Part shown: positions 1-36,840 of the stretch, piece by piece | Layout of the letters: the number at the start of each line of letters is the position of its first letter | Position numbering within the stretch: position 1 is the stretch's first letter | From: a virus | Length of the DNA: 36,840 nucleotides | Strand: one strand, 5' to 3' | IMG/VR virus record: IMGVR_UViG_3300021956_000029 | Coordinates: 1-36,840 of that record | Translations under genes and position numbers: made by a program | Notes under the pieces: generated by a model | What the model saw: the letters and a program-made list of their open reading frames with translations, nothing else | Told to the model about the DNA's origin: nothing | The model's database searches: none

Positions 1-908
1 GCGGAGGAGGAGGAACTGGAGCTGGCGGCGGAGGAGAAGGTGGAGGCGGAGGAACTGCCTCGACACCTGGAGGCGGAGGCGGCTCTGGTGGAGGCGGCGG
101 CGGTTCGGGAGGAACTGGCATTTTCACAGGAACATCAACTTCATCGTACACACCCATGGCTACCACGGTTTATCAGCGTAATCTGCCAAAGGAATTAAGC
201 ACATCGTCGTCTGCCCTGTTTGGCCAGATCCCGCTGGTTGATGCGTCCGGCCAGCCTACTGGCGGCAGCACCAGTCTGCTTGGGCAGTACGGCAACATCT
301 ACCAGAACCTGCTTGGCCAGACCATGCTTGGCAACGCCGAGCAGAACAGGCAGGGAATTGGCCTTACCCGCCAGATCAGCGACCAGTTGGCTGCGGATCA
401 GGCCAAGCTCCAGCGGGTGCAGTCGGGCCAGCTTGCCGCCGAGGATGTCCGCAATGCCCAGCAGGCAGCCCGCGAGGCCTATGCGGCGCGTGGTCAGGTG
501 ATGGGTCAGGGCGCGATTGGGGCCGAAATCCTCAACCGCGAGGCCATCCGCCAGCAGCGCGAGAACGAAGCCCGTGCAGCCTATCAGGCTTCCATGCAGA
601 ACGCTTTCAACGCCACGCAGCTCCAGACCGGCAACATCTTCAGCCCTGTCGGCTCCTTGGTAAGCTCCACGTTCAACCCGCTGGCCCCTTACGAGGCCGA
701 CGTGTATGGCACGAACGTCAACGCCCTCAACGCCGACCAGATTGCGGCGGCCAACCGTCAGGCGGCTCTGGAGTCGGCCAAGCTGGGCCAGACCGGAACC
801 TATGCGGCTGCACTTGGTACTTTCCTTGGCAGCCCGACCGGCAATACGGTGCTCAAGTCCGTCTGGGATTACTTCTCTGGCGGCGGCAACAAGACGCCCG
901 GAACCTAA
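1..908 (+). CDS. Gly-rich virion or ejection protein (5' end at 36837)
   Basis: The frame is open from the first base, so the ATG at 156 is not the true start. Translation upstream of it is a long glycine-rich stretch with Ser and Thr (about 45 residues). Joining the window ends puts the ATG at 36837 in frame, giving 303 residues starting Met-Gly-Gly-Gly. The body is rich in Gln and Ala with helical, coiled-coil-like segments, and the C-terminal part contains a Gly/Ala stretch. It follows the tail hub gene and precedes two large genes of similar Gln/Ala-rich composition. The inferred role is an internal virion (ejection) or tail-associated protein. I recognise no named family. Confidence 0.7.
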   Translation, partial: GGGGTGAGGGGEGGGGGTASTPGGGGGSGGGGGGSGGTGIFTGTSTSSYTPMATTVYQRNLPKELSTSSSALFGQIPLVDASGQPTGGSTSLLGQYGNIYQNLLGQTMLGNAEQNRQGIGLTRQISDQLAADQAKLQRVQSGQLAAEDVRNAQQAAREAYAARGQVMGQGAIGAEILNREAIRQQRENEARAAYQASMQNAFNATQLQTGNIFSPVGSLVSSTFNPLAPYEADVYGTNVNALNADQIAAANRQAALESAKLGQTGTYAAALGTFLGSPTGNTVLKSVWDYFSGGGNKTPGT

Positions 909-920
909 TCGCTTACAATC

Positions 921-2558
921 ATGCCTTACGATCCTGGAATCAGAAACATCAGCGGTGAGTTGCTGGCTCAGGGCCAGATGCGGCAAGCTGAAGGCATTGC
1001 TGGCGGCTTGGTGAACTGGCTGAAGGGCTACGAGCAGAACCAGTCGCTCAAGAAGCAGGGCATGAGCACGTTTGCCGGTGCTCTGGCCAACAATCCCGAG
1101 CTTCAGCAGTTCATGGATGATGCCGAGGCGGGCAGGAAGCAGGTCCCGCCCGAGCTTCTGAAGGCCTTTGCCAATGCCAAAAAGGGCGACGTGGACGTTT
1201 ATGACGCCTCCATGCTGGGCAACTTCGCCAATAACTTCCTGACCACCAAGCGGGAAGCGGCTCAGGAACAGGCCATTCGTATGCAGACGGCTGGTCATGC
1301 CGTTCAGGCCCTTGGTCAGTTGGCCGACCTTGGCTTCTATGCCAAACAGCCTGGCAGCGGCATTTCGCCCGAGGATGTCAGCAATTTGCAGCGTTTCATC
1401 ACCAGCGGCATGGGTCAGGGCAATCGCCAGCCTATGGTTGCCCAGCAGGTGGGAATGACCGCTTTGGATCAGTTCGTTCGCCGTCAAGCTCCTGCTGGCC
1501 CGACTCCCAGCACGGACATGCAGCAGGCCGAGCCGCAAGCCGAGGCGCAGCCGTCAGAGCCGTTGCCTGAAGGCGCAATTCAAGCAGGACGCCGTTCGCG
1601 TGAGGCTCAGATGGCAGAAGCCATGCAGACGGTTCAATCGCTGCCGCCCAGCCAGCAACGTCGCAGCCTGAACACCGTTCTAGCCGACATTCAGAAACGT
1701 GATTTGGATCTGTCCAAGAACATCTCGTTCAATGATCCGGCCAAGGCTGCGGCTTATGCTCAAACGCTGAATGCACAGTCAAAGACTCCGGGTGTAAAGT
1801 TCGTGGTCGATACTGATCCGCGCACCGGCTACAACATCGTCAAGCAGGTCACCAGCAGCGTTGAAACTCCAGAAGAAGCTGCTCGTCGAAAGAAGCTTGA
1901 AACGAGTGCAGAGTTGGATGCCAAGAGTGCCAACGAATACATCACCCGCGTCAAGAAGGAGGGAGCGGCTGCGCTTGATGACACGTTAATCAACCAGCAG
2001 ATTCGCAACGCGCTGAAGTCAAAGGTTGAAACCGGACCTATTGAGGCGTTCAAGCAGAACGTCCGAAAGGTGGCGATTGGGGCTGGACTTGCCGACAAGG
2101 AGACAATCGACAAGACGGACAAGTTTGATGAACTTGAAGGTTTGATGATGCGCGGTCAGCTTGAGTTTGCTCAGAATGCCACTCGCGGCAATCTTAACAC
2201 CTTTGAGCAACGCCTTGTTGAAAGCGCGGTTTCAAACGCCAAAGCCAAATTACCTGGCGCAAACGCCTACCTCAATGACGTTGTTGAGGCCATCAAGCTA
2301 AAGAAGGCGGATCACGCTAGGGCCGAACAGGACTTCCGGCAGCAATATAAGGACAAGGTGGATCGAGCCGAAGCCCTGCAAGATTGGGAGCTTAATCCCG
2401 CAAACAGCATCAACAAATACTTTGAGCGGTTGAGGGCCGAATCAGCCGCTCCTGCTGCTCAAACCGCCGCCCCAGCCGCTAGCGGTGCTGCTTCTGCTAC
2501 CACAAAAGCCGCCACGGGTCGCTGGGATCCGCAGAAGCAGATGTTCATCCCCTACTAA
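921..2558 (+). CDS. Probable internal virion (ejection) protein
   Basis: 545 residues, starting 12 bases after the previous stop. It is mostly alpha-helical by composition, rich in Ala, Gln and Lys, and has a low-complexity Ala/Pro/Thr segment near residues 500-530. No enzyme motif is visible. Its place directly downstream of the tail hub, between two other structural-looking genes, and its soluble helical character match the ejection proteins of short-tailed phages, which are poorly conserved in sequence. That role is inferred from context. There is no Shine-Dalgarno sequence before the ATG. Confidence 0.7.
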   Translation: MPYDPGIRNISGELLAQGQMRQAEGIAGGLVNWLKGYEQNQSLKKQGMSTFAGALANNPELQQFMDDAEAGRKQVPPELLKAFANAKKGDVDVYDASMLGNFANNFLTTKREAAQEQAIRMQTAGHAVQALGQLADLGFYAKQPGSGISPEDVSNLQRFITSGMGQGNRQPMVAQQVGMTALDQFVRRQAPAGPTPSTDMQQAEPQAEAQPSEPLPEGAIQAGRRSREAQMAEAMQTVQSLPPSQQRRSLNTVLADIQKRDLDLSKNISFNDPAKAAAYAQTLNAQSKTPGVKFVVDTDPRTGYNIVKQVTSSVETPEEAARRKKLETSAELDAKSANEYITRVKKEGAAALDDTLINQQIRNALKSKVETGPIEAFKQNVRKVAIGAGLADKETIDKTDKFDELEGLMMRGQLEFAQNATRGNLNTFEQRLVESAVSNAKAKLPGANAYLNDVVEAIKLKKADHARAEQDFRQQYKDKVDRAEALQDWELNPANSINKYFERLRAESAAPAAQTAAPAASGAASATTKAATGRWDPQKQMFIPY

Positions 2559-2559
2559 G

Positions 2560-4248
2560 ATGCCGATCATTGACCATCCCAAGTTTGGGCCGACCGAGTT
2601 TCCCGACTCAATGAGTCAGGATGAAATCATTGCCGCCTTGAAGAAGATGGACGCGCAAGCGATGTCTTCAACTCAAGGCCCAACGGCAGAGCAGCTCATG
2701 CGCGATCCCGCCATGCAGGCCGCAATTGCTCGCGCTGGCGGTGGAACCATTGTGCCCGGCCCCGGCATCAGCGCAGATGCGGCAAAAGCGATTGCTGGTA
2801 TGGGCGTTGAGGGTGGTCTTACCGCAGCAGGACAGGCCGCTGGAATGGCCTTTGCTGGCCCTCCTGGCGCATCTGTGGGCGGGGCGATAACCGCTCCTAT
2901 CGGATATGCGTTGAACAAGCTAATCAAAGGCGAAACCCCAACCATGGGTGGAGCTGCTGGTTCAGCAGTCATGGGCGCAGTGCCTGGATCGCCTTTGGCT
3001 GGCCTTGGCATGAAGGGAATGGCCAAGGAAGGCCTTAAGCAGATTGGCGCGGGCCTTGGCGCAGAAACCGCCGAAGCGTTGGTTGAGGGCAAGGCTCCCA
3101 CGGCCCAAGGCGTTGCCGCTCGTACCGGAGGCGCGATGATCGGACTTATCGGCGGTAAGGCCTTTGATTTCGGTCAGGCAGCCGACCGCCAGACCGCCAA
3201 GGAAGTGACGCAGCTTTTCTGGGACGATGCGCTGAAAAAGGCGCAGGAAAAGGGCTTGGCCGTTCTTCCGTCCATGGCAAATGGCGTGAAGCTGAACAAG
3301 CTGCTTGAGTCGATGGCTGGCAAGACCCGCACGATTGCCGAGATCAACGATCTCAACAACGAGCTGTTCACCACGCTCACCATGCAGGCGGTTGGTCTTC
3401 AACCGCAGCTTGGCGTGCAGACCAAGAAGATTCTGGGTCAGGCCGTTGAGGAAGCCGCTCGTCCATACGCTGAGATCCGAGCCCTTGCCCAGAAGGCCGA
3501 GGCCGACCTTGTCGCGCTCAAGAAGAACCGCCTTACGGCTTCCAATGAGCATGAACTGAACGTCCAGATGGCTGACCCCGAGTTTGTTCGGGAATCGTCC
3601 GCTTTGGCCAAGAAGGCTTCCGTGGACGTGGACAAGTACCGCCTGACGCAGGAAAAGGCCAACAACTACCTGAACTCAACCTCTGCTGCCGAAAAGGAGC
3701 TTGGGAAGAAGTATCAGGAGGAAGCCGCTGGCTACTTGAAGGACATTGAAAGCGGCCTCAAGGAAATGGGTCGTGAGGACTTGCTTAACAAGTTCCAAGC
3801 GGCTCGCAAGCGTCTGGCCCAGCTTGGCGAGGTGGAGCAGGCTCTGACGCCTGGCGGCACGGTGGACATGGCCAAGTTGCGCCGGTCAGCCGAGTCGGGC
3901 ACGCCCTTTACTGGCGACCTGAAGACGCTGGCGATGTTCGCGTCCGATCCTCGCTTCAGATATGTCACGCAATCCAATCTCCGCCTTCCTCCTTCGGAAA
4001 TGGGCGGGATACAGGAAGTTGGACAAGAAATGTTCCGTACGCCGATTGGATCGTTGATTCAGAGTCCGTTCTATCAGCGCACGATGGCCCAGCCTTCGTA
4101 TACGGCCATGCCCGACTTCGTGAGCCGATTCATGAAGACTGCCACGCAGAGTGAACTAGACCAGCGTTTGAGCCAGCCAAACAGCCTGCTTCAGTTCTAC
4201 CAGCAGATTTATCCTCGCAAGCCCGAACAGCAGACTGCTAAACCCTGA
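2560..4248 (+). CDS. Probable internal virion protein with Gly/Ala membrane-like segment
   Basis: 562 residues. I take the ATG at 2560, one base after the preceding stop, because the residues further upstream in this frame only overlap the previous gene. Residues 13-32 (FPDSMSQDEIIAALKKM) match a short N-terminal motif common in phage internal virion and lytic proteins, of the form FPdgms.eeI..al. Residues about 75-125 are a glycine-zipper-like hydrophobic stretch (GGLTAAGQAAGMAFAG and on) that could insert in a membrane. The remainder is helical and charged. The likely role is a DNA-ejection protein that contributes to a channel. No catalytic lytic motif is visible. Confidence 0.7.
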   Translation: MPIIDHPKFGPTEFPDSMSQDEIIAALKKMDAQAMSSTQGPTAEQLMRDPAMQAAIARAGGGTIVPGPGISADAAKAIAGMGVEGGLTAAGQAAGMAFAGPPGASVGGAITAPIGYALNKLIKGETPTMGGAAGSAVMGAVPGSPLAGLGMKGMAKEGLKQIGAGLGAETAEALVEGKAPTAQGVAARTGGAMIGLIGGKAFDFGQAADRQTAKEVTQLFWDDALKKAQEKGLAVLPSMANGVKLNKLLESMAGKTRTIAEINDLNNELFTTLTMQAVGLQPQLGVQTKKILGQAVEEAARPYAEIRALAQKAEADLVALKKNRLTASNEHELNVQMADPEFVRESSALAKKASVDVDKYRLTQEKANNYLNSTSAAEKELGKKYQEEAAGYLKDIESGLKEMGREDLLNKFQAARKRLAQLGEVEQALTPGGTVDMAKLRRSAESGTPFTGDLKTLAMFASDPRFRYVTQSNLRLPPSEMGGIQEVGQEMFRTPIGSLIQSPFYQRTMAQPSYTAMPDFVSRFMKTATQSELDQRLSQPNSLLQFYQQIYPRKPEQQTAKP

Positions 4249-4252
4249 TTCC

Positions 4253-4408
4253 ATGCCCTTTAAGTCCAAATCCCAGCAGCGTGCCTGCTACGCCTCCAAA
4301 GGCTTCGGCGGCGGCGTGAATTGCGCCGAATGGGCCAAGAAAACCAACTTCGGCAAGCTCAAGGAGCGAGTCCAGAAATCCACCATCACCAAACACAAAT
4401 CCTTCTGA
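4253..4408 (+). CDS. Small basic virion-region protein, 51 aa
   Basis: ATG at 4253 is four bases after the upstream stop and TGA ends at 4408, two bases before the next ATG, so the gene fits exactly between its neighbours. The product begins MPFKSKSQQRACYA and ends in a Lys-rich tail. This opening resembles a group of very small phage proteins starting PFKSKaQ.R.cYa. It contains two cysteines and a FGGGVNC segment. Function is unknown. Confidence 0.7.
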   Translation: MPFKSKSQQRACYASKGFGGGVNCAEWAKKTNFGKLKERVQKSTITKHKSF

Positions 4409-4410
4409 TT

Positions 4411-4689
4411 ATGGCCAAGAACATGTCACCCTCCGTCACCCGTCCTGTATCCATTGAAACGCTTGGCGTTGCCCAGCGCGGCCCGATGAGCGGCTCCCGC
4501 AAGCTGCCCGGCTCCAACTACGGCCCCTGCCAGTGCGAGCCCACGAAGGAGGACCGCATTGAGGGCATTCCCGACAAGGTGCTGCGTCCGGCCCGCAAGG
4601 AAGTCGATGTAAAGGACATCGGTAACCAGATGAAGTACAAGGACAAGGGCTACGCCACGGTGGAGCCTCTTTCGGCCCCGAACGAATAA
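4411..4689 (+). CDS. Hypothetical protein, 92 aa
   Basis: I take the ATG at 4411, just after the preceding TGA; the upstream in-frame codons overlap the 51-residue gene. The product starts MAKNMSPSVTRPVSIETLG. It is polar, contains Cys-Gln-Cys near the middle and has no membrane segment. Its place between ejection-type genes and the lysis cassette suggests a minor virion component. I do not recognise a family. Confidence 0.65.
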   Translation: MAKNMSPSVTRPVSIETLGVAQRGPMSGSRKLPGSNYGPCQCEPTKEDRIEGIPDKVLRPARKEVDVKDIGNQMKYKDKGYATVEPLSAPNE

Positions 4690-4703
4690 AGCGTTACGCG
4701 GCC

Positions 4704-5120
4704 ATGGGCCTCCTTGACATCCTGTTCAACGCTGCCGGTGGTGGAGTCCTTGGCAGCGCGCTCCATTGCGTCACTGACTACTTTGACACGAAGAACAAGG
4801 TGACGATGCTGAAGGCCCAGATGGACGCGGCGGCCAACACGTCGGCCTGGAACGCCTTTCAGGAGAGCCAGAAGGACAGCGGGCTCAAGGAGATGCCAGC
4901 CAGCACGCCTGTGTGGGTGGTCAGCACTTATGTGCTGGTGGAAGCCTTCAAGAACGTCATGCGGCCCCTTTTGGCCCTGATTGCCATTTGCATCATCGCT
5001 GCCGTCTATGCTGGGGCGGACGCGGCGGCTAGGGCAGGAATGGTCAATGAACTGACCTTTGGCTGCTTCACGGCGGTGTTCTGGTATTTTGGCGCAAGAT
5101 ACTCTCGGTCAACCAAATAA
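4704..5120 (+). CDS. Holin-like membrane protein
   Basis: 138 residues. Two hydrophobic segments are visible at about residues 86-104 and 114-130, with a weaker amphipathic N-terminus. Met-Arg-Pro just before the first and WYFGARYSRSTK at the end resemble the three-helix holins found in gene transfer agents and some phages. The gene sits four bases upstream of a second small membrane protein, as in holin/accessory lysis cassettes. The inferred role is to permeabilise the inner membrane at lysis. No endolysin gene could be recognised beside it. Confidence 0.6.
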   Translation: MGLLDILFNAAGGGVLGSALHCVTDYFDTKNKVTMLKAQMDAAANTSAWNAFQESQKDSGLKEMPASTPVWVVSTYVLVEAFKNVMRPLLALIAICIIAAVYAGADAAARAGMVNELTFGCFTAVFWYFGARYSRSTK

Positions 5121-5123
5121 GCC

Positions 5124-5360
5124 ATGACCTTTGACCCCAATTCCAACGACGCCATGTTTGCCCAGATACTGGCCAAGCTGGACGAGCAGAGAAGCCTCTT
5201 GAACTCTATCAAGGACTCAATGGAGAAGGCCGAGCATCGCATCACCCTGCTGGAGCACTGGCGGGAGGAGCTGCGCGGCAAAACGGCTGCCTGGTCGGCC
5301 TTCATCAGCGTGGTGGTGGGCATCCTCACCAGCTTGGCCATCCATTTCCTGACCAAATAG
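5124..5360 (+). CDS. XhlA-like small membrane protein, lysis-associated
   Basis: 78 residues with a predicted coiled coil over about 13-50 (heptad-like Leu/Ile spacing), a short basic linker and one membrane segment at 56-76 ending in Lys. This layout is that of XhlA-type haemolysin/lysis accessory proteins and of some phage spanin or holin partners. It follows the holin-like gene by three bases. There is no lipobox or signal peptide, so it is not an obvious spanin. Assigned by architecture only. Confidence 0.5.
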   Translation: MTFDPNSNDAMFAQILAKLDEQRSLLNSIKDSMEKAEHRITLLEHWREELRGKTAAWSAFISVVVGILTSLAIHFLTK

Positions 5361-5370
5361 GGGTCTGCAC

Positions 5371-5431
5371 GGTAACATCGCTAATGTTGTTATAACACAA
5401 CTGGCGTTACCCAGCCTGCAAACAGGGCTTT
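5371..5431. terminator. Nested dyad between converging operons
   Basis: GGTAAC at 5371-5376 pairs with GTTACC at 5406-5411, GCTA at 5380-5383 with TGGC at 5402-5405, and GTTGT at 5386-5390 with ACAAC at 5397-5401. A 10-bp perfect palindrome (TGTTATAACA) lies at 5388-5397. A second small hairpin, CCTG/CAGG, follows at 5415-5426 before a short T run. It separates the end of the + lysis genes from the end of the - early operon, so a terminator is likely, although no strong U tract is present. An operator is the alternative. Confidence 0.4.
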
Positions 5432-5462
5432 AGGCATGGCTGTAAAATGCCCGCAAACCCCC

Positions 5463-5478
5463 TTTCCTTGCGTTTTAA
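5463..5478. repeat. Dispersed 16-bp repeat TTTCCTTGCGTTTTAA (copy 1 of 4)
   Basis: The same 16 bases occur exactly at 11821-11836. A 15/16 match is at 33868-33883, and a 13/16 match is at 16630-16645. Copies 1 and 2 each overlap the stop codon of a - strand gene, while copies 3 and 4 lie inside coding sequence. The sequence after the core is shared in pairs: CGCGTTTTGA after copies 1 and 16630, and G(G)CCATT after the other two. Function is unknown. Confidence 0.5.
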
Positions 5479-5741
5479 CGCGTTTTGAGCTGTTTTAGGG
5501 GTATAGGCCTGTACCACACCTGCCGACGAAGGATTTGTCCCTTCTGTTGGAGGCCCTCAAAACGCTCCATTTTGCCCTCCTTGACGAGCGCATGAACGGT
5601 CACGAAGGTGCGCCTTTGGCCGGTTTTGAAGCGTTCCCTGATCTCAACCAGCGTCATCCAGCCCTCTCCTTCGGGCCTTTTGGGGTGCTGGAGGGCGTTG
5701 GTGAACGTTTCCGCCCAGAGCTTGTCAGTACTTCTTGACAT
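5475..5741 (-). CDS. Small winged-helix DNA-binding protein
   Basis: I take the ATG at 5741 (MSRSTDKLWAE); ATGs at 5753 and 5765 are possible but deepen the overlap with the upstream gene. The 88-residue product shows a winged-helix pattern: MTLVEIRERF (helix), VTVHALVKEGKMERF (recognition helix and start of the wing), then a basic strand ending QVWYRPI. It is the last gene of the early operon and overlaps the metallophosphoesterase gene by 17 bases. A transcriptional regulator is likely; its target is unknown. Confidence 0.65.
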   Translation of the reverse strand: MSRSTDKLWAETFTNALQHPKRPEGEGWMTLVEIRERFKTGQRRTFVTVHALVKEGKMERFEGLQQKGQILRRQVWYRPIPLKQLKTR

Positions 5742-6465
5742 TTTCGGCGGCATAGAAGCTCCCATTTATCTTCTTTGCTTGGAATAGCTGGTAGGTGCCG
5801 TCTGGGAACAGCACGCCGTAGCACCAGGCATTGTCATGGCGCAGCTTGCCCACGCTGTGCTGGTTGTAGGCCATGTCTATCTTGCAGCAGCAGCCTATGC
5901 CTCGGGCCTCCGCTGGGCCATCTATGTGCTCAACTGGGGCTGAGTCGGTGGCGTGGGTGTGGCCGAAGATGCAGTTGCCATAGGCGATGCTGTGTCGTCG
6001 GGCGGCCCCCATGCCTGCAAAGAAGCCATGAATGACCTTGAGATGACCGAGACGTAGAACACCGTGGCGCGAATCATAGGGAAGCATCGTGGCTCTTGAC
6101 TGAGCCACTACACGCTCAATCCGCTTTATGCCGTCCGACGCATAATCTCGCAGCAGCCCGCTGGCGTTGTGGGCGAAATGCCACATGCGCTCGTCGTGGT
6201 TGCCTCGGAGGAAGTGGTTGGCCTTGCCGCCGTCCATGAAGCGACGGATGAAGTCCACGCCCATTTCCCAGTCGTCCACTAGGCTGGCTGCTTTCTCATC
6301 ATCCGAGGCTCCCTTGCGGAGGTTGCGGAAGTCCCATGCATCACCGGCATGGACCCTTATCTCGGGCTTGTAGTCCTTGCAAAAGGCAAACAGCGCGTTG
6401 GCTGTCTCCTCGTCCTGCTGGTCGCCGTGGCTGTCCGCCGCAACGACGAATCGTTGTCCTTTCAT
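5725..6465 (-). CDS. Calcineurin-like metallophosphoesterase
   Basis: 246 residues from the ATG at 6465, whose ATGA overlaps the upstream stop. All metal-binding signatures of the family are visible in order: D11 and H13 (AADSHGD), GDAWD at 41-45, GNHD at 88-91, H146 and GHTH at 168-171. These ligate a dinuclear metal centre that hydrolyses phosphodiesters or phosphomonoesters. Phage members often lie in replication operons and may process nucleic acid ends. The substrate cannot be told from the sequence. A Cys-Cys-Cys run at 192-194 is unusual. Confidence 0.85.
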   Translation of the reverse strand: MKGQRFVVAADSHGDQQDEETANALFAFCKDYKPEIRVHAGDAWDFRNLRKGASDDEKAASLVDDWEMGVDFIRRFMDGGKANHFLRGNHDERMWHFAHNASGLLRDYASDGIKRIERVVAQSRATMLPYDSRHGVLRLGHLKVIHGFFAGMGAARRHSIAYGNCIFGHTHATDSAPVEHIDGPAEARGIGCCCKIDMAYNQHSVGKLRHDNAWCYGVLFPDGTYQLFQAKKINGSFYAAENVKKY

Positions 6466-6833
6466 TTGGGGGTAGGCTTGTTCTGTTTCCTGACTAATCG
6501 CTGATTGGCCGTGACTTCGGCATGGCAATTGGTGCAGAGGCATCTGTAGCCGTCCTGCTCGACGAACAGCCGGGCAATGTACTCGTCCCAGCCATTAAAG
6601 CCCCGAACAGGATCAACGACGGGATCAACATGATCCATGTGGCTATCCTTGTTCCCAACGACAGCCTTGCAAAGGGCGCAGACGTATTGGTTGCGTCCGA
6701 TCTTGGCTGCCCGCTTGGCGGCATACTTAGGCTGCCATCGGTTAGAAGCACCACGGAGGGCCGACTTGATGAAGGACGAGAATTTCGATTCGGTCCACAG
6801 TCCTGAGCATCTGGTTTTGGGTGCATGTTTCAT
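6462..6833 (-). CDS. HNH endonuclease
   Basis: 123 residues. It has a zinc-ribbon pair CALC (52-55), the HMDH catalytic segment (65-68), a conserved GWDEYIARLF block (81-90), then CLCTNCH (98-104), which supplies the second Cys pair and the last His. This matches phage HNH nucleases with a structural zinc. The start overlaps the stop of a 41-residue gene (TGATG), and the stop overlaps the next start (ATGA), so it is translated as part of the operon. It may act in DNA processing or be free-standing and mobile. The compact operon position favours a phage function. Confidence 0.85.
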   Translation of the reverse strand: MKHAPKTRCSGLWTESKFSSFIKSALRGASNRWQPKYAAKRAAKIGRNQYVCALCKAVVGNKDSHMDHVDPVVDPVRGFNGWDEYIARLFVEQDGYRCLCTNCHAEVTANQRLVRKQNKPTPK

Positions 6834-6958
6834 CAGTTAGGTTTGCCCATGTTGCGGAGGATGAGCCTTATTGTGGCCTCGTCACGGCTCAAGCGCATGA
6901 TATGTTGGTAGAAAAACATCCATGCCTTGGCCTCAAGGCGGTGCAGCTTAGAACGCAT
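6833..6958 (-). CDS. Small basic protein, 41 aa
   Basis: ATG at 6958 lies 11 bases inside the upstream DnaA-like gene, and the stop overlaps the next ATG as TGATG, so both ends are coupled to neighbours. The product, MRSKLHRLEAKAWMFFYQHI then a basic helix, looks like a single amphipathic helix pair. Without it there would be a 114-base gap in an otherwise gapless operon. Function is unknown. Confidence 0.55.
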   Translation of the reverse strand: MRSKLHRLEAKAWMFFYQHIMRLSRDEATIRLILRNMGKPN

Positions 6959-7346
6959 TGAGCAGGCCCTCAACTTCACCCTTCACCCGCTTGTCGATGG
7001 AGCAGCGTCCCTTCACCGTCTCGATTGCGTAGAGGATGTTGGCGTGATGGCGGCCAAACGACCGCGCTATCTTGGCCAAGCTGTGCGTGCTGTTGGTCTT
7101 CACCAGATACATGGCCACCTGCCGTGCCCAGGCCGTGTCCTTGTCGCGGCGGCGGCTATACACGTCCTCCTTGCTCACGCGATAGAACTCGCTGACCAGC
7201 TCTATGGCCCGCTGCACCTCCGGCACGCTGCTGTCGTGGCAGTTGTTGGCGTGCTCAATCTCCTTGAGCGTGTTGTGGATCTCGGCTGAGAAGGCCGCGA
7301 AGGACTGTCGTAGACGCCGCACCAATGCGGCATTGTGTTTGTTCAT
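6948..7346 (-). CDS. Stand-alone DnaA domain IV-like origin-binding protein
   Basis: 132 residues from the ATG at 7346 (ATGA overlap with the upstream gene). Residues about 48-132 reproduce the C-terminal DNA-binding domain of bacterial DnaA: an RRRD-type basic loop (65-68), ARQVAMYL (74-81), then SFGRHHANILYA (96-107), which matches the DnaA signature helix where DnaA usually has GRDHTTVLHA. There is no AAA+ domain. The N-terminal 45 residues are a separate helical region. It probably binds a DnaA-box-like site in the phage genome to attract or mimic host initiation. It lies beside a replication-protein-like gene. Confidence 0.85.
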   Translation of the reverse strand: MNKHNAALVRRLRQSFAAFSAEIHNTLKEIEHANNCHDSSVPEVQRAIELVSEFYRVSKEDVYSRRRDKDTAWARQVAMYLVKTNSTHSLAKIARSFGRHHANILYAIETVKGRCSIDKRVKGEVEGLLNAF

Positions 7347-7861
7347 TTTGGAAGTTGGGATCGGATGTGCTGTCGGGCTGAGGCGTCTAACGCAAGCCAA
7401 GGGCTGTCGGCCCAGTCGCCATTTACGCAGTTCTCACGCACCCATTCGCGCCAGCCGTGCGGCTCCTGTTCCTGCACAGGCTTTGGGGCGAAGGATGTCT
7501 TGCCCTGACCGTTTAGGAGGATGGGGCGTTGCTCGACGGCTCGGTTGAGCCAGTTGATGAAGCGGCGGCGGGTGACCCCGACGTTGTTGACGCCTGCCCA
7601 TGCTTGGGCTTTGCCGAGCTCCCGCTTGATGTCGATTCCGGCGTAGACTGGGTTGACTTCAAGTTCGCCAATCCACTCCTCGTCGATAATTGTTGCGCTC
7701 GCAGGGCGGCGATGAGCGGGGCCAGGGCGTCTCCCATGGACTGAATGGGCATCGAAGACTGCCTGTACTGTCTCCAGCCACTCACTTCGTCCGAGTCGTC
7801 GTCCAAGTAGCTTCGCTTTGGCGGCACAGGCGTCATAGGCTTTTTCCGCGAAGGCAGTCAT
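7343..7861 (-). CDS. Phage replication-protein-like (C-terminal motif)
   Basis: 172 residues. Residues 61-108 contain EEWIGELEVNPVYAGIDI followed by RRRFINWLNRA. This block recurs in phage replication-module proteins near the C-terminus of O/DnaD-like initiators, where the WLNR helix is basic. The N-terminal 60 residues are helical and basic. Its stop overlaps the start of the DnaA-like gene. A role in replication initiation or helicase loading is inferred from that motif and from context. A 107-residue frame starting at 7836 on the same strand is judged a shadow. Confidence 0.65.
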   Translation of the reverse strand: MTAFAEKAYDACAAKAKLLGRRLGRSEWLETVQAVFDAHSVHGRRPGPAHRRPASATIIDEEWIGELEVNPVYAGIDIKRELGKAQAWAGVNNVGVTRRRFINWLNRAVEQRPILLNGQGKTSFAPKPVQEQEPHGWREWVRENCVNGDWADSPWLALDASARQHIRSQLPK

Positions 7862-7994
7862 TCAGGGCCTTTCTCGCCTCGTTGAGCTCGCGTTCAAGCT
7901 CGCGGGCAAACTCGGCCTTCACCTTGGGATGCTGGCCGGTCTGCAACACGTCCTTAAGAGCAGCGTCGGTTCTTGGCGTGTCGTTTTGGTTCAT
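7833..7994 (-). CDS. Small charged protein, 53 aa
   Basis: Starts at the ATG at 7994 and ends at 7833 within the next gene (29-base overlap). The product MNQNDTPRTDAALKDVLQTG... continues as an amphipathic helix rich in Glu, Arg and Lys (residues 23-45). No family is recognised. It fills an otherwise empty 130-base stretch, and the N-terminal MNQND also begins the gene at 11797, probably because these genes share a start context. Confidence 0.5.
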   Translation of the reverse strand: MNQNDTPRTDAALKDVLQTGQHPKVKAEFARELERELNEARKALNDCLRGKSL

Positions 7995-8142
7995 TTGATT
8001 TTTTCAAAGCCATCAATGCCTTGTGATGAGTGAAATAAACTTCAGGTATTAATAGCAGTTCCAGAATTTCATTCTGTCTCTTCAGATTACTGTTTTCCTC
8101 ACGCAATTTCGCAATGACTCCTCTGGCAATGTCGCTGCTCAT
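7954..8142 (-). CDS. Small coiled-coil protein, 62 aa
   Basis: ATG at 8142 overlaps the upstream stop (ATGA). Residues 8-32 (IAKLREENSNLKRQNEILEL) form a clear leucine-heptad coiled coil, and the C-terminus is basic. It overlaps the following small gene by 41 bases. It is a likely dimerising early protein of unknown function. Confidence 0.55.
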   Translation of the reverse strand: MSSDIARGVIAKLREENSNLKRQNEILELLLIPEVYFTHHKALMALKKSNEPKRHAKNRRCS

Positions 8143-8279
8143 TTGGAGTCCTTCTGGATGAGTTCAGTAATGTGTTCCTTGGCCCCCAGCATTCCCACTA
8201 GGAACGCCTGCAAGGCCCAGCCAAAGCCGTAGCCCAGCAGGAAGAACGGATAGGACAGGAACATGAACAGGCGGCTCAT
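8139..8279 (-). CDS. Small membrane protein, 46 aa
   Basis: This is one of the few genes with a good Shine-Dalgarno sequence (AAGGAGG, four bases before ATG at 8279). Both ends overlap neighbours as ATGA. Residues 3-32 are hydrophobic (FMFLSYPFFLLGYGFGWAL and on), followed by a charged tail, so a single or hairpin membrane helix is expected. Function is unknown; superinfection exclusion or lysis modulation are possibilities only. Confidence 0.6.
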   Translation of the reverse strand: MSRLFMFLSYPFFLLGYGFGWALQAFLVGMLGAKEHITELIQKDSK

Positions 8280-8686
8280 ACGTCCTCCTTGAACGAGGGA
8301 TCGTAGTAGAGGTTGGCCACGCGGTCGGCGTAGTCGGATTTGTCGTCCTTGTGCCTTATCATCCCCTCCAAGCCATGCTTCCAGCGCAGGGCCAGCAGCT
8401 TCACCGTGGGCTCAATGTCATGCTTACGCAGATAGGCGTCGGCAATCGTGAGCAGGCGGGCAGCCACCTCTCGGGCCACGGTGGGGTCGCAGGCATGGAT
8501 GTAGGACTTCTTGGAGCCCGCGTCATACCATGTGTCACGGCTGATGCAGAGCTTGCCGCCAGGCCAGTTCCATTGACCGCCTTCAATTTCCTCCAAGCAC
8601 CGGATGAGCCGATGCAGATCGATGGCTTGCGCCATCTGGGCTGGCTTCGCTTTGGGCTCGGGCTTGTTGTCAGGAGTGTTTGTCAT
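8276..8686 (-). CDS. Hypothetical early protein, 136 aa
   Basis: I take the ATG at 8686 (MTNTPDNKPEPKAK); codons further upstream overlap the 31-residue membrane gene. After a Pro/Lys-rich N-terminus comes a globular region with WNWPGG and CISRDTWYDAG, then helices ending in acidic residues. It contains two cysteines and many Asp/His. Its position is directly downstream of the exonuclease. No family is recognised. Confidence 0.65.
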   Translation of the reverse strand: MTNTPDNKPEPKAKPAQMAQAIDLHRLIRCLEEIEGGQWNWPGGKLCISRDTWYDAGSKKSYIHACDPTVAREVAARLLTIADAYLRKHDIEPTVKLLALRWKHGLEGMIRHKDDKSDYADRVANLYYDPSFKEDV

Positions 8687-8765
8687 TATCGTGGTGGTCA
8701 AGAATGATAGCGCAAATAGAGCCCAGAACAATGAGGGCAATGATCGTAAAGAGTACATCGCTCAT
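8670..8765 (-). CDS. Micro membrane protein, 31 aa
   Basis: ATG at 8765 overlaps the stop of the exonuclease gene (ATGA), and the stop lies 17 bases inside the next gene. Residues 4-22 (VLFTIIALIVLGSICAIIL) form one membrane helix followed by an Asp/His tail. The coupled start supports it as real. Function is unknown. Confidence 0.5.
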   Translation of the reverse strand: MSDVLFTIIALIVLGSICAIILDHHDNDKHS

Positions 8766-9595
8766 GACACCCCTTGCTTGTACCACAGCGGCATCTCCAG
8801 ACGCTGGACAGCCGTGGGCAGGTTGGGCCAATTGTCGTTCGCATAGCACTTGGACATATTGTCCAAATCCTGCTGGCTCTCGTTCCAGCCCAGCCGGATG
8901 GCATTCTGATCCAGCTCCAGCACCACCACGCCGAACGGTTCGCGCTTTTCCACCACGACGAAGTAGAATTGCAGCGACGAATGGCCGCATTTGGCCAGAA
9001 CGTCCGTATAAAACCCGCTTTGTCTATGGTAACCGAAGTTCACCATGTTGCGCTGGAAGGCGGCAATCCCGGTGTGGTCTAGGCTGTCAATCGTCTTGAG
9101 GTCGGCAATGTAGCCGCCAGTCGTATTGATCCAGTCCGTGCGGCATTGCAGCGGATGGGGCAGCAGATGGGCCGTGCTGTGGGCCCGCCAGGTGATCTCG
9201 GGTTCGCCCTCGCTGAAGAGCTGCGAAGCTATCTGATGCTCCGACACGGAAGCAGTCATGCGCTTCACCACTTCCGAGTCCTCACGGCTGATGACCTCCT
9301 TGCCGTAATGCTGCGCTTGGAAGGCGGCCCATTCCTCTTTGCCGGCCTTAGTGCGCCGGTCCACGTCGGGAGCCATGACATAACGCAGGGCGTATTCAGT
9401 GGGTTCCAAAATGGAACAATGGGTGGCCTGGCCGATGACGAAGGCGGCGGAGCCCTCTGGGGCCAGCGACTTATCGATGAACCGCTTCTTGTAGAGCAGC
9501 GGACGCTTGCGAAACACCTCCAGCTTGCTGTGTGAGATGCAATCTGAAGCGTGGTAATCGGACGATGACTCGTCCAGTATCTTGCCTGTAATCAT
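8762..9595 (-). CDS. RecE-like (exonuclease VIII) PD-(D/E)XK nuclease
   Basis: 277 residues. The catalytic pattern of the RecE/exonuclease VIII family is present: His59 in GQATH, acidic residues near EPE (131-133), Asp154 in CRTDW, and the DLK at 165-167 (YIADLKT). The N-terminal SHSKLEVFRKRPLLYKK is also typical. Such enzymes degrade one strand of duplex DNA from ends to give single strands for annealing. The neighbouring SSB-like gene (9707-10351) fits a recombination pair; no RecT-type annealase was seen. It sits downstream of a candidate attenuator. Confidence 0.85.
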   Translation of the reverse strand: MITGKILDESSSDYHASDCISHSKLEVFRKRPLLYKKRFIDKSLAPEGSAAFVIGQATHCSILEPTEYALRYVMAPDVDRRTKAGKEEWAAFQAQHYGKEVISREDSEVVKRMTASVSEHQIASQLFSEGEPEITWRAHSTAHLLPHPLQCRTDWINTTGGYIADLKTIDSLDHTGIAAFQRNMVNFGYHRQSGFYTDVLAKCGHSSLQFYFVVVEKREPFGVVVLELDQNAIRLGWNESQQDLDNMSKCYANDNWPNLPTAVQRLEMPLWYKQGVS

Positions 9596-9617
9596 GGTGG
9601 AAGTAGGGGATTAAGGG

Positions 9618-9652
9618 AAAAAACGTGAGGGGCTTTTATGTAGTTACCCCTC
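9618..9652 (-). terminator. Terminator or attenuator between SSB-like gene and exonuclease
   Basis: On the - strand GAGGGG pairs with CCCCTC (9647-9652 with 9627-9632), with a 14-base loop, followed after ACG by six T residues (A run at 9618-9623). It lies in the 111-base gap below the SSB-like gene and would reduce read-through into the exonuclease gene. Confidence 0.5.
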
Positions 9653-9706
9653 GGGCGAAATGATGACCAGCCAACGACGTGAGGCCGCTACATTACCCAA
9701 GTCTGT

Positions 9707-10351
9707 TTAGAACGGCACAGTCTCGTCTTGCAAGGACTGACTGGCGGGAGCCTCGGCGGGCTGGGCGGCGGGCTTGCCACCTGTATACGCGATGTATTCC
9801 TCGCTGGCCTTACAACGAGTCACGATCCATTCCGGCAACTCAGGCGGGAAATAGATCGGAGCCTTCTCAATCATCGCACGATCTAGGGACTCGTTGAGAT
9901 TGAAATAGATGCGGGGCAGTTCCTGGTTAGCCTTGGGCATACCCTTGGTGAGCGGCATGACGGCGGTAACGTTCGCGTAGGTTTTCGGCCCCTTGCTTTC
10001 GTGCTGAACCGACAGAAGGCAGTTGGCCCCAATGAGACGGTCAATTTCAAATGTTGCGGTCTCTTCCGGCGTAAACGGCTTTCCACGCCAGTTCTCAAGG
10101 TCGGCCTTCAATGAAGCCCGATCTGCAAGAGAAAGCGTGTAGCTCTTGCTGATGGTGCGCGGAACGTTCTTCCGCTCACCGAAATCACCTCGCTCATGGG
10201 GTAGTTCCCAAAAGAGAACCACTTTCTTTTTAGGACTATACTTCTCCGAGGGCTGGGTGCCGATGGCTACTACTCCGTAGCACACGGCTTGGTGTGAGCC
10301 GACCGAGACCGGCGGCGTGTTGCTGACTCCTGCATCTGCTTTGATGGGCAT
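9707..10351 (-). CDS. Phage single-stranded DNA-binding protein-like
   Basis: 214 residues. The order of short blocks (VLFWELPHERG at 45-55, SKSYTLSLADRASLKADLENWRG at 69-90 as separate pieces, then FTPEE and a long beta-rich segment) matches a phage family usually annotated as SSB-like. The last residues, DETVPF, resemble the acidic partner-binding tip of bacterial SSB. An Ala/Pro/Gln linker precedes it. It probably protects single strands made by the nearby exonuclease and interacts with host proteins through the tail. A generic phage hypothetical is the alternative. Confidence 0.65.
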   Translation of the reverse strand: MPIKADAGVSNTPPVSVGSHQAVCYGVVAIGTQPSEKYSPKKKVVLFWELPHERGDFGERKNVPRTISKSYTLSLADRASLKADLENWRGKPFTPEETATFEIDRLIGANCLLSVQHESKGPKTYANVTAVMPLTKGMPKANQELPRIYFNLNESLDRAMIEKAPIYFPPELPEWIVTRCKASEEYIAYTGGKPAAQPAEAPASQSLQDETVPF

Positions 10352-10426
10352 GGCTTTATCTGGTTTGTTTGTGGTTGACTGACGGAACTGGCTTAATTGG
10401 CTTTCTGGCTGGGGATAAGGTATTGG

Positions 10427-10462
10427 GAGGCCGCTGGGTGTGGAAGCCTGGCGGCCTCTTTC
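10427..10462. terminator. Strong GC hairpin below the 87-aa gene
   Basis: GAGGCCGC at 10427-10434 pairs perfectly with GCGGCCTC at 10451-10458, with a 16-base loop. On the + strand it is followed by TTTCTT. On the - strand, where the local genes lie, it follows the stop at 10463 directly but lacks a U tract. It may stop antisense transcripts or stabilise the mRNA end. The rest of 10352-10462 shows no gene. Confidence 0.5.
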
Positions 10463-10726
10463 TTATGCCACGATGGGCTCAAAACGCACTTTGTTGATGC
10501 GCTCAAAGAGCCGCTTCTTGCGCTCGTATTCGGCTTTGGCGACGTAGGACTTGGCCTGCTTCACGGACAGATCGTAGGCGGCTGGCTTGCACCAGTCGGC
10601 CTGATAGCCCGATTTGCGTCCGGCCAAGTGGTAGTCATTGCTCGTCCAAGTGTAAGCGGCCTCGGCTTTCTTCCACGCCTCGTAGGCAAGGCGGGTGGCG
10701 TTGTAATGGGGGATGTCAGTTTCCAT
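10463..10726 (-). CDS. Hypothetical early protein, 87 aa
   Basis: I take the ATG at 10726 (METDIPHYNATRLAYEAWKK), which overlaps the upstream gene by 11 bases. It is helical, rich in Lys, Ala and Tyr, with aromatic pairs YTWTSNDY and Trp near Asp. No motif is recognised. Confidence 0.6.
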   Translation of the reverse strand: METDIPHYNATRLAYEAWKKAEAAYTWTSNDYHLAGRKSGYQADWCKPAAYDLSVKQAKSYVAKAEYERKKRLFERINKVRFEPIVA

Positions 10727-10985
10727 CGGGTGAGAGTCGGTTAAGGAGGCGGGCAGACAGGGCCTCAACGCATCGTTCGCTCATGTCCTCGACACAGAGA
10801 GCGATGGCCACGGAATTGTCCAGCCTTTCCGGCAGGGCGATGGTGCGGCCTAGGCCAATCTGGTCTTTAACGTCGGGCGTAACGTCGTGAGGAATGTCGT
10901 GGCCCTCGGTGGCCAGCCAGACGTTCACCTGCACGTTCACCTGGATGGCAATGCAGACAGGCTGGGCTTCTGGTAGCTTTATCAT
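10716..10985 (-). CDS. Hypothetical early protein, 89 aa
   Basis: ATG at 10985 overlaps the upstream stop (ATGA). The N-terminal part is beta-like (CIAIQVNVQVNVWLATEG, with a small internal repeat VQVNV) and the C-terminal half is helical. There are three cysteines. No family is recognised. Confidence 0.6.
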   Translation of the reverse strand: MIKLPEAQPVCIAIQVNVQVNVWLATEGHDIPHDVTPDVKDQIGLGRTIALPERLDNSVAIALCVEDMSERCVEALSARLLNRLSPDGN

Positions 10986-11170
10986 AATTGAGCCTTTTTT
11001 GCTTCTTCAATGGTAGCGCGAATGGCTTCATTGAGTTCGCTATTGGCTTTTACTAAACTAAGCAGCTCAATGCGTTTTATTGCCCAATTCAGAGCGATGT
11101 TCTCGCGCTCCAGCCGCCTAATCGTCTTATACATCTTGTCTATTTGCTGGCTCACCTCTTTTCGGCTCAT
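10982..11170 (-). CDS. Small coiled-coil protein, 62 aa
   Basis: The ATG at 11170 (MSRKEVSQQIDKMYKTIRRL) is chosen over one six codons upstream because it overlaps the previous stop as ATGA. Nearly the whole protein is a charged helix with a heptad pattern, so a homodimer is expected. Function is unknown. Confidence 0.6.
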   Translation of the reverse strand: MSRKEVSQQIDKMYKTIRRLERENIALNWAIKRIELLSLVKANSELNEAIRATIEEAKKAQL

Positions 11171-11346
11171 GACTGTTCCTTTCGCCACGACACGCTCACC
11201 ATGGGACGACGTGACCAGAAGTAATGGAATCCAGCGTCCACGGCCTTGATGATGCTGGGCTCATGCCCGCGTCCAGCCCTGCGCTTGGAGCGGGTTTTGG
11301 TGGCCCATCGGTCGTAATTGAGGGGCTTCTCGTTCTTGGCTCTCAT
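11167..11346 (-). CDS. Small basic protein, 59 aa
   Basis: ATG at 11346 and TGA at 11169-11167 overlap the genes on each side as ATGA. GGAG lies upstream of the start. The product MRAKNEKPLNYDRWATKTRS continues with KRRAGRGHEP and an aromatic segment FHYFWSRRP. The high Arg/Lys content suggests nucleic-acid binding. No family is known to me. Confidence 0.6.
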   Translation of the reverse strand: MRAKNEKPLNYDRWATKTRSKRRAGRGHEPSIIKAVDAGFHYFWSRRPMVSVSWRKEQS

Positions 11347-11558
11347 TCGTCATTCCTCCGATTGCGCTCGGCCAGCATGGCATCGGCTTGTCTGTAAGCG
11401 TTATATGCGGTTTCATCCAAATCATCACTAGAATCACCGCTTGCAATCAATGCGGCCAAAGCCCGACCAGCGAACCAGTCGCGCAGGGTCATGCCGGTGA
11501 AATAAGGGCTGCTTTGTGTCGGAAACGCTGGGCCTCCGTCTTTCTTTTTAGTGCTCAT
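11343..11558 (-). CDS. Conserved small phage protein (GGPAFP / GMTLRDWFA type)
   Basis: 71 residues. It contains DGGPAFP (7-13), GMTLRDWFAGRALAALIA (22-39) and a C-terminal AYRQADAMLAER. This set of blocks is shared by many uncharacterised small phage proteins across hosts. Both ends are ATGA-coupled. No molecular function is established for the family as far as I know. Confidence 0.7.
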   Translation of the reverse strand: MSTKKKDGGPAFPTQSSPYFTGMTLRDWFAGRALAALIASGDSSDDLDETAYNAYRQADAMLAERNRRNDE

Positions 11559-11797
11559 GGCTGGGTGCGGTATTCGGTGAGGCCCAGGCGGGCGTTGGCT
11601 TTGGCCAGTTCGGCGGTCAGATAGAAGGCCCGCTCGTCAGCCAATTGCAGCTTGGCTTGCAAGTCGTTGACCTTGGCGGACATACGTCCAAGCGGCGTTT
11701 CCTCGGCAGCCAGAATCCAGTTGTCACGGCGGCGAAACGGATCGTCAAAGCCACCAGCTCCTTCACGGTCGTAGATGTATGGGTCGTTTTGGTTCAT
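11555..11797 (-). CDS. Hypothetical early protein, 80 aa
   Basis: Starts MNQNDPYIYDREGAGGFDDP and then forms a coiled-coil helix (residues 38-68, LQAKLQLADERAFYLTAELAK). The stop overlaps the next start as ATGA. Phage proteins of this layout are common and uncharacterised. Confidence 0.6.
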   Translation of the reverse strand: MNQNDPYIYDREGAGGFDDPFRRRDNWILAAEETPLGRMSAKVNDLQAKLQLADERAFYLTAELAKANARLGLTEYRTQP

Positions 11798-11832
11798 TTG
11801 TATAATCGTTTTCTAGGCGGTTTCCTTGCGTT

Positions 11833-12024
11833 TTAAGCCATTTTGATGGGTCGGGCGTACCTAACAGCGGCCAAGGCGTGTTCCCGCATCCAAGAGCGGT
11901 AGAGGCCCAGCAGCGCGGGGCTGGCGTTGAAGCCCGATCCTGCCCGATAAGCGTGGTAGTAGGCGCGAGCCAGCCGAAGCTCGGCATGGGCCAGATCGGA
12001 AGCGAAGAAGAACCTGCGTTTCAT
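11833..12024 (-). CDS. Small basic helical protein, 63 aa
   Basis: I take the ATG at 12024, which has an AAGGAG site six bases upstream; the longer frame overlaps the previous gene. The product is MKRRFFFASDLAHAEL followed by two amphipathic helices with many Arg and Ala. Its stop codon falls inside the 16-bp dispersed repeat. No family is recognised. Confidence 0.6.
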   Translation of the reverse strand: MKRRFFFASDLAHAELRLARAYYHAYRAGSGFNASPALLGLYRSWMREHALAAVRYARPIKMA

Positions 12025-12034
12025 GGCTGGCTCC

Positions 12035-12211
12035 TTACAGTTCGTGGGGCGTGCCATGGCGGCAGGCGTCCAGCCGTTCCAGTTCGTCGGCTTCAGCGTC
12101 CGTGAGGATGGGCCAAGTATGGCCGGAAGCCTCCAACTCGCGGTAGATCTCGTCCAGAAACGCAGCCTCCTCGGCTGGCGTGTTCAAGGGTGCGGGGAGT
12201 ACGGTGTTCAT
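12035..12211 (-). CDS. Small acidic protein, 58 aa (first gene of the early operon)
   Basis: ATG at 12211 is preceded by an A-rich run (CCAAAA) and no Shine-Dalgarno sequence. TAA is at 12037-12035, with the next gene's ribosome site overlapping it. The sequence MNTVLPAPLNTPAEEAAFLD is followed by acidic helices. It is the most upstream gene of the - strand early block that I can support. Function is unknown. Confidence 0.55.
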   Translation of the reverse strand: MNTVLPAPLNTPAEEAAFLDEIYRELEASGHTWPILTDAEADELERLDACRHGTPHEL

Positions 12212-12367
12212 TTTTGGTGACGGCGATCTGCTGGGCGACTACTTCAACGTGCTGCACCGGCAACACAATTGGAGCGGGTCGTGGAAGATTGAAGGCCACA
12301 GCGTTCGTCGTTGGTACAGGTGTGAGTAACTTGTGCGGTATCGTCAATCTTTTTTTTGGACAAATCT

Positions 12368-12478
12368 GAAGAAAGTTGAATCTTCCCTCTTGTTCGCTGT
12401 AGCAGCAGCAGACAAAAGACTTTCGGGAGCTTGCCTCCTAGAGCCCGAGTGTGCCGCTGCTACGGCCCTCGGGTTTTT
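12368..12478 (+). ncRNA. Candidate structured leader or small RNA ending in a terminator
   Basis: Hairpin GAAGA/TCTTC (12368-12372 with 12381-12385) is followed by GTAGCAGC at 12399-12406, which is perfectly complementary to GCTGCTAC at 12456-12463. That second element sits in the loop of the terminator stem CCCGAG/CTCGGG (12444-12449, 12468-12473) before five T residues. The two pairings can form a pseudoknot or compete, as in an attenuator. I match it to no known RNA family. Confidence 0.4.
12444..12478 (+). terminator. Rho-independent terminator
   Basis: A six-bp GC-rich stem CCCGAG/CTCGGG with an 18-base loop is followed by TTTTT at 12474-12478. It is oriented to stop rightward transcripts that start around 12300-12370. 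Confidence 0.6.
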
Positions 12479-12696
12479 ACTTTCCAGAAGTCCAAAAGTA
12501 ACTGTGAGCGGCTCGTCCTGTGCATGGAAGCCCTGCCACTATCATCGGCTGCTGGGAACGATCACCCGCCCAGCATAAGTACGCGATACGTAAGTATCGG
12601 TGAGCGATGGAACAACCCGTGTACATGGAGTTACCGAGCGGGCCATCAAAGTGAACCGTGACACCCCGTCCAAGGCGCGAACAACGCCCACTTAAA

Positions 12697-12728
12697 CACA
12701 GCTCTCCTCCCAGCAGGGGTGAGCTGTG
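12697..12728. repeat. Inverted repeat CACAGCTC/GAGCTGTG
   Basis: An eight-bp perfect stem (12697-12704 with 12721-12728) encloses an inner CCC/GGG pair. It is one of the hairpins upstream of the gene at 12792. It could be an operator or part of the 5' leader RNA. Confidence 0.4.
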
Positions 12729-12791
12729 CCCGTAGCTGTTACCCGAGCCAAAACGCTAGACAAGCCCAAGCCAAGCCGTTACCAACGCTGC

Positions 12792-13049
12792 ATGAGCATC
12801 GAATACAGGGGAACAATTTTCTCAGCCTACAACACTCCCAAGCTGACGCCCAACGGTCCCAAGAAAAGGGCCGTTCTCGCCAAGGTCGGGGACAAAGTTA
12901 AACTGGTGCGATTCGGGGACAAGAAGCTCAGCATCAAGAAGAGCCAGCCCGACCGTAAGAAGAGCTATTGCGCCCGCTCTGGCGGCCAAGGAAACACTAA
13001 GAACAAGCTCTCTGCCAACTATTGGTCGAGGCGGGAATGGGGCTGCTGA
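12792..13049 (+). CDS. Conserved small basic phage protein, 85 aa
   Basis: ATG at 12792 is preferred over the GTG at 12726. The blocks YNTPKLTPNGPKKRAVLAK, VKLVRFGDKKL, CARSGGQGN and a C-terminal LSANYWSRREWG match a widespread small phage family usually written YNKPKrTP..., vAKegdKVK.IRFG, then AkgK.SAAYWa...W. It is very basic. No function is established. The stop overlaps the next start (TGATG). Confidence 0.75.
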   Translation: MSIEYRGTIFSAYNTPKLTPNGPKKRAVLAKVGDKVKLVRFGDKKLSIKKSQPDRKKSYCARSGGQGNTKNKLSANYWSRREWGC

Positions 13050-13705
13050 TGAACTTCCTCCGCACCATGAGCCTCAAGCGGCTCGTCGATGTCCTTAAGG
13101 TCCAGATCAGCGGCGTTGTCTGGGAGACGCAGAGCACGCTGAACATTGTGCCAGGTCACGGCGTGCAGCTCACGCAGACGGAGGCCAAGGATGTCAGCAC
13201 GCTCACCATAGGCGTGGGCGACGGCTCCACAGGCGTCCTTGGCTATTGGGGCGGGTTTTACGACACGACAACGCAGAACACGGCCAGCACGACGGCAACG
13301 AATGTCATCACGATGACTGGCAGCGATCCGAACAATGACGGCGTGTCCATCGTCAGCGGCAGTCGCATTACGTTCAGCCAGCTGGGCGTGTACAACGTCT
13401 GCACCTCGCTGCAATTCACGAACAACGATGTCCAGATCCATGACGCCACCATCTGGTTCAGGAAAAACGGAACGGACATTCCGTATTCGGCCAGCACGGT
13501 GTCCATCCCGAACAAGCACGGCGGCGTCCTTGGCAATTTGATTTTCTACGTTGATTTGCCGCAGAAGCTGAGCACGGGCGACTACATGCAGATATGCTGG
13601 TCGGCCAACAGCACGGACATCAGTCTGACGACGCTTCCGGCCTCCGTTGTGGCCCCTGTCCATCCCGAATCGCCCAGCGTGCTCGTGACCGTCCACCAAA
13701 TCTAA
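13049..13705 (+). CDS. C1q/TNF-like jelly-roll structural protein
   Basis: I take the ATG at 13049 that overlaps the upstream stop (218 residues). After an N-terminal helix, residues about 75-210 form a beta-sandwich pattern seen in phage decoration or receptor-binding domains: GFYDTTTQNTAS, then SRITFSQLGVYNVCTSLQF, IWFRKNGTDIPYS and STGDYMQICWSA. These are the strands of the C1q-like fold. It is probably virion-exposed and trimeric. It lies apart from the main structural operon, as accessory head or fibre genes often do. Confidence 0.65.
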   Translation: MNFLRTMSLKRLVDVLKVQISGVVWETQSTLNIVPGHGVQLTQTEAKDVSTLTIGVGDGSTGVLGYWGGFYDTTTQNTASTTATNVITMTGSDPNNDGVSIVSGSRITFSQLGVYNVCTSLQFTNNDVQIHDATIWFRKNGTDIPYSASTVSIPNKHGGVLGNLIFYVDLPQKLSTGDYMQICWSANSTDISLTTLPASVVAPVHPESPSVLVTVHQI

Positions 13706-13748
13706 AGAAAGTCTGGACTGTTTTACGACACCCGCTAAATCAGACCCC

Positions 13749-14153
13749 ATGGACAAGTTAGCCCAAACCTTTCGCACGGCCCAGTTGGTAAGCCACAATT
13801 TCCACAACCTCACTAAAGGCATGGCCTTCTTCGCCGATCATGAGTTCTTCGGCGAGCTGTACCCCGCCTACGAGGCCGCCTACGACAGCATTGTCGAGCG
13901 TGACATTGGCTTGGGCGAGGACATTGACCTGTGCGCCATCAACGCTGGAGCTGGCAACGCTTGCGGCAAGTACGACGGCAGCGACATGGCGGCAGACGAG
14001 ATGTGTGCGGTGCTGCTGGGCTTGGAACGCCAGATCCAGAGCGAGTGCGCCGAGTTTGCGAAGGGCGCGAGCCTTGGCACGAACAACCTCCTTGCCGATC
14101 TGGCTGACAAGTCCGAGATGCGCGTTTACAAACTTCGCCAGCGCATCAAATAA
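13749..14153 (+). CDS. Dps/ferritin-like helical protein
   Basis: 134 residues, all helical. The N-terminal half, AQLVSHNFHNLTKGMAFFAD then HEFFGELYPAYEAAYDSIVER, has the His/Glu/Asp spacing of Dps-like four-helix bundles (H..H.L.kg..f..H, then YD...Er). Small phage proteins of this type are known. The iron or DNA-protection role is not demonstrated. Acidic residues that could bind metal are present (H, D30s, E and D50s). A strong terminator follows. Confidence 0.6.
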   Translation: MDKLAQTFRTAQLVSHNFHNLTKGMAFFADHEFFGELYPAYEAAYDSIVERDIGLGEDIDLCAINAGAGNACGKYDGSDMAADEMCAVLLGLERQIQSECAEFAKGASLGTNNLLADLADKSEMRVYKLRQRIK

Positions 14154-14170
14154 CTCTCTGGTTCACCCCT

Positions 14171-14203
14171 AAAGGGCTGGCCTTGACGGGCTGGCCCTTT
14201 TTT
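14171..14203 (+). terminator. Rho-independent terminator
   Basis: AAAGGGC (14171-14177) pairs with GCCCTTT (14194-14200). A symmetric TG/TG mismatch and an inner GCC/GGC pair close a six-base loop, and T residues continue to 14203. It directly follows the Dps-like gene. Confidence 0.85.
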
Positions 14204-14217
14204 GTTTCTGTCAGTTA

Positions 14218-14745
14218 ATGGACAACGAGACGCCTTCCACGCCCCAGCCAGAGCCAGCCCCGGAGCCCAAGAAGCAAGATGGGCGAAAGAACAACGGGGC
14301 CCACTATTTCGAGCATCCGAAGAAGCCCAAGCAGGTTAATGGCGAAAAGCTCATCCCGCAGGCCATCAATGCTGTCCTTAGCGGCAAAAGCCTCAACCGT
14401 GTCACTTCTCCGCTGTCATTTGACGGCAAACGCTACCTTACCCACGCTCTCAAAATGGATGTCGATCAATGGCGCAGCGAATTTGCAACGAAGCTGCGGG
14501 CGGCCTCCGATCAGCTTCTGGAGAAGACCGTCGAGGAATTGGAGCTCATCCCGCCTGGTCAGAGGGCGTTTGCGCTTTCGGTCTTCATTGACAAATTGCA
14601 GGCCTTGGAAGGCAAGAATGCGCTGGCCAATGCTGGCAGCGTCAATGTCCAGATAAACAACTATGGGTCTCTGTCCAAGGAGGACTTGGTCAAGAAGCTC
14701 CAAGGCGTTGAACTGCCTGTGCAGGATGTCGAGGCCAAGGAATGA
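14218..14745 (+). CDS. Hypothetical protein, possible small terminase
   Basis: 175 residues. A Pro/Glu-rich disordered N-terminus (1-30) is followed by helices and a central region, then ALSVFIDKLQALEGKNALAN and a VNVQINNYGSLS strand with an acidic tail. The DK.qaLeGK segment before a beta stretch resembles the region of some small terminase subunits where an oligomerisation core leads to the large-subunit contact. The gene is 6 kb from the large subunit, so the call is weak. It overlaps the next small gene as ATGA. Confidence 0.4.
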   Translation: MDNETPSTPQPEPAPEPKKQDGRKNNGAHYFEHPKKPKQVNGEKLIPQAINAVLSGKSLNRVTSPLSFDGKRYLTHALKMDVDQWRSEFATKLRAASDQLLEKTVEELELIPPGQRAFALSVFIDKLQALEGKNALANAGSVNVQINNYGSLSKEDLVKKLQGVELPVQDVEAKE

Positions 14746-14939
14746 GTGGCACAAGAACACCCACGCTTGAAGAGCAACGGTGGTGGCATAACCAGTTTCG
14801 GCGAACAATGGGCTTGCCGGAAGAGCCCGATTGGCAGCCGCCCGAACCTGTTTCGATTGCCCGATTGTGTAATGGCAGCACAACGGATTCTGACTCCGTT
14901 TGTCTAGGTTCAAGTCCTAGTCGGGCAGCCAATAAATAA
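14742..14939 (+). CDS. Short protein whose frame runs through the tRNA gene, 65 aa
   Basis: ATG at 14742 overlaps the previous stop (ATGA). The first 38 residues (MSGTRTPTLEEQRWWHNQFR and on) look like protein. From residue 39 the codons are those of the tRNA-Gln gene, and the stop is eight bases beyond it. Either a longer ancestral gene was cut by arrival of the tRNA, or the frame is open by chance. No family is recognised. Confidence 0.4.
   Translation: MSGTRTPTLEEQRWWHNQFRRTMGLPEEPDWQPPEPVSIARLCNGSTTDSDSVCLGSSPSRAANK
14858..14931 (+). tRNA. tRNA-Gln (anticodon CTG)
   Basis: 74 bases with all arms: acceptor TGCCCGA/TCGGGCA, D stem GTGT/GCAC (one wobble), anticodon stem ACGGA/TCCGT with loop TTCTGAC and anticodon CTG at 14890-14892, T stem CTAGG/CCTAG around TTCAAGT, discriminator G and an encoded CCA end. 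It decodes CAG, the glutamine codon that looks dominant in the Gln-rich virion genes. It is followed by a terminator. Confidence 0.95.
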
Positions 14940-14941
14940 AG

Positions 14942-14982
14942 AGCCCGAGGACTCGGTTGGTTCACCCCTGTCTCCTCGGGCT
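14942..14982. terminator. Bidirectional terminator after the tRNA
   Basis: AGCCCGAGGA at 14942-14951 pairs perfectly with TCCTCGGGCT at 14973-14982. On the - strand the stem is followed by a T-rich stretch (CTTTATTTATT); on the + strand by TTGTG. It separates the + tRNA cassette from the - regulator operon. Confidence 0.7.
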
Positions 14983-15015
14983 TGTGCTAGCTAAGGCGTG
15001 CCTCTGTAGGCAGGA

Positions 15016-15282
15016 TTAGGTAGGTTGCTCACAAACTGTCAACACTTTTTGTGACACAGGACTGGGCTGGGCGTAGAGCCTCGCCAATGCGCCCTCCTGG
15101 GTGATCGCTAGGGGCTGGTTTTTGTCCGTTTCCCACATCTCGACCGTGCGGTCGCTGACGCCCATGATGCGGGCCGCTTCGTGCTGATTAAGCCCTAGAC
15201 GGGATCTTTCCTCACGGAGCAGGGTGGCGAATGGGCCGCGCTTCTGGTATCGTTTGGGGATTGGAGGTAAATCGTCATTCAT
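15016..15282 (-). CDS. XRE-family (Cro/C1-type) helix-turn-helix regulator
   Basis: 88 residues from the ATG at 15282, which lies eight bases inside the upstream gene. Residues about 17-60 are a canonical XRE domain: FATLLREERSRLGLNQHEAA, RIMGVSDRTVEMWE, with the turn at GVS and the recognition helix DRTVEMWE. The C-terminal 25 residues are not a recognisable dimerisation or RecA-sensitive domain. It probably controls early or methyltransferase expression. No integrase accompanies it. Confidence 0.85.
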   Translation of the reverse strand: MNDDLPPIPKRYQKRGPFATLLREERSRLGLNQHEAARIMGVSDRTVEMWETDKNQPLAITQEGALARLYAQPSPVSQKVLTVCEQPT

Positions 15283-15526
15283 AGCCAAATGGGTTGGGGT
15301 TTACTTTAATTTGAACCGCATTTATTCGCTCAACTGGGCAATCCAAATCTTTGGCAATCTGCTCCTTTAGGCTGGGCAGCAAAGCAATGGCCGCTTTCTG
15401 ACCGTCTTGATGTCCATATTCAATAAACCATGTCCTTACCGTAACTTCACCAAAAACCCTCAGCCTAGTGGGTGTTTCCCAATACCAGCCCCATTCCATC
15501 CTGTGTCTTGGTAGTTCGTCATTCAT
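15275..15526 (-). CDS. Hypothetical protein, 83 aa
   Basis: ATG at 15526 overlaps the methyltransferase stop (ATGA). The product MNDELPRHRMEWGWYWETPT continues with a beta-rich half and a helix (LKEQIAKDLDCPVERINAV). Its first six residues nearly repeat those of the downstream regulator (MNDDLP). Function is unknown. Confidence 0.65.
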   Translation of the reverse strand: MNDELPRHRMEWGWYWETPTRLRVFGEVTVRTWFIEYGHQDGQKAAIALLPSLKEQIAKDLDCPVERINAVQIKVNPNPFGYE

Positions 15527-16587
15527 TGCTGGAAGCGGGCTGAGAGGACGCGAAAAGCTCGTTCTGCCGTTGCGGGAACAACTCCGTTGCCGAGAAGCCG
15601 GAGCTCGTCGGTGCGATTGTCGCAGGACACGCACAGCTTGGCATAGTCCAGCCCACCGGCAGGCCCATCAAAGTTTCGACCCACCGAGGATTCAGTTTGG
15701 CTCCGTTCGTCATTGACCCGGTTTGGCCGTGAAGCCCCAAGTCCTTGCCCCGTGCCAACCGTGTTTCCGCTTTCTCTTCGCCCCTCACTCTCGGTGTCGC
15801 CCAAGCTGCCATTTGCCTGCTCAAGGTCACTTTCCCCTCCTCCAGACGTTTCTCTGCGACCTCCGGAGTTGAGGCTAGATGGCTGTCTCCCATTATCGGC
15901 GTTGCCCAGTTGGGCTTGTCCAACGACTCTTGGTGGCTCCCATCCGAACTGCGGCTGGCCTGGACGACTTGGCCAAGCTCGCCCCTCCTCGCCATCCCCG
16001 ACAAGCAATTGCTGGCCTGGCTCGTTCCATTGATGCGATAGGAGTCCTCGTTCGCTGACACGGTGGGCCAAGATGAAGACGCGCTTTCGCTGGTGAGGCG
16101 CGCCAACTTCAGCCGCGCTAAATAGTCCCCACGTTGCTGCATAACCGAGGCTTTCCAGTTCGCCAATGACTTCTCGGAGTCCAAGGCTGATGTGTCCTTC
16201 GACGTTCTCAAAGAAGCACACGGCTGGCTGCATTCTGCGAATTCCATCTGCAATGAAGGGCCAGAGATGCCGTGGGTCTGCTGTGCCGAGCCGCTTTCCG
16301 GCTGCTGAAAACGGCTGGCAAGGGTAGCCGCCAGACAATATACCCACCTTTCCGTGAAAGCTGTCCCATGGGAAGGTTTTAAGATCCGTCCAGATAGGTG
16401 CCGCGTCCAAGAGTCCCGCTTCCATCTTTGCAACCAGGTTCGCGCAGGCGAAGGCTTCGATCTCGCTAAAAGCGACTGTTCGCAGATTTGGGAGCACTCG
16501 CTTGAGTCCAAGGTCAATGCCTCCGTATCCGGCGCAAAGGCTGACGTGTGTAATTGTTTTGGTAGTATCCAGGTCATTGCTGTTCAT
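15523..16587 (-). CDS. DNA cytosine-5 methyltransferase
   Basis: 354 residues with the C5 methyltransferase motifs in order: I (SLCAGYGGI, 16-24, AdoMet binding), IV (GGYPCQPFS, 86-94, catalytic Cys90), VI (FENV, 126-129), VIII (HQRKRVFILA, 165-174) and X (LGNGVVPATA, 332-341). The target-recognition region lies between about 180 and 325 and is Gly/Ser/Arg-rich with little structure. No partner restriction enzyme is visible, so it is likely an orphan enzyme that protects phage DNA or alters regulation. It is coupled to genes on both sides by ATGA overlaps. Confidence 0.92.
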   Translation of the reverse strand: MNSNDLDTTKTITHVSLCAGYGGIDLGLKRVLPNLRTVAFSEIEAFACANLVAKMEAGLLDAAPIWTDLKTFPWDSFHGKVGILSGGYPCQPFSAAGKRLGTADPRHLWPFIADGIRRMQPAVCFFENVEGHISLGLREVIGELESLGYAATWGLFSAAEVGAPHQRKRVFILAHRVSERGLLSHQWNEPGQQLLVGDGEEGRAWPSRPGQPQFGWEPPRVVGQAQLGNADNGRQPSSLNSGGRRETSGGGESDLEQANGSLGDTESEGRRESGNTVGTGQGLGASRPNRVNDERSQTESSVGRNFDGPAGGLDYAKLCVSCDNRTDELRLLGNGVVPATAERAFRVLSARFQQ

Positions 16588-16763
16588 TTTGGGTTGGTTT
16601 GTGAGGCCGTAATGGCCTCGGAAAGGCTGTTTCCTTGCGATTTGGCGCGTTTTGACGCCTTGGGCGTAGTCTGGGCCTGCCTGCGCCAGTTTATGGCCTC
16701 AAAATTGGCCCTAAATGCCTCGCTGTGGTTGTTCCGGGCTCTTGAGCCCTTGCCGTTGGACAT
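16584..16763 (-). CDS. Small conserved phage protein (MSNGKGS... type), 59 aa
   Basis: I take the ATG at 16763. The N-terminus MSNGKGSRARNNHSEAFRAN and the following FEAINW match a common small phage protein of the form GKGSk.Rp....f..Nyd.InW. The C-terminal half is basic and Ser/Thr/Gln-rich. Its stop overlaps the methyltransferase start. Function is unknown. Confidence 0.65.
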   Translation of the reverse strand: MSNGKGSRARNNHSEAFRANFEAINWRRQAQTTPKASKRAKSQGNSLSEAITASQTNPK

Positions 16764-17042
16764 AGGTGTGGGATTTCGGTTTTGGTTTTCTTGGGTAAGT
16801 GGCCTGGGTAAATCGGTTTTCAAATTTGGCGGTCAAAAATCCCAGTAAAAGGTAATCGGAAATTGACTTGGGAAATTTCGGGTAAAATTGGCTTGGGAAA
16901 TAGGCTGTGGATTTTGGCAGCAAACGCACGCGGCTATGCACGCTGGCACGGCTGTGCGCGGTCGCAACCGGCCAAGGCAAGGCCAAGGCTGGCGCGTGCT
17001 GTGAAGCGTTGGGCTGTGGCTAGGTTAGAGCATAAGGGCGCG
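16764..17042. other. Intergenic region upstream of the methyltransferase operon, with repeats
   Basis: No supported gene. It contains three GGGTAA copies and two 15-bp near-identical direct repeats, ATTGACTTGGGAAAT at 16862-16876 and ATTGGCTTGGGAAAT at 16887-16901, spaced 25 bp apart. These are candidate regulator-binding sites for the operon that starts at 16763. The right part is Gly/Ala-codon-like and GC-rich, with no features I can name. Confidence 0.45.
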
Positions 17043-17066
17043 AAAAAAGGGGCCATTGCTGGCCCC
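17043..17066 (-). terminator. Rho-independent terminator (- strand)
   Basis: GGGGCCA/TGGCCCC (17049-17055, 17060-17066) with a four-base loop, followed on the - strand by six T residues (A run at 17043-17048). It ends transcription of the 17084-18347 gene group. Confidence 0.85.
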
Positions 17067-17083
17067 TTGGGTTAGGGTTAGCC

Positions 17084-17362
17084 TTACCAATGAGTAATGC
17101 CCAACGCTGAACGCATATTCACAAGCAATTCATGCGAGTAAGGCAAATCCCTGCTTAAACGAGCGTGGGCATCTTCTAAATCAAAGAACAATTTTTGATG
17201 CTGCTCCTCTAGCCATTTCACTTTTTCAAGGACAATGGCCAGTTGCGCCTTGCTTACGTTCTCTCCAATTGAATCGCCAAAGGCAGGAATGGAGCCAAGA
17301 ACGCTTTTGATGTATGCAAACTGAAGCGTGTATTCATTTGGTGCTGTTTCAATCGTGTTCAT
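17084..17362 (-). CDS. Hypothetical protein, 92 aa
   Basis: Starts MNTIETAPNEYTLQFAYIKS. The centre is a coiled-coil-like helix (AQLAIVLEKVKWLEEQHQKLF). There is no Shine-Dalgarno sequence; the start context is A/T-rich. It lies downstream of the ribozyme, so its message would carry the 5' end made by ribozyme cleavage. Function is unknown. Confidence 0.6.
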   Translation of the reverse strand: MNTIETAPNEYTLQFAYIKSVLGSIPAFGDSIGENVSKAQLAIVLEKVKWLEEQHQKLFFDLEDAHARLSRDLPYSHELLVNMRSALGITHW

Positions 17363-17405
17363 TTGTCGTCTTTCGTTTTTGTTGGGTTATTTTTCGATTT
17401 TTGCC

Positions 17406-17426
17406 AATGGCCTGGAAATGGCCATT
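17406..17426. repeat. Hairpin downstream of the ribozyme
   Basis: AATGGCC at 17406-17412 and GGCCATT at 17420-17426 form a perfect seven-bp stem with a seven-base loop. On the - strand it lies 11 bases beyond the ribozyme, after a run of six T residues, so it may be part of the same RNA element or a weak terminator. Confidence 0.45.
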
Positions 17427-17437
17427 TTCAAAAAATT

Positions 17438-17490
17438 GGACTCGTCAGCAACGGCTTTACCGTTGGACAGCCGCAAGGGCTGTTTCGTCC
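17438..17490 (-). ncRNA. Type II hammerhead ribozyme
   Basis: Read on the - strand from 17490: GGAC (stem II, one arm), GAAA core (17486-17483), stem III ACAGCC/GGCTGT (17483-17478 with 17472-17467) with a five-base loop, cleavage-site C at 17466, stem I CAACGG/CCGTTG (17465-17460 with 17454-17449) with a five-base loop, the core CTGACGA (17448-17442), and GTCC closing stem II. Every conserved position is present, including the G10.1:C11.1 pair, A15.1:U16.1 and C17. Cleavage is predicted between 17466 and 17465. It begins directly after the TGA of the 156-residue gene, so it would cut that message 25 bases past the stop. Type II hammerheads are known from bacteria and phages. Confidence 0.92.
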
Positions 17491-17961
17491 TCAATCAATG
17501 CGATAGGCGTACACGTTGCTGCCTAGTTCAATCTCGTCACCATCATAGCTGGCTAGGAAATGGCCGCGCCCATCCGCTTGCACCGCAAACCGAACAAACG
17601 CATCCCAATGCGACATTGAGGAAACCAAATTAACCAGCGCGCTGTTGGCGTCCTCGCATTTCTTTGCCTGCCAAGCCTCAATGACTTCTGCAAAGTCCTG
17701 CGGCAATCCGCAGAACTCGCAAATAAACGCGGCGCGAAACGCCCATACGCTGTCCTCAATGTACTTTGATGCAGCCACGTTGCATTCAAGGTCAGAACCT
17801 AACGCAAATTCACCGTAGGGAGTTTCAAAGACTCCCAGCCAATAATGCTCCCTGCGGGTTTGCGTGACCTCGCCTTCGTCACACTTGAGCCAGCTTGCAA
17901 GCAAGGCGGCGCGCTTCTGTTCAACCGTCATCGTCTCGTTGTTCGTGTTCATCGTGTTCAT
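17491..17961 (-). CDS. Hypothetical protein, 156 aa
   Basis: Starts MNTMNTNNETMTVEQKRAAL; a second ATG four codons in is equally possible. The middle has a paired Cys segment (FICEFCGLP). The C-terminus GHFLASYDGDEIELGSNVYA followed by YRID resembles the ending of small phage proteins with a YDG...YAYRI pattern. The hammerhead ribozyme abuts the stop codon. Function is unknown. Confidence 0.65.
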   Translation of the reverse strand: MNTMNTNNETMTVEQKRAALLASWLKCDEGEVTQTRREHYWLGVFETPYGEFALGSDLECNVAASKYIEDSVWAFRAAFICEFCGLPQDFAEVIEAWQAKKCEDANSALVNLVSSMSHWDAFVRFAVQADGRGHFLASYDGDEIELGSNVYAYRID

Positions 17962-17972
17962 TTTTGATTAGA

Positions 17973-18242
17973 TTAAGGCTGACTGCGAAACTCGCGCACC
18001 GGCTGACCGGTAAACTCTCCGTTTTCATCAGCCTGGTACATTTCAACGACCGCGTGAACCCATCGGTCGCCTCGGTCACTGGTTTTTCCGTCAGACTGCA
18101 CAAAAAAGTTAAACACTTCATCAGCGGCCTCGCGACCAGTAATAAAGTCTTCAACCTCGACCTCAGCATCGCCCAGCCCAGTGCGCTTGTCGGCTGAAAC
18201 CCAGCCGGATTGAATCAGATAAATGCTGCTGTTGGTTTTCAT
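17973..18242 (-). CDS. Hypothetical protein, 89 aa
   Basis: MKTNSSIYLIQSGWVSADKR opens an acidic alpha/beta protein with WVHAVVEMYQADENGEF near the C-terminus. It lies 11 bases upstream of the next gene in the same operon. No family is recognised. Confidence 0.6.
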   Translation of the reverse strand: MKTNSSIYLIQSGWVSADKRTGLGDAEVEVEDFITGREAADEVFNFFVQSDGKTSDRGDRWVHAVVEMYQADENGEFTGQPVREFRSQP

Positions 18243-18257
18243 TTTCGTTTAAGGGTT

Positions 18258-18347
18258 TCAATAAGCGTTGGCCAAAAGCAGGCCTACAGCAAAGCAGGCA
18301 AGCGCAGCAATCAAGCAGAGCAGAGCGTTTTCCATTTGTTTTTTCAT
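18258..18347 (-). CDS. Micro membrane protein, 29 aa
   Basis: ATG at 18347 and TGA ending at 18258. Residues 7-26 (NALLCLIAALACFAVGLLLA) form one membrane helix. It heads the operon of 17084-18242. It is short, so chance is possible, but the helix is uninterrupted and three similar tiny membrane genes occur elsewhere in the genome. The 186 bases between this gene and 18534 hold divergent promoters at most; I see no consensus. Confidence 0.45.
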   Translation of the reverse strand: MKKQMENALLCLIAALACFAVGLLLANAY

Positions 18348-18533
18348 TTCGGGGCCCACCATGCCACGCGATTGCTCACGTTCAAGCCGTTTTCCCCTAC
18401 TCGCTGCGGTCAGAAGTTGCCCTTATGCAAGGAAGCATTTTAGCTTACAACCTTGCCCGCTCGCTTTGCCCGGCTTTCCCTTGCTTTCAGTTAACCCTTC
18501 GCAACGCATCAACCTATCCAAATAGATCGATCC

Positions 18534-19604
18534 ATGGCAAAGCTTACAAAATTTCAGTTAAAAAGACGTGGCCAATTGTCCTGGCACGTTCAACTCGTTA
18601 AACAGGGAAGACTCGCAGAAGCAGAAGCGTGGGCAGCAAGGCATAAGCTCTATGCAATTCCGCCCAATGATCCGCTGGCGACCCTTTCGCCTTTGGCGAC
18701 TTCGTCGCAACCGGCGACTGACAACGCTACTCGCTCTAGTGCGCCAGTGCTAGCTGGGGGGGCGGGGGTCGCAGCTTCAGGGCTGGCTCAGAATTTGGAT
18801 CAATCGGCTGGTAGAGGTCAAAATTTGCAGTCGCAAGTGGCTGCTCAGGCTGGGGGGTCTGGTGGGCAAGGGGCGTCTTCGACGCTTGGTAGCGCTGCTG
18901 ACGCAGCTAGCCTTGCCTCCCCTAGTGGGGAGGTGGAGGGGAATAAGCAAAGCTGTCAAGGCGATAAGGGTGGCTTATTTTCCAATAGGTTGGAAAACGG
19001 GGGATGGGTGGTAAGCGGGGAAGGGGTGGTTGGGGGTAATTGCAGGAACAGGTGGTTTGTGGAGGTTAGCGTTGGCGGGCAATGGGCCAAGGCGGCTGTG
19101 GGAGATGTGCCGGTCAGGAATGGGCAGCGGGTGAGGGTAAGGCTGGAATGGGTGAGTGCCGATGGCCGGGATGCTGAGTATGCCATTGTCGAGGTGCTGC
19201 CTGACAAGGAGGAGCCGCGTCAGGCCAAGCCTGTGGGGTTTGCCGAGCAGAACGCACGGAACGTCCCTATTGCGAAGGAAACGGCTCCAGAAGCGAAGCC
19301 AAAGCCGAACGTCTATCTGACGCTGCCTCCTCAGAGTCTTGGCCTACAGCAATTGCCAATCCCTTACATTCACGATCAACCGAAGGAAGTCATCTTTCAG
19401 ACGACGACGATGGAGCAGATTGTAGCCAAGGAGCGGGTGGGCGTCATGCACGCCAGCGGCAAAAGCGGCATCATTCCGACTGACGTTGATTTCAAGAGCC
19501 CTGTCTTGGACGACGTTCCAGCGGCTCAGCCGATTGCTGATGACAGCGACTTCATGGACCGAGCCCGAGCGGCTGCGTTCCGTGAGCTTATGGGCAATGC
19601 ATGA
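18534..19604 (+). CDS. Protein of unknown function with low-complexity centre, 356 aa
   Basis: The N-terminal 45 residues are basic helices (MAKLTKFQLKRRGQLSWHVQ...). Residues about 55-150 are Ala/Gly/Ser/Gln-rich and probably disordered. Residues about 170-222 look like a small beta barrel (WFVEVSVGGQWAKAAVGDVP, then RVRVRLEWVSADGRDAEYAI). The rest is acidic and Pro-rich, ending in a helix. It is the only + gene among leftward genes. DNA in the low-complexity part is G-rich and repetitive. I recognise no family. Confidence 0.65.
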   Translation: MAKLTKFQLKRRGQLSWHVQLVKQGRLAEAEAWAARHKLYAIPPNDPLATLSPLATSSQPATDNATRSSAPVLAGGAGVAASGLAQNLDQSAGRGQNLQSQVAAQAGGSGGQGASSTLGSAADAASLASPSGEVEGNKQSCQGDKGGLFSNRLENGGWVVSGEGVVGGNCRNRWFVEVSVGGQWAKAAVGDVPVRNGQRVRVRLEWVSADGRDAEYAIVEVLPDKEEPRQAKPVGFAEQNARNVPIAKETAPEAKPKPNVYLTLPPQSLGLQQLPIPYIHDQPKEVIFQTTTMEQIVAKERVGVMHASGKSGIIPTDVDFKSPVLDDVPAAQPIADDSDFMDRARAAAFRELMGNA

Positions 19605-19818
19605 TCCAGGTGATTGTCCGGTCCCTCGGGTCCTTAATGACCTCGTAGGGACGCGGACGGCCTAGAAGATGTGCGCCGGTCAGGCTGGAAAGCGCAGCGT
19701 TGACCGGCTTTGGCTTCTTGGGCGAAGCCTTTGGGGCAGACTTTGGGGAAGATTCCCCAAACAGGTCAGCGTCAGGTTTTGGTGATGACGCGGTAAACTT
19801 CAAAGCACATTCCTGCAA
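19588..19818 (-). CDS. Hypothetical protein, 76 aa
   Basis: The N-terminal half is Ser/Pro/Lys-rich; the C-terminal half is LLGRPRPYEVIKDPRDRTIT and WIMHCP. It overlaps the previous small gene by 47 bases and the converging + gene by 17 bases. The overlaps reduce certainty about the start. Confidence 0.45.
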   Translation of the reverse strand: MQECALKFTASSPKPDADLFGESSPKSAPKASPKKPKPVNAALSSLTGAHLLGRPRPYEVIKDPRDRTITWIMHCP

Positions 19819-19900
19819 ACAGCAATAAAGCTACTGCTATCCCAAATCCGAAAACGGCATAAACTGCCCACTCGCAAACCTTGTCGATTGGATCTTTCAT
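19772..19900 (-). CDS. Small membrane protein, 42 aa
   Basis: ATG at 19900 overlaps the glycosyltransferase stop (ATGA). MKDPIDKVCEWAVYAVFGFG and the following IAVALLLFAGMCF form one membrane helix (about residues 11-33) with a basic C-terminus. Function is unknown; it may modify the same surface as the glycosyltransferase. Confidence 0.6.
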   Translation of the reverse strand: MKDPIDKVCEWAVYAVFGFGIAVALLLFAGMCFEVYRVITKT

Positions 19901-20766
19901 TGCTGCTTGGCGGCAATGGCGGCCTTGATGGCTTTGATTTCTTCCTGACGCCACGGCTCGCGCAGCAGCTCAAAGAGTTTCAGGGTCGGGATGGGCAGCG
20001 TCACCTTGCCGGTGTGGCCCATGACCAGCATGGTGTCCAAGTAAATGGTGAATCCCGACTTTACGGCCAGATCGCAGAAGGCGTAGTCCTCGCCGATGAA
20101 CGTGTTGGGCTCGTCGTAGCGCATGTTCAGTTCGCGCTCAATGCGTTGCAGGCGGGCGGAAGCGGACAGCTTGTCGTCGGCAAAGATGGAGCGGATCTGC
20201 TGGATGCGATAGGCGGGAGTGTTCTTGCCCTGGACGCCCATCGGGAAGAACTCCGTGCAGGCCTTGGGCGCGTGGTTGGGGTCGATGAGCACGGCCTTGA
20301 GGTCGGGATTGTCGGCCTCAATCTTGTCGAACACGCTCATCTTGATCTTGGAGAACCCGATGCAGGCCTTGCTGACCTTCTGTAGGCCTTCGGGGCTCGG
20401 AGCCTCGCCGTCGATGGTGTGAATGTGCCAGTGCGTGTCCAGATGGCGTGCGCTGTACGGGCAGCACACGATGTCGGACGTGTGGCCCAAGAGGCGCATC
20501 ATGGCCCCGGCGGTCATGTTCTCGCCGTGTTCCTCGGCCAGCACGTCCTTGTCCCAGAACACCAGCTCGTCGAACTTGTTCTGGCGGGCATAGCCCACGA
20601 TCTCGTTGCGAGCCATCTGCACGGCTGGGCCTTCCAGCAGCACCCAGTCAAGTTTGACATCGGGAATGGCTGCTGTCGCCAGTTGCAGGCTGGTCTTGAA
20701 GTAGGCTGAAGGCAGGTCGCCCTTCAGCGGCGTTGCGATGAGGATACGGCGGGTTGGATTGGCCAT
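19897..20766 (-). CDS. GT-A fold glycosyltransferase-like protein
   Basis: 289 residues from the ATG at 20766. It opens RRILIATPLKGDLPSAYFKT as in GT2-type enzymes, has MARNEIV at 51-57, a metal-binding DxD-like WDKDV (71-75), and a C-terminal GEDYAF (225-230) with YLDT and GHTGK. These are the nucleotide-sugar and catalytic-base regions of GT-A enzymes. It could modify phage DNA, virion proteins or host surface glycans; the sequence does not decide. The start is separated from the terminase operon by a set of three dyads. Confidence 0.75.
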   Translation of the reverse strand: MANPTRRILIATPLKGDLPSAYFKTSLQLATAAIPDVKLDWVLLEGPAVQMARNEIVGYARQNKFDELVFWDKDVLAEEHGENMTAGAMMRLLGHTSDIVCCPYSARHLDTHWHIHTIDGEAPSPEGLQKVSKACIGFSKIKMSVFDKIEADNPDLKAVLIDPNHAPKACTEFFPMGVQGKNTPAYRIQQIRSIFADDKLSASARLQRIERELNMRYDEPNTFIGEDYAFCDLAVKSGFTIYLDTMLVMGHTGKVTLPIPTLKLFELLREPWRQEEIKAIKAAIAAKQQ

Positions 20767-20815
20767 GCGGGCACGTTGTGCAGATGATTTGCGTCTTTCC
20801 ACCGTTCTATGGGCT

Positions 20816-20905
20816 AACGTCTGCCAAATAAGACGTTCTTATGGCATAGCGTCAGCCATATCGGACGCTTTGCATCCTGCCTTATGCGTGCGTTGATAAA
20901 CGCAT
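20816..20905. promoter_or_regulatory. Three consecutive 22-bp dyads upstream of the terminase operon
   Basis: Arms AACGTCT/AGACGTT at 20816-20837, AGCGTC/GACGCT at 20848-20869, and ATGCGT/ACGCAT at 20884-20905. Each dyad is 22 bp, and they start 32 and 36 bp apart. The first two share the core CGTC.GCCA.AT..GACG. The last dyad contains the ATG of the 63-residue gene in its right arm. Likely operator sites, a packaging-recognition site, or RNA hairpins that control translation. Confidence 0.55.
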
Positions 20906-21095
20906 GATTACGCAGCTCAAGGAAAACGAGTGGATGGTGGAACCCAACGACTCCGATTGCAGGGAGTATGCGCGGCTGCACATCAAGGCGATGAAGACCG
21001 GAGTGAACATTGACGGCCAAGGCGTCATTCCTTGGGAGGATTTGCTGGCCAAGAAGATCCGTGTACTGGCCAAGGAGCTCAAAAATGGCCATTAA
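20904..21095 (+). CDS. Small protein before the large terminase, 63 aa
   Basis: MITQLKENEWMVEPNDSDCR begins a helical, charged protein with VIPWEDLLAKKIRVLAKELK at the end. It overlaps the terminase start by 11 bases. By position it could be a small packaging subunit, but it is shorter than usual for one. Its start codon lies in a hairpin. Confidence 0.55.
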   Translation: MITQLKENEWMVEPNDSDCREYARLHIKAMKTGVNIDGQGVIPWEDLLAKKIRVLAKELKNGH

Positions 21096-23613
21096 GACCT
21101 ATCTGGCAGACCAGTTTCAGCCCGACTTCGGCATTCCTTGGGTGCCCATACCCAAAAAGGAAGAGCTGATGAGCTGGCCGCAGGAAAAGCTGGTGCAGTA
21201 CTTGGCTTTCCGCGAGGAATGCGACCGTAACGCGGTGAACAATCCTGTCGGTCAGGGCTGGATCATGCCTTCGTGGAAGAAGGTGATGGACAACTGGAAG
21301 AAATACCCAGTCATCGTCATCCTGGGTGGCAACCGTTGTCTGCGCGGCGACACACTCATCTACGATCCTGTCCTGAATGTGCATCGCCGCATCGACAGCA
21401 TCAAAGGCAAGCACCACGTCTATGCCTGGGATGGAAAAAAGCGGGTCATAGCCACTGCTGAACAGCCTTTTCAAAAAGGTCGCGGTATGATGGCGGAAGT
21501 GACCCTTTCAACTGGTCAACGATTTGAAGCTTCTCTTGAGCATCGCGTGCTTTCCGCAGCAGGGACTTGGCGCGACGTTGGGTCGTTGCGAGTTGGATCC
21601 TCGCTTTTCCATCCTCAGTCCATTTTGGGCAGCGGCCCTTCAAATCAACCTTCAGGTGCTCCGCATTTGAACGAAACAGCACAAGGTTTGACAGCCGATT
21701 GTCATCCTTCTGGCCGTTTATGTGATGAACAACCTCAGTCGGCAAAAGATAGCGGCCAAGGTGCTTCTCCATCACCAGCCGATGCTCCTGAATGTACTTC
21801 TCCTTCCGGTAATAACCGCCGTTGGCCTTTATTCGTCGCGTCTCATTTAGGCGACGGCATTCAGGATGATCTGGCGTGTAAATATGGATATATCCGTGCC
21901 GATCGACAATCCTGCCGCCCTTCCATTCTGGATGGCCTTCGCCAGCTCGCGGCCCGGTTCGTTGGCATTTTATCCCATGCTTTTTGCAAACCTTGTAAAT
22001 CAGCTTCGCTGTTATGCGACCGTCCAGAGTTTGGCGAAGAGAGTCTGCAATCTGTTGCTGAGTCTCTCCTGAAGCAATTCGAGAGCGGATCTCCTCTATC
22101 GGATAGTTTATTGAGTCATGGTGTGGCATACGTCACAGAGATACGTTTGACGGGAATAGATGTCAAGTGGGATATGACTATTCCCGCCTATGGCTGCTAT
22201 GAAGCTGGCGGTGCGCTTCACCACAACTCCGCAAAATCAACGCTCGCCAGCCGTTTGTGCGTGTGGGCCGCAGGAACCATCCCCAACGCCGAGGTAAGAG
22301 CCTATCACGTCAACGAAGACCGCTCCATTGAGGACCAGCAGCGCATGATTTACGATGCGTTACCGGTAGGCATCAAGGATTTGCCCACCAAGAAGGGCAT
22401 CGCGCACTCGCTTCAGTACTCACAGAAGAACGGCTTTACCGACAACATCTGCATTCTGCCTCCGCTCAAGGCGGGCTACCGTGGCGGCCAGATCAAGTTC
22501 GCCAACTACCGCCAGTATCAGGCCGACGCGCAGGTGGCTGAAGGATTCAAGTCACATTTCATCTGGTGTGACGAGGAATGTCCTCAGAAACTCTTTGAAA
22601 CCCTCCAATACCGAACCATCGACTACCATGGCCGCATTGTACTCACTTTTACTACTCTGTCAGGATGGACTCCGCTGGTGCAGGACATTCTGGGAAAAAC
22701 ACGCACGCTCGAAAGCAAGCACGCGCCCCTACTGGGCCGACCAGTCCCAGTCATCCAAGAGTCCCTTAGCCGACCCGGCACCGTCATCTACTATTTCCAC
22801 ACGGAAGACAACGCGTTCATCGACACGTCGGACTTCATCGCCAAAATCAAAGGCCGTCCGAAAGACGAAATCCTTGCTCGCGCCTACGGCATCCCTACGA
22901 AGAGCGTTTCGTCGGCATTCCCAGGCTTCAACAAGGAAGTAAACGTCATCCCACATGACAACCTGCCGTGGAAGAAAGACCCCGCGTACAAGGTCACGCG
23001 ATACATGGCCGTCGATCCCGCAGGCTCCAAGAACTGGTTCATGCTGTGGGTCGCTATTGACGCAAGCAACACATGGTGGGTGTACCGTGAGTGGCCTGAT
23101 TATGACGATTGGGCGATTGCGGGCAGCACGGCTGAAGGCAAACCGGGCCCAGCTCAACGAGGCACTAAAAAAGGGATTCAAGACTACGTCGAACTCATCA
23201 AGAACTCGGAAGACGGCGAAATTATCTACGAAAGGCTGATTGACCCGCGTCTGGGAGCAGCCGAAAAGCAGACCGCCGAGGGAGCGTCCACCATCATTGG
23301 CGATCTGGACAAGTTTGACATGACGTTCATCCCCGCGCCTGGCGTCCACATCGACGATGGCCTCCAGCTCATCAACAACCTGCTGTCCTACGACGACACG
23401 AAGCCGATTGACTCGCTGAACGCCCCAAAGCTGTTCATCTCCGACCGCTGCACCAACCTCATTTACGCCATGAGCGAGTACACGGCCAAAGGCGGCAAGG
23501 ACGAGGCGACAAAGGACCCGATTGACTGCCTGCGTTACCTATGCGTCTCCAAATGCGAGTTTTACGACGAGAATGACGCGCCCATGGAAGGCGGACGCAC
23601 GTTCTCCTATTAG
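21085..23613 (+). CDS. terL: Terminase large subunit interrupted by an intein
   Basis: 842 residues as translated. I take the ATG at 21085 (MAIKTYLADQ). Residues 1-84 are the N-extein ending GGNR; residues 85-381 are an intein; residue 382 resumes SAKSTLASRL, so splicing restores a Walker A GGNRSAKST. Walker B is FIWCDEE (D496-E497). The nuclease domain begins with AVDPAGS (Asp644) and ends near DPIDCLRYL. The spliced product would be 545 residues, usual for the family. It drives ATP-dependent packaging and cuts concatemers. The portal gene follows 39 bases downstream. Confidence 0.93.
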   Translation: MAIKTYLADQFQPDFGIPWVPIPKKEELMSWPQEKLVQYLAFREECDRNAVNNPVGQGWIMPSWKKVMDNWKKYPVIVILGGNRCLRGDTLIYDPVLNVHRRIDSIKGKHHVYAWDGKKRVIATAEQPFQKGRGMMAEVTLSTGQRFEASLEHRVLSAAGTWRDVGSLRVGSSLFHPQSILGSGPSNQPSGAPHLNETAQGLTADCHPSGRLCDEQPQSAKDSGQGASPSPADAPECTSPSGNNRRWPLFVASHLGDGIQDDLACKYGYIRADRQSCRPSILDGLRQLAARFVGILSHAFCKPCKSASLLCDRPEFGEESLQSVAESLLKQFESGSPLSDSLLSHGVAYVTEIRLTGIDVKWDMTIPAYGCYEAGGALHHNSAKSTLASRLCVWAAGTIPNAEVRAYHVNEDRSIEDQQRMIYDALPVGIKDLPTKKGIAHSLQYSQKNGFTDNICILPPLKAGYRGGQIKFANYRQYQADAQVAEGFKSHFIWCDEECPQKLFETLQYRTIDYHGRIVLTFTTLSGWTPLVQDILGKTRTLESKHAPLLGRPVPVIQESLSRPGTVIYYFHTEDNAFIDTSDFIAKIKGRPKDEILARAYGIPTKSVSSAFPGFNKEVNVIPHDNLPWKKDPAYKVTRYMAVDPAGSKNWFMLWVAIDASNTWWVYREWPDYDDWAIAGSTAEGKPGPAQRGTKKGIQDYVELIKNSEDGEIIYERLIDPRLGAAEKQTAEGASTIIGDLDKFDMTFIPAPGVHIDDGLQLINNLLSYDDTKPIDSLNAPKLFISDRCTNLIYAMSEYTAKGGKDEATKDPIDCLRYLCVSKCEFYDENDAPMEGGRTFSY
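21337..22227 (+). mobile_element. Intein in the terminase Walker A motif (297 aa)
   Basis: It starts with Cys (CLRGDTLIYDPV, block A) and contains block B with the TxxH-type His (ASLEHRVLSAAG, His at 21541). It ends with block F (VKWDMTIPAYGCYEAGG) and block G LHHN, followed by Ser as the +1 nucleophile. The sense strand has no LAGLIDADG or HNH motif; the region between blocks B and F is Ser/Pro/Ala-rich and looks non-natural as protein. That region is covered by an HNH endonuclease gene on the opposite strand. Confidence 0.92.
21446..22129 (-). CDS. HNH homing endonuclease, antisense within the intein
   Basis: 227 residues, read opposite to the terminase and wholly inside the intein. Residues 10-50 look like a DNA-binding helix-turn-helix (EEIRSRIASGETQQQIADSL). 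Residues 115-159 are a textbook HNH_3 domain: EHRLVMEKHLGR, VVHHING (133-139), NRLSNL (144-149), EHL. The C-terminal 60 residues are basic helices, encoded opposite intein block B. The wobble base of each codon in one gene faces the second base of a codon in the other, so both strands are tightly constrained. There is no Shine-Dalgarno sequence before ATG 22129. Confidence 0.88.
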   Translation of the reverse strand: MPHHDSINYPIEEIRSRIASGETQQQIADSLRQTLDGRITAKLIYKVCKKHGIKCQRTGPRAGEGHPEWKGGRIVDRHGYIHIYTPDHPECRRLNETRRIKANGGYYRKEKYIQEHRLVMEKHLGRYLLPTEVVHHINGQKDDNRLSNLVLFRSNAEHLKVDLKGRCPKWTEDGKARIQLATTQRRAKSLLRKARDAQEKLQIVDQLKGSLPPSYRDLFEKAVQQWL

Positions 23614-23652
23614 AGCTTGCCATAAGCTGGGCTAATCCTTAACGCCCATCCC

Positions 23653-25800
23653 ATGAGTTCCCTAGAAGGCGGTAACAGCATTTCACCCATGGACATCGGC
23701 TTGCAGCTTGCGCCTGCCGAAAACAAGGGACCGGATTTCAACGCCCTTAAGTACGCCTTTGAGGACGCGGTACGCAACAACCAGCCGTACATCGACCAAT
23801 GCCGCCTCAATTACGAGACGCGCTACGCCATCTGGAACGGTCAATCGGCTGACGGCAAGAAGCACTACCGCGAAGGCAGTCGCGTAAGCCCCACCCCGTG
23901 GGACGGCGCGTCTGACCTGCGTGTCTTCCTTGTTGACAACATCATCAACAAGAAGGTGGCGATGCAGTGCATGGCGTTCAAGCGGGCCAACCTTTCCGCA
24001 GTGCCTGTAGAGGGCAATGACTTAGCCCGCGCCAATGATGTCAGCAACTTCATGCGCTGGCTCATCAACACGCAGATTCCCGAGGTGGACCGCGAGATTG
24101 AGCTGGCTGCCAACTATCTGAACGAGAAGGGCATCGCGGCGATGGGTGCCTTCTGGGAGAAGCGGCGCGAGAAGACGCTGGTGAACGTGCGTCTGCAAGA
24201 TCTCCAGCAGCAGTTCCCGCAAATCGACATTCAGGCGTTGGTCAATGACGAGAACGCGGCGTCCGACCTCAAAGCCATCTTCCAAGAGCAGTACAACTGC
24301 TCGGCCAGCAAGGCGGGCAAGATGCTGAAGGAGCTGCGAGACACGGGCGAAACCACCGTGCCGATGGACGGCCCCGAGCGTTCGTATCCGGTGCTGCGTG
24401 CCTTCAACCTCGACGAGAACCTGTTCATCCCGTCGTTCTCGCTGGATCTGGAGAACGTGCCCGGCATATACCGCGTGGAATACTTCAGCGCGGAGCAGCT
24501 TCGTGCGATGGTGAATACGGACGGCTGGGATGCGGAATGGGTGGAAAAGGCCATCAAGACCGTTCGCGGCAAGCTCATCACCATCTCGCCGTCCGAGTAC
24601 CTTCAGCCCATCAGCCGCTCGTTCGTCTACACGCAGCAGCGGTTCACGGACAAGATCGGAGTCGTGTACGCCTATCAGCGTTTGTCCGACGAGGATGGCG
24701 TGCCTGGCATCTATTGCACCGTCTTCAACCCGATTCTGCCGCCTGACAGCAACCAGTCTGGCTATGCCAAGAGCAGCCTGCTGGGCTACGCGCACGGCCA
24801 GTATCCGTTCACGCTGTTCCGCCGCGAGTATCTTAGCCGCAAGCTGCACGACAGCCGTGGTCTTCCCGAGCCGGGCAAGCCGTGGCAGGACCAAATCAAG
24901 AGCCACAAGGACGCCCGCATTGACGCGGCCTCCCTTGGCGTGCTGCCGCCGCTCTGCCATCCGCAGGGCCGCCCGCCTGGCCGCTGGGGTCCTGGCTCGC
25001 TCATCTCCGAGCGTCGTCCTGGCGAATACCACTACGCCGACCGTCCGATTCCCGACATGAACACGGACGACTCCGAGAACCGCCTTGAGGCGTCGTTCAA
25101 GGAGTACAACGGCTTTGCCAGCAACGAGGGCGATCCCGCCATCGACCCGATCTTCAACCAGTTTGAGATTGATAAGTTCCTCACCTCGCTGGCCAAGACG
25201 TTCCGTCAGGTCTGGAAGCTCTACAAGCAGTACGGCAACGAGCAGGTGGCTTTCCGCGTAATGGGCGTCCGCACCGCCGACCCGACCCTGTTCAGCAAGG
25301 GCGATGTCAACGAGGACTTTGACTTCTACCTCGCGTGGGATGTCCAGAGCCCCGACTTCAAGAAGATGTCGGAGAAGTGGACCGCCATCATTCAAGGAGC
25401 GCAGACCCTCGACCGCAACGGCGTCGTCAATTGGGCCGAACTCTGTCAGGCGTTCATCTCGTCCATCGACCCGAACATCGCCGAGCGCATCATCCAGCCG
25501 GTCAGCGAGGGCCAGCAGAAGGTGGTCAACGACGAGCACAACGATCTGGCGCAGATTTTCGCGGGCATCCCAAAGAACATCCGAATCGGCACGCCTCCGC
25601 AGCTCGGCTTGCAAGTCATCCAGCAGTACTTGCAGCAGCCTGACGTGCAGCAGCGTTACGCGCAGGACAAGTCGTTCCAAGAGCGCATTAACGCCCGCGC
25701 CAAGCAATACTCCTTCCAGCTAGAGCAGCAAAAAAATGCTCAAATTGGACGCCTTGGAGCAGCAATGCCGGGGCCAATGTCAGCCACAACCAATCAATGA
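23653..25800 (+). CDS. Portal protein
   Basis: 715 residues. The N-terminal region has NYETRYAIWNGQSADGKKHY and SPTPWDGASDLRVFLVDNII, a pattern typical of P22-like and related podovirus portals, followed by long helices (wing and stem) and a Gln-rich C-terminal barrel. Twelve copies would form the DNA channel at the capsid vertex. It sits between the terminase and scaffold genes as expected. The last 29 residues (687-715, SFQLEQQKNAQIGRLGAAMP and on) use A-rich codons, unlike the rest, and are duplicated at the end of the next gene. Confidence 0.85.
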   Translation: MSSLEGGNSISPMDIGLQLAPAENKGPDFNALKYAFEDAVRNNQPYIDQCRLNYETRYAIWNGQSADGKKHYREGSRVSPTPWDGASDLRVFLVDNIINKKVAMQCMAFKRANLSAVPVEGNDLARANDVSNFMRWLINTQIPEVDREIELAANYLNEKGIAAMGAFWEKRREKTLVNVRLQDLQQQFPQIDIQALVNDENAASDLKAIFQEQYNCSASKAGKMLKELRDTGETTVPMDGPERSYPVLRAFNLDENLFIPSFSLDLENVPGIYRVEYFSAEQLRAMVNTDGWDAEWVEKAIKTVRGKLITISPSEYLQPISRSFVYTQQRFTDKIGVVYAYQRLSDEDGVPGIYCTVFNPILPPDSNQSGYAKSSLLGYAHGQYPFTLFRREYLSRKLHDSRGLPEPGKPWQDQIKSHKDARIDAASLGVLPPLCHPQGRPPGRWGPGSLISERRPGEYHYADRPIPDMNTDDSENRLEASFKEYNGFASNEGDPAIDPIFNQFEIDKFLTSLAKTFRQVWKLYKQYGNEQVAFRVMGVRTADPTLFSKGDVNEDFDFYLAWDVQSPDFKKMSEKWTAIIQGAQTLDRNGVVNWAELCQAFISSIDPNIAERIIQPVSEGQQKVVNDEHNDLAQIFAGIPKNIRIGTPPQLGLQVIQQYLQQPDVQQRYAQDKSFQERINARAKQYSFQLEQQKNAQIGRLGAAMPGPMSATTNQ

Positions 25801-26522
25801 GCCTTCTTGAAGAGCTTGGCCTTAAGGGGCCATATTCTAAGTTGAGCAGAGCGGATCAATTGCTCTATCAACGCGAATACCGCAAAAGAAATGCGGAGCT
25901 TTATCGTGAGCGCAACAGGCTTAAGTATGACCCTAAAAAAGCGGCTGAATCGTGGAAGCGTTACAGCGATAAAAATCGGGAAAAACTTAGGGCAAAGCAA
26001 CGCGAGCAATACGCGATAAAAGCCAAGAGTCGCACGGTTAAGAGAAAGTTTCTTACCGACGAAGAACGTAAGGAGTATCAAAAAACATACTCAAATCGTC
26101 GTTATCACTCAGATCCTCAGTATCGAGTGGCTTTGAGGATGCGCACCCGACTCAATGAGTTGCTGAAGAAACGCAATCAGAAGAAATCCAAGACCCTAAA
26201 GATTGATAAAAAAGGGCTCGTTGAATGGATTGAGTCAAAGTTTTTGCCGGGTATGACTTGGGCAAATCATGGAAAAGAGTGGCACATTGACCACATCATT
26301 CCTTGCGCTGAATTTGACCTGACTGATCCCAGGCAAGTTGAACAATGCTTTGGCTATTTTAATCTTCAGCCTCTTTGGAAACGAGATAACATCATCAAGA
26401 GCGACAAGACTTTGAAGCAACAAGAGCTTTCCTTCCAGATGCAGCAGCAGCAGAACGCCGTCACTGGCCGTCTAGGTGCCGCGATGCCTGGCCCAATGCC
26501 CGCTTCCACCAACAATGCCTAA
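25711..26522 (+). repeat. Duplicated portal 3' end flanking an inserted HNH gene
   Basis: The segment 25711-25800 (end of portal) and the segment 26430-26522 (end of the HNH gene) both start TCCTTCCAG and encode nearly the same tail, SFQ...GRLGAAMPGPM.....TN. Their DNA has drifted, mainly in codon choice: the first copy is A-rich, the second GC-rich like the portal body. The second copy also keeps the overlap with the gene at 26515, suggesting that it is the original portal end. Confidence 0.75.
25797..26522 (+). CDS. HNH homing endonuclease inserted at the portal 3' end
   Basis: 241 residues; ATG overlaps the portal stop (ATGA). The N-terminal 110 residues are Lys/Arg/Tyr-rich repeats typical of DNA-contacting regions of phage homing nucleases. 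HIDHIIP (163-169), CF.YFNLQPLWKRDNIIKSDK (184-203) form the HNH active site and metal region. Codons are A/T-rich compared with neighbours, a sign of transfer. Residues 212-241 are not nuclease; they are a second copy of the portal C-terminal tail fused in frame. Confidence 0.88.
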   Translation: MSLLEELGLKGPYSKLSRADQLLYQREYRKRNAELYRERNRLKYDPKKAAESWKRYSDKNREKLRAKQREQYAIKAKSRTVKRKFLTDEERKEYQKTYSNRRYHSDPQYRVALRMRTRLNELLKKRNQKKSKTLKIDKKGLVEWIESKFLPGMTWANHGKEWHIDHIIPCAEFDLTDPRQVEQCFGYFNLQPLWKRDNIIKSDKTLKQQELSFQMQQQQNAVTGRLGAAMPGPMPASTNNA

Positions 26523-26805
26523 GAAACCAATCCTTACTCCCCGCGAACGCTCCGACCGCCTTCAGAACGCCATGGCCACGTTGATCGGCAACGAGGCCTT
26601 TGGCGCGTTCATTGACGAGCTGCGCGAGCAGCAGCGGGCCGCCATGCTGGACAGCATGAGCGACAAGGTGATTGCTTCCGACCGTCTTTCCATGGCTGCA
26701 ATCGGTGAAATGCGTGCCTATGAGGGCGTTATAAGCATGTACGACGACTTCGTGCAGACCAAGCTCGCGCAAGCCGACACAGAAGCCGAATTGCGCGGCA
26801 ATTAG
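26515..26805 (+). CDS. Hypothetical head-region protein, 96 aa
   Basis: I take the ATG at 26515 (MPKKPILTPRERSDRLQNAM), which overlaps the end of the preceding frame (ATGCCTAA). Helical, rich in Arg, Met and Asp, with no membrane segment. Its position between portal and scaffold suggests a minor head component. A terminator follows. Confidence 0.6.
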   Translation: MPKKPILTPRERSDRLQNAMATLIGNEAFGAFIDELREQQRAAMLDSMSDKVIASDRLSMAAIGEMRAYEGVISMYDDFVQTKLAQADTEAELRGN

Positions 26806-26835
26806 GCGGTTAAGTCGCCATTTTGTAAGAAATAG

Positions 26836-26862
26836 GGGCCTGTTTTTCTTACAGGCCCTTTT
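26836..26862 (+). terminator. Rho-independent terminator
   Basis: GGGCCTGT/ACAGGCCC (26836-26843, 26851-26858) with a seven-base loop, followed by four T residues. It separates the packaging genes from the scaffold/capsid genes. Confidence 0.85.
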
Positions 26863-26868
26863 GCTTTG

Positions 26869-26908
26869 TTGGGGAAATTTCCCCAATTAGGAAAAATAAT
26901 CGTTGACA
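26869..26908 (+). promoter_or_regulatory. 18-bp perfect palindrome and possible promoter before the scaffold gene
   Basis: TTGGGGAAATTTCCCCAA at 26869-26886 is a perfect palindrome. TTGACA at 26903-26908 matches a -35 element, but no good -10 is at the expected distance. Together, directly after a terminator and upstream of scaffold and capsid genes, they suggest a regulated late promoter. Confidence 0.35.
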
Positions 26909-26982
26909 GCATGGTGCATTAGTAGAACTGATGGCCGCACTTGGCATCCCGCCATGTCCACAGTCGCTTGAGACTCTAAACC

Positions 26983-28074
26983 ATGCCTAACGAAACAGTT
27001 GAAGCTCCTTCGCAGCCAGTCAGCGCACCCGCGCCCGAGACGCATAGCGATGCCCCGAAAAAATCCAATCTGAGCGTAGCCCAAGCGGCGGCCCGCCTCC
27101 TAAACATGGAGTCGGAAAAAGCCCAAGCGGCGGCGGCGCAGGCGGAGCAGATTGAACAGGCGGAAATCCCGTCTGAATCCATCTCCGAAGTGTCAGAACC
27201 GGCGCAGGCCGAGTCTGCCGTGGCCGAGGAGCCCGAGGCGCAAGCCGAGGAACCCCAAGGCGACGACGTTCCTTCACAAGACATCAGTGACGATCTCAAG
27301 AAGAAGATCGACAAGCGCATCGGGAAAGAGGTTGCCAAACGAAAGGCACTGGAGGCGCAGTTGAACGAGCTGAAGTTGCAGGTGCAAGCCGCGCAGCAGC
27401 AGCAAACGTCAGCCCCGCAGCCGGTGGTCCCACTTCCGCAAGGCGCACCTCCCCTCGCGCAGATCGAATCGGCTTCCGACCTTGTTGCTTTGCAGCAGCA
27501 GGCGAAGGATGCCAAACGATTCGCGCAGGAGCAGCTTGACCGAGACGATTTCGAGCCCGTTCGGGTTGGAGACACCGTTTTGGACAGGAAAGCCCTCAAG
27601 ACCATCATCCGCAACGCGGAACGGACCCTTGAGGACGAGATCCCGCAACGCGCCCAGTTCATCCAGCAGCGGCAGGCGGCGCAGCAATTGGCCTACGAGA
27701 AGTTCCCCTTCCTGAAGGACAAGAGCTCGCCCGAGTATGTACAGGCCCAGCAGGCCTACATGCAGATGCCGTGGCTCAAGAACCTGCCGAATGCCGATTG
27801 GATCATCGGCGTGCAGATTGAAGGCCTCAAAGCCCTTCAGTCGAAGGACAAGAAGGCTGGCAAACCCGCCAAGCCCCAAACGCCCTTCAGCACGAAGCCC
27901 CCGTCGGGGCAGTCGGTTGTCTCTTCAAATGGCGAAGCTCGTACTCCTTCGGGGCAGCGGGCGGCGCAGACGCTTGAGGCCATGCGCTCACAGATGTCCA
28001 AGTCGGGCGGCGTTTCGGCAAACCAGGCAGCCCAGTTCCTTCTGGCGCGCGAACTAGCAAAACAAAATCGTTAA
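26983..28074 (+). CDS. Scaffolding protein
   Basis: 363 residues, acidic and Gln/Ala-rich. An unstructured N-terminus (1-100, many Pro/Glu/Ala) leads to a coiled coil (SDDLKKKIDKRIGKEVAKRK, about 106-145), another Pro/Gln-rich linker, then a C-terminal helical part. This composition, and the place directly before the major capsid gene, are the hallmarks of scaffold proteins that guide procapsid assembly and are then removed. Confidence 0.8.
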   Translation: MPNETVEAPSQPVSAPAPETHSDAPKKSNLSVAQAAARLLNMESEKAQAAAAQAEQIEQAEIPSESISEVSEPAQAESAVAEEPEAQAEEPQGDDVPSQDISDDLKKKIDKRIGKEVAKRKALEAQLNELKLQVQAAQQQQTSAPQPVVPLPQGAPPLAQIESASDLVALQQQAKDAKRFAQEQLDRDDFEPVRVGDTVLDRKALKTIIRNAERTLEDEIPQRAQFIQQRQAAQQLAYEKFPFLKDKSSPEYVQAQQAYMQMPWLKNLPNADWIIGVQIEGLKALQSKDKKAGKPAKPQTPFSTKPPSGQSVVSSNGEARTPSGQRAAQTLEAMRSQMSKSGGVSANQAAQFLLARELAKQNR

Positions 28075-28086
28075 TTTCTCACTACC

Positions 28087-29085
28087 ATGGCTCTAGCCAC
28101 CACTTACAACGTCGCGGGTGACCGCGAAGATCTCACGGATTTTCTGACCATCCTCGCCCCCGAGGACACCCCGAAAATCTCCACGTTCAGCAAGACCAAG
28201 CGCATGACCAACGCCTACCAGGAGTGGCAGGTCGACACGCTGTCGGCTGCCAACTTCTCCGGCGTGCTTGAAGGCCAGGATGTCCTCGCTTTCAGCAACC
28301 AGAGCGTCAACCGCGCCCGTATCGGCAACTACGTCCAGCAGTTCCGCGAGCAGTGGATGGTGTCCCGCCTCCAGGAGGCGTCGGACGTCGCCGGTGTCTC
28401 GTCCGAAGTGGCGCAGTCCAAGATGAAGGCGATGCGCGAACTGAAGCGCGACATCGAAGCCTGCATCGGCTCCGACAATGACCGCCAGCAGGAAGCCCCG
28501 CCGGCCCCGTACAAGCTCCGCGCCCTCGGCAAGTGGATCAGTGCCACGCCGGGTTCGGACGTTCCCGCCGCGTTCCGCACGCCCGCTGGCAACATCAACA
28601 CGGACGCCACGTCCACCCTTGGTGAGTCGGCGTTCAACGATGTGTTCCAGTCCATCTTCCAGCAGGTCGGTGGCCGCCGCAGCTACACGCTGTTCGCGGG
28701 CCCGTCGCTGAAGCGTGCGATCTCCAAGTTCCAGCGTCAGGAAGGCACCACCACGGCGAAGAGCTACATGGTGACCCAGGACGCCACGGAGCACCAGATC
28801 GACCTCGACGTCACCGTGTACGTCGGCGACTTCCACACCGTGACGGTCGTTCCCGACCTGTTCAACGGCATTGTGGACGGCGCGGACATCAGCACGACCA
28901 CCAGCCAGCAGAAGGCGCGTGGTTACGTTATCGACCCCGAGCTGGTCGGCATCGGCTACATGCTCGGCATCGAGTCCAACGAGCTGCCTGACCTCGGCGG
29001 CGGTCGCCGTGGGTTCATCCTCGCGGCCCTCACCCTGATGGTCAAGAACCCGCTCGGCCTCGGCAAGTTCGCCGCGTCCAGCTAA
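28087..29085 (+). CDS. Major capsid protein (DUF5309-type, HK97 fold)
   Basis: 332 residues. The N-terminus GDREDLTDFLTILAPEDTPK (11-30) followed by EWQVDTL matches the DUF5309 capsid family, whose members take the HK97 fold. The C-terminal half is beta-rich with IDPELVGIGYMLGIESNELP. Strong codon bias (GC-rich third positions) fits the most abundant protein. It lies after the scaffold and before a decoration-like gene. Confidence 0.88.
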   Translation: MALATTYNVAGDREDLTDFLTILAPEDTPKISTFSKTKRMTNAYQEWQVDTLSAANFSGVLEGQDVLAFSNQSVNRARIGNYVQQFREQWMVSRLQEASDVAGVSSEVAQSKMKAMRELKRDIEACIGSDNDRQQEAPPAPYKLRALGKWISATPGSDVPAAFRTPAGNINTDATSTLGESAFNDVFQSIFQQVGGRRSYTLFAGPSLKRAISKFQRQEGTTTAKSYMVTQDATEHQIDLDVTVYVGDFHTVTVVPDLFNGIVDGADISTTTSQQKARGYVIDPELVGIGYMLGIESNELPDLGGGRRGFILAALTLMVKNPLGLGKFAASS

Positions 29086-29116
29086 ACCGTAGCCATCAAC
29101 ATAGGAGACACATACC

Positions 29117-29584
29117 ATGGCTGATACAGCAATCACCCTCTCGCGCTCGAAAGCGTACAATCTGTCGCTTCACGAGCAGGCCCGCGGCTTCTCGCACAAG
29201 TTCACCATCCCGTACTCGGATGTCGCGCTTGGCTCGGGCAGCACGGACACCGTCACCGTGACCCTCGGCGCGCTGCCGTCGAACTGGGTCATCAACAACG
29301 CGCTGGTGAACGTCTCGACCGCTTTCGCGGGCACGACGGCCTTCACCGTGCAGGTTGGCACGACCACCGCCACGACCGCCCTCGTCACCGCCCAGTCGGT
29401 GAAGACGGCTGGCGTGCTGGCTGGCGTTCCGACCACGGCCACGCTCATCAAGGCCACCGCGACGACCAACCTGGTCGCCGTGTTCACGAATGCCACGGGT
29501 GGTTCGCCGTCAGCCCTCACGGCTGGCGCGTTGGACATCTACCTGAACATCGTTGACCTGAGCAACCAGCCGAACCTCGGCTAA
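29117..29584 (+). CDS. Probable head decoration protein
   Basis: 155 residues, rich in Thr, Val, Ala and Ser, predicted all-beta (TDTVTVTLGALPSNWVINNA and similar strands). One of the few virion genes with a clear ribosome site (AGGAGA). It directly follows the capsid gene, as decoration or cement proteins do. A strong hairpin follows, so the capsid-decoration message may end here at high level. Confidence 0.65.
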   Translation: MADTAITLSRSKAYNLSLHEQARGFSHKFTIPYSDVALGSGSTDTVTVTLGALPSNWVINNALVNVSTAFAGTTAFTVQVGTTTATTALVTAQSVKTAGVLAGVPTTATLIKATATTNLVAVFTNATGGSPSALTAGALDIYLNIVDLSNQPNLG

Positions 29585-29591
29585 CAATACG

Positions 29592-29634
29592 CTTGGGGCA
29601 CCCGCTTAACGGCGGCTCTGCCCCAAGTGTTCCT
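29592..29634 (+). terminator. Hairpin terminator after the decoration gene
   Basis: CTTGGGGCA (29592-29600) pairs with TGCCCCAAG (29619-29627), with an inner CCGC/GCGG stem. A short T-rich tail (TGTTCCTT) follows, so termination may be partial. Confidence 0.65.
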
Positions 29635-29651
29635 TATCCCCTTCCATTTTT

Positions 29652-30026
29652 ATGTCAGCACTCGCACCCACCACCCAGAACGGCATTGTCACGGATGTCC
29701 CGAAGGACTTCGTGCGCCAATGGTGGAAGCACATCGACGGCTCCCTCCCCGAGGAGAAGGTGAAGTGCGAGCTCAACCAGCAGATGCTTGCCCGCGTCAT
29801 GGCCGCGCAGGGCAGCACGCAAGTCGAGGGTCTGGGCCAGCAGGCGGCGCGTATCGACGCCCGCCTGTTCTTCCGTTTGCAGCAGCAGCATGGCAACGCC
29901 GTCCATGAGTGGCTGCCCGAGTATCTTAAGGACAACCCGCACCTGTGCAGCAAGGGCTACCGCCCCAAGGTTGATCCGCGTCGCAAGGGCCTCACCGGAG
30001 GCTGGTATCCGAAGAACGCCGCTTGA
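29652..30026 (+). CDS. Virion-region hypothetical protein, 124 aa
   Basis: MSALAPTTQNGIVTDVPKDF followed by a helical core and the C-terminal block KDNPHLCSKGYRPKVDPRRK, a pattern seen in uncharacterised proteins next to podovirus capsid genes. Its stop overlaps the next start (TTGA). Probably a minor head or neck protein. Confidence 0.65.
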   Translation: MSALAPTTQNGIVTDVPKDFVRQWWKHIDGSLPEEKVKCELNQQMLARVMAAQGSTQVEGLGQQAARIDARLFFRLQQQHGNAVHEWLPEYLKDNPHLCSKGYRPKVDPRRKGLTGGWYPKNAA

Positions 30027-31342
30027 GAACCATACCCTACAGCTCAGTTCTGGCCAACATAACAGGCCTGATTGGCATGCCCCTAAGCCGTCTGACGACG
30101 GAAACGGCGGCGGTCATCAACAACCTGTTCTACAGCAATGTGCGCCAGTTGTGGGGTGCGGGGAACTGGACGGACATCAGCCCTTACGGCGAGGCGCGGT
30201 TCGCGGGCAATCTGCTCACCTACCCCAACGACGTATCTAAAACAGCTTACTGGACGGCCACCAATGTGACCGTGACGGCTAACTCCATCGCAAATCCAGC
30301 GGATAACCGCCAGACTGCATCAAAGGTGTTGGAAACGTCCGCCACAGGCGCACATAAGGTTGTCCAGTCCAATTTGGCGGCATTTCCGACCACGCAGTAC
30401 CAGTTGTCCTTCTATGCCCGCCAGAATGGCCGTAATTGGCTCTATTTGGCGGCTAATGACGGCACGACGACGTACAGCGGGTTCTTCAACGTGTTCGGGG
30501 GCGTGACGGGGACCATTGCCAACTGCTCCAACTGGAACATCCAGCAGTGCCCGAACGGCTTCTTCCTCTGCACGCTGACGTTCACGACTGGCTCGTCTAC
30601 CACCTATCTGGACGTTACGGCGCAAATCAGCACGGATGGCAGCACGCTGTCCTATGCGGGTGACGCCACGAAGGGCCTGTATCTGTGGGGCGGATTGATG
30701 GTGCAGACCACCAACGTCAGCCCGCAGCAGTTTATTCTGCCGCCCGACCAGCTTGGCGAGACGGAGATCGACCAGCTTTTCACGGCGTGGGTGGACAATC
30801 CCGCCATGGTGACCTATCCGCGCCAGCAGGGCTTCGTGGTGACGGATCAGGGCTACCAGATGATTAGCTCGGCGGGCGGGTTCATGGGGACGAACGGCTA
30901 CGTCACCTACAACACCAATCCTGCCAACCCGATCTACATCTACTACCGAAAGGCTCCGTATACCTATCAGGGCGACGAGTACGATGCGACGGCGACCTAC
31001 GTTGCCGACCAGTACATCTACTACACCTGGACGACTGGGGCGCGGAAGAACACGTCGGACTACTACAAATGCACGGAGGCCACGACGGCTGGCCAGACGC
31101 CCGAGACGCATCCCAACAAGTGGGAGCTTCAGCCGATTCCTGAGCAGCTTTTCAACGCCCTTGTCTGGCAAACCTACGCCGATTGGCTGATTCAGGACGG
31201 TCAGGCGGACAAGGCGGCTCAGGCTTACGTCATCGCCGACCAGAAGAAGAACGAGGAGTGGGATCGCATTGAGCGTCAGTCCCCCAACTCGTGGAACATG
31301 CGCGTGTATACTCACACGACTTCAGAGAATCGTGCATGGTAA
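30023..31342 (+). CDS. Head-tail adaptor with inserted carbohydrate-binding-like domains
   Basis: 439 residues from a TTG start at 30023 that overlaps the upstream stop; MRTIPYSSVL is the usual opening of this adaptor family, so TTG is preferred over the ATG at codon 19. Residues 1-58 and 245-310 plus the C-terminus form the adaptor. Residues about 62-238 are an inserted beta-sandwich (NLLTYPNDVSKTAYW ... GLYLWGGLMVQTTNVSPQQF) like carbohydrate-binding modules in phage tails. A second small insert at about 320-370 (ATATYVADQYIYY ... YYKC ... KWE) resembles a chitin-binding-type module. Confidence 0.7.
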   Translation: MRTIPYSSVLANITGLIGMPLSRLTTETAAVINNLFYSNVRQLWGAGNWTDISPYGEARFAGNLLTYPNDVSKTAYWTATNVTVTANSIANPADNRQTASKVLETSATGAHKVVQSNLAAFPTTQYQLSFYARQNGRNWLYLAANDGTTTYSGFFNVFGGVTGTIANCSNWNIQQCPNGFFLCTLTFTTGSSTTYLDVTAQISTDGSTLSYAGDATKGLYLWGGLMVQTTNVSPQQFILPPDQLGETEIDQLFTAWVDNPAMVTYPRQQGFVVTDQGYQMISSAGGFMGTNGYVTYNTNPANPIYIYYRKAPYTYQGDEYDATATYVADQYIYYTWTTGARKNTSDYYKCTEATTAGQTPETHPNKWELQPIPEQLFNALVWQTYADWLIQDGQADKAAQAYVIADQKKNEEWDRIERQSPNSWNMRVYTHTTSENRAW

Positions 31343-31371
31343 CAACTTACGAATCTTAACCAGCCCACATC

Positions 31372-31689
31372 ATGTCGTTCAACTATTCCAACCTCTTTCC
31401 GTATCCGAACATCTATCGTGGTACGCCGGTAACCGACCAGCGTCTGACGGTGGCTGGCACCGTGGTGACGCTCTCGGCCTTTGCCGACACGACGAACATG
31501 ATTGTTCTGGACGTGCAGGACGCCGACGTGATGGTGACGTTTGACGGCTCCGACCCGTCGTCCACGAACGGCCACCGCCTGTACAGCGGCTCCCATTTCA
31601 CCTGGAGCCGTGCGACGGCCACCGCCGCCCGCTTCATCCGTCAGGGCTCCACCAGCGCGGCCATCCAGGCCAGCGAGTTCGTCCTCTAA
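31372..31689 (+). CDS. Small beta-rich virion protein, 105 aa
   Basis: MSFNYSNLFPYPNIYRGTPV begins an all-beta sequence with FDGSDPSSTNGHRLYSGSHF. Fits a small virion component near the neck. Phage genes of this size and composition are common between adaptor and fibre. No named family. Confidence 0.6.
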   Translation: MSFNYSNLFPYPNIYRGTPVTDQRLTVAGTVVTLSAFADTTNMIVLDVQDADVMVTFDGSDPSSTNGHRLYSGSHFTWSRATATAARFIRQGSTSAAIQASEFVL

Positions 31690-31694
31690 GAGCC

Positions 31695-31880
31695 ATGGGC
31701 CCCGGCCTCTTCGCCTCGTTTCTGGACATGCTTGGGGAGCGGATGTGCACCGCCCTCAATGATAATGTAATCTACGACAGCAACGCGCCCGTGGCCCCGA
31801 ACGGCTATCTGGTCACTTCTACTGGTGATCGGTTTATCACGTCCGGCAGCGACCTAATCGTTTACGTTCAAAAGGAATAA
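31695..31880 (+). CDS. Small virion-region protein, 61 aa
   Basis: MGPGLFASFLDMLGERMCTA then a beta-like C-terminal half (GYLVTSTGDRFITSGSDLIV). Sits in a gapless run of structural genes, six bases from its neighbours. Function is unknown. Confidence 0.6.
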   Translation: MGPGLFASFLDMLGERMCTALNDNVIYDSNAPVAPNGYLVTSTGDRFITSGSDLIVYVQKE

Positions 31881-31886
31881 CCTAAC

Positions 31887-33290
31887 ATGGCTGACATTCG
31901 CATCAATGCCCTGACCACCACGGCCACCAGCTCGGCCAGCGACGACTTTATTGCCATTGACGGCGCGGCCAACGGCACGCGGAAGCTGTCCATTTTTAAT
32001 CCAGCTATCGGCGGTACGCTTGATGTTACCGGCAACATCACCGGAACGGTTGCAACGATGACGCGAACCGGAGCCGATGGAACGCTGAATGTAGTTCGCA
32101 GCGGTGGATCAAGTGCAACCTTTGCCTCTGGAACTACCAATTCATACCTTGGTACTTCTACCAATCACCCGCTGGTGCTTTACACCAACGGAACGACCGC
32201 GCTAACGCTCAGCACAAGTCAGAACACCACCCTCGCGGGCAACCTCACCGTCAGCGGCACGGGGACGAGCAGCGTGGCGGGAAAGCTGGGCATCGGTGAC
32301 ACAAGTGGAGTAAGCAAACTGGCGGTGCTTGATACGCTTCCTTTCACGACGGTCATTGGTTCTTCATCTGGTCAATTCGGCTATCAGATCAAGGCCGGAG
32401 CATCTGATACGGCTGGAACTCTTGTTGGCGGCTTAACGTACGACAGCAGCACTGGAGAAGCACGGCTGATTGCGGCCCAGTCCTACGTTTTCCCAACCTT
32501 CTATTCAGGCGGTTCAGAGGCGGCGCGTTTTACAACTAGCCGCAACTTCCTCCTCGGCACGACCACGGACAGCGCCAACGGCAAGCTCCAGCTCGCTGCG
32601 GGCGCGGCAGACAAGACCAGCGGCATTGGGTTTGGGACGGATACGAGCCTTTTCCGTCAAGGCGCGGGACTGGTTCAGCTTGTCGGAGTTGGAACTGGCG
32701 GTTGGCCCACGCTGAAGATCAGCGATGATGCCAGCAGCAGTGCAAGTTTCCAGACCGGCGTTCTTGCTTTTGGCGATGGAAATAGCACGGCTCGCAATGT
32801 TGGCATCTGGCGAGGTGCAGCCAACAGCATTGTCACGGTTGGAAACGTGCTGAACCTTGGCGGCTACGCTGGCATCACGTTCACAACGGGCGCAGCCCAG
32901 ATTGGTTCGCAAACCACCGCCCTGACCCTCGACAGCAGCCAGAACGCGACGTTTGCGGGGAATTACGCCCGCATCAACAGCGCATCCGACGCCTATTTTG
33001 TTGCGAATGGAAATGCCGCTGGCAGCAGCGCGTCCTATCAGTTTTGGAAAGCGGGTTCGCAGAAATGGAACCTGACTTCTGCCGCCACCACAAATGACCT
33101 TTCATTCTACAACAACGGCGGCATCAACGCCAACGCACTGACGCTGGAATACAGCACCGGAAACGCGACGTTTGCGGGAAAAATTGCAATCAATAACACG
33201 GTGACCTCTGCCGTCAGCGTTGCCTCAACTCACAAGGTCACAATCTCCATTGGTGGTGTCACCTACTACCTGCTTGCCTCCAACGTATAA
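31887..33290 (+). CDS. Tail fibre-like repeat protein
   Basis: 467 residues, Gly/Ser/Thr/Ala/Asn-rich. A repeated unit ALTL..SQN.T.AGN occurs at residues 105-119, 345-359 and 417-431 (ALTLEYSTGNATFAG), with related strands between. The N-terminus (MADIRINALTTTATSSASDD) resembles attachment segments of phage fibres, and the C-terminal 30 residues are more hydrophobic (HKVTISIGGVTYYLLASNV). A trimeric fibre that may bind the host surface is likely. No intramolecular chaperone or peptidase motif is seen. Confidence 0.7.
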   Translation: MADIRINALTTTATSSASDDFIAIDGAANGTRKLSIFNPAIGGTLDVTGNITGTVATMTRTGADGTLNVVRSGGSSATFASGTTNSYLGTSTNHPLVLYTNGTTALTLSTSQNTTLAGNLTVSGTGTSSVAGKLGIGDTSGVSKLAVLDTLPFTTVIGSSSGQFGYQIKAGASDTAGTLVGGLTYDSSTGEARLIAAQSYVFPTFYSGGSEAARFTTSRNFLLGTTTDSANGKLQLAAGAADKTSGIGFGTDTSLFRQGAGLVQLVGVGTGGWPTLKISDDASSSASFQTGVLAFGDGNSTARNVGIWRGAANSIVTVGNVLNLGGYAGITFTTGAAQIGSQTTALTLDSSQNATFAGNYARINSASDAYFVANGNAAGSSASYQFWKAGSQKWNLTSAATTNDLSFYNNGGINANALTLEYSTGNATFAGKIAINNTVTSAVSVASTHKVTISIGGVTYYLLASNV

Positions 33291-33294
33291 TCTC

Positions 33295-33621
33295 ATGCTC
33301 ACCACTCCGATCATCCCAGTCGCCGTCTGGCCCGGCGAGGCCAACACGCTCGCGATCCGCTCGACGGCCTTTGGCCCGCCGCCGTCGTATTACTACCAGC
33401 TTCAGCGGGTGACCTTCACTCCGGGCAAGCCCGGGAAAACGGATCTCATCACCGGCGAGGTCATCGTGCCGGAGATCCCGGACGAGACCACGGTGGTCGT
33501 CCTCAAGGACGGCAATGTCAACATGACGCAAGAGCAATGGGCCGCTTGGCCCGCCGATGCGGATGATGACAAGGTGCAGCTTGACGCCATTTCGGCCAAT
33601 CTGGGCCTGACCCGCGCCTAA
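33295..33621 (+). CDS. Hypothetical virion-region protein, 108 aa
   Basis: I take the ATG at 33295, just after the fibre gene. MLTTPIIPVAVWPGEANTLA is followed by beta strands around YYYQLQRVTF and a helical acidic C-terminus (QEQWAAWPADADDD). Its stop overlaps the next start (TAATG). Possibly a fibre chaperone or minor tail protein, by position only. Confidence 0.6.
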   Translation: MLTTPIIPVAVWPGEANTLAIRSTAFGPPPSYYYQLQRVTFTPGKPGKTDLITGEVIVPEIPDETTVVVLKDGNVNMTQEQWAAWPADADDDKVQLDAISANLGLTRA

Positions 33622-34073
33622 TGCGCCTTGTCGGCCTAGTCGTTGGCCTGCTCATAGCCGCTCTTCTGCTGCTTGCTTTCTGGCAGCACAGGGCGATGGC
33701 CAGCGGCTTGCCGCCCCGCATTGTCTGCCTGTCGCCGGTGGACGCCCACATGCAGGCCGGTCCCACGGCCTATGAGGTGGTCGGGACGGGCAGCATGGCC
33801 CCCTACATTCCGAAGGCCCCGTCAGGGGCTGATCCGCTCAAGACCGTTGTAGCCCTCGCAAAGCCTGTTTCCTTGCCTTTTAAGGCCATTCGGAAGGGCG
33901 ACCTAGTAGTCTACCGCCCCAAGTGGGCAAATGGGCTAGTTATCCATCAGGCGGCTCAGGAAACGGCTTCGGGCTGGATAATGTCGGGCCTAGGCAACAA
34001 ACAGAGCGAATCTTTCGAGCCGATCACCGAGAAAGAGTTTGTCGCGCTGATCGGGGCTGTCTACGTCTGGTGA
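33621..34073 (+). CDS. Signal peptidase-like (S26, SipW/Sec11 type) membrane protein
   Basis: 150 residues. A membrane segment at 4-22 is followed by a short linker, then GTGSMAPYIP (55-64), the serine-nucleophile box (Ser58). The later blocks are RKGDLVVYRP (91-100), LVIHQA (His109 in the position of the catalytic His of the archaeal/ER type), and GLGNKQSE before ALIGAVY. No catalytic Lys of the bacterial type is evident, and the usual Asp after the last box is not obvious. It sits among virion genes; a virion or host envelope protein may be its target. A copy of the 16-bp repeat lies inside it. Confidence 0.6.
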   Translation: MRLVGLVVGLLIAALLLLAFWQHRAMASGLPPRIVCLSPVDAHMQAGPTAYEVVGTGSMAPYIPKAPSGADPLKTVVALAKPVSLPFKAIRKGDLVVYRPKWANGLVIHQAAQETASGWIMSGLGNKQSESFEPITEKEFVALIGAVYVW

Positions 34074-34076
34074 GCC

Positions 34077-34238
34077 ATGAGCAATACATCCCTGACCACC
34101 AAACAAGCGTTGGAAGTGCTGGCCCAGGCTGCTGCCGAGTTCAAGGGCAGCCGCCGCGACCATGAGCTGATCGAGCAGGCTGTGCGGACGTTGCAGCCCC
34201 TCGTTGAGCCCAAGGAGGAGCCAAAAGAGGCTGTCTGA
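34077..34238 (+). CDS. Small helical protein, 53 aa
   Basis: ATG at 34077 three bases after the previous stop. MSNTSLTTKQALEVLAQAAA forms a helix continued by a charged segment (AEFKGSRRDHELIEQAV) and an acidic end. A terminator follows directly. Function is unknown. Confidence 0.6.
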   Translation: MSNTSLTTKQALEVLAQAAAEFKGSRRDHELIEQAVRTLQPLVEPKEEPKEAV

Positions 34239-34244
34239 CGCAAT

Positions 34245-34278
34245 GCGGGCTTCTTAAACGGGAGCCCGCTTCTTCTTT
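34245..34278 (+). terminator. Rho-independent terminator
   Basis: GCGGGCT (34245-34251) pairs with AGCCCGC (34263-34269), then TTCTTCTTT. It lies six bases upstream of the tail hub gene, which therefore probably relies on read-through or its own promoter. Confidence 0.75.
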
Positions 34279-34284
34279 ACAACA

Positions 34285-36831
34285 ATGGAGCGTTATCGCG
34301 CATACGGACAGGAGGACGACCAGCCGCTGGTGGTTGGGGACGAGCATTTCCTTGGGGTGGACGAGTACAACAACCCCGAGAACGTGCAGCCCGCCTATGT
34401 CCAGAAGGCGGTGAATTGCTCCTTCAGCACGATGAACGCCGAGACGCGGGGCGGGTTCGTGTGCTTGCCCGAGCTTGGGGCTACGCCTTTCGGCCACAAA
34501 TGGACGTACAGCGCGATTGATGCCTCCTCGGCTGACTTTTACGACGTAAGCTATGGACAGGGCTTGTTTGTGGCGGTGGGCACTGGCGGAGCCATTTACA
34601 GCAGTTCAGATGCGGTGACGTGGACTGTCCGCACTCCGCCCAATACGCCCAACTACACGGACATCGCCTTTGCCAACGGAGTGTTTGTCGTGGTTGGAGC
34701 TACCACCGCAAGCGGCAACCCGCCCATTGCGCGTTCAACGGACGGCATCAACTGGAGCACGCCCACCACCTCTCCGGCCTCCACCATGACCGGCGTGTCC
34801 TATGGCAATGGCGTCTGGGTGGCTGTCGGCAACCAGCGTTCATATGTCAGCATGGACAACGGCGTAAACTGGACCACCAGCTCCGTCATCAGCAATCTTC
34901 AGTTCGCGCAGGGTTTGAGTTTCGGCAACGGCGTGTTCACCGCCGTCACGGCCCTTGGCACCATTGTCTATTCCTACGACGGCCTCACCTGGACGGTCAG
35001 CAACATCCTCTATTCGTCCAGCGCGTTCATTGACGTGGCCTTTGGCAACCAGACCTTCGTGACGCTGGCTGGCGATGGCACAGTTTACACGTCCAGCGAC
35101 GGCATTAGCTGGACCAAGCGACGGAACGGTGACAGCCGTACTTGGAAAACAATCACGTTTGGCAACGGCATGTTTGTCGCCGCATCATCCTCATCCCCGC
35201 AGGTGACGATGTACAGCATTGATGCCACCAACTGGATTGTCTTGAGTGGAGCACCGGCCTATTCGTGGCAAGGCAGCACATTTGCCATTGGTCAGTTTGT
35301 TGTGGTTGGCTTGGGCGGCAGTTCAATGGCAAGCAGCTCCATTGCTCCATCCGTTTTTGCCACGTCGATCTTCAGCGACCCCGCTCAGGCCAACCAGACG
35401 TGGATAATGGTGCTTGGGGCCTATAGCGTGGGTTTTTACTCGTTTGGGCAAAACAGCCGCACGGTGAGCCTTGGCGGCTACATGGTGAACGCGCAGTCCA
35501 CCATCGTGCAGGCCAACAACTACGTCTACATCTTCCGAGGCGACAACGCTGTTCCGCTGTATTGGAATGGAGATTGGAACACGTCGTTCACGGCTGTTCC
35601 CAACACGACGCTGCCGGCGACGTACAACAGCATTCCGAACTCCAACCAAGCCACTTACTACCAGAACCGCTTGTGGATTCGTAGCGGCAAGGACAGTATC
35701 GCGGCCTCGGACGTGCTGGCGTTCACCGATTACGACCCGCTGGCCAATGAGTTCAACCTAAACACGGGCAACAGCGATTATGTCGTCGCCACGTTTCCGT
35801 TCGGCCTGACCTCGCTGGTTTGCTTCAAAAACAAGTCCATCCAGCTTTTGCAACAGGTGGATGGGGCGTTGACGGATGTCATTGTCACGGAAATCACCCG
35901 CCAGGTGGGCCTTGTGGGCATCAATGCCGTAACCAGCGTTGGGCCCGATCTGGCCTATGTCAGCTACGGCAACATCAACCTGCTAACGCTCACCTCGACG
36001 AACAACGCCATGCAGCACAAGACGCTGCCGTTGTCGTCCCGCATTCGGCGCATAATGAACCGCGTCAATTGGCAAGTGGGCTACAAGATCAGTCTGGGCT
36101 ACTGGAACAACAAGCTTTACGTCAGCCTACCGCTGGACAACAGCCTCTTCTGCAACGCCGTCGTGGTGTACAACTTCATCACGGAGAGCTGGTACGGCGA
36201 GTGGAATTTCAGCCCGGACATGAACATGTGCATTCAGGGCTGGCAGGTAAACGATTACCTTGGGCTCCAGCGCCTGCACGCCATCACCGAGGACGGGCGA
36301 ATCTTCGTGACGGACGAGGGTCAGAACGACATCAGCGGCACGACGGTCAGCGAAATCAGCCTAGAGCTGCTGACTCGGGCCTACAGCACAGCCAAGGTGG
36401 ACAACGAGCGTCGTGGCATGTCCGTGAACCACTTCCAGCGGCGCATGTTTGCCGACCTGTCCACGAACAGGCCCGAGTTCTCGGTGAGCAGCTATACGGA
36501 TGGGGCCAATGAGGAAAGCGTGCTGCTGACCGACCAGACGTACACGCGAAGCCAGAGTTGGCTGTTCAATGACGCTTCCTACGATCTGACGAACGCCAAC
36601 AACGACTACAATCGCCCCTATCGCCGCGATTACAGCACGGGACCGGCCAGCGTTCAGTCTGGGACGGGCTTTCAGCCGGAAATGACGCAGGATATCCGCA
36701 TCCCGATGATTACGCAGCGTCAGGGTCGTCTTAGCTGGCTCCAACTCACCAACACGCAGGGCTACCTGATGCTCAAGTCCATCGGCTTTGAGGACAGGGC
36801 TGGCCAGCGCGGCTCCACCATCCAAGCCTAA
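34285..36831 (+). CDS. Tail hub/nozzle-type protein with inserted beta-propeller
   Basis: 848 residues. The N-terminal 75 residues and the C-terminal part from about 350 resemble tail stabilisation (P22 gp10-like) proteins: NCSFSTMNAETRGGFVCLP, then YQNRLWIRSGKD and PFGLTSLVCFKNKSIQLLQQ. Between them, residues about 85-345 contain seven repeats of about 40 residues, each with a hydrophobic FGNGVFVAV-like strand and six with an Asp-box-like turn (SSDAVTW, STDGINW, SMDNGVNW, SYDGLTW, SSDGISW, SIDATNW). That is a seven-bladed propeller of the BNR type. It may bind a surface glycan. It is the last complete gene before the window end. Confidence 0.75.
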   Translation: MERYRAYGQEDDQPLVVGDEHFLGVDEYNNPENVQPAYVQKAVNCSFSTMNAETRGGFVCLPELGATPFGHKWTYSAIDASSADFYDVSYGQGLFVAVGTGGAIYSSSDAVTWTVRTPPNTPNYTDIAFANGVFVVVGATTASGNPPIARSTDGINWSTPTTSPASTMTGVSYGNGVWVAVGNQRSYVSMDNGVNWTTSSVISNLQFAQGLSFGNGVFTAVTALGTIVYSYDGLTWTVSNILYSSSAFIDVAFGNQTFVTLAGDGTVYTSSDGISWTKRRNGDSRTWKTITFGNGMFVAASSSSPQVTMYSIDATNWIVLSGAPAYSWQGSTFAIGQFVVVGLGGSSMASSSIAPSVFATSIFSDPAQANQTWIMVLGAYSVGFYSFGQNSRTVSLGGYMVNAQSTIVQANNYVYIFRGDNAVPLYWNGDWNTSFTAVPNTTLPATYNSIPNSNQATYYQNRLWIRSGKDSIAASDVLAFTDYDPLANEFNLNTGNSDYVVATFPFGLTSLVCFKNKSIQLLQQVDGALTDVIVTEITRQVGLVGINAVTSVGPDLAYVSYGNINLLTLTSTNNAMQHKTLPLSSRIRRIMNRVNWQVGYKISLGYWNNKLYVSLPLDNSLFCNAVVVYNFITESWYGEWNFSPDMNMCIQGWQVNDYLGLQRLHAITEDGRIFVTDEGQNDISGTTVSEISLELLTRAYSTAKVDNERRGMSVNHFQRRMFADLSTNRPEFSVSSYTDGANEESVLLTDQTYTRSQSWLFNDASYDLTNANNDYNRPYRRDYSTGPASVQSGTGFQPEMTQDIRIPMITQRQGRLSWLQLTNTQGYLMLKSIGFEDRAGQRGSTIQA

Positions 36832-36836
36832 CCATC

Positions 36837-36840
36837 ATGG
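36837..36840 (+). CDS. Start codon of the gene that continues at base 1
   Basis: TAA at 36829-36831 is followed after five bases by ATG plus one G at the window edge. Joined to base 1 this reads ATG GGC GGA GGA, in the frame that stays open to 908. It supports circular continuity of the molecule. Confidence 0.65.

Follow-up and report, generated by a model that had tools for sequence, protein, structure and literature searches.

An intein-like insertion in a phage terminase gene with a probable HNH homing endonuclease gene on its antisense strand

In the viral DNA analysed here (36,840 nt, hereafter the window), the gene for the terminase large subunit (TerL) is best explained as harbouring a mobile intein with a homing endonuclease gene antisense to its splicing domain, a reading to which we give a probability of roughly 0.88. 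Sequence comparisons show that the HNH gene has its own conserved start, is under purifying selection of its own and lies in the insertion loop of the intein, and that near-identical phages either have or lack the whole intein-HNH unit, which is precisely inserted; we further infer cleavage by the HNH protein, splicing of the intein and antisense transcription. In the mechanism we propose, translation of the TerL precursor would continue across the complement of the HNH gene, giving a floppy linker, and the intein would then splice itself out, restoring TerL. The HNH protein would be made separately, from an antisense transcript whose promoter would lie within the C-terminal splicing half, and would cut the intein-free TerL P-loop of a co-infecting phage, whereupon repair would copy the intein together with the HNH gene.

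A probable intein in the Walker A loop of TerL

On the plus strand, positions 21085 to 23613 form one open frame encoding an intein-interrupted TerL precursor of 842 residues; the TerL assignment is supported by a weak match to Terminase_6N, slightly below the Pfam cutoff, and by relatives that share the same site. The interruption is a 297-codon segment (21337 to 22227, plus strand) running from C1 (codon 21337-21339) to N297 (codon 22225-22227) and inserted in the Walker A loop, with the junctions GGNR/CLRGDT...GALHHN/SAKST (slashes mark insertion points here and below). The strand stays open as TerL throughout, and the sequence-only reading of this DNA, which had described a sense frame continuing through a terminase intein with both splicing halves present, was correct on this point. 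The expected splicing residues C1, H69, D279, H296 and N297 were invariant in an alignment of 30 representatives, and the window insert has an N-terminal nucleophile, the block B His and the HHN/S end. Its C-terminal splicing half (VKWDMTIPAYGCYEAGGALHHN; 22159 to 22227, plus strand) contains blocks F and G, in which W278, D279, Y288, H296 and N297 are invariant and pLDDT is 91-97.

An AlphaFold model of the intein, built from the family alignment, had pLDDT values mostly >90 for residues 1-95 and 260-297 and values of ~30 for residues 96-259, and its top Foldseek matches were the Ssp DnaB, Npu DnaB and Mtu RecA mini-inteins (E-values for these DnaB and RecA mini-inteins of 3.5e-7 for the best and 2.3e-6). 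No canonical sense-frame endonuclease was found between blocks B and F: residues 96-259 of the sense product are disordered and have no family match, and this central part of the product is a linker that lacks structure and changes quickly.

We also considered that the insert could be an intron, or an insertion that is retained and never spliced, like the ShiLan domain described below. The intein protein had no Pfam family match and intein models matched it only sub-threshold, as such an origin would have it; as the NCBIfam intein N-terminal model, too, matched the window only under its cutoff, our assignment draws on sequence blocks, fold and alleles. All three argue for an intein: the splicing residues are invariant, the Hint fold resembles that of mini-inteins, and the same site in other phages holds mini-inteins that consist of the splicing domain only. 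In addition, a retained insert would break the P-loop, and there was no Rfam match at gathering scores over 20800-24000, i.e., no group I/II intron catalytic RNA core in that region. We consider a non-intein insert very improbable, and 21337-22227, which is precisely inserted by comparison with empty alleles, appears from its sequence to be an intein with a splicing-competent-looking Hint domain in the TerL P-loop.

An HNH endonuclease gene on the opposite strand

The minus strand of the intein holds a 227-residue open reading frame with an ATG start (21446 to 22129, minus strand), for which a full HNH domain had been claimed before any database was searched. The profile searches bear this out, with a clear match to Pfam HNH_3 (E-value 9.9e-10, 38.4 bits against a cutoff of 24.8) and matches to many PHROG HNH endonuclease families (best 1.3e-21). 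By Pfam coordinates the HNH_3 motif spans residues 116-152 (21674 to 21784, minus strand), with H116, H136, N144 and N148 invariant among the 27 invariant columns of the family alignment. Residues 9-50 (21980 to 22105, minus strand; YPIEEIR...IYKVCKKHG) form a three-helix, HTH-like and presumably DNA-binding region, as judged from conserved columns and from the helices of the AlphaFold model (11-19, 24-34 and 41-50). The mean pLDDT of this model was 90, and the closest fold to it was that of the phage homing endonuclease I-HmuI (probability 0.93, E-value 0.23).

This genome holds antisense ORFs longer than the HNH gene, e.g., one of 561 residues at 24022-25707 that is probably a chance frame; open length alone is therefore weak evidence for a gene, and each frame was tested separately. 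We also observed a terminator-like hairpin with a T run over the HNH stop codon (21440-21456, minus strand), which could end the HNH transcript, such matches being common by chance. Elsewhere in the window (15519-16587, minus strand), two same-strand ORFs of 352 and 354 residues overlap almost completely in different frames; one resembles a DNA cytosine methyltransferase and the other is probably a chance frame.

Selection and coding cost in the overlap

The overlap has the phase described in the sequence-only reading: the wobble base of either frame, HNH or sense, is paired with position 2 of the other. HNH relatives were gathered from IMG/VR with the window HNH as query and then with an alignment (best 80 per search of ~580). 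In all 85 distinct HNH proteins examined, which ranged from 77% down to ~40% identity to that of the window (32% for a cultured Pectobacterium lineage), the opposite intein frame was open and in the same phase, while the remaining two frames opposite HNH nearly always had stops. As a control, the free-standing HNH relatives L157 and L159 had 5-11 stops in each of the three opposite frames. Antisense HNH genes are widespread in terminase P-loop inteins, beyond the window phage.

Such an arrangement had been thought hard to maintain by chance, and codon reshuffling agrees. When the HNH codons of the window were synonymously reshuffled, the sense frame acquired a mean of 8.8-9.5 stops and none of 5,000 frames was open; when the sense codons were reshuffled, the antisense frame was still open with P = 0.001-0.007. 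Across 31 representatives an average of 6.1 sense stops was expected and none was observed. The geometry of the overlap bars HNH codons ending in TT, CT or TC ahead of a codon starting with A, and there were no such forbidden pairs among 5,183. At constrained positions Ile was encoded by ATA in all 140 cases (169 of 883 elsewhere) and Phe was absent; together with the lack of forbidden pairs, this indicates that the HNH gene is written so that its complement stays open. These reshuffling tests exclude chance as the origin of the paired open frames.

Substitution patterns showed which frame is selected where, with a sharp switch at the HNH boundaries. In 298 sequence pairs, changes at codon positions 1/2/3 were distributed as 15/11/74% in both the N-terminal and the C-terminal splicing half and as 18/8/74% in the extein. 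The HNH overlap, in which the wobble base of HNH falls on sense position 2, had 20/60/20%. In the group with 295-residue inteins the profile switched at intein nt 240 and 780, near the ends of the HNH ORF (250-772). The group of the window had a nearly flat profile at intein nt 112-270, under its longer HNH tail, as expected if both products matter. HNH had dN/dS values of 0.11 and 0.12, the sense frame opposite it had 1.85 and 2.37, and the splicing half and extein had 0.06-0.14; these values were computed as for single frames despite the overlap and from pairs that share ancestry and are non-independent, and they serve only to contrast the frames.

The overlap accordingly divides into two stretches. 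At ~21448-21606 (both strands), the C-terminal helices of HNH lie over the N-terminal splicing half including block B, an extension that had been read from the sequence, and the near-flat codon-position profile marks this as the only stretch under real dual constraint. Over ~21607-22101 (both strands), sense position 2 is the most variable, sense dN/dS is 2.37 and sense pLDDT is ~30; here selection on amino acids acts in the antisense frame only, and the sense frame is a disordered linker that is merely kept stop-free. The proposal that both strands are functional thus holds insofar as both must stay open, but the middle of the sense product is such a linker.

The abundance of long antisense ORFs in this genome could still suggest that GC-rich DNA has left a frame open by chance across from a conventional intein, or that the ORF is a decayed pseudogene. 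Neither would account for the profile matches, the conserved HNH residues and the pLDDT 90 model, and both are refuted by purifying selection in the antisense frame, as seen in the dN/dS of 0.11-0.12 and the codon-position switch; we regard this explanation as having next to no chance of being right.

Alleles, mobility and distribution

Among 80 TerL relatives of the window, 69 had an empty site and 10 carried an intein. In a second TerL group (n = 80) there were 59 empty sites, 15 inteins that were long or truncated by a contig end, and six mini-inteins of 130-136 residues; the long inteins checked carry the antisense HNH gene and the mini-inteins do not. The element is therefore an in-frame insertion in a conserved host motif for which intein-free alleles exist. 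Mini-inteins of 130-136 residues without HNH occupy the same TerL site in L162, L246, L254-L256, L271 and L306, and a contig near-identical to the window (C-extein 97.9%) has a 132-residue mini-intein instead. The splicing-half DNA of L285 and L306 is 84-85% shared, the difference between the two being the HNH segment. A possible remnant of the HNH tail antisense in the L306 mini-intein was dropped as a candidate, as conservation of the sense splicing domain could explain the resemblance.

Several comparisons point to horizontal movement. L169 and L171 differ by the intein while their C-exteins are 99.3% identical, and their mismatches are concentrated in the first 100 nt, crowding by the insertion site in the pattern that co-conversion would leave. 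The inteins of L173 and L182 are identical over 891 nt in exteins that are 9% apart. In L148 and L152, antisense-HNH inteins occupy a second point of Walker A (GK/T), a few residues downstream of the site used in the window.

Neither a megablast search of the window region against isolated phages nor a tblastn search of isolates with the intein protein gave a match; isolates were reached through the HNH query. They comprise eight Pectobacterium/Dickeya phages and Pseudoalteromonas phage PHS3, and the antisense-in-intein layout was read directly in the isolates Ymer, Setonix and PHS3. Phages PHS3 (L322, KX912252.1, locus 2733-4711) and AL, which grow on one host species, Pseudoalteromonas marina, are intein-plus and empty, respectively, with an exact 900-bp difference. 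The GenBank entry of PHS3 has the antisense HNH gene (protein APC46236.1) and misses the intein, TerL being given as a shortened protein of 391 residues; in the annotation of phage Ymer, TerL is 'hypothetical' and HNH is unannotated. A profile scan of prokaryotic genome contigs with the HNH alignment confirmed no relative, and plasmids yielded distant HNH domains only.

The unit might have homed formerly and the present pattern be a relic, the HNH protein no longer cutting. Mini-inteins do show that HNH loss is possible, but recent movement in several lineages is shown by inteins identical over 891 nt despite a 9% difference between their exteins, by co-conversion-like scars and by a patchy distribution, and HNH dN/dS remains ~0.1; we give a relic only a slim chance, somewhat better than that of a non-intein insert.

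Elsewhere, the window has an endonuclease VII-like gene (PHROG 1035; 25797-26522, plus strand) downstream of the portal gene. The 3' end of this gene is a copy, now diverged, of that of the portal gene (89 nt, 71% identity), which is what would be seen had a homing gene introduced or retained a duplicate of its target's end.

A candidate antisense promoter

A candidate promoter for the HNH gene lies at 22138 to 22166 (minus strand), with TTGACA (22166-22161) and TATCTC (22143-22138) separated by 17 nt and the latter 8 nt before the HNH ATG. An antisense TTGAC -35 element inside the C-terminal splicing half was present in 28 of 30 representatives against 8.3 expected from synonymous reshuffling of sense codons, a count that is weakened by the shared ancestry of the representatives, and the mean promoter score was 9.33 against 7.69 (sd 0.13) in reshuffled sequences. 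A generic promoter scan gave no excess and did not list the window site, so the candidate stands on this family-wide test; the window has a poor -10 (TATCTC), and the promoter element is missing from the Ymer lineage. In most members a -10-like hexamer ends 6-9 nt ahead of the HNH ATG and no Shine-Dalgarno sequence is visible, a spacing that is compatible with a leaderless mRNA, while in L076, L078 and L079 the promoter is farther upstream and there is a clear Shine-Dalgarno sequence.

More broadly, these observations might define a class of phage inteins in which the homing endonuclease is independently transcribed antisense from a promoter within the C-terminal splicing half, perhaps as a leaderless transcript, with host-type early transcription possible before the late terminase gene, with splicing that tolerates the linker and with an HNH gene recoded to be stop-free; we hold the odds of this fuller model to be about even.

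A promoter-like element directed against TerL could also suit a real antisense gene that now serves the phage, as an accessory nuclease in packaging or as an antisense regulator of TerL, and does not home. Terminase-adjacent HNH proteins aid packaging in some phages (PMC11855218), and phage homing endonuclease genes can give antisense transcripts or act as transcriptional autorepressors (PMC2988022). Set against this are the empty site in 69/80 and 59/80 TerL relatives, the difference of PHS3 and AL by the unit, and the movement of HNH together with the intein. The packaging role was rejected, as HNH is not a regular companion of the terminase and most close relatives lack it. We judge a gene in the service of the phage unlikely, though it is the least improbable of the alternatives considered; a homing endonuclease remains the preferred reading.

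Relation to known systems

Textbook inteins carry a nested endonuclease in their sense frame. Dalgaard et al. (1997) reportedly described inteins with an HNH-family endonuclease, which combine intein and HNH as the window does, but with the HNH fused in the sense frame. The fractured genes of Dassa et al. (2009) are said to have split inteins with a separate endonuclease gene between the halves of a broken host gene; there, as here, the endonuclease is a separate protein, whereas the window intein is contiguous.

The mycobacteriophage TerL P-loop inteins TerL1-a and TerL1-b likewise lie in the terminase Walker A motif, and splicing and endonuclease activity have been shown for some (PMC5050341). 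Their endonuclease belongs to the LAGLIDADG family and is fused into the intein in its sense frame, such nucleases having been shown for two members, and the text searched reports no antisense gene (PMC5050341). The ShiLan domain of a phage methylase resembles the window in that a homing HNH gene overlaps an open but disordered host-frame product, and its HNH gene has no Shine-Dalgarno sequence, leaderless initiation having been proposed (PMC11855218). There, however, a different frame of the same strand encodes HNH, a splicing domain is lacking and the insert is believed to remain part of the host protein (PMC11855218), whereas the window has both splicing halves and an antisense HNH gene. 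The Didymium group I introns Dsq.L2066 and Dir.S956-2 also carry an antisense endonuclease gene in a self-splicing element, with a proposed promoter of its own, but these are RNA introns in rDNA with a His-Cys endonuclease, and their opposite strand need not be an open frame (PMC9548176).

TerL P-loop inteins, antisense endonuclease genes in introns and same-strand hidden HNH genes are therefore known, and an antisense endonuclease in a working-looking intein is apparently new. We did not find an antisense endonuclease gene in an intein in the open-access literature, a coverage outside which lie a preprint on non-canonical actinobacteriophage inteins (10.1101/2025.01.02.630785) and Gorbalenya 1998 on non-canonical inteins, either of which could be prior art.

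Discussion

A cycle of gain and loss has been proposed for homing elements, and the empty, HNH-bearing and mini-intein states found at this TerL site fit it. Our results indicate that the functions of intein and nuclease can be divided over the two strands of a single DNA segment and stay so divided down to ~40% protein identity, one stretch carrying both a selfish nuclease gene and the linker of the intein that hides it. The layout is an antisense overlap that occurs naturally and in replicate, and as one of its frames has no task but to stay free of stops, it lends itself to measuring what overlap costs. Existing annotation overlooks the intein, the nuclease or both, as in PHS3 and Ymer, and homing can be tested directly with the cultured plus and minus phages that share a host species. 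For the phages concerned, the antisense layout would uncouple expression of the nuclease from that of the host protein, which could be an advantage if the host gene is late.
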